Source: Promicromonospora sukumoe 327MFSha3.1 (GTDB taxonomy: Bacteria > Actinomycetota > Actinomycetes > Actinomycetales > Cellulomonadaceae). Taken from it: 64,000 bases of DNA. Under the pieces are notes generated by a model that was not told the origin of the DNA, made no database searches, and saw nothing but the letters and a program-made list of their open reading frames with translations. The translations under genes and the position numbers were made by a program. The stretch is taken from contig NZ_ARQM01000010.1 in assembly GCF_000385135.1 (NCBI RefSeq), positions 124,001 through 188,000 on the forward strand, written 5' to 3'. Positions 1-64,000 of the stretch are shown here, in pieces; the first letter of the stretch is position 1; each line of letters begins with the position of its first letter.

Positions 1-633
1 GCGTTCGTGCTGCCGCTGGGCTCGCTGATGACGCTCCTGATGCTCCTGCTGCCGCTCACCGTCGCCATGGCGAGCGGCGACGCGCTGGCCGGCGAGCAGT
101 CCACCGGCGCGCTGCGCGGCTGGCTGCTGGCGCCCGTCGCCCGGGGCCGGCTGCTGTTGGTCAAGGCCGTGGGCGTGCTCGTCGTCGCGCTGGTCGCGGC
201 CACGCTGGTCGCGACGTCCGGCCTGGTCACCGGGCTCGTCCTGTCCGGGACCGATGGCCTGGTGTCGATGTCGGGCACCCAGCTCTCCGTCGGGGACGTG
301 CTGTGGCGCCTCGCCATCGCCGTCGCCTGGGCCACGGTGTACCTGATGGCGGTCGGCGCGGTGGCGCTCGCGATCTCGGCGTCGACCGAGCACCCGATGC
401 TCGTGGTGGTGAGCGTGCTGGGCGGGCTCATCGTGTCCGGCGTGCTGCTGCAGATCTCGGCGCTGGACTGGCTGCACCCGTACCTGCTGCCGACGTCGCT
501 GGCGAGCCTCGCCGACCTGATCCGGGACCCGCTCGCGTTCGACGGCCTGGCCGAGGGCGCGTTCCGGTCGCTGTGCTACCTCGTGATCGGCATGTCCCTG
601 GCCTACGCCCGCATCACCACCCGCGACGGCTGA
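1..633 (+). CDS. ABC-2 type transporter permease, 5'-truncated
   Basis: The reading frame is open from the first base and stops with TGA at 631-633, so only the C-terminal ~210 residues are present. The visible part is a membrane protein with about five hydrophobic segments. After the first of these comes a loop containing GEQSTGALRGWLLAPVAR, which resembles the 'E..sGTlr.lLs.PvsR..ll..K' signature of ABC-2 permeases. The family exports substrates together with a cytoplasmic ATPase, which would lie upstream outside the window. The substrate cannot be told from this fragment. Confidence 0.8.
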   Translation, partial: AFVLPLGSLMTLLMLLLPLTVAMASGDALAGEQSTGALRGWLLAPVARGRLLLVKAVGVLVVALVAATLVATSGLVTGLVLSGTDGLVSMSGTQLSVGDVLWRLAIAVAWATVYLMAVGAVALAISASTEHPMLVVVSVLGGLIVSGVLLQISALDWLHPYLLPTSLASLADLIRDPLAFDGLAEGAFRSLCYLVIGMSLAYARITTRDG

Positions 634-655
634 GCAGGACGGCCGAGAAAAGCGA

Positions 656-699
656 GACGCCGCCGCGCGCCTCCCGTACAGAAGGCGCGCGACGGCGTC
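656..699. terminator. Hairpin between convergent genes, no T-tract
   Basis: Arms of 16 nt (656-671 and 684-699) pair with one mismatch around a 12-nt loop. It lies between the stop of the ABC permease and the stop of the convergent MFS gene, so it may serve as a bidirectional terminator. There is no poly-T tail on either side. Confidence 0.5.
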
Positions 700-711
700 G
701 GGCAGCGGGGA

Positions 712-2094
712 TCAGTCCCCGACGTTGTCCGCGTAGTCGATGTCGCGCGTCTCGCGCGTCAGGAGCAGCGCGACCAGCGTGATCACGGCCATCGCGGAGA
801 GGTAGACGCCCACGAGCACCGGCGAGCCGTCGCCCTTGGCCCACAGCCACACGGCGATGAACGGGGCCACGGCGGCGCCGAGCACCGACGACAGGTTGTA
901 CGCGATGCCGGAGCCCGTGTACCGGACGTTGGCCGGGAACAGCTCGGGCAGCACGGCCGCCATCGGGCCGAACGTGAGGCCCATGAGCGTGAAGCCGAGG
1001 ATCAGCAGGGTCTGCACGCCGATGTCGCCCGCGGCGAACAGCGGCACGAACAGGGCACCGAACACGATGATCGCCACCGTGACCCAGATGAGGTGCTTGC
1101 GGCGGCCGAACCTCTCCGCCATCGGCCCGGACGCGAGCGTGAAGATACCGAAGAACACGACGCCGATGATCAGCATCCAGAGGAAGTCGATCTTCTCGTA
1201 GCCGAGGCCGGCGGGGGAGCCGTCGGTCGGCTCGGCGACCGCCACGCCGTAGTTCAGCGTGAACGTCGTCATCAGGTAGAACAGCACGTACGTGGCGAGC
1301 ATGATGAACGTGCCCGAGATGATCTGCCTCCACGACGTGCGGAACACGCGGGCCACCGGCACCTTGCTGACGGCCTCGGCCGCGAGCACCTTGCGGAACG
1401 CCGGGGTCTCCAGCAGCGAGAGCCGCACCCACAGGCCCACGATCACGAGCACCGCCGAGGCGATGAACGGGATGCGCCAGCCCCAGGCCGCGAACTGCTC
1501 GGGCGTGAGCGACGTCGACAGGGCGATGAACACCGTGTTGGCGAGGATGAAGCCGATGGGCGCGCCGAGCTGCGGGAACGTGCCGTAGATGGCGCGCTTG
1601 CCCTCGGGTGCGTTCTCCGTGGCCAGCAGGGCGGCGCCGCTCCACTCGCCGCCGAGGCCGAGGCCCTGGCAGAACCGGCACAGCACGAGCACCGCGGGGG
1701 CCGCGAGGGCCCAGCCGGGGGTCGACGCCGCGGGGATGAGACCGATCAGGACCGTCGCGATACCCATCGTGAGCAGCGACGCGACCAGCGTCGCCTTGCG
1801 GCCGATCCGGTCACCGAAGTGCCCGAACAGGACCGAGCCGACCGGCCGCGCCACGAAGGCGACGCCGAAGACGGCGAAGGACGACAGGAGCTGCGTGGTC
1901 GGGTCCTCGGCGTTCGGGAAGAACAGCGCGGGGAAGACCAGCGAGGCCGCGGTCGCGTAGATGTAGAAGTCATAGAACTCGATGGAGGTACCGATGAGGG
2001 AGGCGACGACGACGCGGCCGCGGGGATTCCCGGCCGGCGCTGTGCTCTCCCCGCCGCCGGGGGTCCCGGCGGTCGGTGCTGCGGAGGTGCTCAT
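712..2094 (-). CDS. MFS transporter, metabolite:H+ symporter (MHS/ShiA-ProP-like)
   Basis: This is a 460-residue polytopic membrane protein. Near the N-terminus is SIEFYDFYIYATAASLVFP, the hallmark first helix of the MHS subfamily of major facilitator proteins, which import organic acids, osmolytes or shikimate with protons. The loop GHFGDRIGRK fits the MFS motif G-x3-D-R-x-GR between TM2 and TM3, and a second copy, PMAERFGRRKH, marks the start of the second half. The start at 2094 is preferred over 2124 because a -10 hexamer TAATCT lies 7 nt upstream, typical of a leaderless transcript. The substrate is unknown. Confidence 0.9.
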   Translation of the reverse strand: MSTSAAPTAGTPGGGESTAPAGNPRGRVVVASLIGTSIEFYDFYIYATAASLVFPALFFPNAEDPTTQLLSSFAVFGVAFVARPVGSVLFGHFGDRIGRKATLVASLLTMGIATVLIGLIPAASTPGWALAAPAVLVLCRFCQGLGLGGEWSGAALLATENAPEGKRAIYGTFPQLGAPIGFILANTVFIALSTSLTPEQFAAWGWRIPFIASAVLVIVGLWVRLSLLETPAFRKVLAAEAVSKVPVARVFRTSWRQIISGTFIMLATYVLFYLMTTFTLNYGVAVAEPTDGSPAGLGYEKIDFLWMLIIGVVFFGIFTLASGPMAERFGRRKHLIWVTVAIIVFGALFVPLFAAGDIGVQTLLILGFTLMGLTFGPMAAVLPELFPANVRYTGSGIAYNLSSVLGAAVAPFIAVWLWAKGDGSPVLVGVYLSAMAVITLVALLLTRETRDIDYADNVGD

Positions 2095-2101
2095 GCTCGC
2101 G

Positions 2102-2107
2102 AGATTA
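2102..2107 (-). promoter_or_regulatory. -10 hexamer, leaderless promoter of MFS gene
   Basis: TAATCT on the minus strand ends 7 nt before the ATG at 2094, placing the transcription start at or next to the start codon. No clear -35 is visible. Confidence 0.5.
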
Positions 2108-2400
2108 GGCGCGTCGTCCGCCATCCGGGAAGGGCGTCTCGCGATACGGATGGGGTCTTGACGTAGGCTGCGGCCGTCGGCAAGCGCCCGTCGCGGACCC
2201 GTCATGCGCGAGCGATGTGCACACACGGCGTGTCGAACTGCGGCCTGGTGCGTCGCGAGTGAAGGTGTGGTGAACGGTGAATACTCCCACTGGTTGCCGT
2301 GTTGGCACGACCGGCGGTGAGGGGCAGGATCGACCGGGCGCCCCCGGAGGCTCCGCCATCGGAAATCCATCATCGGAACGAACGAGACGACGACGAGGAT
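2108..2400. other. Divergent intergenic region MFS / murA
   Basis: About 300 bp separate the divergent MFS and murA starts. I see the MFS -10 at its left edge and, for murA, a possible -10 AATACT around 2280 within a slightly AT-richer patch. I see no RNA gene, riboswitch or clear operator. Confidence 0.4.
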
Positions 2401-3717
2401 ATGAACGATCTGCTGTATGTGAACGGCGGCAACCCGCTCAACGGGACCATCACCGTTCGAGGCGCAAAGAACTTCGTGTCGAAGTCCATGGTGGCTTCTC
2501 TGCTGGGGGAGACCCCGAGCGTGCTGCGGAACGTCCCGCAGATCCGTGACGTCAAGGTCGTCTCGGGGCTCCTGGACCTGCACGGCGTGAACGTCAAGTA
2601 CGACACCGACGCCGGCATCCTGGACCTCGACCCGTCCAACGTCGAGTCCGCCCACGTGGCCGACATCGACGCGCACGCCGGCTCCAGCCGTATCCCGATC
2701 CTGTTCTGCGGGCCGCTGCTGCACCGCCTCGGCGAGGCGTTCATCCCGGACCTGGGCGGCTGCCGCATCGGCGACCGGCCGATCAACTACCACCTCGACA
2801 TCCTGCGCCAGTTCGGCGCCGTCGTGGACAAGCGGCCCAACGGCATCCACCTGCGCGCCCCGCGGCGCCTGCAGGGCACCAAGATCTCGCTGCCCTACCC
2901 GTCGGTGGGCGCCACCGAGCAGACCCTGCTGACGGCGGTCCGCGCGGACGGCATCACCGAGCTCTCGGGCGCGGCGATCGAGCCCGAGATCATGGACCTC
3001 ATCGCGGTGCTGCAGAAGATGGGCGCGATCATCTCGGTCGACACCGACCGCGTGATCCGCATCGAGGGCGTCGACCGCCTCGAGGGCTACACGCACACGG
3101 CCCTGAACGACCGCATCGAGACCGCCTCCTGGGCCTCCGCGGCCCTGGCCACGGGCGGCGACATCACCGTCAAGGGCGCCACGCAGCCCGAGATGATGAC
3201 CTTCCTCAACACCTTCCGGAAGGTCGGCGGCCGCTTCGAGGTGCAGGACGACGGCATCCGCTTCTGGCACGCCGGCGGCGACCTCAAGTCGATCGTGCTG
3301 GAGACCGACGTCCACCCCGGCTTCATGACGGACTGGCAGCAGCCGCTCGTCGTCGCGCTCACGCAGGCCACCGGCCTGTCGATCGTGCACGAGACCGTCT
3401 ACGAGAACCGGTTCGGCTTCACCGACGCCCTGCGCAAGATGGGCGCCACGATCCAGGTCTACAAGGAGTGCCTGGGCGGTCGCGACTGCCGGTTCGGCCA
3501 GCGCAACTTCCACCACTCCGCCGTCGTCTCCGGCCCGACGCCGCTGTCCGCGGCCGACATCGAGGTGCCGGACCTGCGCGGCGGGTTCTCCCACCTCATC
3601 GCGGCCCTGGCCGCCAAGGGGCAGTCGACGGTGCGCGGCATCGGCCTGATCGACCGCGGCTACGAGAACTTCCAGGACAAGCTGGAGGCCCTGGGCGCCG
3701 AGGTCGTCCGCGGCTGA
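2401..3717 (+). CDS. murA: UDP-N-acetylglucosamine 1-carboxyvinyltransferase
   Basis: MurA transfers enolpyruvate from PEP to UDP-GlcNAc, the first committed step of peptidoglycan synthesis in the cytoplasm. The protein is 438 residues, normal for the family. Visible motifs are GAKN (Lys23, Asn24) and the active-site loop LGGCRIGDRP with catalytic Cys121 and Arg126, followed later by the HPGF-x-TD segment carrying the general-base Asp. Because the loop residue is Cys and not the Asp of mycobacteria, the enzyme should be open to fosfomycin by family knowledge. The ATG at 2401 follows a purine-rich GACGAGGAT tract. An upstream in-frame extension to 2299 lacks family similarity. Confidence 0.96.
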   Translation: MNDLLYVNGGNPLNGTITVRGAKNFVSKSMVASLLGETPSVLRNVPQIRDVKVVSGLLDLHGVNVKYDTDAGILDLDPSNVESAHVADIDAHAGSSRIPILFCGPLLHRLGEAFIPDLGGCRIGDRPINYHLDILRQFGAVVDKRPNGIHLRAPRRLQGTKISLPYPSVGATEQTLLTAVRADGITELSGAAIEPEIMDLIAVLQKMGAIISVDTDRVIRIEGVDRLEGYTHTALNDRIETASWASAALATGGDITVKGATQPEMMTFLNTFRKVGGRFEVQDDGIRFWHAGGDLKSIVLETDVHPGFMTDWQQPLVVALTQATGLSIVHETVYENRFGFTDALRKMGATIQVYKECLGGRDCRFGQRNFHHSAVVSGPTPLSAADIEVPDLRGGFSHLIAALAAKGQSTVRGIGLIDRGYENFQDKLEALGAEVVRG

Positions 3718-3736
3718 CCAGGCGGACCTTGCCGGC

Positions 3737-3790
3737 GAACGTAGGCCTGGTCGCCTCATGAGGACTCATGAGGCGACCAGGCCTACGTTC
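3737..3790. repeat. Perfect 26-bp palindrome downstream of murA
   Basis: Arms 3737-3762 and 3765-3790 are exact reverse complements separated by only 2 nt. It sits between murA and plsC, both on the plus strand, and lacks a T-tract. It could end the murA transcript or be one of the dispersed palindromes seen across this window. Confidence 0.85.
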
Positions 3791-3825
3791 GGCCCCACCC
3801 GGCCAGGGAGGCGGGCTGGGCCGAG

Positions 3826-3831
3826 TATCCT
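3826..3831 (+). promoter_or_regulatory. -10 hexamer, leaderless promoter of plsC
   Basis: TATCCT lies 7 nt before the GTG at 3839. This spacing supports a leaderless start there and places a separate promoter after the murA palindrome. Confidence 0.55.
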
Positions 3832-3838
3832 TTCGGCC

Positions 3839-4594
3839 GTGTCCATCCCACGCCCCGAGTCGCGCATGTATCGCTTCGTAGCGTTCCTCGTGCGGAACCT
3901 CATGTTCGCGCTGTGCAAGTACGAGTGGAAGGGCGGCGAGAACTTCCCGGCCAAGGGCGGGTTCATCGCCGCGGCCAACCACGTCACCGAGCTCGACGCG
4001 CTGACGCTGGCGCACTACCTCTTCGACATGGGCCGCGAGCCCCGCATCCTGGCCAAGCGCGGACTGTTCGACTCGCCGCTGACGGGATGGGCCCTGCGCG
4101 GCACCAAGATGATCCCGGTGGACCGGGACTCCGCGAAGTCCGCCGAGTCGCTGAAGGACGCCGCGAGCCAGCTCGGCGACGGCGCCTGCGTCGCGATCCT
4201 GCCCGAGGGCACCCTGACGCGCGACCCCGACTACTGGCCCATGGAGGGCAAGACCGGCGTGGCCCGCATCGCGCTGACGACGCGTCTGCCCGTGCTCCCG
4301 GTCGCGCAGTGGGGCGTCACCGACATCCTGCCGCGGTACGGCCGGCTGCCCAAGCCGTTCCCGCGCAAGAAGGTGACCATCCAGACCGGCCCGCCCGTCG
4401 ACCTGAGCGACCTCTACGACCGGCCGCAGGACACCGCGACGCTCCGCGAGGCCACCTCCCGCATCATGGACGCGATCAGCGCCGAGCTGGAGCAGATCCG
4501 CGGCGAGAAGGCTCCGAAGCCCCGGTTCGACCTGCGCAAGCACCCTGACTACGAGGCCAAGATGACGAACTACCCCCCGGTGGAGCGCCCGTGA
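3839..4594 (+). CDS. plsC: 1-acyl-sn-glycerol-3-phosphate acyltransferase
   Basis: This is a membrane-associated lysophosphatidic acid acyltransferase of phospholipid synthesis, 251 residues. The acyltransferase HX4D motif is NHVTELD (His48, Asp53), and the later block LPEGTLTRDP corresponds to the EGT substrate-binding motif. A weakly hydrophobic N-terminus (RFVAFLVRNLMFALC) may anchor it. The GTG at 3839 is chosen because TATCCT precedes it by 7 nt; the ATG at 3866 is the alternative. The last codons overlap gpsA by 4 nt, which suggests translational coupling of two enzymes of the glycerol-phosphate pathway. Confidence 0.92.
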   Translation: MSIPRPESRMYRFVAFLVRNLMFALCKYEWKGGENFPAKGGFIAAANHVTELDALTLAHYLFDMGREPRILAKRGLFDSPLTGWALRGTKMIPVDRDSAKSAESLKDAASQLGDGACVAILPEGTLTRDPDYWPMEGKTGVARIALTTRLPVLPVAQWGVTDILPRYGRLPKPFPRKKVTIQTGPPVDLSDLYDRPQDTATLREATSRIMDAISAELEQIRGEKAPKPRFDLRKHPDYEAKMTNYPPVERP

Positions 4595-5640
4595 GCGAAG
4601 CGACCCAGACCCAGGCCACCCCGGGGCGGCCCCGCGTCGCCGTGCTCGGCGCCGGATCCATGGGCACCACGTTCGCGATGGTGCTGGCCGACGCCGGCTG
4701 CGACGTCACCCTGTGGGGCCGCGACGTCGCCGTGCTCGACGCCGTCGACCGCACGCACCGCAACGAGAAGTACCTGCCGGGCGTGCAGCTGCCCGCGATG
4801 CACGGCACCACGGACCCGGCGGTCGCCCTGCGCGACGCGTCGATCGTGGTCGTCTCCGTGCCGTCCCAGGTGGCCCGCGCCACGCTGGAGTCGATGAAGC
4901 ACCTGGTGCACGAGGTGGCGGCGCCGGGCGCCGTCGTCGTCTCCCTGATGAAGGGCGTCGAGCTCGGCACGGACAAGCGCATGACCCAGGTCATGGCCGA
5001 GGTGCTGGAGCTGCCCGACGAGCGCGTCGCCGTCGTCTCCGGGCCGAACCTGGCGCCCGAGATCGCCGAGCGGCAGCCGACGGCGACCGTGGTCGCCTCC
5101 CGCAGCGAGGCGACGGCCCAGCTCGTGGCCTCCGCCTGCTCGACCGGTTATTTCCGCCCGTACACGAACACCGACGTGGTGGGCGTGGAGCTCTGCGGCG
5201 CGGTGAAGAACATCATCGCCCTGGCCGCCGGCATGGCGCAGGGGCAGGGCCTCGGCTGGAACACGCTGGCCACGCTCATCACGCGCGGCCTGGTGGAGAT
5301 CACGCGCCTCGGCCTCGCGCTGGGCGCCGACGCCGCCACGTTCTCCGGCCTGGCCGGCATGGGCGACCTGATGGCGACGTGCGCGTCGCCGCTGTCGCGC
5401 AACCACCGGCTCGGCAAGCACGTGGGTGAGGGCCTCACCCTCGCCGAGGCGATCAAGGCCACCGGCGGCACGGCCGAGGGCGTCAAGTCGTCCGAGTCGG
5501 TGCTGGAGCTCGCCCGCGCGCACGACGTCGAGATGCCGATCACCGCGGGCGTCGTCGAGGTGCTGGCGGGCCGGCTGCCGCTCTCCGAGCTCGCGGCGGC
5601 GCTGCTGGCGCGGCCCCAGAAGTCGGAGGTCGCGGGCTAG
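4591..5640 (+). CDS. gpsA: NAD(P)H-dependent glycerol-3-phosphate dehydrogenase
   Basis: GpsA makes sn-glycerol-3-phosphate from dihydroxyacetone phosphate for phospholipid synthesis. The protein is 349 residues. The Rossmann motif GAGSMGTTFA is near residue 20, NEKYLPG follows near residue 50, and the catalytic and substrate region reads ELCGAVKNIIALAAG, then GMGDLMATC and SRNHRLG, all conserved in the family. The GTG start overlaps the plsC stop (GTGA). In many actinobacteria ddl follows directly; here about 17.6 kb of other genes intervene. Confidence 0.96.
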   Translation: MSEATQTQATPGRPRVAVLGAGSMGTTFAMVLADAGCDVTLWGRDVAVLDAVDRTHRNEKYLPGVQLPAMHGTTDPAVALRDASIVVVSVPSQVARATLESMKHLVHEVAAPGAVVVSLMKGVELGTDKRMTQVMAEVLELPDERVAVVSGPNLAPEIAERQPTATVVASRSEATAQLVASACSTGYFRPYTNTDVVGVELCGAVKNIIALAAGMAQGQGLGWNTLATLITRGLVEITRLGLALGADAATFSGLAGMGDLMATCASPLSRNHRLGKHVGEGLTLAEAIKATGGTAEGVKSSESVLELARAHDVEMPITAGVVEVLAGRLPLSELAAALLARPQKSEVAG

Positions 5641-5682
5641 GTTCTGCTCGGCCCCCGCCCTGGGCAGCGACACGTGGGGAGG

Positions 5683-6399
5683 TCAGTGCTGGACGTCGAC
5701 CACCACGCGCATCGGGTCCTCCAGCAGGAACGCCCGGAACGGGCGCTCGGCCCCGTCCACGCCGAGGAACGCCGTCGTGTACCCCTCGAACCAGTAGCGG
5801 TACACGATCTCGTCGATCGCCTCCGTGTCCGCGGGCTCGATGCGGTCGCCCGAGAACTCGTCGACGCCGCTGTCCATCGGGGTGGCGGTGCCCGAGATCG
5901 ACACCCGCAGGATCGCGTCGCCGGCCACGCGCACGGTGTCCCCGGAGCCGTCGTCGACGGCCTGGTCCACGTACTCGACGCGCCAGCCCGGCTTGCCGCT
6001 GCCCGTGCCGTCCAGGTCGAAGACGACCCGGTCGTAGCCGTCGTGCGTGGCGACCCGCACGTCCGTGACGCTCAGGAACGTGTTCCCCGCGCCGGAGGGC
6101 TCCGCGGTGTCGGGCTCCGTGTTCGCGGCGAAGGCCGGGCCCGAGGCGGTCTCCGTGGCCGAGGCCGCGGGTTCGGGCTCCGGCTCGGCGGGCTCGCTCG
6201 CGCCGTCGCCCGCGCCCGCTGATTCCGACGGTTCCTGGGACGCGCCGGGCCCCGAGGCGATCGGCGCCGGTGCGGACTCGTCGCCTCCGGGTCCCTGCGC
6301 GCTCGTGCATCCGGCCAGGAGCAGCGCCGCGCACGCGGCGATCGCAGTGGTGGCCAGAGCGCTGGTGGTCAGGGCGGTTCGGTGTCCGGCTCGTCCCAT
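5683..6399 (-). CDS. AMIN-like domain lipoprotein
   Basis: This is a 238-residue secreted lipoprotein. A hydrophobic signal ends in the lipobox LLLAGC, followed by a ~60-residue Ser/Glu/Pro/Ala-rich linker and a C-terminal beta-rich domain from about residue 100, starting VTDVRVATHDGYDRVVFDL and ending RVVVDVQH. That pattern matches the AMIN-like domain found in many actinobacterial surface proteins; AMIN domains in general bind cell-wall polymers. The specific role is unknown. It converges with gpsA across a 42-bp gap. Confidence 0.75.
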   Translation of the reverse strand: MGRAGHRTALTTSALATTAIAACAALLLAGCTSAQGPGGDESAPAPIASGPGASQEPSESAGAGDGASEPAEPEPEPAASATETASGPAFAANTEPDTAEPSGAGNTFLSVTDVRVATHDGYDRVVFDLDGTGSGKPGWRVEYVDQAVDDGSGDTVRVAGDAILRVSISGTATPMDSGVDEFSGDRIEPADTEAIDEIVYRYWFEGYTTAFLGVDGAERPFRAFLLEDPMRVVVDVQH

Positions 6400-6405
6400 G
6401 TTCCC

Positions 6406-6411
6406 AGCGTA
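6406..6411 (-). promoter_or_regulatory. -10 hexamer, leaderless promoter of AMIN-like lipoprotein
   Basis: TACGCT on the minus strand lies 6 nt before the ATG at 6399. Confidence 0.5.
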
Positions 6412-6497
6412 GGTGCAGGTCCGCCGACGGTGGGGTCACGGATCGGCCACTTCTTGACCACCCAGTACTCCTGACCACACTTCCTGACTCTGCACTC

Positions 6498-6528
6498 TTG
6501 ACTTGTGATACATGTGACGTACTACATT
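6498..6528 (+). promoter_or_regulatory. Candidate promoter of the GH95 gene
   Basis: A TTGACT -35-like hexamer (6498-6503) is followed at 16-19 nt by TACTAC/TACATT, in an unusually AT-rich stretch (6480-6530) for this genome. The spacing is imperfect, so this is tentative. A regulator of carbohydrate use could bind here, but I see no clean palindrome. Confidence 0.3.
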
Positions 6529-6608
6529 TAGCCCCGCGTCGTTCAACGGTGATGGCGAAGTGCTGGCCGTGCCGCCCGTGCTGACCAAGAGGACAAAGGA
6601 GTCGCTCG

Positions 6609-9038
6609 ATGAATCCGATCACGCGAAGAGATCTCCTGCGCACCACCGGCCTGACGGCGGGCGCGTTCGCGCTCGCCGGGCACGCCCCGGCGGTGGCGGC
6701 CGCCGACCCCGCCGAGGAGCCCGAGGCCCCCGACACGAACCCGATGCGGCTCTGGTACACCGCCCCGGCCGAGGAGTGGCTGCAGGCGCTGGCCGTCGGC
6801 AACGGCCGGCTCGGCGCCATGGTGTTCGGCGGCGTCGCGGCCGAGAAGCTCATGCTCAACGAGGACACGGTCTGGGCCGGCGGCCCGCACGACTACGCCG
6901 ACCCGCTCGGGCACGAGGCCCTGCCGGAGATCCGCCGGCTGATCAGCGAGGAGAAGTGGCTGGAGGCCCAGAACCTCGCCGACGAGCGGTTCATGGGCCG
7001 CCCCACGGAGCAGATGCAGTACCAGCCGGTCGGCGACCTGCTCCTGACCTTTCCCGGCCTGACCGACGACGTCACGGACTACCGGCGGTCGCTCGACCTG
7101 AGCACCGCGATCACGACCACCACGTTCGTGGCCGACGGCGTGCGCCACACCCGCGAGGTGTTCGGCAGCCACGCCCACCAGGTGATCGTCGTGCGGCTGA
7201 CCGCGAGCGAGCGGGGCGGGATCTCGTTCGACGCCGGCTACCAGTCGCTCCAGGAGACGTCGACGTACGCGCACGACGCCCGCACGCTCGCCCTGGAGGG
7301 CGTCAGCGGCGAGGCCGAGGGCCTGGAGGGCAAGGTGCGCTTCGTCAGCCTGGCCCGTGCCCTGCCCGAGGGCGGCACCGTGACCTGCGACGACGTCGGC
7401 CTGCACGTGCGGGGCGCCGACGCCGTCACGCTGGTCGTCTCCATCGGCACCAGCCACCGCAACTATCTCGACGTCGGCGGCGACCACCTCGCGGCGGCCC
7501 TCGCCCCGTTGGAGAAGACGCCGGACCACGGGTACGGCATCCTGCGGCGCGCCCACGTGCGCGACCACCAGGAGATGTTCGGCCGGGTGGACATCGACCT
7601 GGGCACCTCGGCGTCCGTCGACCTGCCGACCGACCAGCGGGTCGCCGCCTTCCGCGACGGCCAGGACCCGCAGCTCGCGGCGCTTTACTACCAGTTCGGG
7701 CGGTACCTGCTGATCTCCAGCTCGCGGACGCCGGGCCAGCCCGCCAACCTGCAGGGCCTGTGGAACGACCAGATGCTGCCGCCGTGGCAGTCGAAGTACA
7801 CCCTGAACATCAACTGCCAGATGAACTACTGGCCCGCCGGCCCGGCGAACCTCGCCGAGTGCTGGCAGCCGCTCTTCGCGATGATCGAGGAGCTGGCCGA
7901 GTCCGGCGCCCGGACGGCGCAGAAGATGTGGGGCGCGAAGGGCTGGGTGGCGCACCACAACACCGACCTGTGGCGCGGGTCGGCTCCCGTGGACTTCGCG
8001 TACTACGGCGTCTGGCCCACCGGCGGCGCCTGGCTCTCGCTGCTGTTCTGGGAACACTACGAGTACACCGGCGACCTCGACGTGCTGCGGGAGTACTTCC
8101 CGGTGCTGCGCGGGTCGGTCGAGTTCTTCCTCGACACCCTCGTGCAGGACGCCGCGACCGGCTACCTGGTGACCAGCCCGTCGCACTCGCCCGAGCTCAA
8201 GCACCACGACATCGACGACGTGGGCGTGAGCATGTGCGCGGGCCCGACCATGGACATGCAGATCCTGCGGGACCTGTTCACGGCGTTCGACCGGGCGTCC
8301 GAGGTGCTCGGCCAGGACCGCGAGATGGCCGCGCAGGCGCTGGCCGCGCGCGAGCAGCTGCCGCCCAACCAGATCGGCTTCCTGGGGCAGGTCCAGGAGT
8401 GGCTGATCGACTGGGAGGAGGCCGCGCAGGAGACCAGCCGGCACGTCTCGCACCTCTGGGGCGTGTTCCCCAGCGACCAGATCACGCCGCGCCGCACGCC
8501 CGAGCTGGCCGCGGCGGCGAACCGGTCGCTCGAGCTGCGCGGTCCCGCGGTCACGGCGGGCTGGTCGCTCGCCTGGAAGATGAACATCCGCGCCCGGCTG
8601 CTCCAGCGGGACGGCGTCTACACCCACCTGAAGCAGCTCCTCTCGCCCGGCCGCACCGCGCCGAACCTGTTCGACCTGCACCCGCCGTTCCAGATCGACG
8701 GCAACTTCGGGGGCACCTCGGCGATCAACGAGACCCTCGTGCAGAGCCACTCCGGCGAGGTCTGGCTGCTGCCGTGCCTGCCGGCGGCCTTCCCGGAGGG
8801 GAAGGTGCGCGGCCTGCGCACGCGCGGCGCGTTCGAGCTCGCCCTGACCTGGCGGGACGGCGCCCTGCGGTCCGCCCGCGTGCAGTCGCTGGCGGGCAAC
8901 ACGATCCGGCTGCGCACGCAGGGCCCGGTCCGGGTCTCCGGCCCCGGCGGCCCGGTCGACGTCGAGCGGCCCGAGGAGGGCCTCGCCGTCTTCCGGACGC
9001 GCCGCGGGGCCACGTACGTCGTCGAACCGACGGCCTGA
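6609..9038 (+). CDS. Secreted glycoside hydrolase family 95 (alpha-L-fucosidase / alpha-L-galactosidase)
   Basis: An 809-residue enzyme with a Tat signal (RRDLLRTTG, hydrophobic run, then AVAAAD). The mature N-terminus MRLWYTAPAEEWLQALAVGN and GRLGAMVFGG-x-EKLMLNEDTVWAGG is typical of GH95. By alignment to Bifidobacterium AfcA, the catalytic set Asn421/Asn423, Glu566, Asp766 appears to be Asn400/Asn402 (LNINCQMNYWP), Glu529 (SPSHSPELK) and Asp697 (QIDGNFGG). GH95 enzymes remove terminal alpha-1,2-L-fucose or L-galactose. An AAAGGAG ribosome site precedes the ATG. Two beta-helix enzymes follow, suggesting joint action on a fucosylated plant polymer. Confidence 0.92.
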   Translation: MNPITRRDLLRTTGLTAGAFALAGHAPAVAAADPAEEPEAPDTNPMRLWYTAPAEEWLQALAVGNGRLGAMVFGGVAAEKLMLNEDTVWAGGPHDYADPLGHEALPEIRRLISEEKWLEAQNLADERFMGRPTEQMQYQPVGDLLLTFPGLTDDVTDYRRSLDLSTAITTTTFVADGVRHTREVFGSHAHQVIVVRLTASERGGISFDAGYQSLQETSTYAHDARTLALEGVSGEAEGLEGKVRFVSLARALPEGGTVTCDDVGLHVRGADAVTLVVSIGTSHRNYLDVGGDHLAAALAPLEKTPDHGYGILRRAHVRDHQEMFGRVDIDLGTSASVDLPTDQRVAAFRDGQDPQLAALYYQFGRYLLISSSRTPGQPANLQGLWNDQMLPPWQSKYTLNINCQMNYWPAGPANLAECWQPLFAMIEELAESGARTAQKMWGAKGWVAHHNTDLWRGSAPVDFAYYGVWPTGGAWLSLLFWEHYEYTGDLDVLREYFPVLRGSVEFFLDTLVQDAATGYLVTSPSHSPELKHHDIDDVGVSMCAGPTMDMQILRDLFTAFDRASEVLGQDREMAAQALAAREQLPPNQIGFLGQVQEWLIDWEEAAQETSRHVSHLWGVFPSDQITPRRTPELAAAANRSLELRGPAVTAGWSLAWKMNIRARLLQRDGVYTHLKQLLSPGRTAPNLFDLHPPFQIDGNFGGTSAINETLVQSHSGEVWLLPCLPAAFPEGKVRGLRTRGAFELALTWRDGALRSARVQSLAGNTIRLRTQGPVRVSGPGGPVDVERPEEGLAVFRTRRGATYVVEPTA

Positions 9039-9117
9039 GCAGGCCCGCCGGCCCACCGGCACCCACGACCCACCTCACCGAACCACCCGCAAGAACCGCA
9101 CCCACGAAAGGACACAG

Positions 9118-11019
9118 ATGTCCAGGAATTGGATTCAGACCAGCACCGTGGCGGTCGCCGCGCTGAGCCTGGTCGCCGCCGCGGGAGGCGGCGGGGTCGC
9201 GCTCGACCGGCTCGCCGACGCCGCGGTCGCGGCGACGTCCGCGAAGTGCCAGCAGCTCTATGTGTCCCCGACGGGCGACGACGAGGGCAGGGGCACGGCC
9301 AAGGACCCGTTCAGGACGGTCGACCGGGCCCGCGCGCACATCCAGGAGGCGGGCCTGAACAAGGAGCGCCGTCAGCGCTGCGACATCACGGTGAACCTCG
9401 CGGCGGGCGACTACCCCGTCACGGAGACCATCGCGTTCACGGAGAAGGACTCGGGCGCCGGCGGGCACCAGGTCGTCTACCGCAGCAGCGACGGCCCGGG
9501 CAAGGCCAACCTCGTGGGCGCCGAGGAGGTGACCGGCTGGGAGGAGTACCAGGACGGCATCTACAAGACCCAGGTCGACCCCGACGAGCAGTTCTACACG
9601 CTCTTCGAGGACGGCGAGCGCTCCGAGCTGGCGCGCTACCCCAACCGCGGCTCGGACGACACCCAGGGCCCGTACCTGTTCTCGCGGCTCGGTGAGCCCG
9701 AGAAGGAGGCCGTGCACCAGTGGCTGTACTGGCAGGACGGCGACTGGGACCCGGCCTGGGACGACACCCCCGAGAGCAACCCGCTCAAGGACGCGCAGGT
9801 CACGCTGTGGTCGGGCGGCTCGTGGAGCTGGTTCACCGACATCGTGCCGATCGGCGGCGCGGACTACCGCAAGGGGTTCGCCACGCTCGACCACTGGGCG
9901 CGCTACGCCCTGGTGAACAGCCGCAGCGGGTCGCGCTACTTCATCCAGAACGCGCTGCCGTTCCTGGACCAGGCGGGCGAGTACTACATCGACCGTGAGG
10001 CCGGCGAGCTGTACTACAAGCCGCGGGGCGACATCGACGCCGTCACGATCATGAAGCCCACGGTCACGAAGGTGATCGACGTCAAGGGGGCCACGCCCGA
10101 CGACAAGGCCCACGACATCACGTTCGACGGCATCGGCATCCAGTACTCCGACTTCGTCAGCTGGTACCGCTCGGGCTGGATCAGCGCGGGCGACTCCGGC
10201 GAGGAGCACAAGTACCCGGAGTACGACCGGCAGATCGAGATGCCGCGCAACCGGTTCGGCGCCGTCACGCTGGAGAACACGAGCGACATCACGCTCACCG
10301 GCATGCACATCCGGGACACCGGCTTCATGGGCGTCTACGCGCTGTTCGCCAACGACAACCTGACCGTCGAGGACTCCCTCCTGGAGAACCTCGGCGCCGA
10401 CGGCATCAAGGTCGAGGGCGGCTGGCCGGGCGAGGGCGACATCTCGCACCACCACACCTTCCGCAACCTCTACATCCACCACGTCGGCGAGCTCGTCCCC
10501 GGCGACGCGGCGGGCATCGAGCTCATGGGCACCGGCGACAACCTCGTCGAGCACGTGAACGTGCGGCACTCCGCCCGGTACGGCATCAGCCTGGAGTCCC
10601 GGCCCGAGGTGGTGGACGGCGACCAGTACACCGACCACAACACCTTCCGATACATCCAGATCGACGAGGCCGGCCTCGACTCCGGCGACATGGGCGCCTT
10701 CTACACCTACGGCGTCGACAACCAGGACCCGTACCCGGTGCAGAACACGGTGGACCAGATGGTCATCGGCGACGTCATCCCCGACCCGGTGGGCGAGATG
10801 CCCGACAGCGGCACCCGGGGCATCCACATGGACGCGGGCGGCTGTGCGTTCTCGTTCAGCAACATCGAGGTGGGCGAGACGACCGACCAGTCGTACCAGT
10901 CGTACCAGTGCAACGAGGTGACCAACGGCAACTGGGAGGCCGACTTCGACGCCAGCAAGATGGAGTACGACCTCATCGGCGTGACGGACGCGTTCCCGTA
11001 CCCGGTCCCGGAGTCCTGA
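9118..11019 (+). CDS. Secreted right-handed beta-helix enzyme, GH141-like (copy 1)
   Basis: A 633-residue protein with an N-terminal signal (hydrophobic run ending about residue 40). After it comes LYVSPTGDDEGRGTAKDPF, then a sandwich-like region with GEEVTGW-type turns (GAEEVTGWEEYQDGIYK) and ARYPNRG, and from about residue 320 a parallel beta-helix with repeated 'ITLTGMHIRDTG', 'LTVEDSLLENLGADGIKVEG' and 'RYGISLESRPEV' turns. This layout resembles GH141 (alpha-L-fucosidase / xylanase) but the family call rests on memory of the pattern. An AAAGGA ribosome site precedes the ATG. It begins 79 nt after the GH95 gene and is probably co-transcribed. Confidence 0.8.
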   Translation: MSRNWIQTSTVAVAALSLVAAAGGGGVALDRLADAAVAATSAKCQQLYVSPTGDDEGRGTAKDPFRTVDRARAHIQEAGLNKERRQRCDITVNLAAGDYPVTETIAFTEKDSGAGGHQVVYRSSDGPGKANLVGAEEVTGWEEYQDGIYKTQVDPDEQFYTLFEDGERSELARYPNRGSDDTQGPYLFSRLGEPEKEAVHQWLYWQDGDWDPAWDDTPESNPLKDAQVTLWSGGSWSWFTDIVPIGGADYRKGFATLDHWARYALVNSRSGSRYFIQNALPFLDQAGEYYIDREAGELYYKPRGDIDAVTIMKPTVTKVIDVKGATPDDKAHDITFDGIGIQYSDFVSWYRSGWISAGDSGEEHKYPEYDRQIEMPRNRFGAVTLENTSDITLTGMHIRDTGFMGVYALFANDNLTVEDSLLENLGADGIKVEGGWPGEGDISHHHTFRNLYIHHVGELVPGDAAGIELMGTGDNLVEHVNVRHSARYGISLESRPEVVDGDQYTDHNTFRYIQIDEAGLDSGDMGAFYTYGVDNQDPYPVQNTVDQMVIGDVIPDPVGEMPDSGTRGIHMDAGGCAFSFSNIEVGETTDQSYQSYQCNEVTNGNWEADFDASKMEYDLIGVTDAFPYPVPES

Positions 11020-11091
11020 CCGACCCGCTGACCGAGCCGTAAGCGCTGGTCGAGCTTCGCTGGTCGAGCCTGCCCCGCTGGTCGAGCCTTC

Positions 11092-11141
11092 GCTGGCCGA
11101 GCTTGTCGAGACCTCACCCGGTCTCGACAAGCTCGACCAGC
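11092..11141. repeat. VELVET-type palindrome between the two beta-helix genes
   Basis: 22-nt arms (11092-11113, 11120-11141) with one mismatch and a 6-nt loop. Several partial direct copies of the ctggtcgagc half-site lie upstream (from about 11044) and ccgaccagcgggg copies downstream to 11168. Because it separates two tandem paralogues it may have helped the duplication or may attenuate transcription. Confidence 0.8.
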
Positions 11142-11236
11142 GGGGTGCCGACCAGCGGGGTGCCGACCAGCAGGTGCGGCTCGGACGGCGTGCGACACCT
11201 CGACAGACCACGTGTTCATCGACCGAGAGGACGACG

Positions 11237-13153
11237 ATGTCCAGACAATGGATCCGGGACGGCGCCGTGGCCGTCGCCGCGCTGAGCCTGGTGGCCGGCC
11301 TGACCGGAGGCGCCGGGCTCGACGGCCTCGCCGCGCTGGGCGCGGACCGGTGCCCGCAGCTCTACGTCGCCCCGTCCGGGGACGACGACGGCCGGGGTAC
11401 CGCCAAGGACCCGTGGCGCACGATCGAACGGGCCCGTGACCACGTCCGGGAGGCGGGCCTGAACCGTCCGGGGCGCATGAGGTGCGACATCACGATCAAT
11501 CTCGCGGCGGGCGACTACCCCGTCACGGAGACCATCGAGCTGACCGAGCAGGACTCGGGTACCGGCGGTAACCAGGTGGTCTACCGCAGCAGCGACGGCC
11601 CTGGCGCGGCCAACCTGGTCGGCGCCGAGGAGGTCACCGGGTGGGAGCCGTACCGGGACGGCATCTACAAGGCCGAGGTCGACACCGACACGCCGTTCTA
11701 CACGCTCTTCGTCGACGGCGAGCGGGCCACGACCGCGCGGCACCCGAACCGCACGTCGGCGGACACCCACGCGCCGTACCTGGTCTCGCGGCTCATCGAG
11801 CCGGAGAAGGAGGGGGTCCGCGACCAGATCGGCTACCACCCGGGCGACTGGGACGAGTCGGCGGACCTGGGGTCCTACACGAGCTGGCCGGCGCAGGTGA
11901 CCATCTGGTCGGGCGGCTCGTGGAGCTGGTTCACCGACACCGTGCCGATCAAGAACGCCGACACCGCGGACAGCGACAACAAGATCATCCTGGACCACTG
12001 GACGCGGTACGCGATGATGAACACCCGCAGCGGCTCCCGGTACTTCCTGCAGAACTCGCTGGACTTCCTCGACCAGGCGGGCGAGTACTACCTCGACCAC
12101 GAGGCGGGGGAGGTCTACTACAAGCCGCAGGGCGGCACAAGCGGCACAGGCGGTACGGACGGCACCGGCGGCATGGACGGCGTCCGGGTCATGCGGCCGA
12201 CGGTCACCAAGGTGCTCGACGTCAAGGGCGCCTCGCCCGAGGACCGGGCGCACGACATCACGTTCGACGGCATCGGCGTCCAGTACTCCGACTACCTCGG
12301 GTGGTACCGCGCCGGGTGGATCAGCGCGGGCGACTCGGGCGTGGAGCACGAGTACCCCGAGTACGACCGGCAGATCGAGATGCCGCGCAACCGGTTCGGG
12401 GCCGTGACGCTGGAGAACACGAGCGACGTCACGCTCACCGGGATGCACGTCCGGGACACCGGGTTCACGGGCGTCTACGCGCTGTTCGCGAACGACCACC
12501 TCACGGTCGAGAACAGCCTGTTCGAGAACCTGGGCGCGGACGGCGTCAAGGTCGAGGGCGGCTGGCCGGGGGAGGGCGACCTGTCGCACCACCACACCTT
12601 CCGCAACCTCTACATCCACCACGTGGGGGAGCTGGTGCCCGGTGACGCCGCCGGGATCGAGCTCATGAGCACCGGCGACAACCTGGTCGAGCACGTCCAG
12701 GTCGAGCACTCCGCGCGCTACGGGATCAGCCTGGAGTCGCGCCCGGAGGTGGTCGACGGCGACCAGTACACCGACAACAACACCTTCCGGTACATCAGGA
12801 TCGAGAAGGCGGGGCTGGACTCCGGTGACATGGGCGCGTTCTACACCTACGGCGTCGACAACCAGGAGCCCCACCCCGTCCAGAACACGGTGGACCAGAT
12901 GGTGATCGGCGACGTCATCCCGGACCCCGCCGGGGCCATGCCGGACAGCGGCACCCGCGGCGTGCACATGGACGCCGGGGGCTGTGCGTTCTCGTTCAGC
13001 AACATCGAGGTGGGCGAGACGACCGACCAGTCGTACCAGTCGTACCAGTGCAACGAGGTGAGCAACGGCAACTGGGAGGACGGCTTCGACGCGTCGCTGA
13101 TGGAGTACGACAAGATCGGCGTCACCGACGCCTTCCCGTACCCGGTCCCGTAA
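11237..13153 (+). CDS. Secreted right-handed beta-helix enzyme, GH141-like (copy 2)
   Basis: A 638-residue paralogue of the gene upstream, near-identical over long blocks in the C-terminal helix (for example MPRNRFGAVTLENTSD and GCAFSFSNIEVGETTDQ). It keeps the signal peptide, the LYVAPSGDDDGRGTAKDP start and all helix turns, so it is likely active. It differs by a Gly-Thr-rich insertion (GGTSGTGGTDGTGGMDG) around residues 300-317 and by several divergent surface loops. The ATG at 11237 follows GAGAGGACGACG; the longer frame from 11174 reads through repeat DNA. Subfunctionalisation after duplication is the simplest reading. Confidence 0.8.
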   Translation: MSRQWIRDGAVAVAALSLVAGLTGGAGLDGLAALGADRCPQLYVAPSGDDDGRGTAKDPWRTIERARDHVREAGLNRPGRMRCDITINLAAGDYPVTETIELTEQDSGTGGNQVVYRSSDGPGAANLVGAEEVTGWEPYRDGIYKAEVDTDTPFYTLFVDGERATTARHPNRTSADTHAPYLVSRLIEPEKEGVRDQIGYHPGDWDESADLGSYTSWPAQVTIWSGGSWSWFTDTVPIKNADTADSDNKIILDHWTRYAMMNTRSGSRYFLQNSLDFLDQAGEYYLDHEAGEVYYKPQGGTSGTGGTDGTGGMDGVRVMRPTVTKVLDVKGASPEDRAHDITFDGIGVQYSDYLGWYRAGWISAGDSGVEHEYPEYDRQIEMPRNRFGAVTLENTSDVTLTGMHVRDTGFTGVYALFANDHLTVENSLFENLGADGVKVEGGWPGEGDLSHHHTFRNLYIHHVGELVPGDAAGIELMSTGDNLVEHVQVEHSARYGISLESRPEVVDGDQYTDNNTFRYIRIEKAGLDSGDMGAFYTYGVDNQEPHPVQNTVDQMVIGDVIPDPAGAMPDSGTRGVHMDAGGCAFSFSNIEVGETTDQSYQSYQCNEVSNGNWEDGFDASLMEYDKIGVTDAFPYPVP

Positions 13154-13190
13154 CCGCTGGTCGAGCCGGCTCCGCTGGTCGAGCCCGCCC

Positions 13191-13240
13191 GCTGGTCGAG
13201 CTTGTCGAGACCTCACCAGGTCTCGACAAGCTCGACCAGC
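13191..13240. repeat. Perfect VELVET palindrome between convergent genes
   Basis: 23-nt exact arms (13191-13213, 13218-13240) around the loop CACC, flanked by further ctggtcgagc half-sites (13156-13190 and 13245-13258). It lies between the convergent beta-helix and GlxA-type regulator genes and may terminate both, though no T-tract is present. Confidence 0.85.
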
Positions 13241-13262
13241 GACGTCGCTCGACCAGCGTGCG

Positions 13263-14312
13263 TCACGCCGCCCGGCGGAACGTCCTCCGGTAGGCCGACG
13301 GCGTCACGCCCAGCGCCGCCGTCACGTGGGCCCGCAGCGACTGCGCCGTGCCGAACCCGCACCGCCGCGCCACCTGCTCGACCGGCAGCACCGTGGTCTC
13401 CAGCAGGGTCCGCGCGTGCTCGACCCGCTGGCGGGTCAGCCACTGCGCCGGGCTCTCCCCGGTCTCGTCCCGGAACCGCCGCGTGAAGGTGCGCACCGAC
13501 ATCGCGGCGTGCCGTGCCAGGTCGGACAGCGTCAGCGGCTCGTCGAGCCGGTCCAGCGCCCAGGCGCGGGCGGCGGCCGTGCTCGCGCCACGGCTCCCCG
13601 CGGCGCCCGTGACCGACGCAGCGGCCCGCTCGACGGCCCGCTCGATCCCCACGGGCCGCCGGATGTACTGCGCCTGGCCGCCGTCGCGATGGGGCGGCAC
13701 CACGGTGCGGCGCGCGACGTCCTGCGCGACGGCGGTGCCGTGGTCCCGCCGCACCACGTGCAGGCACAGGTCGACGCCGGAGGCGACGCCCGCCGAGGTG
13801 AGCACGTCGCCGTCGTCGGTGTACAGGACGTCCGGGTCGAGCTCCACGCGTGGGTAGAGCTGCCGGAAGCGCTCGCTCTCCAGCCAGTGGGTCGTGGCGG
13901 GGCGGCCGTCGAGCAGCCCCGCCGCCGCGAGCACGAACGCGCCCGTGCAGATCGACATCAGCCGGGCCCCCGGCCGGATCCGGGCGAGCGCGGCGGCGAG
14001 CTCGGGTTCGAGCCGCGGTTCGCCGGCGGCCGGGTCCGTGCCGTCCGGCCCGGAGGTGTGCGACGCCGGTACGACCACGGTGTCCGCCGTCTCCAGCGCC
14101 TCGGGCCCGTGCTCCACCTGGACCAGGACGTCGGAGTCCGACCGCACCAGGCCCGGGCCGCCGGGCGTGCAGGTCACGACCTCGTACAGGGGTTGGTGCT
14201 CGGCGTCGCGCGCGATGCCGAAGATCCGGTGCGGGATGCCGAGCTCGAACGGGATGAAGCCGGGCCGGATCAGGACGGCCACGCGGTGCCGGGGCGGGGT
14301 GTGCTGGGCCAT
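13263..14312 (-). CDS. GlxA family transcriptional regulator (DJ-1/PfpI + AraC HTH)
   Basis: A 349-residue regulator. The N-terminal half is a DJ-1/PfpI-like domain (HRVAVLIRPGFIPFELGIP and the nucleophile-elbow region ARLMSICTGAFVLAAAGLLDG). The C-terminal ~100 residues form an AraC-type double helix-turn-helix (LSDLARHAAMSVRTFTRRF, GESPAQWL, RCGFGTAQSLRAH). Such proteins usually activate neighbouring catabolic or transport genes. It is divergent from an MFS gene with only 83 bp between starts, so that gene is the probable target. The ATG at 14312 is supported by TATGAT 6 nt upstream. Confidence 0.9.
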   Translation of the reverse strand: MAQHTPPRHRVAVLIRPGFIPFELGIPHRIFGIARDAEHQPLYEVVTCTPGGPGLVRSDSDVLVQVEHGPEALETADTVVVPASHTSGPDGTDPAAGEPRLEPELAAALARIRPGARLMSICTGAFVLAAAGLLDGRPATTHWLESERFRQLYPRVELDPDVLYTDDGDVLTSAGVASGVDLCLHVVRRDHGTAVAQDVARRTVVPPHRDGGQAQYIRRPVGIERAVERAAASVTGAAGSRGASTAAARAWALDRLDEPLTLSDLARHAAMSVRTFTRRFRDETGESPAQWLTRQRVEHARTLLETTVLPVEQVARRCGFGTAQSLRAHVTAALGVTPSAYRRTFRRAA

Positions 14313-14318
14313 GTCCCG

Positions 14319-14324
14319 ATCATA
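14319..14324 (-). promoter_or_regulatory. -10 hexamer, leaderless promoter of GlxA-type regulator
   Basis: TATGAT on the minus strand, 6 nt before the ATG at 14312, within the short divergent promoter region shared with the MFS gene. Confidence 0.55.
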
Positions 14325-14395
14325 TGGCCCGAACCTAGCGTTGTGTGTCCTCCCGGCCACTGTTTCCGGCCGTCGCTGCCCAGCATGCTGATCCC

Positions 14396-15712
14396 GTGAC
14401 CCAGACAGACGTCCCCGTGCCGGCGGGCCAGAACGCCTCGCAGCCACCGCGGCGCACCGCGCCCCGCATCCACCCCGCCTGGTGGGTGGCCCTGGTCAGC
14501 TTCGTGACCGTCATGTGCGCCGCGGCGTTCACCGCGGCGCCCGGCCTGTTCGTCGACCCGCTGAACGCGGAGCTCGGCTGGTCGCGCGCCACCATCGGCT
14601 TCGCCGTCGGCCTCCAGTCCGTGCTCTACGGGCTGACGGCGCCGTTCGCCGCCTCCCTGATGGACCGGTTCGGCATGCGCCCCGTGGTCAGCGTCGCGCT
14701 CGTCGTCATCACGGGCGGCGCCCTGTCGACCGTCTGGATGTCGGAGCCCTGGCAGTTCGTGCTCGGCTGGGGCCTCCTGGTCGGGGTGGGCAGCGGCAGC
14801 ATGGCGCTCGCGTTCACCGCCACGGTGACCGGGCGCTGGTTCGTGGCGCGGCGCGGCCTGGTCAGCGGCGTCCTGACGGCGGCCACGGCGTCGGGCCAGC
14901 TCGTGTTCCTGCCGCTGCTCGCGTGGATCGTGGAGAGCCAGGGCTGGCGGCCGGCGTCGGTCACGGTGGCCATCGCGTCGCTCGTGGCGATCCCGCTCGT
15001 GCTCTTCCTGCTGCGCGACCACCCGGCCGACATGGGGCTGGCGCCCTACGGCGGCACGTACGCGCCCAAGCCCGCGCCGACGCGCGGCGCGGCCCGCCGC
15101 GCCGTCACCGCCCTGTTCGACGCCGCCCGCACGGGTCCGTTCTGGCTGCTGGCCGGGGCTTTCGCGATCTGCGGCGCGACGACGAACGGGCTGGTCCGCA
15201 CGCACTTCGTGCCCGGGGCGCACGACCACGGCATGCCCATCACGGTGGCCGCGAGCCTGCTGGCCGTGATCGGCGTCGTCGACGTGATCGGCACCATCGG
15301 GTCGGGCTGGCTGACCGACCGGTACTCCCCGCGCGTGCTGCTCGGCGTCTACTACACGCTGCGCGGCGTGGCCCTGCTGTTCCTGCCCTCGCTCATGGCC
15401 CCGAACGTGGAGATGCCGATGGTGTTCTTCATCGTGTTCTACGGGCTGGACTGGGTGGCGACCGTGCCCCCGACGCTCGCCCTGTGCCGCGAGTTCTACG
15501 GCGAGGACGCGCCCATCGTGTTCGGCTGGGTGCTCGCGTCGCACCAGGTCGGTGCGGGCGTGGTGGCCTTCGCGGGCGGCCTGGTGCGCGACATGACCGG
15601 CTCGTACGACGCCGTCTGGTACGGCGCGGGGGCGCTGTGCGCGGGCGCTGCGCTCATGTCGCTGGTGATCCGCCGGGTCCGGCAGCCCGCCCCGCACGTG
15701 TCAGACGCGTGA
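14396..15712 (+). CDS. MFS transporter (MCT/OFA-like)
   Basis: A 438-residue, twelve-helix major facilitator. AELGWSRATIGFAVGLQSVLYG in the first loop and MDRFGMRPVVS after TM2, with a second half beginning GPFWLLAGAFAICGATTNG, resemble the oxalate/formate or monocarboxylate group of MFS proteins. The substrate is not readable from sequence. The GTG at 14396 follows CATGCT by 6 nt and fits a leaderless start; the ATG at 14345 would extend into the divergent promoter. Likely controlled by the adjacent GlxA-type regulator. Confidence 0.88.
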   Translation: MTQTDVPVPAGQNASQPPRRTAPRIHPAWWVALVSFVTVMCAAAFTAAPGLFVDPLNAELGWSRATIGFAVGLQSVLYGLTAPFAASLMDRFGMRPVVSVALVVITGGALSTVWMSEPWQFVLGWGLLVGVGSGSMALAFTATVTGRWFVARRGLVSGVLTAATASGQLVFLPLLAWIVESQGWRPASVTVAIASLVAIPLVLFLLRDHPADMGLAPYGGTYAPKPAPTRGAARRAVTALFDAARTGPFWLLAGAFAICGATTNGLVRTHFVPGAHDHGMPITVAASLLAVIGVVDVIGTIGSGWLTDRYSPRVLLGVYYTLRGVALLFLPSLMAPNVEMPMVFFIVFYGLDWVATVPPTLALCREFYGEDAPIVFGWVLASHQVGAGVVAFAGGLVRDMTGSYDAVWYGAGALCAGAALMSLVIRRVRQPAPHVSDA

Positions 15713-15723
15713 GCCACCCGCGC

Positions 15724-15773
15724 CACGTGTCAGACCCACAGATCACCCGGGTGACCTGTGGGTCCGACACGTG
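15724..15773. repeat. Dispersed palindrome family A (CACGTGTCAGAC...), intergenic copy
   Basis: 25-nt arms (15724-15748, 15749-15773) meeting at CCCGGG with no loop and two mismatches. A related palindrome with the same TCACCCGGGTGACCTGTG core lies inside cydC at 49188-49233. Confidence 0.85.
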
Positions 15774-15831
15774 CGGGGTGGTCTGACAGGTCGCCCTGCG
15801 GACGGGCGGGGCGCCCGTCGCGGGGCGGTCG

Positions 15832-15837
15832 TATTCT
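15832..15837 (+). promoter_or_regulatory. -10 hexamer, leaderless promoter of PLP enzyme
   Basis: TATTCT lies 7 nt before the ATG at 15845. Confidence 0.55.
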
Positions 15838-15844
15838 CCCGACC

Positions 15845-17041
15845 ATGAGCACCACCCCTGAGCACCCCGTCACGCAGCACGACGTCACGCAGCACGCCGG
15901 GCTGGCCCCCGCCACCCTCGTCGTCGCCGCTGGGCGCCCGGCGCGCGAGCAGGGCGGGCACATCAACCCGTCCGTGCCGCTGAACTCGACGTACGTGTCG
16001 CGCGGCGTGGTCACCTCCGGCGAGCTCTCGTACGCGCGGGGCGACAACGACGCCTGGCACCCGTTCGAGTCGGCGCTGGCCGCGCTGGAGGCGGGTGCGG
16101 GGGAGCCGGGCGAGGCGCTCGTCTTCTCCTCCGGGATGGCCGCGATCGCCGCCGTCTTCTCCCTGGTGCCCGACGGCGGCACGCTCGTGCTGCCGCGGCA
16201 CGCCTACCAGGCGGGCATGGTGCTGGCGCGCCAGATCTCGGAGCGGCACGGCGTGACGCTGCGGTACGTGGACATCGCGGACACCGACGCCGTGGTCGCC
16301 GCGCTGGAGGGCGCCGACCTGTTCCTGGCCGAGTCGCCCACCAACCCGATGCTGGAGGTCGCCGACCTGCCCGCCGTGCTCGCCGCGGCGCGGGCCGCCG
16401 GGGTGCGCTCGGTGGTGGACAACACGTTCGCGACGCCGCTCGGGCAGCGGCCGCTGGAGCACGGCGCCGACATCGTGCTGCACTCCGTCACCAAGTACCT
16501 GGCGGGGCACTCGGACGTCGTGCTGGGCGCGCTCGTGACGCGCGACGCCGACCTGGCCGCGACCCTGCGCGAGCACCGCACGCTGCACGGCGCGATCGCC
16601 GGGCCGTTCGAGGTGTGGCTCGCCCTGCGCGGCCTGCGCACCCTCGCGCTGCGGTTCGAGCGGGCCCAGGCCACGGCCGCCGAGCTCGCCCGCCGGCTCG
16701 CGGAGCACCCCGACGTCGCCGAGGTGCGGCACCCGTCGCTGCCCGGCGACCCGGGACACGAGCGCGCGAAGGCGCAGATGAACGGGTTCGGCGCGATCCT
16801 CGGGGTGCGGCCGGCGCCCCGCGCCGGCGTCGGGCCGGTCGAGCGGGCGGACGCCGTGGTCGACGCCGTCGGGCTGTGGCTGCCCGCGACCTCGCTGGGT
16901 GGCGTGGAGTCGATGCTGGAGCGCCGCCGCCGCTGGGGCACCGAGGCGCACACCGTCCCCGAGGACCTGCTGCGCCTGTCGGTCGGCATCGAGGACGTCG
17001 AGGACCTCTGGCGCGACCTGGACGCGGCGCTCCGCGCCTGA
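15845..17041 (+). CDS. Cys/Met metabolism PLP-dependent enzyme (cystathionine gamma-synthase/lyase type)
   Basis: A 398-residue fold-type I PLP enzyme of the trans-sulfuration family. Motifs are LSYARGDNDAWHPFE near residue 60 (Tyr and Arg of the active site), FSSGMAAIAA (phosphate loop), ESPTNPMLEV, DNTFATP (Asp to the PLP nitrogen) and HSVTKYLAGHSD with the Schiff-base lysine. Synthase, beta/gamma-lyase and methionine gamma-lyase activities cannot be told apart from these motifs. It stands alone between palindromes, so the context gives no pathway clue. Confidence 0.88.
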   Translation: MSTTPEHPVTQHDVTQHAGLAPATLVVAAGRPAREQGGHINPSVPLNSTYVSRGVVTSGELSYARGDNDAWHPFESALAALEAGAGEPGEALVFSSGMAAIAAVFSLVPDGGTLVLPRHAYQAGMVLARQISERHGVTLRYVDIADTDAVVAALEGADLFLAESPTNPMLEVADLPAVLAAARAAGVRSVVDNTFATPLGQRPLEHGADIVLHSVTKYLAGHSDVVLGALVTRDADLAATLREHRTLHGAIAGPFEVWLALRGLRTLALRFERAQATAAELARRLAEHPDVAEVRHPSLPGDPGHERAKAQMNGFGAILGVRPAPRAGVGPVERADAVVDAVGLWLPATSLGGVESMLERRRRWGTEAHTVPEDLLRLSVGIEDVEDLWRDLDAALRA

Positions 17042-17070
17042 CCGGGCGCGGGAGGACGGTAAGACGTCGA

Positions 17071-17136
17071 GCGGTCGGCAGGATGTCAGGTGGTCGGCAA
17101 CTCGAGCTGCCGACCACCTGACATTCTGCCGACCAC
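17071..17136. repeat. Dispersed palindrome family B (GGTCGGCAG...GTCAGGTG), intergenic copy
   Basis: 33-nt arms (17071-17103, 17104-17136) with three mismatches, centred on CTCGAG. It lies between the convergent PLP and acyl-CoA dehydrogenase genes. A sister palindrome sharing GGTCGGCAG, GTCAGGTG and TCGG lies inside cydC at 48864-48925. Confidence 0.85.
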
Positions 17137-17168
17137 CCGGTTTCGCCCCGCCAGCGCCAGCGCCCCGG

Positions 17169-18344
17169 TTACTCCAGCGGCCCCAGGAGGGACTGGGCCA
17201 CCGTGGCGTGGGCGGCGTCGTCGCTGCTGGGGTGGAAGATGCCCGCGAGCACGTCCCGGTACAGGCGGCCCAGCTCGGAGCCGTTGAAGTAGGTCGAGCC
17301 GCCGGAGACCCGGACGGCCTGGTCCACGATCTCGCGCGCCGCGTCGGTGACCCGCACCTTGAGCCCGGCCGTGGCGCGGAACCAGCCCGCGCCGCGGTCC
17401 AGCGCCGGGTCCGCGGCCGAGGCGTCGAGGTCGCCGGTGATCCCGTCGAGCTGGAGCCACACGCTGTCCAGCGCCAGCGCCATGTCGGCGATGCGGCGGC
17501 GGACGTCGGGGTCCTGGGCGTAGGACTTGCCCGTCTTCATCGACTTCCGCTTGCCCGCGGCCTCGACGGCGAGCTCCAGCGCGCGGTCCGCGATGCCCGC
17601 GTACACCGACGACAGCAGCACCTCGAACGACGTGAAGATGCCCAGCACGTACGGGTCCAGCGAGGGTCCGGGCGGGAGCAGGCGCAGCACGCGGTCGGCG
17701 GGCGCGTGGGCGCCGTCGAGCACCGTGGAGCGCGACTGGGAGGCGCGCATGCCGATGGTGTCCCAGTCGTCGAGGATCTCGAACCCGCCGCCCTCGCGGG
17801 TGATGAACGCGTGCACCAGGCGCGCCGAGCCGCTGCGGCCGCGCAGCATCCCCGTCTTCTCCAGGCCGAGCACGCCGAGCCGGGTCCAGGCGGGGGAGTT
17901 CGACGTAAAGATCTTGCGACCGTGAAAGGTGAACCCGCCGGACCCGTCGGACCGCGCCTCCGTGCGCGAGCCGAGCAGCACCAGGTCGTTGCCCGGCTCC
18001 GAGTACCCGAAGCCGAACACCTCGCCCGTCGCGGCCTCGCGCAGCAGCCAGTCCAGCGACGAGTCGCCGCGTTCGTGCAGGTAGCGGCCCACGCTCACCC
18101 ACACGTGGTGCATGTTCACGGCCAGCGCGGTGGCCGGCGCGTGCGCGGCCAGCCGGGCCTGCAGGCGGGCGGTCTGCCGCAGCGTGAGCCCGGCGCCGCC
18201 GAGGGCCGTGGGGACCATCGCGCCGAGGTAGCCCGAGGCCTGGAGGTCGGCCAGGTCCTCGGAGAAGAAGGCGTTGTCCCGGTCGTAGTCGGCGGCACGA
18301 CGGCGGATGTCGGAAAGCAGCTCGTCGGACAGTAGATCGGTCAC
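17169..18344 (-). CDS. Acyl-CoA dehydrogenase family protein
   Basis: A 391-residue flavoprotein with the three-domain acyl-CoA dehydrogenase layout: N-terminal helices (ALGGAGLTLRQTARLQARLA), a middle beta domain (EVFGFGYSEPGNDLVLLG, FHGRKIFTSNSP) and C-terminal helices ending VRVSGGSTYFNGSELGRLYRD. The catalytic Glu of classic members is not obvious, so it may be an acyl-CoA dehydrogenase or a flavin-dependent hydroxylase of the same superfamily. The GTG at 18344 has its own TAGCCT -10, and the pucR-type gene ends 9 nt upstream on the same strand. Confidence 0.83.
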   Translation of the reverse strand: MTDLLSDELLSDIRRRAADYDRDNAFFSEDLADLQASGYLGAMVPTALGGAGLTLRQTARLQARLAAHAPATALAVNMHHVWVSVGRYLHERGDSSLDWLLREAATGEVFGFGYSEPGNDLVLLGSRTEARSDGSGGFTFHGRKIFTSNSPAWTRLGVLGLEKTGMLRGRSGSARLVHAFITREGGGFEILDDWDTIGMRASQSRSTVLDGAHAPADRVLRLLPPGPSLDPYVLGIFTSFEVLLSSVYAGIADRALELAVEAAGKRKSMKTGKSYAQDPDVRRRIADMALALDSVWLQLDGITGDLDASAADPALDRGAGWFRATAGLKVRVTDAAREIVDQAVRVSGGSTYFNGSELGRLYRDVLAGIFHPSSDDAAHATVAQSLLGPLE

Positions 18345-18350
18345 GTCACG

Positions 18351-18356
18351 AGGCTA
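18351..18356 (-). promoter_or_regulatory. -10 hexamer before the acyl-CoA dehydrogenase
   Basis: TAGCCT on the minus strand lies 6 nt before the GTG at 18344 and overlaps the stop codon of the upstream regulator. The dehydrogenase could therefore be transcribed separately. Confidence 0.45.
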
Positions 18357-19586
18357 ACCCTGGGACGGCCCCGGATGGGGGTGGTCGGGTGTCGGAAGTG
18401 TCGCAGTTGGCGCAGCGGGCCGCAGCCGCCGGGCGCGGACCGCCGCGTAGAGCTCCGCCGCGGCGCGCGGGTCGTTGATGTCGCGGCCGGTCAGGTCGGC
18501 GACGCGCGCGAGCCGGTTCAGCACCGTGTTCCGGTGGCAGTGGAGCGCCGCCGCGGCCCGGGTGCCCGACCCGCCGTGCTCGAACCACGCCTCGACCGTG
18601 GCGAGCAGCAGCTCCTCGTCCCGGGGGTCGCGCTCCCGCAGGCCGCCCAGGACGGCGTGCGCGAGCTCGGCGGCGCGCTCGTCGTCGGCGGCCAGCAGGG
18701 CGTCCAGCGGGCGGTCGCCGAAGCACGACAGCCCGGCCTGCCCCGGCGTCAGCGACCGCACCGCGGTGCGGGCCTGCGCGAGGGCCGCGGGGGCGCCGGC
18801 GAGGCTGGTGAACGGGCGGCTCGCGCCCGTCCGCGCGCCGGCCGCGAGCCCGGCCAGCACCTCGTGGGCGTCGTCCGAGGTGGGCGCGGCGACCAGGGCG
18901 AGCCGGTCGCCGTCGTGGGTGAGCCAGCGGGTGGTCACCGCGCCCTCCGGGTGGTCCGGCCCGGGGGCGGACGACGGAGCGTGCGGGGCCGCGGACACCG
19001 GACCGGACGACGGCGCCGACGCCGCCCCCGGTGCCGTGACCGCGACCACGAGCATGACGTCGGCCGGCAGGCCGAGCGCCCGCCGCGCGGTCTCCAGGTC
19101 GTGCACCGCGCCGGTCAGGACGCCGCGCAGCAGCTCGGTGCGGGCCACGTTCTCGCCGAACCCGGCCGCGGCCTCCAGGTGGCTGCGTACCGCCACGTTG
19201 GAGGACCGGTCGATCGCCGACCACACCCGCGACGACGCGCGCAGCAGCGCGGCGGTGTCGCTGTGGTGGCGCAGCCGCCGGGCGAGCTCCTCCCAGATGC
19301 GCAGCCCCGCCAGCCGGTAGGCGTCCTGGAGCAGGTCGAGCTGGATGCCCTCGGCGGCCGTGACCCGGCCGGTCTCGCGGGCGGGCGCGAGCGACGAGGT
19401 CTCACCGGCCAGCGCGGTGAGGATCTCCGCGACGTTCGCCCGGACCAGCGGCTGCACGACGGCGGCGGGCAGCCGGGTCTCCTGGTAGACGGGCTCCGCG
19501 TGCAGGATGCCGTCGGCGACCTGCTCGCTCAGCAGGTCCAGCGCATCGCGGAGGTCATGACGCCCAGTCGCGGCGATGTCCGACAT
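18354..19586 (-). CDS. PucR/CdaR family transcriptional regulator
   Basis: A 410-residue regulator. The C-terminal HTH_30 domain reads [20 protein letters not shown], then [21 protein letters not shown], the CdaR/PucR DNA-binding signature. The central part resembles the GGDEF-like sensor domain of the family, interrupted by an Ala/Ser/Pro-rich stretch near residues 205-235. Such regulators sense small metabolites and control nearby catabolic genes. It sits upstream of the acyl-CoA dehydrogenase and divergent from the aldehyde dehydrogenase, the likely targets. The ATG at 19586 has TAGGCT 7 nt upstream. Confidence 0.9.
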
Positions 19587-19593
19587 GCCAGGC

Positions 19594-19599
19594 AGCCTA
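19594..19599 (-). promoter_or_regulatory. -10 hexamer, leaderless promoter of PucR-type regulator
   Basis: TAGGCT on the minus strand, 7 nt before the ATG at 19586. The rest of the 254-bp divergent region (to 19840) holds repeated ccggtc/gaccgg motifs around 19650-19790 that could be regulator half-sites, and a plus-strand TAGGCT near 19711 that could serve the aldehyde dehydrogenase. Confidence 0.45.
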
Positions 19600-19840
19600 A
19601 TCGCGGCGCGGTCGTTGTGCATCGAAGACCGATCTGTAAAGCACGCCGGTCTGCGCACCGGTCTGTCGGCCGGGCGCGACGGGGTCTCGCTCTGGACCGC
19701 TTTCGCCCCCTAGGCTATTGGAGCGCCGGTCAACGACGACCGGACCGGTGGTTGAGAACCGGCCGCCGGGAACCGGCGGTCGAGAAGAAGCGCGACCGGA
19801 CGAGACACGGTTGAACGAGCGCGGTCGAAGGAGACAGCTG

Positions 19841-21544
19841 ATGAGCTTGACGGACACGCAAGCCACCACCGGGCGCGAGCTCGACCAGGCGGTCGAGGAG
19901 CTCAAGGTCGGTGCGGAGCGATGGGCCCAGCTGCCCGTCGCCGACAGGGGAGCGTTGTTCCGCCAGGTCCAGGCGTCGATCGCCGAGGTCGCGGACGAGT
20001 GGGCCACGACCGCCGCGCGGGCCAAGCACGTCGACCCGGCCGCGCCGTACGCGGGCGAGGAGTGGATGACCGGCCCGTACGGCGCGCTGGAGAGCGCCGC
20101 CGCGTACGCCCGGTCCTATGCGGCGCTCGCGCGCGGCCGCTCGACGCTCGACGGGCTCCGGGTGGGCCGGGCCCCGGGCGGCCGCGTGTCGGTCCGGGTG
20201 CTCCCGCGCACCGCCCAGGAGTGGGTGCTGTTCAACGGCATCCGGGCCGAGGTCTGGATGCCGCCGGGCGTGAGCGAGCGGCAGGTGCGCTCCGAGGCCG
20301 GGCTGGGCGCGGACCGGGTCGGCGAGTACGGCGGCGTCGGGCTCGTGCTGGGCGCCGGCAACATCTCGTCGATCGCGCCGCTGGACGCGTTCTACGAGCT
20401 CGTCGCCCACAACCGTGCCTCCATCGTGAAGCTCAACCCCACGTTCGCCGGTCTGCTGGACGTCTACCGCCGGGCGCTGGCGCCCCTGATCGACGTCGGC
20501 GTGGTCCGGGTGGTCACCGGCGACGGCGCCGTCGGGGCCTACCTGACCGGGCACCCCGGCATCGACAAGGTGCACATCACCGGTTCCGCCGTGACGCACG
20601 ACGCCATCGTGTGGGGCACGGGCGAGGAGGCCGAGCGCCGTCGGGCCGACGACGATCCCAGGCTCAAGGTGCCGATCACGAGCGAGCTGGGCGGCGTCGC
20701 GCCCATGATCGTGGTGCCCGGCCGGTGGTCCGCCGCCGACCTGCGCTACCAGGCCGAGCACCTGGTCTCGATGCGCCTGCACAACGCCGGCCACAACTGC
20801 ATCGCCGGCCAGATGGTCGTGCTGTCGGCGGACTGGCCGCAGAAGGACGACTTCCTGGCCGAGCTGCGCGCCGCGCTGGCGCGGATGCCCGCGCGCGAGC
20901 CGTGGTACCCCGGCACCGCCGACAAGGTCTCGCGGGCGAACGCCGCGCACCCCGACGCCGAGCACCTCGCCGGCCGGGTGCTGACCGAGGTGGCCCCGGG
21001 CGACCCGGCGTGCACCGACGAGTACTTCGCCCCGGTGCTGGCCTGGACGCAGCTGCCCGGTACGGGCGCGGAGTTCCTGCGCGCCGCCGTCGGCTTCGCC
21101 AACGACTCCCTGTACGGCACGCTCGGCGCCAACGTGCTGGTGCGGCCGCGGGACCGCCGGGCGATGGGCGCCGCGTTCGACCACGCGATCGCCGACCTGC
21201 GCTACGGCAACATCGCGATCAACGCGTGGACGGGCCTGAGCTTCCTGCTCGCAGGCGCCACGTGGGGCGCGTTCCCGGGCCACACGGTGGCCGACGTCGG
21301 CTCGGGGATCGACGTGGTGCACAACGGGCACCTGCTCGCCGAGCCCGAGCGGAGCGTGGTCACGGGCGCGTTCCGGCCGTTCCCGCGGAGCGTGCTGCAC
21401 GGCGAGCCCTCGCTCTTCCCCAAGCCGCCGTGGTTCAGTGGGTCCCGGAGCGTGACGGACACGGGCCGGGCGCTGACCCGCTACGCGGCGGCGCCGTCGT
21501 GGGGGCGGCTGGTGCCGGTCCTGCTCGCGGCGTTCCGCGCCTGA
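19841..21544 (+). CDS. Aldehyde dehydrogenase family protein
   Basis: A 567-residue NAD(P)-dependent aldehyde dehydrogenase, longer than the usual ~480-500. The coenzyme region is GLVLGAGNISSIAPLDAFYEL, the catalytic Glu lies in ITSELGG and the catalytic Cys in NAGHNCIAGQ. The N-terminal domain and a C-terminal ~60-residue tail (HGEPSLFPKPPWFSGSRSV onward) are unlike short-chain members and recall fatty-aldehyde types. GAAGGAG precedes the ATG. A CoA ligase follows on the same strand 112 nt later, so the pair may oxidise an aldehyde and activate the acid. Confidence 0.88.
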   Translation: MSLTDTQATTGRELDQAVEELKVGAERWAQLPVADRGALFRQVQASIAEVADEWATTAARAKHVDPAAPYAGEEWMTGPYGALESAAAYARSYAALARGRSTLDGLRVGRAPGGRVSVRVLPRTAQEWVLFNGIRAEVWMPPGVSERQVRSEAGLGADRVGEYGGVGLVLGAGNISSIAPLDAFYELVAHNRASIVKLNPTFAGLLDVYRRALAPLIDVGVVRVVTGDGAVGAYLTGHPGIDKVHITGSAVTHDAIVWGTGEEAERRRADDDPRLKVPITSELGGVAPMIVVPGRWSAADLRYQAEHLVSMRLHNAGHNCIAGQMVVLSADWPQKDDFLAELRAALARMPAREPWYPGTADKVSRANAAHPDAEHLAGRVLTEVAPGDPACTDEYFAPVLAWTQLPGTGAEFLRAAVGFANDSLYGTLGANVLVRPRDRRAMGAAFDHAIADLRYGNIAINAWTGLSFLLAGATWGAFPGHTVADVGSGIDVVHNGHLLAEPERSVVTGAFRPFPRSVLHGEPSLFPKPPWFSGSRSVTDTGRALTRYAAAPSWGRLVPVLLAAFRA

Positions 21545-21656
21545 CGGCGGTGTTCCGCGCCTGACGGCGGCGTGGCGTGACGGCGGAGTCCTACGACACG
21601 ATGGTTTTCGCGGCGGTCCAAGGGTGGGCCGGCGACCTGACAGAGGGAGTCCGACG

Positions 21657-23270
21657 ATGGTGATCCGCAGCCCGCTGCCCGACGTGGAGATCCCGCCCGT
21701 CAGCGTGTACGAGTACCTGTTCGGCACCATCACGGACGCGGAGCTGGAGCGGGTGGCGGTGGTGGACGGCGTCAGCGGGGCGGCCACCACCTTCCGCTCG
21801 CTGATCGCCCAGATCGACGCCGTGGCGGGCGCCGTGGCGGCAAGGGGCCTCGGGGTGGGCGACGTCGTCGCACTGCACGCGCCGAACGTGCCCGCCTACG
21901 TGACGGTGTTCCACGGGCTGCTGCGCGCCGGGGTGACCGTGACCACGGTCAACGCCCTGGCCAGCGCGCAGGAGATCACCAAGCAGCTCGCCGACTCCGG
22001 CGCCCGGCTCATGGTCACCGTCTCCCCGCTGCTCGCGGCGGGGGAGGCGGGCGCCAAGGGCGCCGGCCTCGGGGACGACCAGATCGTCGTGCTCGACGGC
22101 GGCGGGGCCGGTGACGGTCCGGACGGCGGCTCGGGCCACACCTCCCTGGCCGACCTGCTGGCCGACCCGCACCCCGCCCCCGACGTGTCGTTCGACCCGG
22201 CCACGCACCTGGCGGTGCTGCCGTACTCGTCCGGCACCACGGGCCGGCCCAAGGGCGTCATGCTGACGCACACCAACCTCGTGGCGAACGTGGCGCAGTC
22301 GATGGCCATCGGCGTGGGGTCCGACGACGTGGTGCCCTGCGTGCTGCCGTTCTTCCACATCTACGGCATGACGGTGCTGCTCAACCTGGCCCTGCGCACC
22401 CGCGCCCGGCTCGTGACGCTGCCGCGGTTCGACCTGGCGCAGTACCTCGGCGTGATCCAGGAGCACCGCGCGACCTTCCTGTTCGTGGCGCCGCCGATCG
22501 CGCTCGCGCTGGCCAAGCACCCGCTGGTCGACTCCTACGACGTGTCCAGCGTGCGGGCCGTGCTCTCGGGCGCCGCGCCGTTCGGGGAGAGCCTCGCGGG
22601 CGCCGTCCGCGAGCGGCTCGGTGAGCACGTGCGGGTACTGCAGGGGTACGGCATGACCGAGATGTCGCCGGTCTCGCACTGCATCCCGTTCGACCGCCCC
22701 GACATCCCGTCCGGGTCGGTGGGGCTCCTGGTCGCGGGCATGGAGGCGAAGATCGTCGACCCGGCCACGGGCGCGGAGATCGACCAGCCCGCCGAGGGCG
22801 TCTCCGACCCGGGCGAGCTGCTGTGCCGCGGGCCGAACGTCATGATCGGCTACCTGGGCAACGAGGAGGCGACGTCGGCCACGCTCGAGCCCGACGGGTT
22901 CATGCACACCGGTGACATCGTCACGGTGGACGCCGGCGGCGTCTTCCAGGTGGTCGACCGGCTCAAGGAGCTCATCAAGTACAAGGGCTACCAGGTGCCG
23001 CCCGCCGAGCTGGAGGCGCTGCTGCTGTCCCACCCGCAGGTTGCGGACGTCGCGGTGATCGGGCTGCCCGACGAGGAGGCCGGCGAGATCCCCAAGGCGT
23101 TCGTCGTGCCGGTGGCCGGGGCGTCGCTGACGGAGGCCGAGGTCATCGCGTTCGTGGCCGAGCAGGTGGCGCCCTACAAGAAGGTGCGCTCGGTGGAGTT
23201 CATCGAGGCGGTGCCCAAGTCGGCGTCCGGCAAGATCCTGCGCAAGGACCTGCGGGCCACGGCGGGGTAG
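21657..23270 (+). CDS. AMP-dependent acyl-CoA ligase, 4-coumarate-CoA-ligase-like
   Basis: A 537-residue adenylate-forming enzyme. Motif A3 is LPYSSGTTGRPKGVMLTH, A5 is QGYGMTEMSP, A7 carries HTGDI, A8 is DRLKELIKYKGYQVPPAELE, and A10 is PKSASGKILRK with the catalytic Lys. The overall pattern is close to 4-coumarate/aryl- or medium-chain acyl-CoA ligases, activating a carboxylic acid with ATP and CoA. A Gly/Asp-rich loop near residue 150 is a minor insertion. AGAGGGAG precedes the ATG at 21657. It probably works with the aldehyde dehydrogenase upstream. Confidence 0.9.
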   Translation: MVIRSPLPDVEIPPVSVYEYLFGTITDAELERVAVVDGVSGAATTFRSLIAQIDAVAGAVAARGLGVGDVVALHAPNVPAYVTVFHGLLRAGVTVTTVNALASAQEITKQLADSGARLMVTVSPLLAAGEAGAKGAGLGDDQIVVLDGGGAGDGPDGGSGHTSLADLLADPHPAPDVSFDPATHLAVLPYSSGTTGRPKGVMLTHTNLVANVAQSMAIGVGSDDVVPCVLPFFHIYGMTVLLNLALRTRARLVTLPRFDLAQYLGVIQEHRATFLFVAPPIALALAKHPLVDSYDVSSVRAVLSGAAPFGESLAGAVRERLGEHVRVLQGYGMTEMSPVSHCIPFDRPDIPSGSVGLLVAGMEAKIVDPATGAEIDQPAEGVSDPGELLCRGPNVMIGYLGNEEATSATLEPDGFMHTGDIVTVDAGGVFQVVDRLKELIKYKGYQVPPAELEALLLSHPQVADVAVIGLPDEEAGEIPKAFVVPVAGASLTEAEVIAFVAEQVAPYKKVRSVEFIEAVPKSASGKILRKDLRATAG

Positions 23271-23280
23271 CCGGGTCCGG

Positions 23281-23286
23281 TAGGGT
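23281..23286 (+). promoter_or_regulatory. -10 hexamer, leaderless promoter of ddl
   Basis: TAGGGT lies 8 nt before the ATG at 23295, giving ddl its own promoter right after the ligase stop. Confidence 0.5.
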
Positions 23287-23294
23287 CGGGCGCG

Positions 23295-24476
<1,182 letters not shown>

Positions 24477-24570
24477 TCGCCTGTACCCTGCCTCTGACCA
24501 GGGCCGGGACCGTCCGGCGCGTGGTGCTTGAGACGGTGGCGCTCGAGACGAGGGCGCTGGAGGAGGCAGG

Positions 24571-25104
24571 ATGCTGGGCGAGCCCCGCTACCGCTACGCG
24601 GTGCGCGACGTGCGGGTGGCGAACGGGGTGCTCAGCATCGGGCTGACCTCCTTCGCCCTCGGAAACGTGATGCGGGTCGAGGTGATCGGCGTGGCCAAGC
24701 CGCAGCCGATCGGGGCGTGGGCCAACCAGGTGGCATTCCCGTTCTGCATCGCCGCGGTGGTCCTGCTGCTGCTCCGCATGGCCGGGGCCGACGACATCCC
24801 GTGGGAGGCCGCCCTGGCCACGGCCTGCGCGGGCCTGGCCTGGCCGGCCACCCGGGTCTGGCAGCGCACCGGGTTCTGGAAGCCGATCTGGCGGTACCCC
24901 GTGTTCGCGCTGCAGATGGTCACGGCCTCGCAGCACGTGCACCGCATCTGCGCGCACGACGACCGGCACCTCGCCGCGCTGGCGGAGCTGGTGGGCGCCG
25001 CGATGAAGGACCCGTCGATCCGCTACCACGGCAGCATCCAGCTCATCTCGAACGCGGACTCACTGCACACCCTGGAGGCGGGGCGGGACTCGATGGTGCG
25101 CTGA
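24571..25104 (+). CDS. Small membrane protein, DUF6232-like
   Basis: A 177-residue protein. An N-terminal beta-rich stretch (RDVRVANGVLSIGLTSFALGNVMRV) precedes two hydrophobic helices (about residues 45-65 and 75-95), then a cytoplasmic tail with VHRICAHDDRHLAALAELVGAAM and a Gly/Ser-rich end. The layout of short strand, two helices and an 'L..LV..I..A' tail resembles DUF6232, known mainly from streptomycetes and of unknown function. GGAGGAGG precedes the ATG. It converges with tetR, 6 bp between stops. Confidence 0.65.
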   Translation: MLGEPRYRYAVRDVRVANGVLSIGLTSFALGNVMRVEVIGVAKPQPIGAWANQVAFPFCIAAVVLLLLRMAGADDIPWEAALATACAGLAWPATRVWQRTGFWKPIWRYPVFALQMVTASQHVHRICAHDDRHLAALAELVGAAMKDPSIRYHGSIQLISNADSLHTLEAGRDSMVR

Positions 25105-25110
25105 GGTTCC

Positions 25111-25899
25111 TCAGCGGACGGTCGGGTGCGGGTCCAGGCCGAACCGGACCAGCAGCGAGGACACGAGGTCCTCGTGCAGCGCCACGTGGTCGCCGAACGC
25201 GAACTCCTGGTGCCCGTAGACGGCCATGCACTGCAGGCCGTAGACCTGTCGCCAGCTCGTCACCATGAGGTGGGCGACGCCCAGCGGCAGGTCGTGCCCG
25301 CCGACGGCGTCGCGGTACCGCCGCACCTGCTCGGCCAGCTCCGGGTCGAGCTCGTCGTCGGCCACGAAGGGGATGCCGGACGCGGCGAGCTGGCGGAACA
25401 GCGGCACGTAGTGGCCGCCCACCATCTCGGCCATCCGGCGCTGCAGGTCGTGGTTCTCCGGCAGCTCCGAGCGGATGCCGGAGCCGATGATCAGGTCGAA
25501 CTCCGCGGGGTTGCGCACCGCCCAGTCGAGCGACGTGCGGGTCGAGGCGACCAGCGCCGCGGCGACGTCGCCGGGCTCCTGCCGCGCGACGGCGGCGGCG
25601 AGCGTGTCGAGCACCTCCTCGACGATCAGCACGCAGAGCTGCGCGATCACGTCCTGGCGGTTCTCGAAGTGCCGGTACAGCGCGGGCGGCGTGACGCCGA
25701 CCTCCTTGGCGACCGCGGCCATGGTGAGCTTGCTCAGGCCGTGCTGCCCGGCGAGCTGGTGGCGGGCGGCGTCGAGCACCTCGCGGTGCAGCTCGTCGCG
25801 CAGCCGCTCACGCCGGGACTGGACGGGGGCGTCCGTCTGCCCGGCCGGATGCGTGGCGGGTCGCCCCGTGGCGGGCCGTTCTCGCACGGCTGGGCTCAC
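25111..25899 (-). CDS. TetR/AcrR family transcriptional regulator
   Basis: A 262-residue regulator with an N-terminal TetR helix-turn-helix (GLSKLTMAAVAKEVGVTPPALYRHFENRQDV) preceded by a ~30-residue Arg/Pro-rich extension. The C-terminal ligand domain (TSLDWAVRNPAEFDLIIGSG, HYVPLFRQLA) looks like the WHG type. The GTG at 25899 is chosen because it overlaps the stop of the DUF3515 gene as GTGA and has AAGGAG five nt upstream. The two genes thus form a coupled pair; targets are unknown. Confidence 0.9.
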   Translation of the reverse strand: MSPAVRERPATGRPATHPAGQTDAPVQSRRERLRDELHREVLDAARHQLAGQHGLSKLTMAAVAKEVGVTPPALYRHFENRQDVIAQLCVLIVEEVLDTLAAAVARQEPGDVAAALVASTRTSLDWAVRNPAEFDLIIGSGIRSELPENHDLQRRMAEMVGGHYVPLFRQLAASGIPFVADDELDPELAEQVRRYRDAVGGHDLPLGVAHLMVTSWRQVYGLQCMAVYGHQEFAFGDHVALHEDLVSSLLVRFGLDPHPTVR

Positions 25900-26387
25900 T
25901 GACACTCCTTCGTGGCAGGTACCTGGGTGACGGCGGGTGCGAGGTCGGAGATGAACGCCGTCGAGTGGTCCTCGGTGACCGCGGGCGGCACGATCACCTC
26001 GACCGCGGGCTCGCGGCCGTAGGTGACGAACGACCAGGTGTCCTCGTCGTCGGTGGCGACGATCCAGTCGACCGAGGTCCCGTCGCCCGAGTCCACGTGC
26101 TGGCAGTCGCCGACCGGGCCCAGCTGCTCCACGCCGCAGCGCAGCGTGACCGCGGCGCCGGGCTCGCCCCAGGCCGCCGTGGCCTGGGCGTCGGTCGGCA
26201 CCTTGGCCAGGTCGCCGCCCAGCTCGTCCGGGACCGCGAGCACCACCTCGGCGCACAGCGGGTCGGCGGCGTTCGGCGCGACCTCCACCCCGATCGTCCG
26301 CGAGCAGCCGGCCAGCGACACGGCGGTGAGGGCGGTGGCGGCCAGCACAACGGCGGTCCGGCGGGTGAAGGTTCGAGCGGGGAGCAC
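25896..26387 (-). CDS. DUF3515 lipoprotein
   Basis: A 163-residue lipoprotein with a twin-Arg-containing signal and lipobox SLAGC near residue 28. The mature part carries the DUF3515 pattern: DPLCAEVVLAVPDEL, AAWGEPGAAVTLRCGVEQLGP, VDWIVATDDED and YGREPAVEVIVP. The family is actinobacterial and sits next to ddl and thiL in many genomes; its function is unknown. The GTG start is backed by TAACGT 6 nt upstream. It is on the opposite strand to ddl and thiL and is coupled to tetR. Confidence 0.9.
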   Translation of the reverse strand: MLPARTFTRRTAVVLAATALTAVSLAGCSRTIGVEVAPNAADPLCAEVVLAVPDELGGDLAKVPTDAQATAAWGEPGAAVTLRCGVEQLGPVGDCQHVDSGDGTSVDWIVATDDEDTWSFVTYGREPAVEVIVPPAVTEDHSTAFISDLAPAVTQVPATKECQ

Positions 26388-26393
26388 GGAGAT

Positions 26394-26399
26394 ACGTTA
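26394..26399 (-). promoter_or_regulatory. -10 hexamer, leaderless promoter of DUF3515-tetR
   Basis: TAACGT on the minus strand, 6 nt before the GTG at 26387. Confidence 0.5.
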
Positions 26400-26577
26400 C
26401 CCGGCTGGGACGGGTGCCCGTCCCGGGGTCTGCGGGCTGCCGGGTGCTGGCCGGGGTCTGTGCCGGGCCAGTGCCGGGACTGCGCCTGGGTAGTGGCGGG
26501 CCCGCGCCGGGCCCGTTCGCGGCGGTCGGTGCCGGGCCTGCGCCGGGTCGGTGCCGCGCGGGAGGCGGGCGGGCCTT

Positions 26578-26583
26578 TAGGGT
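26578..26583 (+). promoter_or_regulatory. -10 hexamer, leaderless promoter of thiL
   Basis: TAGGGT lies 6 nt before the GTG at 26590. The ~170 bp between this and the divergent DUF3515 promoter is full of degenerate gccggg repeats (26430-26560) with no evident gene. Confidence 0.5.
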
Positions 26584-26589
26584 CTTCCA

Positions 26590-27840
26590 GTGACCCGCGT
26601 ACGTGACCTCTCCGAGGAGCAGATCCTCGAGCGCATCGTCCCCCTGCTGCCCCGGGGGAGCGCCACGCTGCTCGGCCCCGGCGACGACGCCGCCGTGCTT
26701 GCCGCCCCCGACGGGCGGTTCGTGGTCAGCACCGACGTGCTCGTCGAGGACCGTCACTTCCGTGCGCGCTGGTCCACGGGCTACGACGTCGGACGGCGGG
26801 CCGCCGCGCAGAACCTCGCCGACATCGCGGCGATGGGCGCCCGGCCCACCGCGCTCGTCACGTCGCTGGTGGTACCAGGCGAGACCGACGTCGAGTGGGT
26901 GACGGGGCTGGCGAAGGGCCTGGCGGACGGCTGCGCGCCGGTCGGCGCGGGCGCCGTCGGCGGCGACCTTTCGAGCGGGCCTTGTCTTGTGGTGAGCGTG
27001 ACCGTGCACGGTGACCTGGAGGGGCGCGACGCCGTGCTGCGGTCCGGCGCGCGGCCGGGCGACGTCCTCGCGCATGCCGGGGTGCGCGGCTGGTCGGCCG
27101 CCGGGCTGGCACTGCTGGAGGCCGGGCTCGTGCGCGCGCCGCTCTCGCCGGTGCCGGTCGAGGTGTCCGAGGGGGTGCACCTGGAGGACGCGTGGGAGCA
27201 GCTCGTCTCCGCGCACCTGCGCCCCGAACCGCCGCTGGCCGCCGGAGTGGCTGCCGCGGAGGCGGGCGCGACCGCGATGCTCGACCTGTCCGACGGCCTG
27301 CTGCGCGACGCCGGGCGCCTCGCCGCTGCGAGCGGTGTGCGGCTCGACCTCGACCCGGGCGCGTTCGCCGCCGACCGGGACGTGCTGCGCTCGGCGGCCC
27401 GCGCCGTCGCCGCCGCGCAGGGCCTGGGCGACCCCGGCTGGGGTCCCGGGCGGGCCGACGTCGACGGGATGCTCGACGGCTGGATCTGGGGCGGCGGGGA
27501 GGACCACAGCCTGCTGGCCACGTTCCCTTCCGACGTGGAGCTGCCGAAGGGCTGGACCGCGGTGGGCCGGGCGCTGGAGGCGGCCCCCGGTGCTGACGCC
27601 GGTGGTGCTGGGCGGGCCGGTGGTGCCGGTGGTGCCGGTGGTGCCGGGCGTGCCGGGAGTGCTGGTGGTGCCGGGAGTGCCGGGCGTGCCGGTGATGCCG
27701 GGAGTGCTGGTGGTGCCGATGGTGCCGGAAGTGCTGGGAGTGCTGGAAGTGCTGGAAGTGCCGACGCCGAGGCGCCGTCGGTCACGATCGGCGGCGAGGC
27801 CCCCGCCGTCGGCCAGGGGTGGGACCACTTCCGGTCCTGA
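26590..27840 (+). CDS. thiL: Thiamine-monophosphate kinase with low-complexity insertion
   Basis: ThiL phosphorylates thiamine monophosphate to the pyrophosphate cofactor. Motifs are LGPGDDAAVL, STDVLVEDRHF, RRAAAQNLADIAAMGA, GGDLSSGP, PGDVLAHAG, MLDLSDGL and GGGEDHSLLATF. At 416 residues it is about 90 longer than usual. The excess is a Gly/Ala/Ser-rich run at about residues 334-396, inserted before the conserved C-terminal GQGWDHF. That run is encoded by a DNA minisatellite and is unlikely to fold. The catalytic core looks intact. Confidence 0.93.
   Translation: MTRVRDLSEEQILERIVPLLPRGSATLLGPGDDAAVLAAPDGRFVVSTDVLVEDRHFRARWSTGYDVGRRAAAQNLADIAAMGARPTALVTSLVVPGETDVEWVTGLAKGLADGCAPVGAGAVGGDLSSGPCLVVSVTVHGDLEGRDAVLRSGARPGDVLAHAGVRGWSAAGLALLEAGLVRAPLSPVPVEVSEGVHLEDAWEQLVSAHLRPEPPLAAGVAAAEAGATAMLDLSDGLLRDAGRLAAASGVRLDLDPGAFAADRDVLRSAARAVAAAQGLGDPGWGPGRADVDGMLDGWIWGGGEDHSLLATFPSDVELPKGWTAVGRALEAAPGADAGGAGRAGGAGGAGGAGRAGSAGGAGSAGRAGDAGSAGGADGAGSAGSAGSAGSADAEAPSVTIGGEAPAVGQGWDHFRS
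27590..27765 (+). repeat. GC-rich minisatellite inside thiL
   Basis: About 20 degenerate copies of a 9-nt unit (ggtgccggt / agtgctggg) encode Gly-Ala/Ser-Gly triplets in frame. All copies keep the reading frame because the unit is a multiple of three. Confidence 0.85.
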
Positions 27841-27861
27841 GGTCGGCACATCCCTGAACGT

Positions 27862-27919
27862 TCGGCACTTGGCATTGAGATCGGTCCAGGCCTGTGCCGA
27901 TCTCAATGCCAACTGCCGA
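27862..27919. repeat. Inverted repeat downstream of thiL
   Basis: 23-nt arms (27862-27884, 27897-27919) with one mismatch and a 12-nt loop. Its right arm runs into the 42-nt tandem array. A possible terminator for thiL without a T-tract. Confidence 0.8.
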
Positions 27920-28039
27920 GTCCGCGGTGCAAACTGCCGCGTGCGTGAAGCCGAGTGCCGAGTCCGCGGTGCAAACTGCCGCATACGTGGAGCCGACTGC
28001 CGAGTTCGCGGTGCAAACTGCCGCGTTCTCGGTCCACGC
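27914..28039. repeat. Three tandem 42-nt repeats in the thiL-GNAT gap
   Basis: Units at 27914-27955, 27956-27997 and 27998-28039 share tgccgagtccgcggtgcaaa and ctgccgc, then diverge over their last ~15 nt. The 14-codon period keeps one frame open on both strands (for example ESAVQTAA repeated), but no start, ribosome site or homology supports a protein. The gap 27841-28136 otherwise holds only degenerate gcgaaccgccgacg copies. Confidence 0.85.
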
Positions 28040-28136
28040 TGCCGATGACATGGCGCGACTTGGCGCGAACCGCCGACGACCCGCCGACGACCTGGTGCGA
28101 ACCGCCGTCCCCCGGACATCAGGCGACGCCGGGGGC

Positions 28137-28646
28137 TCAGCGCTTGCGGAAGCGGACCTGGGTGAGCGGGCGGCCGCCGATCTCGTCGATGCGCTCGGTG
28201 CCGTCGGGCTGGAACCCGTGCCGCCGGTAGAAGTGCTGCGCGCGGTCGTTGCCCTCCAGGATCCAGAGGGTGACCGACCCGGTGTGCAGCCCGTCGAGCA
28301 CGGTGCGCATCAGGTCGCGGGCCACACCGCTGCCCCAGGCGCGCGGGTGGAGGTAGATGGCGTAGATCTCCAGGTCGCCGGGTTCGGCGTCCTCGTCGCG
28401 CGACGGTCCCACGCTGGTGAACCCGACGGTTCCGCTCTCGTCCTCGGCGACGAGCACCGTCGTGTCTCGCGCGGTCACGGCCGCCGTCCACTGCCCGGCG
28501 CGGTCGCTGACGTCGAGCGAGGCCAGGTAGGAGTCGGACAGGATCTCTGAGTAAGCACCACGCCAAGAGGCGATGTCGACACGAGCGATAGCTTGGGCGT
28601 CGGTCGTCGTTGCTGGGCGGATGGTCACGTCTTCCGGTGCCATCAT
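28137..28646 (-). CDS. GNAT family N-acetyltransferase
   Basis: A 169-residue acetyl-CoA-dependent acyltransferase. VTIRPATTTDAQAIARVD starts the fold, the acetyl-CoA loop is YLHPRAWGSGVARDLM (V-x3-Q/RGxGxA type), and the end reads AQHFYRRHGFQPDGTERI, matching motif B 'A..fYek.GF'. The acceptor is not predictable. An AAAAGGTAAGG tract precedes the start; two adjacent ATG codons make the exact start uncertain by one residue. Confidence 0.9.
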   Translation of the reverse strand: MMAPEDVTIRPATTTDAQAIARVDIASWRGAYSEILSDSYLASLDVSDRAGQWTAAVTARDTTVLVAEDESGTVGFTSVGPSRDEDAEPGDLEIYAIYLHPRAWGSGVARDLMRTVLDGLHTGSVTLWILEGNDRAQHFYRRHGFQPDGTERIDEIGGRPLTQVRFRKR

Positions 28647-28717
28647 GACCTTACCTTTTCACCGTGCGGTGCTGGGCGCAACCACTTCTTTGGTTCCGGA
28701 TGAAGGTTCCGGAAAGC

Positions 28718-28753
28718 CGAAGACGCCCGCCGGCGGACCGGCGAGCGTCTTCG
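28718..28753 (-). terminator. Hairpin downstream of rpmB
   Basis: 16-nt arms (28718-28733, 28738-28753) with one mismatch and a 4-nt loop, reading on the minus strand directly after rpmB. Only a short TTT follows, so it is a weak intrinsic terminator or a hairpin-only one. Confidence 0.6.
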
Positions 28754-28797
28754 TCAAGCTTGGTGCGGGTCGCGTCAGCGACCCAGCTGCGGCAGCG

Positions 28798-28995
28798 TCA
28801 GGCCGAGACCTTGCGCGTGACCTTGCCGGCCTTGAGGCAGGAGGTGCACACGTTGACGCGCTTGGGAGTCCCAGCCACGATCGCGCGAACGCGCTGGATG
28901 TTCGGGTTCCAGCGGCGCTTGGTGCGGATGTGGGAGTGCGAAACGCTGTGCCCGAAGCCCGGGCCCTTGCCGCAGACGTCGCAGTTGGCAGCCAC
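28798..28995 (-). CDS. rpmB: 50S ribosomal protein L28
   Basis: A 65-residue protein reading AANCDVCGKGPGFGHSVSHS at the N-terminus, then RRWNPNIQRVRA and a second pair NVCTSC. The two CxxC pairs make it the zinc-binding C+ form. The GTG start at 28995 follows AGGAG by 6 nt. It is divergent from the DAK2 gene, as in other actinobacteria. Confidence 0.95.
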   Translation of the reverse strand: MAANCDVCGKGPGFGHSVSHSHIRTKRRWNPNIQRVRAIVAGTPKRVNVCTSCLKAGKVTRKVSA

Positions 28996-29322
28996 GGTGT
29001 CTCCTGAATGTCGTGCACGCCTGTGCATAACGACAGCACGACGTGATGGTGGTCTAAAGGGGAACGCCTGGACGCTTTCGGAGCAATCAACGCTTCTTGG
29101 CGTTCCAGGCAACTTCGACAGAGTACCTGATCGCAGCCCACCCCCTCAAACCGTAGCCGCGGGGTGGTGCGTCACACCGGGCCTGTGGACGGCCGCACGC
29201 GATCGTCCCACGCGCTGGGTACGGTGGGATCCGTCCGAGCGGGAGCCCGGGCAGGCCGGTCGTTCGTGGAACGGGCGCCCGCGACAGCGGGGCCCGTGAC
29301 ACCAGGTGCAGGAGGACAGAAC
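28996..29322. other. Divergent promoter region rpmB / DAK2 gene
   Basis: This 327-bp gap contains AGGAG for rpmB at its left edge, a small 8-bp inverted repeat GGAACGCC...GGCGTTCC (about 29062-29108), and a possible plus-strand -10 TACGGT near 29220 for the DAK2 gene. I looked for a tRNA and found none. Confidence 0.4.
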
Positions 29323-31131
29323 GTGACCGACGTCCACAGCGGCAGCCGGACGGCTGACTCGGGTCCCCAGTCGTACCCGGAGGCGGTCAGGCTCGACGAC
29401 CCGGGTCTCGTCCGGGCCTGGACCCAGGGCGCGACGGCGGCGCTGCGGCGCGAGCGCGGCGCGATCGACCGGGTCAACGTCTTCCCCGTGGCCGATGCCG
29501 ACACCGGCACGAACCTGTACCTGACCCTCCGCGAGGGCGACCGGGCGGTCGCGGCGGCTCCCGCGGACGCCACGGGTCCGCAGCTCCTGGCGACGCTCGC
29601 CCGCGCCGCGCTGCTGGGCGCGCGGGGCAACTCCGGCGTGATCCTCAGCGAGTGGCTGCGCGGCCTGGCCGTTGCGGCCCGCCGCGGCGGCACCGCGGCC
29701 GACCTGCTCACGCGGGCCGCGGCGTCCGCCCGCTCCGCGGTCGCGGTGCCCGCCGAGGGCACCATCCTCACGGCCGCGGACGCCGCCGGGGCGGCCGCGC
29801 GGACGGCGCGGTCCGGGGCCGACGCCGGGGTCGACGCCGGGGTGCTGCCGGTCGTGACCGCCGCCGCTGCCGCGGCCCGGGCGTCCGCCCGCGCGAGCCG
29901 GGACGAGCTCGACGTGCTGCGCACCGCGGGGGTGCTCGACGCCGGGGCGCTGGGGCTGGTCCTCGTGCTCGACGCGCTCGTCGTCGCCGCCGAGCAGGCG
30001 GCCGACCCCGGTTCGGAGACCGGCTCGGACGCCGGCGCGGATGCTGATCCGGGCACCGGGCCGGGCGGAGTGTCAGTGGTGCGGGGCAGCATGGAGGCCG
30101 TGAACCTGGACCAGCTCCTCGACGCCGGTGCGCTGCCGAGCGCACCGGACGCCGCCGACCCCGCGCACCCCGCGACGTCGTCGGCGAGCCCGGCGCCGGA
30201 CCCGGCCTCCGGGACCGCCGAGCCGGCGGGCCTCGCGTCGCACGACGCCGGCTCGGGCGGGCTCGAGCTCATGTTCGTGCTCACCGGTCCGGCCGGCGAG
30301 GCGTCGGAGACGGTCGCCGCCGGGCTGCGCGCCTCGCTCGCCGAGGTGGGCGACTCGGTGGTCGTGGTCGGCGGCGACTCGGGCGCGGACGCCGCGGTCT
30401 GGCAGGCCCACGTGCACACCGACCATCTCGACCAGGCGCTCGCGATCGCCGCCGAGGTGTCCCGCGCCAGGACGCTCGCGCAGGTGCACGTGCGGCACCT
30501 CGCCGCGGCCGGTCAGGACGAGTGGGGTGTGGTCGCCGTGACGTCGGCGCCCGGCCTGGCCGCGGAGCTCGCGCACACGGGCGCCGTCGTGCTCCTGTCG
30601 GGCGGCCTCGGCAGCACCGTCGAGCCCCTGACCCCTGACGACGTGGGCCGCGCAGCCGCCTCGACCGGCGCCCGGCGGGTGCTGATCCTCGGGGCCCCCG
30701 ACGTGACGGCCGGCATCGAGCAGCCGCTCGACGTCGACGAGCTGATCACGGTGCCCGCCGCCACCGACGTGCACGCCGTCGTGGCGCTCGCCGCCCTCGG
30801 CACCCTGCTGCCCCTCGGCCTGCCGGACGACGTCGGCGTCCCCGACCCCGTCGACGCCCGGGCGCTCGTGGGCGAGGCGCTCGCGGGCCTGACGGTGCGC
30901 GCCGTGCCGGGCGCGGACGCCGTCGGGGCGCTGCGGGAGTCGGGCGGGCCCGGGACCACCGTGGTCACGGCGCTGCTCGACGCCGATGTGCCCGCGGACC
31001 TGGCCGACCGGCTCGCCGCCGTCCTCGGGGAGCAGGCGCCGGACGCCGAGCTCGTCCTCCTGGCGACCGGTCGTCCCGGCGACGGCGTGCATCTCGGCAC
31101 GGAGACCGACGTCCCGGAGGTGGACGCATGA
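29323..31131 (+). CDS. DAK2 domain (DhaL/FakA-like) fatty acid kinase-related protein
   Basis: A 602-residue protein with a DAK2 domain in the first ~220 residues: RVNVFPVADADTGTNLYLTL corresponds to the Mg-ADP motif 'NVFPVPDGDTGTNM' and LLGARGNSGVILSEWLRG to the second. The rest resembles the FakA/YloV C-terminal region. By family, FakA phosphorylates fatty acids held by a DegV partner, but no degV is in the window. Pro/Asp-rich insertions occur around residues 230-310. AGGAGGA precedes the GTG, and recG overlaps by 4 nt. Confidence 0.87.
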   Translation: MTDVHSGSRTADSGPQSYPEAVRLDDPGLVRAWTQGATAALRRERGAIDRVNVFPVADADTGTNLYLTLREGDRAVAAAPADATGPQLLATLARAALLGARGNSGVILSEWLRGLAVAARRGGTAADLLTRAAASARSAVAVPAEGTILTAADAAGAAARTARSGADAGVDAGVLPVVTAAAAAARASARASRDELDVLRTAGVLDAGALGLVLVLDALVVAAEQAADPGSETGSDAGADADPGTGPGGVSVVRGSMEAVNLDQLLDAGALPSAPDAADPAHPATSSASPAPDPASGTAEPAGLASHDAGSGGLELMFVLTGPAGEASETVAAGLRASLAEVGDSVVVVGGDSGADAAVWQAHVHTDHLDQALAIAAEVSRARTLAQVHVRHLAAAGQDEWGVVAVTSAPGLAAELAHTGAVVLLSGGLGSTVEPLTPDDVGRAAASTGARRVLILGAPDVTAGIEQPLDVDELITVPAATDVHAVVALAALGTLLPLGLPDDVGVPDPVDARALVGEALAGLTVRAVPGADAVGALRESGGPGTTVVTALLDADVPADLADRLAAVLGEQAPDAELVLLATGRPGDGVHLGTETDVPEVDA

Positions 31132-33446
31132 CCGAACGGACGGACGAACGGCTGGAGCGGGCGTTCGACAAGCGCACGGCGACGGCCCTGGGCAAGCTCG
31201 GCCTGAAGACCGTGGGCGACCTGCTGGGCCACTACCCGCGCCGGTACGCCGACCCGGGCGCCCTGACGGACATCGCGGCGCTCGAGGTGGGCGAGCACGT
31301 CACGATCCTGGCGCGGGTCGAGCAGGCGACGGTGCGGGCCATGCGCAACCGCAAGGGCGCGCTCATGGAGGTGGTGGTCACCGACGGGAGCAGCCGGCTG
31401 TCGCTCACCTTCTTCGGCAAGCACCGCGGCTCGCTGTACAACCACGAGAAGCGCCTGGTCCCGGGCGCCAAGGGCCTGTTCACGGGCACCGTCGGCCTCT
31501 ACCGCGGCACGCGCCAGCTCACGCACCCGGACTTCACGCTGATGGGTGAGGAGTCCGACCTCGACAGCGACGAGGCGCTGCTGGAGCACGCCACGAAGCC
31601 GATCCCGATCTACCCCGCGGCCGCCGGCATCCCGAGCTGGAAGGTCCAGGGCGCGCTGCGCGTCGTGCTGGACACGCTGGCCGACGCCGACGTGCCTGAC
31701 CCGGTGCCCGACGAGGTGCGGGAGCGCCAGGGCCTGCCCGGCCGGGCCGCCGCGCTGCGCAGCCTGCACCGTCCCGCGACGCTGGAGGAGGCCTACCGGG
31801 CCCGCCACCGGATGCGCTTCGAGGAGGCGTTCGTGCTGCAGGCCGCGCTCGCGCAGCGCCGGGCCCGCACCGCCGCCGAGGACGCGACCGCCCGCCCGCC
31901 GCTGCCCGCCGGGCAGAACGGCATCCTCGCGGACTTCGACGCGGCCCTCCCGTTCACGCTCACCGACGGGCAGCGCGAGGTCGGCGCGGAGATCGCCGAC
32001 GAGCTGGCCCGCCCGCGCCCGATGCACCGGCTGCTGCAGGGCGAGGTCGGCAGCGGCAAGACCGTGGTCGCGCTGCGCGCCATGCTCCAGGTGGTCGACG
32101 CAGGTGGCCAGGCCGCCCTGCTCGCCCCCACCGAGGTGCTCGCCGCCCAGCACGCGCGCACCCTGCGCACCCTGCTGGGCCCCCTGGCCGACGCCGGCAC
32201 GCTGTTCGGCGCCGGGCGCACGGGCACGAGCACCCAGGTCGCGCTGCTGACCGGCTCCCTCGGGGCCAAGGCCCGCAAGGAGGCCCTGCTGCGCGCCGCG
32301 AGCGGCGAGGCCGGGATCGTCGTCGGCACCCACGCGCTGCTCTCGGAGCAGGTGCAGTTCGCCGACCTCGGCCTGGTCGTGGTCGACGAGCAGCACCGGT
32401 TCGGCGTCGAGCAGCGGGACGCGCTGCGCGCCAAGGGCCGCGTCTCGCCGCACCTGCTGGTCATGACCGCCACCCCCATCCCGCGCACCGTCGCGATGAC
32501 CGTGTTCGGCGACCTGGAGACGTCGTCGCTCACCCAGGTCCCCGCCGGGCGCGCGGGCATCACCACCGTCGCCGTGCCCGCCGGGAACGTGCGCTGGACC
32601 GACCGCACGTGGGCCCGCGTCCGCGAGGAGGTCGACGCCGGCCGCCGCGCCTACGTCGTCTGCGCGCGGATCCACCCCGACGAGGAGCCCGCTCCCGGCT
32701 CGGGAGCCGGATCCGGCTCGGGAGCCGGCAGGGCGAGCCGTGCCACGGCCAGAGACTTCGACGACGTCCCGGAGTTCCTGGACCCGGGCGACCCCGGCGA
32801 CGCGGGCACCGCCGGCGCGTCCGACCGGCCGCCCCTGCGCGCCGTCCTGGAGGTCGCGGAGGAGCTCCGCGGCCGCTCCGAGCTCGCGGGCGTCGAGATC
32901 GGCGTCCTGCACGGGCAGATGCCGGCCGACCAGAAGGACGCCGCCATGGCGGCCTTCGCGTCCGGAGCGGCCCCCGTGCTCGTCTCCACCACGGTCGTCG
33001 AGGTGGGCGTCGACGTCCCCGAGGCGACCGCCATGGTCATCTTCGACGCCGACCGGTTCGGCATCTCCCAGCTGCACCAGCTGCGCGGCCGCGTCGGGCG
33101 CGGCAGCGACCCGGGCCTGTGCCTGCTCGTGTCCGACGCCGAGCCCGGCACCCCGGCCCACGCGCGCCTCGAGGCCATGACGCAGACCACCGACGGCTTC
33201 AAGCTCGCCAACCTCGACCTCGAGCTGCGCAGCGAGGGCGACGTGCTCGGCGCCGCCCAGTCCGGGCGGGCCAGCTCGCTGCGCCTGCTGCGCGTGGTCA
33301 AGGACGCCGGGCTCATCGAGGAGGCCCGCACCGCGGCCGCCGACGTCGTCGCCGCCTCCCCGGACCTCACCGAGTTCCCCGAGCTCGCCGCCGCCATCCG
33401 GGCCCAGCTCGACGAGGACCAGGAGGAGTTCCTGGAGCGCACGTGA
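31128..33446 (+). CDS. recG: ATP-dependent DNA helicase RecG
   Basis: A 772-residue superfamily 2 helicase that remodels stalled forks. An N-terminal wedge/OB domain (VGDLLGHYPRRYADPG) is followed by motor motifs LLQGEVGSGKTVVAL (Walker A), VVVDEQHRFGVEQR (DExH), VMTATPIPRT and, in the second motor domain, FDADRFGISQLHQLRGRVGRGSDPGLCLL. An acidic/Gly-Ser-rich insertion at about residues 520-565 is not typical. The ATG overlaps the DAK2 stop by 4 nt, as in related genomes. Confidence 0.96.
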   Translation: MTERTDERLERAFDKRTATALGKLGLKTVGDLLGHYPRRYADPGALTDIAALEVGEHVTILARVEQATVRAMRNRKGALMEVVVTDGSSRLSLTFFGKHRGSLYNHEKRLVPGAKGLFTGTVGLYRGTRQLTHPDFTLMGEESDLDSDEALLEHATKPIPIYPAAAGIPSWKVQGALRVVLDTLADADVPDPVPDEVRERQGLPGRAAALRSLHRPATLEEAYRARHRMRFEEAFVLQAALAQRRARTAAEDATARPPLPAGQNGILADFDAALPFTLTDGQREVGAEIADELARPRPMHRLLQGEVGSGKTVVALRAMLQVVDAGGQAALLAPTEVLAAQHARTLRTLLGPLADAGTLFGAGRTGTSTQVALLTGSLGAKARKEALLRAASGEAGIVVGTHALLSEQVQFADLGLVVVDEQHRFGVEQRDALRAKGRVSPHLLVMTATPIPRTVAMTVFGDLETSSLTQVPAGRAGITTVAVPAGNVRWTDRTWARVREEVDAGRRAYVVCARIHPDEEPAPGSGAGSGSGAGRASRATARDFDDVPEFLDPGDPGDAGTAGASDRPPLRAVLEVAEELRGRSELAGVEIGVLHGQMPADQKDAAMAAFASGAAPVLVSTTVVEVGVDVPEATAMVIFDADRFGISQLHQLRGRVGRGSDPGLCLLVSDAEPGTPAHARLEAMTQTTDGFKLANLDLELRSEGDVLGAAQSGRASSLRLLRVVKDAGLIEEARTAAADVVAASPDLTEFPELAAAIRAQLDEDQEEFLERT

Positions 33447-33514
33447 CCGTGTGCGGCATGGAAAAATCCCGTAAATCAAATAACCGGCTTCTTACGCTCG
33501 GAACACGCAACCGA

Positions 33515-33520
33515 TAGAGT
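33515..33520 (+). promoter_or_regulatory. -10 hexamer, leaderless promoter of EEP gene
   Basis: TAGAGT lies 8 nt before the GTG at 33529, in a locally AT-rich stretch (33460-33495). Confidence 0.5.
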
Positions 33521-33528
33521 CCCGGCCC

Positions 33529-34506
33529 GTGACGGTCGACGCCAGGCATGCGATCCACACGAGCGGGCCCGCGAAGACCGCGTGGCAGCGCGGGAGGTTG
33601 CTCGCGCTCGGTTCCGTCCTGGCCGCCGCCCTGCTCGTCGGCCACGAGTTCGTGCCGAACCGGTGGGGAAACCTCGGCAGCCTCGTCCAGTCGTTCCTGC
33701 CCTGGCTCGGGCTCGCGGTACCGCTCGGCATCCTCGCCGCACTGCTGCGGCGCTCGGCGCTCGCGGTCCTCGCCGTCCTGCTGCCGCTGGCGGCCTGGAT
33801 CTGGGTCTTCCTGCCGCAGCTGCTCCCCGTCGAGGACGCCCAGGGCGACCTGACGGTGGTGCAGCACAACGTCAGCGACACCAACACCGACGTTGACGGC
33901 ACCGCGGAGGTCCTGCTCGCGGCCGAGCCGGACGTCGTGACGCTCACCGAGGTGTCCGAGGACGTCGCGGCGCAGTACACGGAGGCGTTCGGCGAGGCGC
34001 TGCCGCACCACGAGACCCAGGGCACGGTCGGCATCTGGTCCAGGTTCCCGCTGGAGGACGTACAGGCCGTCGACATCCGGCCCGAGGGCGTGGACGCCAC
34101 CTGGGACCGCTGCCTGCGCGTCGTGATCCAGCGCGAGGGCGCCGCGGTCACGCTGTTCGCCACGCACCTCCCGTCGGTCCGGTTCGGCACGGGCGGGTTC
34201 GAGACGGAGCTGCGCAACGCGGGCGCGCTCCAGCTCGCGGAGGCGGTCGACGCCGAGCAGGGCGACACGGTCATCGTCGCGGGCGACCTGAACGCCGTGC
34301 TGGCCGACGACGCGATCGCGCCGCTGACGAACCTGGTCACCGCGCCCGCCACGGGCTTCGAGTTCACCTATCCCACGGTGTTCCCGGTGGCGCAGATCGA
34401 CCACGTCCTGGCGCGGGGCGCCACCGTGACGGAGACCCGCGCCCTGCGCCGCACGGGCAGCGACCACCTGCCGGTGGTCGCGTACGTCGACACCCCCTGG
34501 TCCTGA
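33529..34506 (+). CDS. Membrane-anchored endonuclease/exonuclease/phosphatase family protein
   Basis: A 325-residue protein with three hydrophobic helices in the first ~100 residues and an outward EEP domain after them. EEP motifs are LTVVQHNVSDTNTD (N), PDVVTLTEVSED (metal Glu), TLFATHLPS (catalytic His), TVIVAGDLNAV (Asp, Asn) and the final GSDHLPVVAYV (Asp-His). The layout is that of VanJ-like membrane phosphatases acting on lipid-linked envelope intermediates, but that role is inference. It sits between recG and rsmD with its own promoter. Confidence 0.85.
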   Translation: MTVDARHAIHTSGPAKTAWQRGRLLALGSVLAAALLVGHEFVPNRWGNLGSLVQSFLPWLGLAVPLGILAALLRRSALAVLAVLLPLAAWIWVFLPQLLPVEDAQGDLTVVQHNVSDTNTDVDGTAEVLLAAEPDVVTLTEVSEDVAAQYTEAFGEALPHHETQGTVGIWSRFPLEDVQAVDIRPEGVDATWDRCLRVVIQREGAAVTLFATHLPSVRFGTGGFETELRNAGALQLAEAVDAEQGDTVIVAGDLNAVLADDAIAPLTNLVTAPATGFEFTYPTVFPVAQIDHVLARGATVTETRALRRTGSDHLPVVAYVDTPWS

Positions 34507-34587
34507 CCTGACCTGACCTGTCCTGAGCCCTGACCGGTCCTGAACCTCCGGCGCCCGGCGGGTCCCCGGGCGGTTCCGGGGGCGGGT

Positions 34588-34593
34588 TAGGGT
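34588..34593 (+). promoter_or_regulatory. -10 hexamer, leaderless promoter of rsmD
   Basis: TAGGGT lies 7 nt before the GTG at 34601. The preceding gap (34507-34560) holds imperfect cctga tandem repeats. Confidence 0.5.
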
Positions 34594-34600
34594 TTTCGGC

Positions 34601-35263
34601 GTGACCAGGATCGTTGCGGGATCGGTGGGCGGGCGGTCCATCGCGGTGCCCGCGAAGGGGACCCGCCCCACCAGCGACCGTGTCCGCGAGGCGATCTTCT
34701 CCCGGCTGGAGCACCTCGACGTGCTCGACGGCGCCCGCGTGCTCGACCTCTACGCCGGCTCCGGTGCGCTCGGGCTGGAGGCGGCCAGCCGCGGCGCGAC
34801 GGCGGTGACGCTCGTGGACAGCGCGCGCCCCGCCGCCGACGTCGCCCGCCGCAACGTCGCGGCCCTCGGCCTGACCGGGGTGCGGGTCACCACCGAGACG
34901 GCGGAGCGGTTCGCGGCCTCGCTGGCGACCCAGGCGTCCGGTGGCGGTCCCGGGCCCGGGACCAGCACCGGTGCGGGGTCCGGCGTCCGCGCGCCGGGGC
35001 TGGACCTCGTCTTCCTCGACCCGCCGTACGACCTCGCCGAGGACGCGCTCGCCCTCGTCCTGACGCACCTGGCCACGCCGGGCGTGCTGGCCGACGGCGC
35101 CGTCGTCGTCGTCGAGCGCTCCACGCGCACGCCCGAGCCCGTCTGGCCCGCCGGCCTGGCCGCCTTCGCGCGCAAGGACTACGGCGAGACGGCGGTCTAC
35201 TACGCCGAGCCCGCCGACCCCGAGCCGACCGCCGCACCGCCGTCGGATAGCGTGGGCGCGTGA
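34601..35263 (+). CDS. rsmD: 16S rRNA (guanine(966)-N2)-methyltransferase
   Basis: A 220-residue SAM-dependent methyltransferase modifying 16S rRNA in the assembled small subunit. RIVAGSVGGRSIAVP and TRPTSDRVREAIFSRLEHL form the typical N-terminus, VLDLYAGSGALGLEAASRGA the SAM motif and LVFLDPPYDLAED the catalytic DPPY. A Gly/Ser-rich loop lies near residues 105-125. Its end overlaps coaD by 4 nt, the usual pairing. Confidence 0.95.
   Translation: MTRIVAGSVGGRSIAVPAKGTRPTSDRVREAIFSRLEHLDVLDGARVLDLYAGSGALGLEAASRGATAVTLVDSARPAADVARRNVAALGLTGVRVTTETAERFAASLATQASGGGPGPGTSTGAGSGVRAPGLDLVFLDPPYDLAEDALALVLTHLATPGVLADGAVVVVERSTRTPEPVWPAGLAAFARKDYGETAVYYAEPADPEPTAAPPSDSVGA
35248..35253 (+). promoter_or_regulatory. 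Internal -10 hexamer before coaD
   Basis: TAGCGT inside the last codons of rsmD lies 6 nt before the coaD GTG, so coaD might be transcribed as a leaderless mRNA besides read-through from rsmD. Confidence 0.4.
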
Positions 35264-35766
35264 CCACAGTCGTCTGCCCCGGGTCCTTCGACCCCATCAC
35301 GCTCGGCCACCTCGACGTGGTCCGCCGCGCCGCCACGATGTTCGACGACGTCGTCGTCGGCGTCGCGAAGAACCCCGGCAAGTCGGGCCTGCTGGACCTG
35401 GAGACGCGCGCCGGCCTCGTGCGCGCGGCCCTGGAGTCGTCGGGCGAGCCGGGCCTGGCCCGGGTGCGGGTCGCCGTGGTGCCGGGGCTGCTGGTGGACT
35501 TCTGCCGGGAGATCGGCGCGGTCGGCGTCGTCAAGGGCCTGCGCGGCGGTGGTGACTTCGACGCCGAGCAGCCGATGGCGCTCATGAACCGGCACCTGTC
35601 GGGCGTCGAGACGATCTTCCTGCCGGGGGACCAGCGGTACGCGCACGTCGCGTCGTCGCTGGTCAAGGACATCGTGCGGCACGGCGGCCCGGTCGACGAC
35701 CTGGTCCCGGCGGGCGTGCCGGAGGCCCTGCGGTCCGCGCTGGGACAGCCCGCCGCGGGCTCGTGA
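35260..35766 (+). CDS. coaD: Phosphopantetheine adenylyltransferase
   Basis: A 168-residue nucleotidyltransferase making dephospho-CoA in CoA synthesis. GSFDPITLGHLDVVRRAA carries the (T/H)xGH motif; later VKGLRGGGDFDAEQPMALMN and FLPGDQRYAHVASSLVKDI are family blocks. Full length, GTGA overlap with rsmD. Confidence 0.96.
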   Translation: MTTVVCPGSFDPITLGHLDVVRRAATMFDDVVVGVAKNPGKSGLLDLETRAGLVRAALESSGEPGLARVRVAVVPGLLVDFCREIGAVGVVKGLRGGGDFDAEQPMALMNRHLSGVETIFLPGDQRYAHVASSLVKDIVRHGGPVDDLVPAGVPEALRSALGQPAAGS

Positions 35767-35811
35767 GGCCTGTCACTGGGCACGGGCGCGCGTAACGCCC
35801 GTTCCATGTCG

Positions 35812-35817
35812 TAGGAT
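35812..35817 (+). promoter_or_regulatory. -10 hexamer upstream of DUF177-rpmF-rnc-mutM
   Basis: TAGGAT lies 6 nt before an in-frame TTG (35824) and ~95 nt before the conserved start of the DUF177 domain. It is the only good -10 seen for this operon. Confidence 0.5.
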
Positions 35818-35823
35818 TGCTTT

Positions 35824-36495
35824 TTGGTCCCTGGCGTGACGTCGTGCGCCGGTCCAACCCCCTTCATCGTCCGATCGGACGCTGTTCTTCTCCTGCCCTC
35901 ATCGGAGCCCGTCATTTCCCGCGAACCGAACTCGCCGCTCGTGCTCGACACGCACGAGCTCTCTCGGCGTGCCGGATCGATGCGTACGCACAGCGCGACC
36001 GTGCAGGCGCCGTCGGACCTCGGCACCGCCGTGATCGGTATCCCGGAGGGTTCTGACCTGGAGCTGGACCTGCGGCTCGAGTCCGTGATGGAGGGTGTGC
36101 TGGTCTCCGGCACGGTCCGCGGCACTGCCAAGGGCGAGTGCAGCCGCTGCCTCGACGACATCTCCCGTGACCTCACGGTCGACGTCACCGAGCTGTTCGC
36201 CTACCCCGAGCGTGCCGCTGCGTCGGCCGAGGCGGGGGACACGGACGTGGAGGACGAGGAGTCCGTCCTCGAGGACGACATGGCCGACCTGGAGCCCTCG
36301 CTTCGGGATTCGGTCGTGACTGCACTACCATTTCAACCGTTGTGCCGGGAGGACTGCCCTGGCCTGTGCTCCGAGTGCGGAGCGCGCCTGGCTGACGACC
36401 CCGGTCATCACCATGACGTTGTCGACCCTCGCTGGTCGGCGCTACAGAGCATGCTCGAATCTACGAGCGTGTCGGACGAGACGAAAGAGAGCTAG
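35824..36495 (+). CDS. DUF177 (YceD-like) protein; start uncertain
   Basis: This gene precedes rpmF in most bacteria and is thought to act in rRNA or ribosome maturation. The conserved domain starts at LVLDTHELSRRAGSM and includes GTAKGECSRCLDDISRDL and LCREDCPGLCSECGARL, two Cys pairs likely binding zinc. The longest frame opens at TTG 35824, six nt after a -10. Relatives begin only about 7-10 residues before PLVLDTHEL, where the frame has ATT at 35911 preceded by CGGAG; GTG 35941 is a third option. The stop is 2 nt from rpmF. Confidence 0.88.
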   Translation: MVPGVTSCAGPTPFIVRSDAVLLLPSSEPVISREPNSPLVLDTHELSRRAGSMRTHSATVQAPSDLGTAVIGIPEGSDLELDLRLESVMEGVLVSGTVRGTAKGECSRCLDDISRDLTVDVTELFAYPERAAASAEAGDTDVEDEESVLEDDMADLEPSLRDSVVTALPFQPLCREDCPGLCSECGARLADDPGHHHDVVDPRWSALQSMLESTSVSDETKES

Positions 36496-36497
36496 CC

Positions 36498-36692
36498 GTG
36501 GCTGTTCCGAAGCGCAAGATGTCGCGCAGCAACACCCGTGCGCGTCGCTCGCAGTGGAAGACCACCGCAGCGACCCTCACGACGTGCCCGCAGTGCCAGG
36601 CCAACAAGCTGCCGCACACGGCGTGCCCGACGTGCGGCACCTACAAGGGCCGCACGTACCGCGACGCCCTGAAGACCGTTCACGCGGGCTGA
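36498..36692 (+). CDS. rpmF: 50S ribosomal protein L32
   Basis: A 64-residue protein, AVPKRKMSRSNTRARRSQWK at the start, then a zinc ribbon CPQC...CPTC (C+ form). GTG start. It lies between DUF177 and rnc with 1-2 nt gaps, so the three are one operon. Confidence 0.97.
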   Translation: MAVPKRKMSRSNTRARRSQWKTTAATLTTCPQCQANKLPHTACPTCGTYKGRTYRDALKTVHAG

Positions 36693-36693
36693 C

Positions 36694-37512
36694 GTGGCCA
36701 AGGGCGGGACGTCGCCGGCAAGGCCGGAACCTACCGCGCTGCTCGAGAAGCTCGGGGTCCATCTGGACCCCGAGCTTCTTGTGCTGGCACTGACCCACCG
36801 GTCGTTCGCACACGAGGCCGGGGGCATCCCCACCAACGAGCGCCTGGAGTTCCTGGGCGACACCGTGCTGGGGCTCGTGGTCACGGAGGCGCTGTACCGG
36901 CGTCACCCCGACCAGTCGGAGGGCGACCTGGCGCGCATGCGCGCCGCGACCGTGTCGCAGCGGGCGCTGGCCGCGGTGGCGCGGAACCTCGGCCTGGGCA
37001 AGTACGTGCTGCTCGGCAAGGGTGAGATCCGCACGCGCGGCTTCGAGAAGGACTCGATCCTGTCCGACACAGTCGAGGCGCTGATCGGCGCGACCTACCT
37101 GTCGCACGGCCTGGAGACCTCGCGCGCCCTGGTGCACCGGCTGGTGGACTCGACGCTCGACGTCGCCGCCGGGCTGGGCGCGGGCCTGGACTGGAAGACC
37201 TCCCTGCAGGAGGCCTCCGCCGAGCGCGGCCTCGGCTCGCCCGACTACATCGCCACGTTCGAGGGCCCGGAGCACGCGCGCGTGTTCCACTCGACCGTCG
37301 TGATCGACGGCGTCACCTACGGGTCCGGCTCGGGCACGGCGAAGAAGCACGCCGAGCAGGGCGCCGCCGAGGAGACCTACCGGGCCCTGCTGGAGAAGCT
37401 CCCGCTGCCCGGCGCGGACACCGACGGCAAGGCTGCTGACGGCAAGACTGCTGAGAACAAGGCTGCCGACGGCAAGTCCGCTGCGAGCAAGGCTCCGGCC
37501 GCCGGTGCCTGA
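36694..37512 (+). CDS. rnc: Ribonuclease III
   Basis: A 272-residue endonuclease for double-stranded RNA, acting in rRNA processing and decay. The signature [18 protein letters not shown] begins at residue 48, [17 protein letters not shown] gives the second acidic set, and a double-strand RNA-binding domain follows ([14 protein letters not shown] to [18 protein letters not shown]). The tail after residue 245 is a run of near-repeats of ADGKTAENK that is not part of the family fold. Its end overlaps mutM by 8 nt. Confidence 0.95.
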
Positions 37513-38560
37513 GCTGCCCGAGGTCGAGACCGTCCGCGACGGTCTCGACCGCCTGGTCGTCGGCGCGACGGTGCGCGACGTCGAGGTCTTCCGCGAGTAC
37601 AGCGTCCGCAGGCACGACGGCGGACCGGACTCCTTCCGCGACCAGCTCGCCGGGCGGCGGCTGGCGTCCGCGGTGCGCCGCGGCAAGTTCCTCTGGCTGC
37701 CGCTGGCGGAGTCCGGCCCGCGGCCCGAGCCCACCGCGCCGGCTGAGCCCACCCCGTTGGTCGAGCCTGTCGAGACCCGCCCGGCCGCCGCGCTGCTGGC
37801 GCACCTGGGTATGTCTGGCCAGCTCCTGGTGCGCGGTGCCACGGCGGGCGAGGACCCGGCGCAGTCCGCGCAGACCCCGGCCCCGTACGGCGCCGCCAGC
37901 CCCGAGGACAACTGGCAGCACCCGCACCTGCGGGTTCGCCTGCACCTGGAGGGCGCGCCGTCGGGCGCGCGGTACCTCGACTTCGTGGACCAACGCACGT
38001 TCGGGCACCTGAGCGTCCAGGACCTCGTGCCGGACGGCACGAGCGCGACCGTCCCCGCCGGGTACGGCTCCGACCTGCCCGTGCTGCCCGAGCCCGTGGC
38101 GCACATCGCCCGCGACCTGCTCGACCCGAACCTGGACCTGGACGCCCTGGTGAGCCGGGTCCGGCGTCGGCGGACACAGGTCAAGCGCGCCCTGCTCGAC
38201 CAGACCGTGGTGTCCGGCGTGGGCAACATCTACGCGGACGAGGCGCTGTGGCGGGCGCAGGTGCACTGGGCCCGGCCCACGGACAAGCTCAAGGCGGCGG
38301 ACGTGCGCCGCGTGCTCGACTCCTCGGCCGAGGTGATGCGCGAGGCGCTGGTCCAGGGCGGCACGAGCTTCGACGAGCTGTACGTCAACGTGAACGGGCA
38401 GTCGGGCTACTTCGACCGGTCGCTCGCCGTGTACGGGCGGGAGAACGAGGAGTGCCGCCGCTGCGGCGCGCTGGTGCGCCGGGACGCGTTCATGAACCGG
38501 TCGTCGTTCAGCTGCCCGGTCTGCCAGCGCCCCCCGCGCACCCCCGCTCCGCCGAAGTAG
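37505..38560 (+). CDS. mutM: Formamidopyrimidine-DNA glycosylase (Fpg/MutM)
   Basis: A base-excision enzyme for 8-oxoguanine. Translation from GTG 37505 gives [14 protein letters not shown], where the catalytic Pro follows Met; the H2TH region is [13 protein letters not shown] and the C-terminal zinc finger CRRCG...CPVCQ is intact. At 351 residues it is some 60 longer than usual. One insertion (about residues 72-93) contains [10 protein letters not shown], encoded by a half-site of the VELVET palindrome; another (residues 115-140) is Ala/Pro-rich. Confidence 0.95.
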
Positions 38561-38668
38561 AGCCAGGGCGAGACAGAACCAGGGCGAGACAGAACTCCAG
38601 CAGGCTCAGCTTCTACTTCGCCCTGGTTCTACTTCGCCACGGTTCTATCTCGCCCTGGTTCTACTTCG
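38553..38668. repeat. Nested inverted repeats between convergent mutM and hydroxyacid dehydrogenase
   Basis: Two copies of agggcgagacagaac on the left face three copies of the complementary ttctacttcgcc / ggttct motif on the right. The outer arms 38553-38578 and 38643-38668 pair over 26 nt with two mismatches, and inner pairs (about 38576-38595 with 38611-38630) allow alternative hairpins. The left outer arm covers the last codons of mutM. Likely a bidirectional terminator. Confidence 0.8.
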
Positions 38669-38687
38669 AAAGAGTTCTTGCCGGGTC

Positions 38688-39665
38688 TTATCGGGCGGCC
38701 ACGTTGCGCAGCTCGCCGCCCGCGCGCCAGGCCGTGAGCTGCTCGGCCAGGAACCGCGCCGCGCCGCGGGGCCGCCCGCCCGCGACGTGCGGGGTGAGGA
38801 TCAGGTTCGGCACGTCCCACAGCGGCGAGTCCGCGGGCAGCGGCTCGGTCTCCATGACGTCCAGTGCCGCGCCCGCGAGCCGGCCGGAGCGCAGGGCGTC
38901 CTCCAGCGCCGCCTCGTCCACGGTTGCGCCGCGGCCGACGTTGACGAACCGCGCCGACGACGGCAGCAGGCCCAGCAGGCGGGCGTCGAGGATGTGCCGC
39001 GTGGCGGGCACGGCCGGCAGCAGCGAGACCAGCAGGTCGGTCTCGGCCAGCAGCGCGTCGAGGCCGCCGGCGTCGACCACCGGGTAGCCGGAGCGCTCGC
39101 CCGCGCGCGAGGCGACGCCCGTGACCTGCGCGCCCAGCGCCGTCAGCAGCGGCGCCAGGCGCAGGGCGATGGAGCCGAAGCCCCAGATGGTCACGCGCGC
39201 GCCGTCGAGCGTGTACTCGCGGCCGGTCACGCCGTCGGCCTGGGCGAAGGCGATCTCCTTGGCCCAGCGGTGCTCCCGCTGCGCCTCCAGCGACTGGTCG
39301 ATGCGGCGCACCGACGCCAGGATCAGGGCCAGGGCGTGCTCGGTCACGGTGTCGTCGTGCAGGGACTGGCCCGACGAGATCACGACGTCGGGCGCGAACC
39401 CGGAGCGCAGCGCGACGTCGGGGCCCGCCGACAGGGTCTGCACCCAGCGCAGCTTCGTGAGCCGCTCGGCGGCGTCGGCCACGATCTTGGGCGGGCTGGA
39501 CCAGGTGACGAGCAGCTCCGCGTCGGTGTGCTCGGCGGGGATCGGCTCGGTCATCGCGTAGGTGGCGACGGTGTCGGTGCCGCCGGGTGCGAAGGAGGCT
39601 CCGCCGTCGGGCAGCAGGGACGGGAAGTCGAGGTCGAAGGGCACGTCCGGTACGAGGATCTTCAC
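38688..39665 (-). CDS. D-isomer specific 2-hydroxyacid dehydrogenase
   Basis: A 325-residue NAD-dependent oxidoreductase interconverting 2-keto and 2-hydroxy acids. The Rossmann motif is VTIWGFGSIALRLAPLL; catalytic residues lie in RFVNVGRGATVDE (Arg), DVMETEPLPADSPLW (Glu) and LILTPHVAGG (His). An Ala replaces the usual third Gly neighbour, which still fits the family. The substrate is unknown (glyoxylate or hydroxypyruvate reductases look alike). The GTG at 39665 has TAACGT 7 nt upstream. Confidence 0.9.
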   Translation of the reverse strand: MKILVPDVPFDLDFPSLLPDGGASFAPGGTDTVATYAMTEPIPAEHTDAELLVTWSSPPKIVADAAERLTKLRWVQTLSAGPDVALRSGFAPDVVISSGQSLHDDTVTEHALALILASVRRIDQSLEAQREHRWAKEIAFAQADGVTGREYTLDGARVTIWGFGSIALRLAPLLTALGAQVTGVASRAGERSGYPVVDAGGLDALLAETDLLVSLLPAVPATRHILDARLLGLLPSSARFVNVGRGATVDEAALEDALRSGRLAGAALDVMETEPLPADSPLWDVPNLILTPHVAGGRPRGAARFLAEQLTAWRAGGELRNVAAR

Positions 39666-39672
39666 GCCGGGG

Positions 39673-39678
39673 ACGTTA
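39673..39678 (-). promoter_or_regulatory. -10 hexamer, leaderless promoter of hydroxyacid dehydrogenase
   Basis: TAACGT on the minus strand, 7 nt before the GTG at 39665. Confidence 0.5.
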
Positions 39679-39798
39679 CCGGACGGGGCGACGAGGCAGA
39701 GCGCCCGTCCGGCCGGTCCGGGAGGTTCCCGGGTGCGGCCGGACGGGCGCCCCGTCCTGCGAGTCGTGCGGTCCTGCGAGCAGTGCGTAGGCGTCAGG

Positions 39799-40686
39799 TC
39801 AGCCCGTCACCCGGATGAACACCGGGTTCTTCTGCCACATCTCCGTGTAGTGCACGGGGACGCCCGCCTGCTGGGCCTCGACGACCATGCCGTTGCCCGC
39901 GTAGAGCGAGACGTGGCCGGACGTCCAGACGATGTCGCCCGGCTGGGCCTCCGCGGCGGAGACCTGGTAGCCGACGGTCGACATCGAGGCCGAGCTGTGG
40001 GGGAGGCTGACGCCGAGCTTGCCGTAGACGTACTGGATGAGCCCGGAGCAGTCGAAGCCGCTGGGGGAGGCTCCGCCCCACACGTAGGGCACGCCCACGT
40101 ACTCGAGGGCGAGGTTGACGGCCTGCTGGCCCAGGCCCGAGGAGGACGCGGCGGCCTTGGCCGCGACGGCCTCCGCCTCGGCTGCCGCTGCCTCGGCGGC
40201 GGCCTTCGCCTCGGCCTCGGCCTTCGCCTCGGCCTTCGCCTTGGCCTCCGCCTCGGCCTTGGCGCGTGCCTCGGCCTCCGCCTTCGCCTTGGCCTCGGCG
40301 ATACCGGCCTTGGTCTCGGCGTACGGGGTCACGCTGACGCGGCCCTGCTCGGCCCAGAAGTCGGCGTCCTGCGCGACCTCGACCTTGGTCACGAGGTTCT
40401 CGGCGAGACCGGCCCGGGCCGTGCTGTCGTACGTCTTGTTGGCGAGGGTGGTCTGGGTGTGGGACTCGGCAGGCGCGGTGTGCGCGGTCTGGGTGAAGAC
40501 CGACGCGAGCATGCCGGAGGTGACTACCGCGATCGCGCCGGTACGGGCGGCGTTCTCGGCTGCTGTCTGGGTCAGAGCGGTGAAGGGGGTGAGAGCGGGG
40601 CCCTCGGCGCGGTGCCGCGCCCGGTTGCTGGGTCGGTTTACCTGGTCGTCCGCCCAGTCCTGGGTGCGGTCGGTGAGTACGGTCAC
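39799..40686 (-). CDS. NlpC/P60 (C40) peptidoglycan endopeptidase
   Basis: A 295-residue secreted wall hydrolase. A hydrophobic segment near residues 45-65 (GAIAVVTSGMLASVFTQT) can act as signal or anchor. Then comes a ~50-residue helical Ala/Lys/Glu repeat (AEAKAKAEA pattern, probable coiled coil) and the C-terminal NlpC/P60 domain with catalytic Cys in SGFDCSGLIQYVYG and His in TSGHVSLYAGNG. The GTG at 40686 follows GAGGAG. A c-di-AMP riboswitch directly upstream controls it, as for resuscitation and wall-lysis genes in other actinobacteria. Confidence 0.92.
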   Translation of the reverse strand: MTVLTDRTQDWADDQVNRPSNRARHRAEGPALTPFTALTQTAAENAARTGAIAVVTSGMLASVFTQTAHTAPAESHTQTTLANKTYDSTARAGLAENLVTKVEVAQDADFWAEQGRVSVTPYAETKAGIAEAKAKAEAEARAKAEAEAKAKAEAKAEAEAKAAAEAAAAEAEAVAAKAAASSSGLGQQAVNLALEYVGVPYVWGGASPSGFDCSGLIQYVYGKLGVSLPHSSASMSTVGYQVSAAEAQPGDIVWTSGHVSLYAGNGMVVEAQQAGVPVHYTEMWQKNPVFIRVTG

Positions 40687-40699
40687 CAGTGATCTCCTC

Positions 40700-40860
40700 G
40701 GACGCCTACGAAGTGAGCTGTCGGGTTCGGATGGGGAGAGCAATCACCCGGCCTCACAAGGAGGCTTCACCCCGAGGACACTCGCGTGCCCGGCTTACCT
40801 GGTTCCCCCGCCCCTGTCACGGTTCTGGCTGCTCAGGACCGGTGACAGGGTTCGGCGTCC
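40700..40860 (-). ncRNA. c-di-AMP riboswitch (ydaO-yuaA type)
   Basis: Read on the minus strand, the leader contains the core blocks cgggggaacc, tcggggtgaa, gcctcc...gaggc, cgggtga and atccgaacccgacagct followed by cttcgtaggcg, the strongly conserved 3' part of the ydaO motif. The P1 stem is GGACGCC (40854-40860) pairing with GGCGTCC (40700-40706). GAGGAG (40694-40699) begins at the very next base after P1 and the GTG is at 40686, so ligand-stabilised P1 could bear on ribosome access. The family senses c-di-AMP and usually turns wall hydrolase genes off. Confidence 0.9.
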
Positions 40861-40897
40861 GGGCCTGGACCGACCCGTTGCTGGAGCGGCGAGATCG

Positions 40898-40926
40898 ACC
40901 GTACTCGTCTCCCGATCAAATGTCAC
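40898..40926 (-). promoter_or_regulatory. Promoter of the riboswitch-controlled NlpC/P60 gene
   Basis: On the minus strand a -35 GTGACA (40921-40926), a 17-nt spacer and a -10 TACGGT (40898-40903) place transcription start near 40891, about 30 nt before the P1 stem. A second GTGAC lies just upstream, forming a GTGAC-N6-GTGAC direct repeat. Confidence 0.6.
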
Positions 40927-40987
40927 GATTAGGTCACATACCGTCTTGTGATGGAACGTTCCTGGCAATGAGTGCCCCCGTGCCACC

Positions 40988-42667
40988 ATGGCGTGCATGT
41001 CCGATTCCCTGCTCGACCCCCTGCGCGCCCGGTACGACGTCGTCGTCGTGGGCGCCGGTCACAACGGCCTCACCGCAGCGGCCTACGCGGCCCGCGGCGG
41101 GCGCTCGGTCCTCGTCCTGGAGCGTGCGGACCACGTCGGCGGCGCCGCCGTCTCGGCCCGCCCCTTCGCGGGCGTCGACGCCCGCCTGTCCCGCTACTCG
41201 TACCTCGTCTCGCTCCTGCCGCGCCGCGTCGTCGACGAGCTCGGCCTGCCGGTCCGCCTCGTGCGCCGGCGGTGGTCCTCCTACACCCCGGTGGCCGACG
41301 GCGGCCTGCTCGTCGACACCCAGGACGACGCCGCCACCCGCGCCTCGTTCCGCCGGCTCACCGGGTCCGACGCCGACTTCGAGGCCTGGGGCCGGTTCTA
41401 CGCGATGACCGCCGAGGTGGCCCGCCGCCTCGCGCCCACGCTCACCGAGCCCCTGCTCCCGCGCGCCGCCGTCCGCGACCTCGTGACCGACGGCGTGGGT
41501 GAGGAGGCGTGGCGCGCCCTGTTCGAGGAGCCCCTCGGTGAGGTGCTGCGCCGCACCTTCGCGGACGACGTCGTCCGCGGCGTCGCCGCCACCGACGGGC
41601 TGATCGGCACGTTCGCCGACGTCGACGAGCCGTCCCTGCGGCAGAACCGCTGCTTCCTCTACCACGTGATCGGCAACGGGACCGGCGACTGGGACGTCCC
41701 CGTGGGCGGCATGGGCGCCGTCTCGGGCGCCCTGCGCGACGCCGCCGTGGCCGCCGGCGCGACGATCGTCACCTCGGCCACGGTGACCGCGGTGGACCCG
41801 GGGGCCGTGGGCGCCGAGGTGGCGTGGACCGACGACGGCGGGCGCACCCGGGGTGTGACCGCCGGGCACGTGCTCGCGGGCTGTGCGCCGGCCGAGCTGG
41901 ACCGGCTGCTGACCGGGGCCGGGCGGGGAGCTGCTTCCGGGGCTGTGGCCGGTGGGTCCGGGCCCGGTGGTGTCGCCGGGCCGGGGCCCGAGGGTGCCCA
42001 GCTCAAGGTGAACATGCTGCTCACGCGGCTGCCGAGACTGCGGGACGACGTCGACCCCGTCGCGGCGTTCAGCGGGACGCTGCACGTCAACGAGTCGCTG
42101 ACGCAGCTCCAGGACGCCTACGCGCAGGCCGCCGCCGGGCGCATCCCCGACCTGCCGCCCAGCGAGATCTACTGCCACACGCTGTCCGACCGGACGATCC
42201 TCGGCCCGTCGCTGGCCGGGACCGAGGCCCAGACCATCACGCTGTTCGGGCTGCACATGCCGGCCCGGCTCTTCCGCGCGAACCCCGACGGTGCCCGCGA
42301 CCGGGCGCTCGCGGCGACGCTCGCCTCGCTGAACACGGTGCTGGCCGAGCCGATCGAGGACGTGCTCGCGGTCGACGCCGACGGCGCGCCCTGCCTGGAG
42401 GTGCGGACGCCGGTGGACCTGGAGGGCGACGTCGGGCTACCGGGCGGGCACATCTTCCACCGGGACCTGAGCTGGCCGTTCGCGGAGGCCGGGAGCGGGG
42501 ACGGGGATGCCGGCGGAGCGGCCGGCAGCCCGGCCGAGCGCTGGGGCGTCGCGACGGCACACCCGCGGGTGCTGCTGGCCGGAGCCGGCGCCCGCCGCGG
42601 CGGGGGCGTCAGCGGCATCCCGGGCCGGGCCGCAGCGATGGCGATCCTGGAGACCTCGGCGCCCTGA
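40988..42667 (+). CDS. Phytoene-desaturase-like FAD-dependent oxidoreductase
   Basis: A 559-residue flavoprotein. YDVVVVGAGHNGLTAAAYAA is the FAD dinucleotide motif, followed by VLVLERADHVGGAAVS; the C-terminal flavin contact is LLAGAGARRGGGVSGIPG. Overall it resembles the PYROXD2/phytoene dehydrogenase-related group and not dedicated carotenoid desaturases, and no carotenoid genes are near. Gly/Ala-rich insertions occur near residues 310-335 and 500-515. ATG 40988 and ATG 40997 are both possible starts. Confidence 0.87.
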   Translation: MACMSDSLLDPLRARYDVVVVGAGHNGLTAAAYAARGGRSVLVLERADHVGGAAVSARPFAGVDARLSRYSYLVSLLPRRVVDELGLPVRLVRRRWSSYTPVADGGLLVDTQDDAATRASFRRLTGSDADFEAWGRFYAMTAEVARRLAPTLTEPLLPRAAVRDLVTDGVGEEAWRALFEEPLGEVLRRTFADDVVRGVAATDGLIGTFADVDEPSLRQNRCFLYHVIGNGTGDWDVPVGGMGAVSGALRDAAVAAGATIVTSATVTAVDPGAVGAEVAWTDDGGRTRGVTAGHVLAGCAPAELDRLLTGAGRGAASGAVAGGSGPGGVAGPGPEGAQLKVNMLLTRLPRLRDDVDPVAAFSGTLHVNESLTQLQDAYAQAAAGRIPDLPPSEIYCHTLSDRTILGPSLAGTEAQTITLFGLHMPARLFRANPDGARDRALAATLASLNTVLAEPIEDVLAVDADGAPCLEVRTPVDLEGDVGLPGGHIFHRDLSWPFAEAGSGDGDAGGAAGSPAERWGVATAHPRVLLAGAGARRGGGVSGIPGRAAAMAILETSAP

Positions 42668-42704
42668 CGCCGTCCGTCAACTGCGGTGATGTTTGATGCC
42701 TCGT

Positions 42705-42807
42705 GGCTGCACCTGGCTGACTCAGGTTCAGCAGGCCGCCGGCGGCCGTAACTTGGAGGTTGACGGTCGTCCGGGGCCTGCTGAAGCTGAGTCAGCTGGG
42801 TGCAGCC
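42705..42807. repeat. Long inverted repeat between convergent genes
   Basis: 33-nt arms (42705-42737, 42775-42807) with three mismatches enclose a 37-nt loop. It lies between the convergent FAD-protein and ABC-permease genes and probably ends both transcripts. Confidence 0.8.
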
Positions 42808-42834
42808 AGACAGCGCTGCGGCCGGGACCTCCCG

Positions 42835-45432
42835 TCAGTCGAGGGTCAGGGCCGCCGCCGGAGTGACTCCTGCGGCGCGGCGGGCCGGGAGCACCGCGGC
42901 CAGCAGGCCCGCGACGACACCCACCGGGAGGACGGCGGCCAGCTCGAGCCACGGGATCCGCCAGGTCGCGGCGTCGAGAGCGGCCTTCACGAACGTCTCG
43001 TAGCCCACCCAGGCGAACCCGACGCCGAGCACCGTGCCGAGCAGCGCGGCCGTCACGGACAGCAGCACCGCCTCGGTCGCGAGCATCCGCCGCAGCTGCC
43101 TGCGGGTGAGCCCGAGCGCCCGCAGCACGGCGTGCTCCCGGGCCCGCTCCAGCACGGAGAGCCCCAGCGTGTTCGCGATGCCGACCAGGGCGATCACCAC
43201 GGAGACTCCGAGCAGCCCGAGCGTCGCGCCCGTGATGATCCCCAGCATCTGGTCGTCGGCGACCTCGGCCCGCAGTCCGTTGTCGACGTCGGCGCCGACC
43301 GTGCCCGCCAGCGTCTCCAGGGCGCCGACCAGGGCGACCGGGTCGGCGTCGGCCGCGGCGCGCACCCAGACGGCGTGCGGCCGGGGCGTGCCCAGGGTAG
43401 CCAGCGTCCCGGACGCGACCAGACCGGCGCCGCCCCATCCCCTACCCGCGGTGACCTGCAGCTCCACCTCGGGTACGGCGACGGCGACGTCGTGCTCGCC
43501 GTCGCCCGCGGCGTCGTCCGCACCGGCCGCGCCGCCGCCGGCAGCGGTGCTGCCATCCGCTCCGCCGTCCGCCACCCGCACCGTCACCGGGTCGCCGAGC
43601 GAGTCCCCGGGGTCGTCGCCGTACACGTCGGCGTCCAGCGCGACCGTGCCAGCCCCGACCGCCGCGAAGGTCCCGCCGTCACGGGCGACCAGGCCGGCGT
43701 CCGGCGCGCTGAGCAGCAGCAGCGGCGGCTGGTCGGCGTCGACGTCGGACGTCCCGCCGCCGTCCGCTCCGGACCCGTCCGATCCGGCCCCGCCGCCCGA
43801 CCCGTCCTCGGCCCCGGCCGACCCGCCCCCGCCACCGGACCCCCGATCGACCTCGACCAGCACCCCCTCGACCGTGATCGCCTGGCCCACCCCGGGCGTC
43901 GCGCGCACCTGCTCCAGCACGTCGGCGTCGAGCGGCCCGTCCCACGACGTGAGCGCCACGTCGAGCGGGTGCGCGCTGCCGTGGTTCGCGTCCACGGACG
44001 CGCGCGTCGTCGCCAGCCCGGTGAGCACCGCCGTCGTCAGGGTGACACCCACCAGCAGGGACGCCGTCGTGGTGGCGGTGCGGCGCGGGTTGCGCACGGC
44101 GTTCTCGGTCGCGAGCCGGCCGCCGGGTCCGAGCAGCGCCCCGATCCCGCGGACCACGCGCGGCACGAGCAGCGGCCCGAACAGGAGCACGCCCGCGAAC
44201 AGCGCGGCGCCCCCGGCCACCATGCTCACCGCGCTGTTCCGGACCGCCGCCACCGTCAGCAGCGCTGCCCCGCCGGCCAGGAGCACCGCCCCGAGGACCA
44301 CGCGGACCCGGCCGGCGCCGGTCCGCGCGTCCACGACGCCGTCGGGCCGCAGCGCCGCCAGCGGGCTCACCCGGACCACGCGCCGGGTCGGCAGCCACGA
44401 GGCGAGCAGCGTCACCACCACGCCCACGGCGAACCCGCCCAGCAGCCACCGGACCGGCAGCCCGTCGGGAAAGCCCAGCGGGCTGTTCCGGGTGAGCGCC
44501 CCGGCCAGCGCGATCAGGCCGTAGCCGAGGGCGATCCCCGCGCCGGCCCCGCCGAGCGAGGCGAGCACGCCGACGACGACGGCCTCCCGGCGCACCGACC
44601 CCACCACCTGCCGCCGGGTGGCACCGACGCAGCGCAGCAGCGCGAAGTCGCGCACCCGCTGGGCGAACAGGATCGCGAACGTGTTGGTGATGACCAGGAC
44701 CGAGACGAGCACGGCGATCCCGGCGAACACCAGCAGGAGCAGCGCCATGGTGTTCACGTTGCCCGTGTGCTGGGCCATCTCCGCGGCGACGTGCTCCTGC
44801 GGCGTGAGCGCCACCGCGCCGTCGGGCAGCCGGCCGGGGTCGCCCACGACCACCGCCCGGTCCAGCAGCAGGGTGTCGTCGTCGCGCCAGTGCAGCAGCT
44901 GGTCGAACGTGATGTACACCGAGGCCTGGCCCAGGCTGGCCGACGCCGCGCCGATCCCGACCACCCGCAGGTCGACCGCGTCGCCGCCCGCGCCGAGCGT
45001 GACCGTGTCGCCGACGGCGATCGTCATCTCCTGCGCGGTCCAGGCGTCCACGACGGCCTCGCCCTCCCGCTCGGGAAAACGGCCCGTGTCCAGGGTCTGC
45101 CAGCGCAGCCGCGGCAGGTCGGCGACCGACCCGACGAACTTACCTGCGGCCTGCTCGTCGCCCGCCCGCAGCGGCAGGGTCGCGCTGCCCAGCACCGCCA
45201 CCTCGTCCCCGTGCTGGGCGGCGTAGGTGATGGCGTTCTGCGTGCCCAGGTTCGTGACGACGTAGTCGGCGCCGGCGAACGGGGCGCCCGCGCCCGCCGT
45301 GATCCGGGTCTGGGTCCCCGTCGTGAGTACACCCACGGCCACCACGAACGCGACCGCGACGACGACGGCGGTCCCCGCCGCGACGTACCGCCGCAGGTGC
45401 CGCCGCAACGAGGCGAGAAGGACGGTACGCAT
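42835..45432 (-). CDS. FtsX/MacB-like ABC transporter permease
   Basis: An 865-residue permease with two FtsX-type domains. The N-terminal helix (YVAAGTAVVVAVAFVVAVGV) is followed by a large extracytoplasmic domain, three helices with LVITNTFAILFAQRVRDFALLRCVGATR, then a second helix set, another outer domain and a final block with GIANTLGLSVLERAREHAVLRALGLTR. The second outer domain contains long Gly/Ser/Asp-rich stretches (residues ~520-555 and ~620-650). Such permeases export or sense antibiotics or lipids mechanically. Its ATG overlaps the ATPase stop (TGATG). Confidence 0.92.
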   Translation of the reverse strand: MRTVLLASLRRHLRRYVAAGTAVVVAVAFVVAVGVLTTGTQTRITAGAGAPFAGADYVVTNLGTQNAITYAAQHGDEVAVLGSATLPLRAGDEQAAGKFVGSVADLPRLRWQTLDTGRFPEREGEAVVDAWTAQEMTIAVGDTVTLGAGGDAVDLRVVGIGAASASLGQASVYITFDQLLHWRDDDTLLLDRAVVVGDPGRLPDGAVALTPQEHVAAEMAQHTGNVNTMALLLLVFAGIAVLVSVLVITNTFAILFAQRVRDFALLRCVGATRRQVVGSVRREAVVVGVLASLGGAGAGIALGYGLIALAGALTRNSPLGFPDGLPVRWLLGGFAVGVVVTLLASWLPTRRVVRVSPLAALRPDGVVDARTGAGRVRVVLGAVLLAGGAALLTVAAVRNSAVSMVAGGAALFAGVLLFGPLLVPRVVRGIGALLGPGGRLATENAVRNPRRTATTTASLLVGVTLTTAVLTGLATTRASVDANHGSAHPLDVALTSWDGPLDADVLEQVRATPGVGQAITVEGVLVEVDRGSGGGGGSAGAEDGSGGGAGSDGSGADGGGTSDVDADQPPLLLLSAPDAGLVARDGGTFAAVGAGTVALDADVYGDDPGDSLGDPVTVRVADGGADGSTAAGGGAAGADDAAGDGEHDVAVAVPEVELQVTAGRGWGGAGLVASGTLATLGTPRPHAVWVRAAADADPVALVGALETLAGTVGADVDNGLRAEVADDQMLGIITGATLGLLGVSVVIALVGIANTLGLSVLERAREHAVLRALGLTRRQLRRMLATEAVLLSVTAALLGTVLGVGFAWVGYETFVKAALDAATWRIPWLELAAVLPVGVVAGLLAAVLPARRAAGVTPAAALTLD

Positions 45433-46244
45433 CAGGCGATCAGCCCGTCCTGCACGGTGACGACGTCGTCGGCGTACGCCGCGGCGTCCGGCTCGTGCGT
45501 GACCATGACGACCGTCTGACCGAGCTCGCGCACCGACCGCCGGAGGTGGTCCAGCACCTCCGCCGACGTCGTGCTGTCCAGGTTGCCCGTGGGCTCGTCG
45601 GCGAACAGCAGGCTCGGCGAGGTGATCAGGGCGCGCGCGATCGCGACCCGCTGCTGCTGCCCGCCGGACAGCTCCGCGGGCAGGTGGTCCAGCCGGTCCG
45701 CGACGCCCAGGCTCTCGGCGAGCTCGTGCGCGCGCTCGCGGGCGGCGTCGTCGAGCCGGGGGCTGCCCAGCTCCAGCGGGAGGAGGATGTTCTGCCGCGC
45801 CGTGAGCATCGGCAACAGGTTGAACGACTGGAACACGAACCCGATGTGCTCCCGGCGGAAGACCGTCAGGGCGTCGTCGCCGAGGGAACCGAGGTCCGTG
45901 CCGTCGACGACGACCGTCCCGCCGCTCGGCTGGTCGAGCCCCGCCAGGCAGTGCATCAGCGTGGACTTGCCCGACCCGCTCGGCCCCATGATCGCCGTGA
46001 ACCGGCCGCTCGGGACGTCGAGGTCGACGCCGCGCAGGGCGTGCACCTGGGCCGCGCCCCGGCCGTACGTCTTGGTCAGGCCCCGGGCGCTCGCGGCCGG
46101 GGGCCGGCCGCCGGGCTCGCCGGCGGGCTTGCCTGCGGGATCGTCGCCGGGCTCGCCGGCGGGGAGGGGCGTGAGTCGGCCGGGGTCGGCCTGGGCGGCG
46201 TCCCGCCGGGTGGCGGTCGCGGGTGCGCGTCTGCTGGTGGACAT
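45432..46244 (-). CDS. ABC transporter ATP-binding protein (MacB/LolD-like)
   Basis: A 270-residue ATPase. Walker A is [20 protein letters not shown], the Q-loop [11 protein letters not shown], the signature [15 protein letters not shown], Walker [14 protein letters not shown] and the H-loop MVTHE. This is the family that pairs with FtsX-type permeases. The first ~50 residues are a Pro/Gly/Ala-rich extension that relatives lack. Divergent from a response regulator across 88 bp, which suggests that the two-component system controls the transporter. Confidence 0.94.
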
Positions 46245-46273
46245 GCGCCCAGCCAAGGCAGCGGGCGGTTGCC

Positions 46274-46312
46274 GGGGTGTATGCGGATTTTGATACGCCC
46301 GCGATATACCCC
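46274..46312. promoter_or_regulatory. Candidate operator between ABC transporter and response regulator
   Basis: An imperfect inverted repeat ggggtgtatgcg (46274-46285) / cgcgatatacccc (46300-46312), with an inner gtatgcgg / atacgccc pair around an AT-rich centre. It lies in the 88-bp divergent gap, well placed for the adjacent OmpR-type regulator. Confidence 0.4.
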
Positions 46313-46319
46313 GGCTCCG

Positions 46320-46325
46320 TAGCAT
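46320..46325 (+). promoter_or_regulatory. -10 hexamer, leaderless promoter of response regulator
   Basis: TAGCAT lies 7 nt before the ATG at 46333 and just downstream of the candidate operator. Confidence 0.5.
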
Positions 46326-46332
46326 CGAGGGC

Positions 46333-47043
46333 ATGCGCGTGCTGATCGTCGAGGACGAACCCGAGCTGGCGGACGGCATCCGCGCGGGCCTGCGCCTGGA
46401 GGCGATCGCCGCCGACGTCGCGGGCGACGGCCACACGGCGCTGGAGCTGCTGAGCGTCAACGCGTACGACATCGCCGTCCTCGACCGCGACATCCCCGGA
46501 CCGTCGGGCGACGAGATCGCCCGGAGCGTGGTCGCGTCCGGGAGCGGCATGCCGATCCTCATGCTCACGGCCGCCGACCGGCTCGACGACAAGGCCTCGG
46601 GGTTCGAGCTGGGCGCCGACGACTACCTCACCAAGCCGTTCGAGCTGCGTGAGCTCGTGCTGCGGCTCCGGGCGCTCGACCGCCGCCGGGCCCACCACCG
46701 CCCGCCGGTGCGGGAGATCGCCGGCCTGCGTGTGGACCCGTTCCGGCGCGAGGTCTACCGCGACGGCCGCTACGTGCCGGTGACCCGCAAGCAGTTCGCC
46801 GTCCTGGAGGTGCTCGTGGCCGCCGACGGCGGCGTCGTCAGCGCCGAGGACCTGCTGGAGCGGGCCTGGGACGAGAACGCCGACCCCTTCACCAACGCGG
46901 TGCGCATCACGGTCTCGGCGCTGCGCAAGCGGCTCGGCGAACCCTGGGTGATCGCCACGGTGCCCGGCGTCGGCTACCGGATCGACGTGCAGGCGCCCGC
47001 GGAAGCCGGCCGTGGACCCGCCCGTGGACCCGGCCGTGGATAG
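46333..47043 (+). CDS. OmpR/PhoB family response regulator
   Basis: A 236-residue DNA-binding regulator. The receiver domain has the acidic pocket EDE (7-9), phosphoacceptor Asp51 in VLDRDIPG and the LTKPF Lys. The C-terminal winged helix (VPVTRKQFAVLEVLVAADGG to VSALRKRLG and GVGYRID) binds DNA. The C-terminal tail is Gly/Arg/Pro-rich. The sensor kinase gene overlaps its 3' end by about 32 nt. Confidence 0.95.
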   Translation: MRVLIVEDEPELADGIRAGLRLEAIAADVAGDGHTALELLSVNAYDIAVLDRDIPGPSGDEIARSVVASGSGMPILMLTAADRLDDKASGFELGADDYLTKPFELRELVLRLRALDRRRAHHRPPVREIAGLRVDPFRREVYRDGRYVPVTRKQFAVLEVLVAADGGVVSAEDLLERAWDENADPFTNAVRITVSALRKRLGEPWVIATVPGVGYRIDVQAPAEAGRGPARGPGRG

Positions 47044-48157
47044 GGCGCCCGGCCTGAGCGTCCGCCTCAAGCTCACGCTGAGCTACACGGGGTTCCTCAT
47101 GCTGGCCGCCACGCTCGTACTCGGCGTCGTGTGGCTGTTCCTGCTGCGGTACTCGCCCCGGGACGGGATCGACTCCCTGCGCGAGCTCCTCAACCCCGGG
47201 GTGTTCATCGGCGGGTGGGGGCCGCGGGTGTTCCTGCCGGCCGCCCTCGTGGTGCTGGCGTTCCTGCTCGTGTTCGGCCTGGTGGGCGGGTGGTTCCTCG
47301 CGGGCCGCATGCTCGCGCCGCTGGCGCAGATCACCGACGCGACCCGGCTGGCCTCGGGCGGGTCGCTCGCGCACCGGATCCGCCTGCCCGGCCGCCGGGA
47401 CGAGTTCCGCGAGCTCGCCGACTCCTTCGACGCCATGCTCGCGCGGCTCGAGGCGCACGTCGCCGAGCAGCGTAGGTTCGCCGCCAACGCCTCCCACGAG
47501 CTGCGCACCCCGCTCGCGATCGCCCAGACGTTCCTCGAGGTGGCCCGCAAGGACCCGGACGGCGACACCGGCGCGCTCGTCGAGCGGCTGCACGCCGTCA
47601 ACTCCCGGGCGATCGACCTCACCGAGGCGCTGCTCGTGCTGAGCCGCGCCGACCAGCGCTCCTTCACCCCGGAGCACGTCGACCTCTCCCTCCTGGCGGA
47701 GGAGGCCACCGAGACCCTCTTGCCGCTCGCCGGACGACGCGGCGTCACGATCGAGACCTCGGGCGACGTCACCCCGACCACCGGCTCGCCGGCGCTCCTG
47801 CTCCAGCTGACGACGAACCTGGTGCACAACGCGATCGTCCACAACCTGCCGGACGGCGCCGTCGAGCCCGGCACCGTGCACGTCCGCACCGACACCCGGC
47901 CCGACGGCGCGACCCTCGTCGTGGAGAACACCGGGGAGCGGCTCACGGAGGGCCTGGTCTCGACGCTCGCCGAGCCGTTCCAGCGCGGCACCGAACGCGC
48001 TCGCGCCGCCCGGACGGGCGCCGACCACGTGGGGGTGGGCCTGGGTCTGGCGATCGTGCGGAGCATCGCGGAGGCCCACGACGGCACCCTCGCGCTCGCG
48101 CCCCGCCCCGGTGGGGGCCTGCGCGCCACGGTCCGGCTGCCTGCCGGGCACGTCTGA
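47012..48157 (+). CDS. Sensor histidine kinase
   Basis: A 381-residue membrane kinase. Two transmembrane helices (about 22-46 and 72-98) flank a short ~25-residue outer loop, followed by a HAMP linker, the phosphorylated His162 in ASHELRTPLAIAQ, the N box NLVHNAIVHN and the G box VGLGLAIVRSI. The tiny sensor loop recalls kinases that sense through a partner ABC permease, which fits the MacB-like transporter nearby. GTG codons at 47012, 47024 and 47036 are all in frame; the longest is given. Confidence 0.93.
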   Translation: MDPPVDPAVDRAPGLSVRLKLTLSYTGFLMLAATLVLGVVWLFLLRYSPRDGIDSLRELLNPGVFIGGWGPRVFLPAALVVLAFLLVFGLVGGWFLAGRMLAPLAQITDATRLASGGSLAHRIRLPGRRDEFRELADSFDAMLARLEAHVAEQRRFAANASHELRTPLAIAQTFLEVARKDPDGDTGALVERLHAVNSRAIDLTEALLVLSRADQRSFTPEHVDLSLLAEEATETLLPLAGRRGVTIETSGDVTPTTGSPALLLQLTTNLVHNAIVHNLPDGAVEPGTVHVRTDTRPDGATLVVENTGERLTEGLVSTLAEPFQRGTERARAARTGADHVGVGLGLAIVRSIAEAHDGTLALAPRPGGGLRATVRLPAGHV

Positions 48158-48199
48158 CGGCGGGGCGGGGCGGGGCGGGGCGCGCGCCGGCCGCCGGAC

Positions 48200-48254
48200 C
48201 GACCATGCACCTGCTGCCAGGCGGGTGTTCCGTCTGGCAGCAGGTGCATGGTCG
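48200..48254. terminator. Perfect 21-bp hairpin between kinase and cydC
   Basis: Exact arms 48200-48220 and 48234-48254 with a 13-nt loop between two convergent genes. No T-tract; a probable bidirectional terminator. Confidence 0.65.
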
Positions 48255-48275
48255 ATCGCTCATGGCTCCGGGCGG

Positions 48276-50279
48276 TCAGGCCTCCTGCGCCGCTGCCCAG
48301 GCGTAGGCCGGGTCCGTGGCGAGGAGGTCCTCGTGCCGGCCGCGGGCCACGACGGTCGCGGGGGAGCCGGAGGGCCCCGGGATCCCGGACACCCCGGGCG
48401 TTCCGGACCTTCCGGGGTCGCCGACGTCGCCCCGGGCGCCGTCGGCCAGGAGCAGCACCTCGTCCGCGACGGCCAGCGGCGTGAGCCGGTGCGTGGCTAC
48501 GAGCACCGCGCGTCCCGTCGCGCGGGCGTGGGCGGCGACGGCGTGCACCAGCGCGTCGGCGGTCTGCCCGTCGAGGTGCTCGGCGGGCTCGTCCACGAGC
48601 AGCACCCGGGCGGGCGCCAGCAGCGCGCGTGCCACCAGCAGCCGACGGCGCTCGCCGCCCGACACCGCCGCGGCGTCCGTGCCGACCACGGTGTCCAGGC
48701 CCGCGGGGAGCGCGTCGAGCCAGTCGCCCAGCCCGACGGCGTCCAGCGCCGCACGAGCCTCGTCGGGCGTGACGTCGCCGCGCGCGACCCGGAGGTTCTC
48801 GAGCACGGTCGTGTCGAACAGATGCCCGTCCTCGGCGACGAACAGGGCGTCCCCGACCCGCTCGGTCGGCAGTCCGTCAGGTGATCGGTGGTCCGGGCCG
48901 CCGATCACCTGTCGGACTGCCGACCGTCCGCCGACGGCGCCGGCCAGCGAACCGATCAGCCCGGCCGCCGTCATCAGCAGCGTGGTCTTGCCCACCCCGG
49001 ACGCTCCCGCCAGCGCGACGACGGATCCCGGCCGCAGCGTGAGGGACACCCCTTCGACGGCCACGACCGGCCCGTCCGCACCGGGCCAGCCCGCCGCGAC
49101 GTCGTCGAGGGTGAGCAGCGCGGCGTCGTCACCAGAGCCGTCACCAGAACCGTCGGCGCCCGCGTCGTCCGTGCCGAGCACACTCGCCGTGTCGGACGTA
49201 CGGATCACCCGGGTGACCTGTGTGTCTGACACGTCCGGCGGGTCCGCGGGGAGCAGCGCCAGCAGCCGCCGCGCGGCCTCACGCGACCGGTGCAGCTGCA
49301 CCGCCGCGGCGGGCAGCCCCGCGGTCGCCTCGAACACGGCGAGCGGCGTCAGCACGATCACTGTCAGCGCCTCGGGCGACAGCGTGCCCGACAGCGCCGC
49401 CGGGATCCCGAACGCCAGCGCCGCGAGCACCGCCAGACCCTGGGCCAGCGCGCCCAGGGCGGCGGCCAGCCCGGAGGTGCGGGCGCCGTCGTCGGCGATC
49501 GCGGACAGGCGCGCGTCCGCGGCGTCCAGGTCACCCAGCCGCGCGCCGAACCGTCCCGCGACCCGCAGCGGCGCCGACTCCTCCAGGATCTCCAGCGACA
49601 ACGCCGTCACCTCGCCACGGGCCGCCGCGCCCCGCGCCTCCGTGCGGGCCGCCGCCCGCGCCGCGAGCCACGGCGTCACGACGCCCGCGAGCACCAGGCA
49701 GACCGCCAGCGCGAGGCCCGCGGACGGCAGCAGCACGCCCAGCAGGATCACCGACCCCAGCGACGTCACCACCGCGACCCCGGCGGGCACCATCGCGCGC
49801 ACCACCACGTCGCCGACGTCGTCCACGTCCTGGCCGATCCGCGCCAGGAGCTCGCCGCGCCGCACCGTGACCGGCCGGTCGTCGGCGGCGAGCCGCTCGT
49901 ACAGGTTGGCGCGCAGGGCCGCCATCCCGCGGAGCGCGACGTCGTGCGAGGCGAGGCGCTCGCAGTAGCGCAGCACGCCGCGCCCGATGCCGAACGCCCG
50001 CACCGACACCACGGCCACCGACAGCGTGAGCACCGGCGGCATCTGCGACGCCCGGGCGACGAGCCAGGCGGCGACCGCCGCGAGCCCGATCGCGCAGGTC
50101 AGCGCCAGCGTGCCGAGCGCGATCGCGGCCGCGACCTTGCCCGGCCGCACCTCCAGCAGGGGCAGGATGCGCCGCAGCGGGTCGGGTCCGGAGTAGCGGC
50201 GCGCACGGCGGGCGTCACGGTGCGGCACGGGCGCGGACGCCGCCGCCCGTTCCGGCTCCCGGGTCACCTGGTCGTTCAT
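48276..50279 (-). CDS. cydC: Thiol reductant ABC exporter subunit CydC
   Basis: CydDC exports cysteine/glutathione-type thiols or binds heme and is required for cytochrome bd assembly. This 667-residue half-transporter has a six-helix membrane domain, then an ATPase with Walker A AGASGVGKTTLL (near residue 421), VAEDGHLFDTTVLENL (Q-loop region), AVSGGERRRLLVARALL (signature), VLLVDEPAEHLD (Walker B) and ATHRL. Two stretches are encoded by palindromes: DVSDTQVTRVIRTSDTAS in the linker and VRQVIGGPDHRSPDGLPTER between Walker A and the Q-loop. The ATG overlaps cydD by 4 nt. Confidence 0.93.
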   Translation of the reverse strand: MNDQVTREPERAAASAPVPHRDARRARRYSGPDPLRRILPLLEVRPGKVAAAIALGTLALTCAIGLAAVAAWLVARASQMPPVLTLSVAVVSVRAFGIGRGVLRYCERLASHDVALRGMAALRANLYERLAADDRPVTVRRGELLARIGQDVDDVGDVVVRAMVPAGVAVVTSLGSVILLGVLLPSAGLALAVCLVLAGVVTPWLAARAAARTEARGAAARGEVTALSLEILEESAPLRVAGRFGARLGDLDAADARLSAIADDGARTSGLAAALGALAQGLAVLAALAFGIPAALSGTLSPEALTVIVLTPLAVFEATAGLPAAAVQLHRSREAARRLLALLPADPPDVSDTQVTRVIRTSDTASVLGTDDAGADGSGDGSGDDAALLTLDDVAAGWPGADGPVVAVEGVSLTLRPGSVVALAGASGVGKTTLLMTAAGLIGSLAGAVGGRSAVRQVIGGPDHRSPDGLPTERVGDALFVAEDGHLFDTTVLENLRVARGDVTPDEARAALDAVGLGDWLDALPAGLDTVVGTDAAAVSGGERRRLLVARALLAPARVLLVDEPAEHLDGQTADALVHAVAAHARATGRAVLVATHRLTPLAVADEVLLLADGARGDVGDPGRSGTPGVSGIPGPSGSPATVVARGRHEDLLATDPAYAWAAAQEA
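48864..48925. repeat. Intragenic palindrome family B in cydC
   Basis: 25-nt arms (48864-48888, 48901-48925) with one mismatch and a 12-nt loop, within the coding region of the ATPase domain (about residues 452-472). It shares GGTCGGCAG, GTCAGGTG and TCGG with the intergenic palindrome at 17071-17136. Confidence 0.85.
49188..49233. repeat. Intragenic palindrome family A in cydC
   Basis: 23-nt arms (49188-49210, 49211-49233) meeting at CCCGGG with about five mismatches, in the linker between membrane and ATPase domains (about residues 349-364). It shares its TCACCCGGGTGACCTGTG core and the GTCNGACACG ends with the intergenic copy at 15724-15773. Confidence 0.85.
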
Positions 50280-52303
50280 CGTGCCTCCTGACCGTTCGCG
50301 AGACCGGACGTCTTCGCCGGGCCCGGTTCCGGTTCGGGCTCGGGTTCCCGCCCGGCGGTCCCGGCCCCGTGCGGGTCGGTCTCCGGTCCCGCGGCCCGGT
50401 CCGCCGCGTCGGCCCGGTCTGCTGCGTCCGCCGCGTCCGCTGCGTCCGCCGCCGAGCGGACGTCGATCACCTGGTCCGCGAGGGCCAGCAGCGAGGCCCG
50501 GTGCGCGACGACGAGCACGGTGCGGCCCGCGTCCCGCCAGGCCCGGACGGTGTCGAGCACGGCCTGCTCGCCCCGTGCGTCCAGGTGCGCGGTGGGCTCG
50601 TCGAGGATCACGAGCGGCCGGGCCGCGGCGTCGTCGAGCAGGGCGGAGGTGAGCGCGACCCGCTGGCGCTGCCCCACGGACAGCCCCACGCCGCCGAGCC
50701 CGATGCGGGTGTCCCAGCCGTCGGGCAGGCTGCCGACGACGGCGTCCAGTCCCGTCAGACGGGCGGCCTCCGCGAGGGCTCGGTCCTGGTCGGTCGCCGC
50801 GGCGCCGTCGAGCACGACGTCGCGCAGCCGCCCCGGCGGGAGCGCCGGCCGCTGCGGCACCCAGGTGAGGCCCGACCACCACGCGTCCAGCCCGCCGGAC
50901 CCCGCGTCGTCGAGGCCGCGGAGCGGGACGTCGTCGGGAGCGCCGACCGCGGCGCCGTCCGCACCGCCGTCCGGCAGCAGCCCGACCCGTCCGGCATCCG
51001 GTTCGAGCAGGCCGAGGGCGGTGAGCACGGCGGTCGACTTGCCCGACCCGCTCGGCCCGCGCAGCGCCACGACCCGGCCCTCGCCGGGCACGCCGGACCC
51101 CAGCGGGATCCGCGCGGACAGCCCGGCCGGGGCGATCACCCCGCGGCCGCCGGCGCGCACGGAGACGCCGTCGAGCACGAGCGTGCGCGCCACCGGGACG
51201 CCCTCGCCCGCGGCCCGGACGGTGTCCGTCGCACCCATCGAGACGCCCGACCCCGTGGAGCTACCGACCCCCGCCGCACCGCCCGAGACCAGCGCGAACG
51301 CCCGGTCCACCGCGGCCACGCCGTCGACCGAGGCGTGGAACTCCGCCCCGACCCGCCGCATCGGCAGGTAGATCTCGGGGGCCAGCACGAGCACCGCCAG
51401 CGCGGGCTGCAGCTCCATGGCGCCCTCGACGAGCCGGAGCCCGACGCCCACGGCGATGATCGCCACGGACAGCGTCGTGAGCAGCTCGAGCACCATCGAC
51501 GACAGGAACGCGATGCGCAGGGTGCCCATCGTGGCCCGCCGGGAGGCGTCGCCCAGCGCGCGCACCCGTGCGCCCGGCCCGAACGACCGGCCGAACGCGC
51601 GCAGCGTCGGGAGCCCCGCGACCAGGTCGAGCACCTGGGCGCCCAGCCGTTCCACGGTGGCGAGCCGCCGCTGCGACATCCCCGCCGTCAGGCGCCCGAC
51701 GAGCACCATGAACATCGGTACGAGCGGCAGCGTCACGATCGCGATCAGGGCCGATACCCAGTCCAGGCCGAGCACCACGCACACGAGAGCGGGCGTGACC
51801 AGCGCCGTCAGCACGAGCTGCGGCACGTACCGCACCAGGTACGGCTCGAGCGCGTCGAGGCCGCGCGTCGCGAGGGTCGCGACCTCGGCCTCGGGGCTCG
51901 CCCCGCTCCCGCCGCCCGACGGCGCCGCGGGGCCGGGCGACGTCGTCGCGACACCACCCTCCGCCGTCGGCCACGAGGCCCTGGGCCCGCGCAGCGCCCA
52001 GGCCTCCACGACAGCCCGGCGCAGCTCGGCGATGGTGCGGGCGGCCGCGCGCAGCGCGTACCGCTCCTGCGCCCAGGCGACGACGGCGCGCCCGGCCACC
52101 ACCGCGGCGAGTCCCGCGAAGGGCCACATCAGGTCGGGCGCGACGATGCCGTCCCCGCGCACGACCGGGGTCAGCAGCGCGGCGATGAGCAGCGCCTGCG
52201 CGACGATCAGCGCGGCGGCGGCCACACCGAGGCCGACCGTGAGCGCCACGTACCAGCGGGCCGCGTGCACGTGGCGCAGCAGGCGGGGGTCGAGCGGTCT
52301 CAT
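50276..52303 (-). CDS. cydD: Thiol reductant ABC exporter subunit CydD
   Basis: The 675-residue partner of CydC. The membrane domain has about six helices (LTVGLGVAAAALIVAQALLI at the start; LVRYVPQLVLTALVTPALVC in the middle), then an ATPase with [32 protein letters not shown] (Q-loop), GVGLSVGQRQRVALTSALL (signature), LVILDEPTAHLD and VAHR. The C-terminal ~50 residues are low-complexity (Ala-Asp repeats, then Glu-Pro repeats) encoded by short DNA repeats. The stop overlaps the cydC ATG. Confidence 0.93.
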   Translation of the reverse strand: MRPLDPRLLRHVHAARWYVALTVGLGVAAAALIVAQALLIAALLTPVVRGDGIVAPDLMWPFAGLAAVVAGRAVVAWAQERYALRAAARTIAELRRAVVEAWALRGPRASWPTAEGGVATTSPGPAAPSGGGSGASPEAEVATLATRGLDALEPYLVRYVPQLVLTALVTPALVCVVLGLDWVSALIAIVTLPLVPMFMVLVGRLTAGMSQRRLATVERLGAQVLDLVAGLPTLRAFGRSFGPGARVRALGDASRRATMGTLRIAFLSSMVLELLTTLSVAIIAVGVGLRLVEGAMELQPALAVLVLAPEIYLPMRRVGAEFHASVDGVAAVDRAFALVSGGAAGVGSSTGSGVSMGATDTVRAAGEGVPVARTLVLDGVSVRAGGRGVIAPAGLSARIPLGSGVPGEGRVVALRGPSGSGKSTAVLTALGLLEPDAGRVGLLPDGGADGAAVGAPDDVPLRGLDDAGSGGLDAWWSGLTWVPQRPALPPGRLRDVVLDGAAATDQDRALAEAARLTGLDAVVGSLPDGWDTRIGLGGVGLSVGQRQRVALTSALLDDAAARPLVILDEPTAHLDARGEQAVLDTVRAWRDAGRTVLVVAHRASLLALADQVIDVRSAADAADAADAADRADAADRAAGPETDPHGAGTAGREPEPEPEPGPAKTSGLANGQEAR

Positions 52304-52331
52304 GTCGCGATGGTCCCGTACCCGGACGGCG

Positions 52332-53381
52332 TCAGAACGCCGACTCCTTGATCTTCTTCCAGGTCAGGCCGGCCGGGGCGGGGATGTGGTCCACCGTGAG
52401 CCGACGCCGGAACACCCAGTAGGTCCAGCCCTGGTACAGGATCACGAGGGGCGTGAGGAACACGGCGACCCAGGTCATGATCGTCAGGGTGTAGGGGGTC
52501 GAGGAGGCCTCGGCGATGGTCAGCGAGTTGCCGCCGTCCAGGCCGGGCATGACGTCGGGGTACATGGAGCCGAAGATCAGCACGACCGCCGCGACGATGG
52601 TCACGGCCGAGAGCCCGAAGGCCCAGCCCTCGCGCCCGGCGCGGTTGGTCAGCGCGACGCCGACCAGGCCCAGCGCGGCGACCACGACGACCGCCCAGGT
52701 CCAGGTCACCGAGAACGCGAGCTGCGCCCAGAGCGCCCAGCCCCCGGCCACGAGCACGGCCACCAGGGACAGCACGCCGGCGAACCGCCGGGCGCGTCCC
52801 CGGATCTCGCCGTCGGTCTTGAGCGCCACGAACACCGCCCCGTGCAGCAGGAACAGCACGAGCGTGGTGGCGCCGCCGAGCAGCGCGAACGGGTTGAGCA
52901 GGGCCCAGAAGCCGCCCACGTACTGGTGCGCCTCGTCGAGCTGGACGCCGCGGACCAGGTTGGCGAACGCCACGCCCCAGAGCACGGCGGGCACCCAGGA
53001 GCCCACCTGGATCGCGATGTCGCAGCGGCGCGCCCACACGGCGTCGGCGATCTTGCCGCGGTACTCGAAGGCGACACCGCGCACGATCAGGGCCACGAGG
53101 ATGAGCAGCAGCGGGAGGTAGAAGCCGGAGAACAGGGTGGCGTACCACTCGGGGAAGGCGGCGAAGGTGGCGCCGCCCGCGGTGATCAGCCACACCTCGT
53201 TGCCGTCCCAGAGCGGTCCGATGCTGTTCACCAGCACGCGTCGCTCCTTCTCCCGGTGCGCGGCGTCGCCGCGGGGGAGCAGGGACATCAGCATCCCGAC
53301 GCCGAAGTCGAACCCCTCGAGCACGAGGTACCCGGTCCACAGGATCGCGATGATGAAGAACCACACGAGTGCGAGGTCCAC
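52332..53381 (-). CDS. cydB: Cytochrome bd ubiquinol/menaquinol oxidase subunit II
   Basis: A 349-residue polytopic subunit of the high-affinity terminal oxidase. The N-terminus LALVWFFIIAILWTGYLVLEGFDFG and the segment NSIGPLWDGNEVWLITAGGA with FPEWYATLFSGFYLPL are CydB hallmarks; the end carries LTIMTWVAVFLTPLVILYQGWTYWVF. Residue 1 is set at GTG 53381, six nt after AAGGAAG; GTG 53387 is the alternative. Second gene of the cydABDC operon. Confidence 0.95.
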   Translation of the reverse strand: MDLALVWFFIIAILWTGYLVLEGFDFGVGMLMSLLPRGDAAHREKERRVLVNSIGPLWDGNEVWLITAGGATFAAFPEWYATLFSGFYLPLLLILVALIVRGVAFEYRGKIADAVWARRCDIAIQVGSWVPAVLWGVAFANLVRGVQLDEAHQYVGGFWALLNPFALLGGATTLVLFLLHGAVFVALKTDGEIRGRARRFAGVLSLVAVLVAGGWALWAQLAFSVTWTWAVVVVAALGLVGVALTNRAGREGWAFGLSAVTIVAAVVLIFGSMYPDVMPGLDGGNSLTIAEASSTPYTLTIMTWVAVFLTPLVILYQGWTYWVFRRRLTVDHIPAPAGLTWKKIKESAF

Positions 53382-53383
53382 GG

Positions 53384-53464
53384 TCACTTCCTTGTCTTCG
53401 AAAGGCTGGTCGTCATGGGGCTGGTCGTCATGAGGCTGGTGTGCACGGGGCTGGGCCTGCGCAT
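53384..53464 (-). other. 26-codon ORF filling the cydA-cydB gap
   Basis: An ATG overlapping the cydA stop by one base opens a frame of 26 codons (MRRPSPVHTSLMTTSPMTTS then LSKTRK) that ends at a TGA overlapping the GTG at 53387. It contains an internal 15-nt direct repeat. It is not hydrophobic, so not CydX-like, and may only couple translation from cydA to cydB. Confidence 0.25.
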
Positions 53465-54960
53465 CAGTAGGCGAACGAGAGTGGCCGGTCGGAGTCGTCC
53501 CCGGCCGCCTCGGGCGACTCGTCGCGGACGGTCCTGGGCACACCCTCGATCGCGTACCGGTGCATGAGCCGGTACCAGACGAAGGCCAGCACGCCGTAGA
53601 GCAGGGTGAAGACGATCATCGAGGTGAGCACCATGCCGGGGCTCACCACCTCCGAGACGCCGTTCATCGTGAGCAGCCGGATCTGGTCGATCCCCGTGGG
53701 GTTCGGGGCGACGACCCAGGGCTGGCGGCCCATCTCGGTGAAGATCCAGCCGAACGACGACGCGAGGAACGGCGTGGGGATAGCGGCGATGCCGATGCGG
53801 GCGAGCCACTTGTTGTCGCTGACCCGGCCGCCGCGCGTGAACCAGAGAGCGGCCAGGGCGAGCAGCGCGGACCCGGCCGCGAACCCGATCATGAGCCGGA
53901 AGCTCCAGTACGTGACGGCGAGGTTCGGCGTGTACGAGATCTCGTTGCCGGCCTCGTCGGTGGCGCCGAACTTCTCGGAGTACTGCTCCTGCACGTCGTT
54001 GACACCGGGCAGGAAGCTGTCCGGGCCGGAGAAGTGCCCCGTCCCGAGGTAGCTGGCCAGGCCCGGCACCTCCAGGACGTGCCGCACGCCCTCGCAGGAG
54101 TTGGAGAGGTCGCCGATGGTCAGGATCGAGAAGTTCGCGGCCTCCTCGCCGTCGCAGAGCGCCTCCGCGGACGCCATCTTGCCCGGCTGCTGCTCGAACA
54201 TGAGCTTGCCCTGGACGTCGCCCGACAGCGCGACGCCGACGCCGGCGACCAGCATGACGACAGTGCCGAGGATCACGGCGGGGCGGTACACGTTGCGGGC
54301 GAGCTCGACGGACTCGGGCTGCTTGGTCCGGGCCAGGCGCACCATCCACCAGGCGGCGATGCCTGCCACGAACGTCCCGGCGGTCAGGAAGGCCGCGGCG
54401 ACGGCGTGGGGGAAGGCCGCCCACAGCGTGTTGTTGCCGAGGATCGCCCAGATGTTCTCCATCTCGGCGCGACCCGTCTCCGGGTTGTACCGGGCACCGA
54501 CGGGGTGCTGCATCCAGGAGTTGGCGGCCAGGATGAAGAAGGCCGACAGGTTCACCGCGACGGCCACGGCCCAGATGCAGGCCAGGTGCACCTTCTTGTT
54601 CACCCGGTCCCAGCCGAAGATCCAGACGCCGAGGAAGACCGACTCCACGAAGAACGCGGCGAGGGCCTCCATGGCCAGCGGGGCGCCGAACACGTCGCCG
54701 ACGAACCGCGAGTACTCGCTCCAGTTCATGCCGAACTGGAACTCCTGCACGATCCCGGTCACGACGCCGAGCGCGAAGTTGATCAGGAAGAGCTTGCCGA
54801 AGAACTTGGTCAGCCTCAGCCACCGCTCGTTCCCGGTCCGGACCCAGGCGGTCTGCATGATCGCCACGAGGGGCGCCAGACCGATCGTGAGGGGGACGAA
54901 GATGAAGTGATAGACGGTGGTGATGCCGAACTGCCAGCGTGCCAGGTCGAGAGCTTCCAC
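53464..54960 (-). CDS. cydA: Cytochrome bd oxidase subunit I
   Basis: The 498-residue catalytic subunit reducing O2 to water with quinol. Heme ligands match His18 (TVYHFIFVPLTIG), His185 (AAFPHAV) and Met357 (YWSFRLM); Glu98/Glu106 match the E. coli Glu99/Glu107 pair; GRQPW is at 411-415. The Q-loop contains Lys252, Glu256 and two cysteines (269, 289) at the spacing of the Q-loop disulfide described for mycobacterial bd. AGGAG precedes the GTG at 54960. First gene of the operon, under Rex control. Confidence 0.96.
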   Translation of the reverse strand: MEALDLARWQFGITTVYHFIFVPLTIGLAPLVAIMQTAWVRTGNERWLRLTKFFGKLFLINFALGVVTGIVQEFQFGMNWSEYSRFVGDVFGAPLAMEALAAFFVESVFLGVWIFGWDRVNKKVHLACIWAVAVAVNLSAFFILAANSWMQHPVGARYNPETGRAEMENIWAILGNNTLWAAFPHAVAAAFLTAGTFVAGIAAWWMVRLARTKQPESVELARNVYRPAVILGTVVMLVAGVGVALSGDVQGKLMFEQQPGKMASAEALCDGEEAANFSILTIGDLSNSCEGVRHVLEVPGLASYLGTGHFSGPDSFLPGVNDVQEQYSEKFGATDEAGNEISYTPNLAVTYWSFRLMIGFAAGSALLALAALWFTRGGRVSDNKWLARIGIAAIPTPFLASSFGWIFTEMGRQPWVVAPNPTGIDQIRLLTMNGVSEVVSPGMVLTSMIVFTLLYGVLAFVWYRLMHRYAIEGVPRTVRDESPEAAGDDSDRPLSFAY

Positions 54961-55408
54961 TCCGGGCTCCTGTGGTTTCTCCGAACGGCTCTGTCCCTTT
55001 GGACGCTAGGCCTGATCTGCCAGGTCCGCGCGTTGCCGCGGGGTGAATCCGTCGCTTGTGAATGTCTTCACAAGGCACTGTACACGCACTCGGGGTGCCG
55101 TTCGGCGTCTTGTTGTCCGCGCCTTCAGCAGGGGCGATGCGGAAGGGGTCTCCTGTGCGATACTGGTCGAACCCGCGTAGGCCCACATCCCTGCGCGGCC
55201 TGCAGAGTCCAACACTGCCCGCGATCCGCACGCGGTGCCGCAGTCACGCAGAACGTGGCCGCAGGCGTCCGCGAAGATCGCAGGAACGGGGCCGCAGCCG
55301 AGACTTCCGTCCAGATGTGTCGCTTCGCCGCGATGCATCCACCGGACGACCGACCGCCTGGCGGTCCGCGTGGTGTGGGGCGGGCGCCGGGCTACAGGAG
55401 CACCCAAC
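54961..55408. other. Divergent regulatory region cydA / rne
   Basis: The 448-bp gap contains the Rex box (55056-55073), a minus-strand -10 TACAGT (55077-55082) whose start would fall inside that box, and the cydA leader of ~100 nt. The right part (about 55165-55408) is a long leader of rne, rich in possible stems; I see a weak GATACT (55159-55164) that might be its -10 and no separate gene. Confidence 0.45.
55056..55073. promoter_or_regulatory. Rex (redox-sensing repressor) operator
   Basis: TTGTGAATGTCTTCACAA is an exact match to the Rex consensus TTGTGAA-N4-TTCACAA. It lies ~95 bp upstream of cydA and overlaps the predicted transcription start. Rex leaves DNA when NADH/NAD+ rises, so cydABDC should be induced at low oxygen. 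The rex gene is not in this window. Confidence 0.9.
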
Positions 55409-58400
55409 GTGACGCCTTCCAGCACCACCGGTTCGACCATCGGGTCACAGGATGATCACGACGCACCTGAGGTGAACGCCCAGGTCACCACTGGTGGGGA
55501 GGCCTCGGCGGACGCGACGTCCACCAAGCGCCCGCGCCGTCGCGCCACCCGGTCCGTCGTCTCGACGGCCAAGCACGTCGAGCCCATCGTCGTCGGCTCG
55601 TCCGACATCCCCGCGACCCCGGCCGAGGGTCAGCCCGTGACCACGGGCGGCACCGCCGCGGTCGCCACGCCGACGACGCCCGCGGCCGGTGAGCCCGCCG
55701 CCAAGCGGCCGCGCCGCCGCGCCACGCGCGGCGTGTCCACGCCCACGGCGACCGAGGCGCCGGCTCCGGCCGCGCCCGCCGCCGAGCCGGTGCAGGACCA
55801 GCCGGTCGCCGCCGAGCCGGTCGTCGAGGCCGCCGCGCAGGCCGAGACGACGCAGGCCGAGGCGACGCAGACTGAGACAGATGTCACTGCGGACGTCGCC
55901 CCCGAGGCCGCGCCCGTCGCCGAGGCCGAGGCCGAGCCCGAGCCCAAGCCCGTCGTCGCCGCCGAGCCCGCGGTCACCGAGCCCGAGCCCGCCGCTGTCG
56001 CCGAGCCCGAGCCCGCCGCGGAGGAGTCCGCGCCGCTCGACATCGACCTCCCCGAGCCGGTCGCGGCCGCCGAGGCGCCCGCCCGCGGGGTCGTCAGCCT
56101 GGACGACATCGTCCTGCCCGGCGCCCCGTCGGCCGAGGCCGCCCCCGCCGAGAAGTCCGCGCCGAAGCGCCGCAGCCGCAAGAAGGCCGAGCCGGTCGCC
56201 GACGTCGACACCACGGTCGAGCCCGCCGCCGAGGGCACGCAGGAGCAGGCCGCGCAGGAGCAGGCCGCCCAGCAGGCCGAGCAGGCCGCCGAGCCGGCCC
56301 CCAAGCGCAGCCGGTCGCGCCGCAAGCCCGCCGCCGAGGCGACCCCGGCCGAGGAGGCCACGGCCGCTGCCGAGGCCCCGAAGACCCCTGCCGCGGAGAC
56401 CCCCGCCGAGGAGCCCGCCGCGCGGGCCCGCACGCGCCGTGGCGGCCGCCGCCCGGCGTTCGAGCAGCCGGAGGCGCCGGCGCAGCCCGCGCAGTCGCCC
56501 GCCGCGACCACCTCGGGCACCCGGGTGCCGCGCCTGGCCACGACGGCGCTGCTGTTCCAGGCCCCGGACGACTCCGCGCGCCGCTCGCGCCGCGCCCAGG
56601 CCCCGGCCGGTCCGCCGCGCCCGCAGGACCTGACGCCGCAGTTCGCCCGTCCCGTCGCGCGCCCGGTCGAGCCGGCCGCCGAGAAGCCGGTGACCCCGGC
56701 CGAGGCTCCCGCGCCCGCCGAGCAGGTTGCCGAGGCACCGGTGGAGGCGCCCGCGGCGTCCGCCACCGAGACGGCCCCTGAGCCCCGTACCCGCAGGTCC
56801 GGCTCCCGCCGGGCCGTGCGCCGCACGGGCCCGAGCGCCGAGCAGCCCGCGGAGACCCCGGCCGAGCCCGCCGCGCAGGAGAGCGCGCCGGCCGAGGCCG
56901 CGCCGGAAGCACCCGAGGCGCCCGAGGCCGCCGCCCCCGCCGCCCCGCAGTTCGTCGCCGCCGACCTGAGCGACGACGACGCCGCGGCGGTCGACGAGGT
57001 CGGCGCCATCGAGGAGGAGCTGGTCGCCGAGGGCGTCGAGCTCGAGGAGCTCGCCCCGGGCGACTTCGAGGAGTACGACGACGAGGACGTGCGCCCGTCG
57101 CGCCGTCGTCGTCGCCGGGGTGGCCGCGGCCGCCGTGGCGGGCGCACCAACCGCTCGGACGACATGGACGACTCGGCCGACGAGGACCAGGACGACGAGT
57201 CCGAGGAGGACGCCCAGGCGTCCGACGACGAGGACGGCGACGCCGAGGACTCGGGGCAGGACTCCGCCGAGGGTGACGGCGAGGGCGAGGGCGGCAGCCG
57301 CCGTCGTCGGCGTCGTCGCCGGGGCACCCGCGGCGAGCGGGCCGAGGCCGCGGCCGCCCGCACGAGCCGCAGCGACGAGGTCACCGCGCTCAAGGGCTCC
57401 ACGCGCCTGGAGGCGAAGCGTCAGCGTCGCCGTGAGGGCCGCGACCACGGCCGCCGTCGTCAGATCATCACCGAGGCCGAGTTCCTGGCCCGCCGCGAGT
57501 CGGTGCAGCGGTCGATGATCGTGCGCGAGAAGGACGGCCGCACGCAGATCGCGGTGCTGGAGGACGGCGTGCTCGTGGAGCACTACGTCTCGCAGCAGTC
57601 GCAGGCGTCGATGGCCGGCAACGTGTACCTGGGCCGGGTCCAGAACGTGCTGCCCTCCATGGAGGCCGCGTTCGTCGACGTCGGCAAGGGCCGCAACGCC
57701 GTGCTGTACGCGGGCGAGGTCAACTGGGACGCGGCGGGCCTGGAGGGCCAGCCGCGCCGGATCGAGCAGGCGCTGAAGTCGGGCGACTCGGTGCTGGTGC
57801 AGGTCACCAAGGATCCGATCGGCCACAAGGGTGCGCGCCTGACGAGCCAGGTCACCCTGGCCGGCCGCTACCTCGTGTTCGTGCCCGGCGGCGGCATGAC
57901 CGGCATCAGCCGCAAGCTGCCCGACACGGAGCGGTCGCGCCTCAAGAAGATCCTCCGCGAGGTGGTCCCCGACGGCGCCGGCGTCATCGTGCGCACCGCC
58001 GCCGAGGGGGCGAGCGAGGAGGAGCTGCGCGCCGACGTCCAGCGCCTGCAGGGCCAGTGGGACGCCATCCAGGCCAAGTCCAAGAAGGCGAACGCCCCTG
58101 CCCTGCTGCAGGGCGAGCCGGACATGGCGATCCGCGTGGTCCGCGACATCTTCAACGACGACTTCTCGTCGCTGGTGGTGCAGGGCGAGGGTGCGTGGGA
58201 CGAGATCGCGCACTACGTCGAGGAGCTCGCTCCCGACCTGCGCGAGCGCGTGTCCAAGTGGGTCGAGAACACCGACGTGTTCACGGTGCACCGGGTGGAC
58301 GAGCAGCTCGCCAAGGGCATGGACCGCAAGGTCTGGCTGCCCTCGGGCGGCTCGCTGGTCATCGACCGCACCGAGGCCATGACGGTCGTGGACGTCAACA

Positions 58401-59212
58401 CCGGCAAGTTCACCGGTGCCGGCGGCACGCTCGAGGAGACCGTCACGCGGAACAACCTCGAGGCGGCCGAGGAGATCGTGCGGCAGCTCCGCCTGCGCGA
58501 CATCGGCGGCATCATCGTCATCGACTTCATCGACATGGTGCTCGAGTCCAACCGCGACCTGGTGCTGCGTCGCCTGGTCGAGTGCCTGGGCCGGGACCGC
58601 ACCAAGCACCAGGTCGCCGAGGTGACGTCGCTGGGCCTGGTCCAGATGACGCGCAAGCGCGTGGGCCAGGGCCTGGTCGAGGCGTTCTCCGAGACGTGCG
58701 AGCACTGCAAGGGCCGCGGCTTCATCGTGCACGAGGAGCCCATCGAGAAGCAGGGCTCCGGCTCCGGCTCGGGTGCACCCGCCGCGGTCGAGGAGAGCCC
58801 GCGGGCGGCGCGTTCGCGCCGCAAGCGCGGCAAGGAGGCCAAGGAGAAGGCCGCTCCCGCCCAGGAGCCGGCCGCACCGGTCGCCAGCCTGCCCGAGGAG
58901 CGGTCGGAGGCACGCGAGGCCGTGAAGGCCACGCTCGCCACGATCGCCGCCGCGGCGCAGCACGCGCACGAGACCAAGGACGCCGCCGAGGACGGTCCGG
59001 CCACGCTGGACGAGATCCAGCTGCCCTCGGCGGGCTCCGGCTCGTCGGCCCCGGCCACCCCGGCCGCCAGTGACGCGCCCGACTCCACGGGCTCGCCCGC
59101 CGACGCCGGCTCGCCGGCGGACGCCACGCCGTCGACCGACGACACGCCGGAGGGGGGCTCCGGCACTGGGCAGCCGGAACCGCCCAAAGGAGCTGGCGAC
59201 GAGGTCGCCTGA
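55409..59212 (+). CDS. rne: Ribonuclease E/G family protein
   Basis: A 1267-residue RNase E. Residues 1 to ~700 are disordered: Ala/Glu/Pro-rich tracts, several Lys/Arg clusters (KRPRRRATR, RRRRRRGGRGRRGGR), and an acidic block. The catalytic domain spans about 700-1105: S1 domain GNVYLGRVQNVLPSMEAAFV, DNase-I-like VVDVNTGKFTG (near 993) and the zinc link CEHCKGRG (near 1097). The remaining ~170 residues are again Ala/Pro/Ser-rich. GTG 55409 follows CAGGAG; the frame is open further upstream but without family similarity. In cells it processes rRNA and starts mRNA decay. Confidence 0.93.
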   Translation: MTPSSTTGSTIGSQDDHDAPEVNAQVTTGGEASADATSTKRPRRRATRSVVSTAKHVEPIVVGSSDIPATPAEGQPVTTGGTAAVATPTTPAAGEPAAKRPRRRATRGVSTPTATEAPAPAAPAAEPVQDQPVAAEPVVEAAAQAETTQAEATQTETDVTADVAPEAAPVAEAEAEPEPKPVVAAEPAVTEPEPAAVAEPEPAAEESAPLDIDLPEPVAAAEAPARGVVSLDDIVLPGAPSAEAAPAEKSAPKRRSRKKAEPVADVDTTVEPAAEGTQEQAAQEQAAQQAEQAAEPAPKRSRSRRKPAAEATPAEEATAAAEAPKTPAAETPAEEPAARARTRRGGRRPAFEQPEAPAQPAQSPAATTSGTRVPRLATTALLFQAPDDSARRSRRAQAPAGPPRPQDLTPQFARPVARPVEPAAEKPVTPAEAPAPAEQVAEAPVEAPAASATETAPEPRTRRSGSRRAVRRTGPSAEQPAETPAEPAAQESAPAEAAPEAPEAPEAAAPAAPQFVAADLSDDDAAAVDEVGAIEEELVAEGVELEELAPGDFEEYDDEDVRPSRRRRRRGGRGRRGGRTNRSDDMDDSADEDQDDESEEDAQASDDEDGDAEDSGQDSAEGDGEGEGGSRRRRRRRRGTRGERAEAAAARTSRSDEVTALKGSTRLEAKRQRRREGRDHGRRRQIITEAEFLARRESVQRSMIVREKDGRTQIAVLEDGVLVEHYVSQQSQASMAGNVYLGRVQNVLPSMEAAFVDVGKGRNAVLYAGEVNWDAAGLEGQPRRIEQALKSGDSVLVQVTKDPIGHKGARLTSQVTLAGRYLVFVPGGGMTGISRKLPDTERSRLKKILREVVPDGAGVIVRTAAEGASEEELRADVQRLQGQWDAIQAKSKKANAPALLQGEPDMAIRVVRDIFNDDFSSLVVQGEGAWDEIAHYVEELAPDLRERVSKWVENTDVFTVHRVDEQLAKGMDRKVWLPSGGSLVIDRTEAMTVVDVNTGKFTGAGGTLEETVTRNNLEAAEEIVRQLRLRDIGGIIVIDFIDMVLESNRDLVLRRLVECLGRDRTKHQVAEVTSLGLVQMTRKRVGQGLVEAFSETCEHCKGRGFIVHEEPIEKQGSGSGSGAPAAVEESPRAARSRRKRGKEAKEKAAPAQEPAAPVASLPEERSEAREAVKATLATIAAAAQHAHETKDAAEDGPATLDEIQLPSAGSGSSAPATPAASDAPDSTGSPADAGSPADATPSTDDTPEGGSGTGQPEPPKGAGDEVA

Positions 59213-59263
59213 GCAGAAGAAGGGCTTCTGGGCGAGGCTTCTGGGCCTTTGACCTGAACCCGA

Positions 59264-59301
59264 CGAGGGTCGCCACCGCGAGGTGGCGGCCCTCGTTTTT
59301 T
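59264..59301 (+). terminator. Rho-independent terminator of rne
   Basis: 14-nt GC-rich arms (59264-59277, 59282-59295), one mismatch, GCGA loop, followed by six T. It is the only classic T-tailed terminator I see in the window. Confidence 0.92.
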
Positions 59302-59377
59302 GTGCCCGGGAGGTGTCGGCTCGGATGCCTCTCCGGACTTCCGCGGGCAATTCTCTTGCGGGCTCCGTACGTTCTAT

Positions 59378-59401
59378 GGTTCATTAGTCGAGTAATGAAC
59401 C
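59378..59401. promoter_or_regulatory. Palindromic operator before acyltransferase gene
   Basis: GGTTCATTA-gtcgag-TAATGAACC has perfect 9-bp arms. It overlaps a likely -10 TATGGT (59375-59380, with TTCTCT 18 nt upstream), so binding would block transcription. The shape suits a TetR-, MarR- or PadR-type dimer; no such gene is adjacent. Confidence 0.6.
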
Positions 59402-59433
59402 AACGAGGCGCGATCGAGACGACGGAGACCGAG

Positions 59434-60591
59434 ATGACAACCACCGCCGCGAGGCCGACGAGCACCCGCCTGGGGTACGTCGACAACCTCCGGATCCTGC
59501 TGACCGTGCTGGTCCTGGCCCACCACAGCGCGCTGACCTACGGCGCGCTGCCGATGTGGTACTGGACCGAGCCCAGCGAGAGCCTGTCCGGCCTCGCGCT
59601 CGTGGCGTTCGTCGTCGCGAACCAGTTCTGGTTCATGGGCTTCTTCTTCCTGCTCTCCGGCCTGTTCGTGCCCGGCTCGGTGGACCGCAAGGGGCCAGGT
59701 GCGTTCGCTCGCGACCGGCTCGTCCGGCTCGGCGTCCCGCTGATCGTGTTCTGGCTGGTCGCGCGGCCGGTGCTGGCGCTGCCGGGGTGGCCCGAGCGCC
59801 GCGACCAGGGGGAGTCGTTCCTGCGGTTCTGGTTCACCGCGGGCGACCCCGGCCCGATGTGGTTCGTCGAGGTGCTGCTCGTCCTGTCGCTCGCCTACGC
59901 GGCGTTCCGGGCCCTGCGAGCCCGCTCCGCATCCCGTCCCGGTGCTGTGACCGGGACCGACGGCGCCGCCGACACCCCCTCGGGCCTGGTCGCCCGCCCC
60001 CTGGCCTTCCGCACGATCGCCGCCTTCGTCGCGGTCCTGACCGTCGTGACCTACCTCTGGCGGCTCGCCGTGCCGCTCGGCACGTACTGGACGGGCGTCG
60101 GCCTCCCGACCCCGGCCTACCTGCCGCAGTACGTGCTGCTCTTCGCGGCCGGTGTGCTCGCCACGCGCCGCGGCTGGCTGACGTCGCTCACCGTGCGGCA
60201 GGGCCGGGTCGCCCTGGTCGTGGCGCTCGTCGGCGTGGGTCCGGCCCTCGGCGCGTCCGCCCTCGCCTCCGCGCCCGACGCCGGGATCGTCCTGCTGCTC
60301 GCGCAGAGCCTCGTCGAGAACGTCGTGGCCATCGGCGCGGTCGTGGGCCTGCTGGTGCTGTTCCGGGAGCGGTTCTCGGGGCAGCCCGCCTGGGCGCGGT
60401 TCGCCACGCAGCACTCCTTCGCGGTCTACGTCGTCCACCCGCTGGTGCTGGTGGGCGTGGCGATCCTGTTCGCGCCGCTCGTGGCCCCGGCGGGCGTGAA
60501 GTTCCTGATCCTGCTCGTGCTGTCGGTGCCGCTCTGCTGGGGCGCCGCCTACCTGCTGCGCCGCATCCCGGGGGTGGCGCGGGTGCTGTAG
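59434..60591 (+). CDS. Acyltransferase family 3 membrane protein
   Basis: A 385-residue integral membrane protein with about ten helices. RLGYVDNLRILLTVLVLAHH gives the conserved Arg and His pair of acyltransferase-3 enzymes in TM1, and FFFLLSGLFVPGS and DRLVRLGVPLIVFWL follow as in the family. These proteins acylate sugars, antibiotics or cell-envelope glycans. ATG 59434 with GGAG upstream is preferred; ATG 59395 lies inside the operator palindrome. A Thr/Ala-rich loop occurs near residues 165-185. Confidence 0.88.
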   Translation: MTTTAARPTSTRLGYVDNLRILLTVLVLAHHSALTYGALPMWYWTEPSESLSGLALVAFVVANQFWFMGFFFLLSGLFVPGSVDRKGPGAFARDRLVRLGVPLIVFWLVARPVLALPGWPERRDQGESFLRFWFTAGDPGPMWFVEVLLVLSLAYAAFRALRARSASRPGAVTGTDGAADTPSGLVARPLAFRTIAAFVAVLTVVTYLWRLAVPLGTYWTGVGLPTPAYLPQYVLLFAAGVLATRRGWLTSLTVRQGRVALVVALVGVGPALGASALASAPDAGIVLLLAQSLVENVVAIGAVVGLLVLFRERFSGQPAWARFATQHSFAVYVVHPLVLVGVAILFAPLVAPAGVKFLILLVLSVPLCWGAAYLLRRIPGVARVL

Positions 60592-60621
60592 GTGTAGTCG
60601 GCCGCGGAAGTGTGTTCGCAC

Positions 60622-60672
60622 GGGGAGGGGTAACGGAGACGTAGCAGCGTTCACTCTCCGTTACCCCTCCCC
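60622..60672. repeat. Perfect 18-bp hairpin downstream of acyltransferase
   Basis: Exact arms ggggaggggtaacggaga (60622-60639) and its complement (60655-60672) with a 15-nt loop. It lies between two plus-strand genes, ahead of thymidine kinase; no T-tract. Confidence 0.8.
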
Positions 60673-60727
60673 ATGCGTCTCGCTCATCTCCCGGCCGGGT
60701 GGGCGTCAGGATGCTTGACTGGCGCCT

Positions 60728-61348
60728 ATGAGAGACGGTCAGGTGAAGGACGGCCTGGGCGCCGGGCGCCTCGAGGTGATCGCCGGCCCGATGTTCGCCG
60801 GCAAGTCCGAGGAGCTGCTGCGCCGGGTGCGGCGGGCCCGGATCGCGCGCCGGGGCGTGCTCGTGGTGAGCCACGCCCTCGACGACCGGCGCGGCGTCGG
60901 CCAGGTGTCGTCGCACGCCGGGCAGGGCGTCCCGGCGCACACGGTGTCGGACGCCGGGGAGATCCCCGGCCTGCTGGACCCCGGCACCGGTACCGACCCC
61001 GGTACCGAGCTCGTCGCCGTCGACGAGGCGCAGTTCTTCGGCGCCGGCCTCGTGCCGGTCGTCACCGACCTGGCCGGCCGCGGGCTCGTGGTGGTCGTCG
61101 CCGGGCTGTCCGTCACCTTCGACGGGCAGCCCTTCGCGCCCCTGCCCGAGCTCATGGCGCTGGCCGAGTCCGTGGAGAAGCTCACGGCGGTGTGCTCCGT
61201 CTGCGGGGCCGACGCCGCCTTCCATGTCCGGCTGCCCCAGGCACAGGGGGAGTCCGACGGCGGCGCGCTCGTGCCGGTCGCCGCCCACGTGGGCGGGTCG
61301 GAGTCGTACGAGGCCCGGTGCCGCCGGCACGCCGTCGTCGCCGGCTGA
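60728..61348 (+). CDS. tdk: Thymidine kinase
   Basis: A 206-residue type II thymidine kinase of the salvage pathway. The P-loop is IAGPMFAGKSEELLRR (Gly20-Ser27), Walker B VAVDEAQFF, the lid GLSVTFDGQPFAPLPELMAL and the zinc site CSVCG...CRRH. SYEARC near the C-terminus is the thymidine lasso. The ATG at 60728 lacks a strong ribosome site. Downstream, the sequence gagcgtgccggct repeats three times before the convergent desaturase. Confidence 0.93.
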   Translation: MRDGQVKDGLGAGRLEVIAGPMFAGKSEELLRRVRRARIARRGVLVVSHALDDRRGVGQVSSHAGQGVPAHTVSDAGEIPGLLDPGTGTDPGTELVAVDEAQFFGAGLVPVVTDLAGRGLVVVVAGLSVTFDGQPFAPLPELMALAESVEKLTAVCSVCGADAAFHVRLPQAQGESDGGALVPVAAHVGGSESYEARCRRHAVVAG

Positions 61349-61410
61349 GCGTGCCGGCTGAGCGTGCCGGCTGAGCGTGCAGGCTGACCGGGCGGGCCGA
61401 CCTGCCGACG

Positions 61411-62520
61411 TCAGACCTTGCGCATCAGCTTGTACTGCGGGCAGTCGAACGGGTCGCGCGCGGCGAGCCCCACCTTGTTGAGGTAGTTGACGACGATCAC
61501 GTACGACTGCGCCAAGCTGGTCTCGGTGTAGGGGATGCCGAGGTTCGCGCAGTGCTCCTTGACGATCTCGGCGGTCCGGATCAGGTGCGGGCGCGGCATG
61601 CTCGGGAACAGGTGGTGCTCGATCTGGAAGTTGAGCCCGCCCATCAGGATGTTCATGAACCGCCCGCCGCGGATGTTCCGCGAGGTGAGCACCTGCTTGG
61701 ACAGGAAGTCGATGCGGGAGTCGGCGGGGATGATCGCCATGCCCTTGTGGTTCGGGGCGAACGACGCGCCCATGTAGACGCCGAACACGGCAAGCTGCAC
61801 GCCGAGGAACGCGAACGCCAGACCGGCCGGCAGCACCAGGAACAGGATCGCGACGTAGACGCCGAGGCGGACCGTGATGGTGACGAGCTCGCGGATCCGG
61901 GAGCGCAGCGTCTCGGGGCCGCCCGAGAACAGCGAGCGGACCGACGTGACGTGCAGGTTCACGCCCTCGAGCGTGAGCAGCGGGAAGAACAGCCAGCCCT
62001 GGTAGCGGTTGATCCACCGCTTCAGCCCGCGGTGCTGCCGGACGCCCTCCTCCGTGAACGCGATCGTGTCGTTCTCGATGTCCGGGTCCTTGCCCATCTT
62101 GTTGGGGTTGGCGTGGTGCCGGGTGTGCTTGGTCATCCACCACGAGTAGCTGATGCCTACGACGACGTTGGCGATCAGCCGGCCCCAGCGGTCGTTGCGG
62201 GGGCCCGACTCGAAGACCTGCCGGTGCGAGGCCTCGTGCGCGACGAAGGCGAACTGGGTCAGGACGAGGCCGAGCGCGCCGGCCATCAGGAGCTGGAACC
62301 ACGAGTCGCCCAGGAGCACGAACCCGGTGACGATCCCGCCGAGCGCGACGGTGAGCGCGGCGAGGGTCCAGGCGTAGTAGTGGTGTGCCCGGCGCAGCAG
62401 CCCGGCGTCGCGCACGGTGCGGGCCAGGGACGAATACGTGCTGGTCACGGGTTCGGCAAGAGGATCACGTGGTTTGGTCGGGCGGAAGCCGTCGCGGACG
62501 ACGGGGGCAGCTTGGGCCAT
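61411..62520 (-). CDS. Membrane fatty acid desaturase
   Basis: A 369-residue di-iron desaturase. The three histidine boxes are HEASH (95-99), HTRHH (132-136) and QIEHH near residue 298; the Gln replacing the first His of the third box is typical of front-end/linoleoyl-type enzymes, though no cytochrome b5 domain is fused. About four to six helices surround the boxes. It introduces a double bond into acyl chains at the membrane, probably for cold or fluidity adaptation. GAGG precedes the ATG. Confidence 0.9.
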   Translation of the reverse strand: MAQAAPVVRDGFRPTKPRDPLAEPVTSTYSSLARTVRDAGLLRRAHHYYAWTLAALTVALGGIVTGFVLLGDSWFQLLMAGALGLVLTQFAFVAHEASHRQVFESGPRNDRWGRLIANVVVGISYSWWMTKHTRHHANPNKMGKDPDIENDTIAFTEEGVRQHRGLKRWINRYQGWLFFPLLTLEGVNLHVTSVRSLFSGGPETLRSRIRELVTITVRLGVYVAILFLVLPAGLAFAFLGVQLAVFGVYMGASFAPNHKGMAIIPADSRIDFLSKQVLTSRNIRGGRFMNILMGGLNFQIEHHLFPSMPRPHLIRTAEIVKEHCANLGIPYTETSLAQSYVIVVNYLNKVGLAARDPFDCPQYKLMRKV

Positions 62521-62704
62521 GCGGTCCTCAATGCTCGGGTTCGACTTCCCAGCCGTGGAGTCGGACGGTGTCGCCCGTCATGCGGATGGCGTCGAGCCTA
62601 CGGGTGCGTAGGTTGTGGCCCGAGGGGCAGATGTGGACACATCGCGAAGAGTTGAAGACGATGTTTTTACCTTCGCCAGACATTTCGGACTGCGCGTGCG
62701 CTCC
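62521..62704. other. Intergenic region upstream of desaturase
   Basis: This stretch holds the desaturase leader and promoter region with a short AT-richer patch (about 62640-62680). I see no gene or clear operator; the 92-bp tandem array follows immediately. Confidence 0.35.
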
Positions 62705-62908
62705 GCTCCGGCTCAGTCCTCGATTCCTTTGGTCGGACTCAGCCTGCGCTCCGTTCCGGGCGCGTGCCTCGTTCCTCGCCCCGCACCCTGCACTGCGCTC
62801 CGGCTCAGTCCTCGATTCCTTTGGTCGGACTCAGCCTGCGCTCCGTTCCGGGCGCGTGCCTCGTTCCTCGCCCCGCACCCTGCACTGCGCTCCGGCTCAG
62901 TCCTCGAT
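62705..62908. repeat. 92-bp tandem repeat reaching into the 3' end of the PCMT-like gene
   Basis: Two apparently identical 92-bp units (62705-62796, 62797-62888) are followed by the first 20 bp of a third (62889-62908), which encodes the last codons and stop of the convergent methyltransferase gene. Within each unit ggctcagtcc and ggactcagcc can pair as a short hairpin. Confidence 0.9.
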
Positions 62909-63487
62909 GAGCGGGACGAACCGGTAGCCGCCGTGGTCGGTCGCGCGGGTGCGCCCGTCGGGCAGCCGCTCGATGAGCAGCAGCGTCGTTCGCACGGGGA
63001 TGACCATGCGCCCACCGATCCCGACCTGTTCCACCAGGGTGCGGGGGAGGGCGGCGGCCGCCGCCGAGACCAGGATCCGGTCCCAGCCGTTCTCCTGGGG
63101 CTGGCCGAGCACCCCGGGCTCGGTGTGCTGGAGCGTCGCCCAGCCCATTCCGGTGCGCGCCACGTTGGCGGCGCCCCAGTCGGCGAGCCGGCTGTCGCGC
63201 TCGACGCCGAGCACCCAGCCCTGCGGCCCGGTCAGGTAGGCGAGCAGCGCCGTCGTCCAGCCGGAGCCTGCGCCGACGTCGAGCACGCGCGCGCCGAGCG
63301 GCACACGGAGCAGGCGCAGCATCGCGGCCACGGTGCTGGGCTGCGATGACGTCTGGCCGCGCCCGATCGGCAGCGGCTGGTCCTGGCCCGCGAACGTCCG
63401 CTGCGAGCGGGGCAGGAAATCGCGGCGGGGTACGGCGCGCATCGCCCGGGCGATGTCGTCGTGCTCGGCGGCGGGCTCGGAAACCAT
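62897..63487 (-). CDS. Protein-L-isoaspartate O-methyltransferase family protein
   Basis: A 196-residue SAM-dependent methyltransferase. FLPRSQRTFAGQDQPLPIGRGQTSSQPS and VAAMLRLL form the PCMT N-terminal block, and RVLDVGAGSGWTTALLAYL the SAM motif; ILVSAAAAALPRTLVEQ and GGRMVIPV follow in order. PCMTs repair isoaspartyl damage, but many actinobacterial members have other roles. ATG 63487 is preceded by AGGTGAT; a GTG one codon earlier is possible. The last residues (LIED) fall in the tandem repeat. Confidence 0.88.
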   Translation of the reverse strand: MVSEPAAEHDDIARAMRAVPRRDFLPRSQRTFAGQDQPLPIGRGQTSSQPSTVAAMLRLLRVPLGARVLDVGAGSGWTTALLAYLTGPQGWVLGVERDSRLADWGAANVARTGMGWATLQHTEPGVLGQPQENGWDRILVSAAAAALPRTLVEQVGIGGRMVIPVRTTLLLIERLPDGRTRATDHGGYRFVPLIED

Positions 63488-63604
63488 CACGTATCACCTG
63501 AGCCCAGGGTAGGCACAGCCCGATCGAGGTCGCCAGGTGCCCCGGTCCGCGCCGGTGTCCCCGTAGACTGCGCCGGCCCGTGACCGTGCGTACCAGGAGA
63601 GGCC

Positions 63605-64000
63605 TTGGCCACCGAGACGTCCGTCCCACCGAAGCTGTCCGTAGCGGCCGTCACGATCGCGGCGCTCACCGCTGTCGCCTTCTGGTCGCTCAAACCGGTC
63701 TTCATCTCGATCATCGGCGACCGCGGCGACTTCGCCGAGGTGTACGTCGTGGCCGGGGCCATCTCGGTGCTCACGAGCCTGGTCGGCGCCCTGGTGCTGC
63801 GCCGCAAGAGCCTGGCGGTGCTGCGGGGCGGGCGGTCCAGCCTCTCCGGCGCCGGGTCGGCGGCGATCTCGGGGCTCTTCCTCGCGCTCTGGTACTACGG
63901 CTTCTACCGCGCCCTGTACGGCGCGCCCAAGGTGGACGCGACGATCATCGCCTTCACCTGGCCGCTCATCGCGGTGATCGCCATGCGCATCTTCTCCCCG
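63605..64000 (+). CDS. EamA/DMT family transporter, 3'-truncated
   Basis: The first 132 codons of a membrane protein running off the window. It begins at TTG 63605, the only in-frame start candidate, after CAGGAGAGG; a -10 TAGACT lies at 63564-63569. Helices are visible at LSVAAVTIAALTAVAFWSL, EVYVVAGAISVLTSLVGALV, GSAAISGLFLALWYYGFYRAL and ATIIAFTWPLIAVIAM. The segment 'YYGFYRALYGAPKVDATIIAFTWPL' style end of the fourth helix matches EamA (drug/metabolite) exporters. The substrate is unknown. Confidence 0.82.
   Translation, partial: MATETSVPPKLSVAAVTIAALTAVAFWSLKPVFISIIGDRGDFAEVYVVAGAISVLTSLVGALVLRRKSLAVLRGGRSSLSGAGSAAISGLFLALWYYGFYRALYGAPKVDATIIAFTWPLIAVIAMRIFSP

What the first reader, a model, noticed from the sequence alone, without database searches (positions are those of the whole stretch)
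48864..49233. Two dispersed palindrome families inserted in frame inside cydC
Seen: a 25-bp near-perfect inverted repeat in the ATPase domain and a 23-bp one in the linker of cydC. Each has an intergenic sister in this window (family B at 17071-17136, family A at 15724-15773) sharing its core sequence. Known: Rickettsia palindromic elements can enter coding genes in frame at tolerant surface loops. Inference: this genome may carry a mobile or copy-spreading palindromic element that adds peptides such as DVSDTQVTRV to proteins, here in an essential cytochrome bd assembly exporter.
Basis: partly seen in the sequence, partly recalled or inferred. Interest (0 to 1): 0.7.

Follow-up and report, generated by a model that had tools for sequence, protein, structure and literature searches.

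The report
Hairpin DNA repeats inside bacterial proteins
In the soil bacterium Promicromonospora, several families of short mirror-image DNA repeats that mostly sit just behind genes have also entered genes without breaking them, including a cytochrome-assembly transporter gene; related species keep, lack or swap such inserts.

Summary
cydC (window 48276-50279, minus strand) carries two in-frame copies of dispersed palindromes: B (62 bp, residues ~452-473, ATPase domain) and A (46 bp, residues 349-364, linker). Both families are multicopy in this Promicromonospora genome and nearly confined to the genus. B is in 9 and A in 8 of 12 Promicromonospora CydC; 0 of 7 outgroup CydC have either. An 800-kb sample (13% of the genome) holds about ten such families, mostly at gene 3' ends, plus about 37 in-gene hits (26 of family E, mostly half-elements). 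In one GH39 enzyme loop, orthologues carry family E, family A or nothing. In-gene copies lose codon periodicity (third positions conserved, protein letters drifting), and the cydC B arms covary. No Y1 (RAYT/IS200-type) transposase, GTAG/CGTC tag, U-tract or consistent target duplication was found; other transposases were not sought, so how they spread is unknown. It works like Rickettsia palindromic elements and intragenic REPs but fails defining features of each. Verdict: real; a new variant of a known kind. Mobility and function are inferred.

The parts
48276..50279 (-). cydC, 667 aa, ABC exporter subunit for cytochrome bd assembly; host gene of both inserts
   Evidence: Pfam ABC_tran above cut-off, ABC_membrane below its cut-off; solved CydC homologue
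48864..48925 (-). Family B palindrome, 62 bp, in frame in the ATPase domain, residues ~452-473 (RSAVRQVIGGPDHRSPDGLPT)
   Evidence: exactly 62 bp in 8 of 9 species that carry it, 53 bp in the ninth
49188..49233 (-). Family A palindrome, 46 bp, in frame in the linker, residues 349-364 (DVSDTQVTRVIRTSDT)
15724..15773 (.). Intergenic family A copy between tandem genes
   Evidence: family A also at the orthologous site of G010
17068..17139 (.). Intergenic family B copy between convergent genes
   Evidence: family B also at the orthologous site of G010
48197..48257 (.). Family C palindrome between convergent genes just behind cydC (2 copies in the 800-kb sample)
3736..3791 (.). Family J palindrome, intergenic; the orthologous site in G010 holds a family A element instead
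11073..11160 (.). Family E palindrome, intergenic (tandem genes)
13173..13258 (.). Family E palindrome between convergent genes
27862..27919 (.). Family D palindrome between convergent genes
38553..38652 (.). Family F inverted repeats behind a gene; no element called at the site in G010
60617..60677 (.). Family K palindrome (2 copies in the 800-kb sample), intergenic
37748..37778 (+). Family E half-element in frame in another gene of the window (ORF about 37505-38560, residues 82-92, [11 protein letters not shown])
   Evidence: E 6e-5; also present in the G010 orthologue

Best explanation
The two palindromes are in-frame copies of two of about ten dispersed hairpin-repeat families of Promicromonospora. 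Shown: the families are multicopy, mostly lie just behind gene 3' ends, and also occur inside unrelated enzymes in regions that some relatives lack; A and B are in CydC only within the genus, in low-confidence segments of the model; one GH39 loop carries different families in different species; in-gene copies evolve without codon periodicity. Inferred: copies arise by an unidentified copying process (for example template-switch or repair copying of hairpin DNA, or a transposase of a kind not sought here). Copies in genes survive selection only where the length keeps the frame, the reading frame has no stop and the loop tolerates roughly 10-28 extra residues. Afterwards the hairpin is kept at nucleic-acid level, by arm-to-arm correction, by re-copying from other family members, or by selection on the mRNA hairpin. 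The encoded peptide is probably a tolerated by-product.
For: Copies: A strict pattern 82 in own genome, 164 in G010, 64 in G008, 0-21 in the other ten genus genomes, control 0; B arm pattern 16+20 own, 0 in five of the 13 genus genomes. Placement: 46 convergent, 60 tandem, 4 divergent against 72/240/119 gaps, chi-square 64.5. CydC presence/absence and tree. Families A and E in one GH39 loop, empty in two species. M20 peptidase: two J elements, 41 codons in all, wholly absent in G010. Codon positions 1/2/3 in CydC B: 0.231/0.182/0.168 inside against 0.079/0.062/0.296 in the rest; seven non-E inserts pooled: 0.227/0.125/0.164 against 0.065/0.056/0.229. Covariation score 0.149 against 0.085 shuffled, 0 of 500; 8 double-change cells against about 1 in independent-drift simulation, 0 of 150 in each of two models. 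The same columns vary in 17 other copies of the own genome, Spearman 0.53-0.56. Low-confidence model segments.
Against: No Y1 transposase and no consistent target duplication. Most elements are old: 35 of 44 intergenic and 15 of 22 genic own elements with a mappable G010 site have the same family there by a lenient call (one of the 15 is a false positive and some family E cases match only loosely), so recent mobility is rare. Maintenance is not clear-cut: the number of pairs with changes on both sides is reached by 42 of 500 shuffles and the tool warns that related sequences can exceed shuffles; the percentage of paired cells is reached by 12 and 10 of 150 drift simulations; family A copies in genes pair less well (19, 18, 15 and 17 of 20 pairs) than intergenic ones (91.5%). 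Replacement by other variants could mimic maintenance. Tree support near L120 and L121 is weak, so gain against loss of B is open. In-gene copies come from an ad hoc gene caller, where open frames are partly by construction; 21 of 27 family E gene hits are 45 bp or shorter.
Confidence: 0.85

Rival explanations
1. The palindromes are ordinary intrinsic terminators that arose or duplicated behind genes, and the cydC copies are internal terminators or attenuators of cydC.
For: Strong 3'-end placement, few in divergent gaps; -53.5 kcal/mol hairpin in the cydC mRNA.
Against: No U-tract: 4 or more T in the next 8 nt in 7 of 138 against 18 of 431 control places. The B element lies deep inside an open conserved gene in 9 species, where a strong terminator would be costly. 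Sequence identity between copies shows copying, not convergence. Terminators without U-tract are not excluded.
Confidence: 0.2
2. The in-gene hairpins are selected because the mRNA hairpin does something in the coding sequence (pausing, stability, attenuation), so they are functional RNA elements.
For: Third positions more conserved than first positions, and covariation, in CydC B; the same columns conserved as in other copies.
Against: Present in unrelated enzymes, absent in L120 and L121, another family in GH39 of other species; arm correction or re-copying explains the same pattern without function; in-gene A copies are more eroded.
Confidence: 0.2
3. The segments are just fast-evolving, low-complexity linkers with chance palindromy.
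For: The linker is variable and another CydC loop (residues 615-637) also drifts; the A copy alone folds only slightly better than shuffles.
Against: Sequence identity with many other copies; fold z -10.4 for B; nearly fixed 62-bp length.
Confidence: 0.02

Closest known systems
Rickettsia palindromic elements (RPE) and Wolbachia palindromic elements
   Same: Several coexisting palindromic families, found between genes and in frame inside unrelated genes, in solvent-exposed regions; orthologues may hold different groups near one site (PMC3767692 and PMC10969869, passages read).
   Different: Here 40-103 bp, family medians 48-71 bp, not 100-150 bp; a high-GC actinobacterium; RPEs are reported to lose arm identity with time (PMC6649704, passage read), whereas the CydC B arms covary. 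Kinship in sequence was not tested.
REPs (GTAG and CGTC super-families) and intragenic REPs
   Same: Behind gene 3' ends, between convergent or unidirectional genes, some inside coding genes; family sizes differ between species (PMC3733652, passages read).
   Different: No GTAG or CGTC tag clearly above background, longer palindromes, no Y1 transposase. The phyla named in the passages read do not include Actinobacteria.
Enterobacterial RU/ERIC-type intragenic MITEs
   Same: Small repeats found between genes and fused into genes (PMC2759123, abstract read).
   Different: Those are 103-168 bp; here mostly shorter full palindromes without consistent target duplication.
Coding palindromes of Nematomorpha mitochondria
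   Same: Inverted repeats maintained inside coding sequence; repeat conversion or template switching discussed (PMC6649704, abstract and passages read).
   Different: Those arms encode conserved protein; here the arms encode extra, poorly conserved residues and belong to dispersed families.
Stem-loop sequence families surveyed in bacterial genomes
   Same: Families of repeated hairpins, preferentially intergenic (PMC2267715, passages read; it includes Corynebacterium and two Mycobacterium genomes).
   Different: That survey reports families inside coding sequences to be often unstructured; here in-gene copies keep strong hairpins.

Membership tests
Rickettsia palindromic elements | Same repeat family both intergenic and in frame within unrelated genes | tested here: met
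Rickettsia palindromic elements | Orthologues in relatives lack the inserted segment | tested here: met
   CydC; amine oxidase and GH39 variable within the genus; M20 peptidase:
Rickettsia palindromic elements | Length of about 100-150 bp | tested here: not met
   family medians 48-71 bp
Rickettsia palindromic elements | Sequence kinship with RPE/WPE consensus | not tested
   no RPE sequence was fetched
Rickettsia palindromic elements | Arms decay after insertion into a gene | tested here: inconclusive
   B covariation exceeds shuffles and drift simulation, but paired percentage is within reach of drift, in-gene A copies are more eroded, and replacement of copies could mimic maintenance
GTAG/CGTC REP | Unpaired GTAG or CGTC tag at one end of a 20-40 bp palindrome | tested here: not met
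   GTAG at 4 of 127 (3.1%) and CGTC at 7 of 127 (5.5%) elements; random places 1.9% and 12.1%
GTAG/CGTC REP | RAYT (Y1) transposase in the genome (GTAG type) | tested here: not met
   PF01797: 0 of 13 genus genomes; control rings in 5 of 14
GTAG/CGTC REP | Location at gene 3' ends, few between divergent genes | tested here: met
MITE | Target-site duplication | tested here: inconclusive
   no consistent direct repeats in 8 families; one clean empty site is flanked by a 4-bp CCGC repeat
MITE | Terminal inverted repeats shared with an autonomous IS | not tested
   no transposase search was made except PF01797
Intrinsic terminator | Hairpin followed by a U-tract | tested here: not met
   7 of 138 against 18 of 431 controls

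The most novel reading that the evidence does not exclude
Promicromonospora carries about ten coexisting palindrome families that enter, and replace one another in, the same protein loops, and whose hairpins are actively maintained inside open reading frames at nucleic-acid level for much of the age of the genus, by a copying or correction process that does not use a Y1-type transposase. Coding genes would then host self-perpetuating hairpins and not just decaying insertions.
Probability: 0.35. Interest if true: 0.8.

Novelty: new variant of a known kind. Interest (0 to 1): 0.62.

Why it matters
Protein-coding palindromes are best known from Rickettsia and Wolbachia. A high-GC actinobacterial genus with many families, 12 other held species genomes, intergenic sisters, empty sites and different families in one loop makes two old questions testable: how such elements spread without a visible RAYT-type transposase, and whether hairpins inside genes decay or are maintained. 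It also warns that indels and 'species-specific' linkers in this genus can be repeat insertions.

Tried and rejected
Rejected: chance palindromy. Rejected: canonical U-tract terminators. Rejected: RAYT/IS200-borne REPs and GTAG/CGTC tags. Rejected as proof of mobility: target-site duplications (only one neat case). Rfam has no family at gathering score for the palindromes of the window: the only window hit was a c-di-AMP riboswitch. Families C and K were not followed beyond listing. The family E hit at G000:C11:325146-325209 proved to be ordinary conserved protein, identical in G010, so 37 and not 38 of the 154 nhmmer hits are taken as in-gene; 21 of the 27 E gene hits are 45 bp or shorter, with E-values up to 5e-3, and some may be chance. 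Rows dropped: in the CydC alignment, duplicate or partial loci (L053, L124, L126-L128, L139 and the named twins of the genus loci) were left out; in the amine oxidase and GH39 alignments partial hits and paralogues (L194-L197, L209-L212) were left out; the pooled codon test leaves out family E inserts and inserts absent in G010. The CydC tree did not settle whether L120 and L121 lost B or never had it. Ogata 2002 (PMC186582) is not held; Ogata 2000 and Claverie and Ogata 2003 are known only through other papers. In the rows listed by searches for such elements in Actinobacteria or Promicromonospora or by name (some lists were cut) no title or start of abstract describes them; the library lacks most subscription journals.

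Full report
What is there. cydC lies at window 48276-50279 on the minus strand. Its kin place the genome in Promicromonospora: the best named relatives are Promicromonospora species, and the window is G000:C10:124001-188000 of a 6.25-Mb assembly in 18 contigs. The two inverted repeats are at 48863-48926 (32-nt arms, 91% complementary) and 49188-49233 (26-nt overlapping arms, 81%), on residues 452-473 and 349-364.

Both families are dispersed. The A core matches 60 times forward and 55 times reverse in the whole genome with up to 3 mismatches; because the core is palindromic many places count on both strands; the reversed-pattern control gives 0. A B pattern gives 7 forward and 6 reverse matches, control 0. 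Over 150 genomes of the family, the strict A pattern is found in 16, of which 11 are Promicromonospora: own 82, G010 164, G008 64, G005 21, G004 20, G011 14, the other seven genus genomes 0-5; the five genomes of other genera have 1-14 matches with a different middle. The B arm pattern is found in 9 of 150: eight Promicromonospora and one single hit elsewhere. So the copy numbers rise and fall between close species.

They are not alone. In 800 kb of the genome, 127 hairpins score 16 or more, against none in one simulated sequence per 400 kb; 105 of 127 fall into eleven key-word families, here called A to K, two of them (C, K) with 2 copies each. With an ad hoc gene caller, 46 lie between convergent genes, 60 between tandem genes, 4 between divergent genes, 10 in genes and 7 across a gene end; gaps of 50 bp or more number 72, 240 and 119, chi-square 64.5. 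They sit behind genes like REPs. A U-tract is not enriched (7 of 138 against 18 of 431).

Presence and absence in CydC. The alignment holds 12 Promicromonospora CydC (the window's and 11 loci; P. citrea as a fragment that spans both sites) and 7 outgroup CydC out of the 69 loci, of which 16 were inspected. B is present in 9 of 12 and A in 8 of 12 (A judged by eye, eroded in L115, L120, L121 and L123); neither is in any of the 7. Three outgroup rows (L051, L057, L058) have a different segment of about 13 residues at the B site, as other ABC proteins do, so B sits in a loop that is short in Promicromonospora and Isoptericola. G004 (83% complete) gave no CydC. On a tree built without the insert columns, A needs 2 changes and B 3; P. 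citrea, which lacks both, branches first in the genus, but the forks around L120 and L121, which lack B, are weak. The solved CydC 8ipq (recalled to be mycobacterial; the call does not name the organism) has neither segment in the alignment. AlphaFold (mean pLDDT 69.3, pTM 0.44, 14 sequences) puts 346-384 and 453-475 under pLDDT 50; the second holds two short predicted strands, so 'disordered' is not shown. In L122 (G010) the A segment is present three times in tandem.

Other proteins. A search with nine family models finds 154 elements in the 800 kb, 38 of them in 26 genes: E 27, A 4, G 3, J 2, B 1, D 1; one E hit is false. An open frame is partly by construction here, so orthologues matter. 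Ten of the 26 host proteins were scanned with Pfam: CydC, an M20 peptidase, a xanthine-oxidase-like protein, an amine oxidase, an Ada/AlkA protein, a molybdopterin oxidoreductase, a tetrapyrrole methylase, an MPAB/Lcp-type protein, a GH39 enzyme and an ABC transporter. In the amine oxidase, the G element is in 7 of 11 genus sequences compared and absent or reduced in 4. In the GH39 enzyme the same loop holds family E (own, L200, L205), family A (L199, L202, L203, L204, the last two eroded), E-like remnants (L201, L206) or nothing (L207, L208), 11 sequences in all. In the M20 peptidase two J elements, 21 and 20 codons, are wholly absent in G010.

Turnover. Of 85 own elements in two regions syntenic with G010, 58 are intergenic: same family 35, other family 4, none 5, no mappable site 14; 27 are in genes: same 15 (one false, some E cases loose), none 7, no site 5. 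'Same' only asks for a family hit between the mapped flanks. One clean empty site (G000:C11:329454-329499) is flanked by a 4-bp CCGC direct repeat, but no family of the eight tested shows consistent flanking repeats. PF01797 is absent from 13 of 13 genus genomes; other transposases were not sought.

Nucleic-acid conservation inside genes. In the 8 CydC B copies of exactly 62 bp (L123, 53 bp, was left out), pairwise differences at codon positions 1, 2, 3 are 0.231, 0.182, 0.168, against 0.079, 0.062, 0.296 in the rest of CydC; among 10 of 511 windows whose protein varies as much, the lowest third-position value is 0.409. Seven non-E in-gene inserts compared between own and G010, two of them in cydC, give 0.227, 0.125, 0.164 against 0.065, 0.056, 0.229 outside. 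The B arms covary: score 0.149 against 0.085, 0 of 500 shuffles; 91% of cells paired, 3 of 500; further pair types 10 against 7.2, 4 of 500; but pairs with changes on both sides 5 against 3.1, 42 of 500. Simulated independent drift from a perfect palindrome, tuned to the insert's own divergence, reaches 91% pairing in 12 and 10 of 150 runs, but the 8 double-change cells in 0 of 150 in each of two models. The columns that vary in CydC are those that vary between 17 other copies of the own genome (Spearman 0.53-0.56; 0 of 49 circular shifts as high; not every one of the 17 was checked to be intergenic). In 27 intergenic A copies 91.5% of cells pair against 86.6% when shuffled, maximum of 1000 shuffles 88.7%. 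The four real in-gene A copies pair at 19, 18, 15 and 17 of 20 positions, that is less well, which speaks against strict maintenance of A.

Reading. The elements enter genes in frame, stay where a loop tolerates them, and at least B keeps its hairpin. Whether by arm correction, re-copying from other family members or selection is open; the GH39 loop shows that different families can occupy one place, so covariation cannot be read as proof of selection.

Known kinds. RPEs are 100-150 bp and in frame in exposed regions (PMC3767692, PMC10969869, passages); REPs lie behind genes and sometimes inside them (PMC3733652, passages); a survey of stem-loop families, with three actinobacterial genomes in the table seen, found families in coding sequence to be often unstructured (PMC2267715, passages); RPEs are said to lose arm identity (PMC6649704, passages). 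The present elements work like RPEs and REPs but fail the length, tag and Y1-transposase tests. No held paper prints any of five repeat words, and the searches named in Tried and rejected listed no description of this in Actinobacteria.

Scores. Real and broader than the finding; interest 0.62; a new variant of a known kind.

Noticed in passing
window 40688-40840 (-): c-di-AMP riboswitch (Rfam RF00379, 65.6 bits).
   Followed up: no
window 48360-48446 (cydC residues 612-640): A third variable, Gly/Pro/Ser-rich loop in CydC; part of it (615-637) has low model confidence; much longer in L122.
   Followed up: no
G000:C10:375615-376336 (L161): Six family J palindromes in a row at about 129-135-bp spacing, a possible tandem array.
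   Followed up: no
L122, linker of cydC (G010): Three tandem family A segments, apparently a tandem duplication of an element with its flank.
   Followed up: partly
G017 contigs C12, C14, C15, C21, C67 (another genus of the family): GTGTCAGAC...GTCTGACAC ends with a different GC-rich middle, 14 matches, some in close pairs; may be a relative of family A or an unrelated operator-like repeat.
   Followed up: no
G035, G154, G266: Family E word GGTCGAGCTTGTCGAGACC also occurs in three genomes of other genera (24, 5 and 2 matches) out of 197 others of the order; several of the G035 matches are close together.
   Followed up: no
L116, cydC B site: The B element is preceded by two extra short copies of its first bases, as if the start of the arm had been duplicated in tandem.
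   Followed up: no
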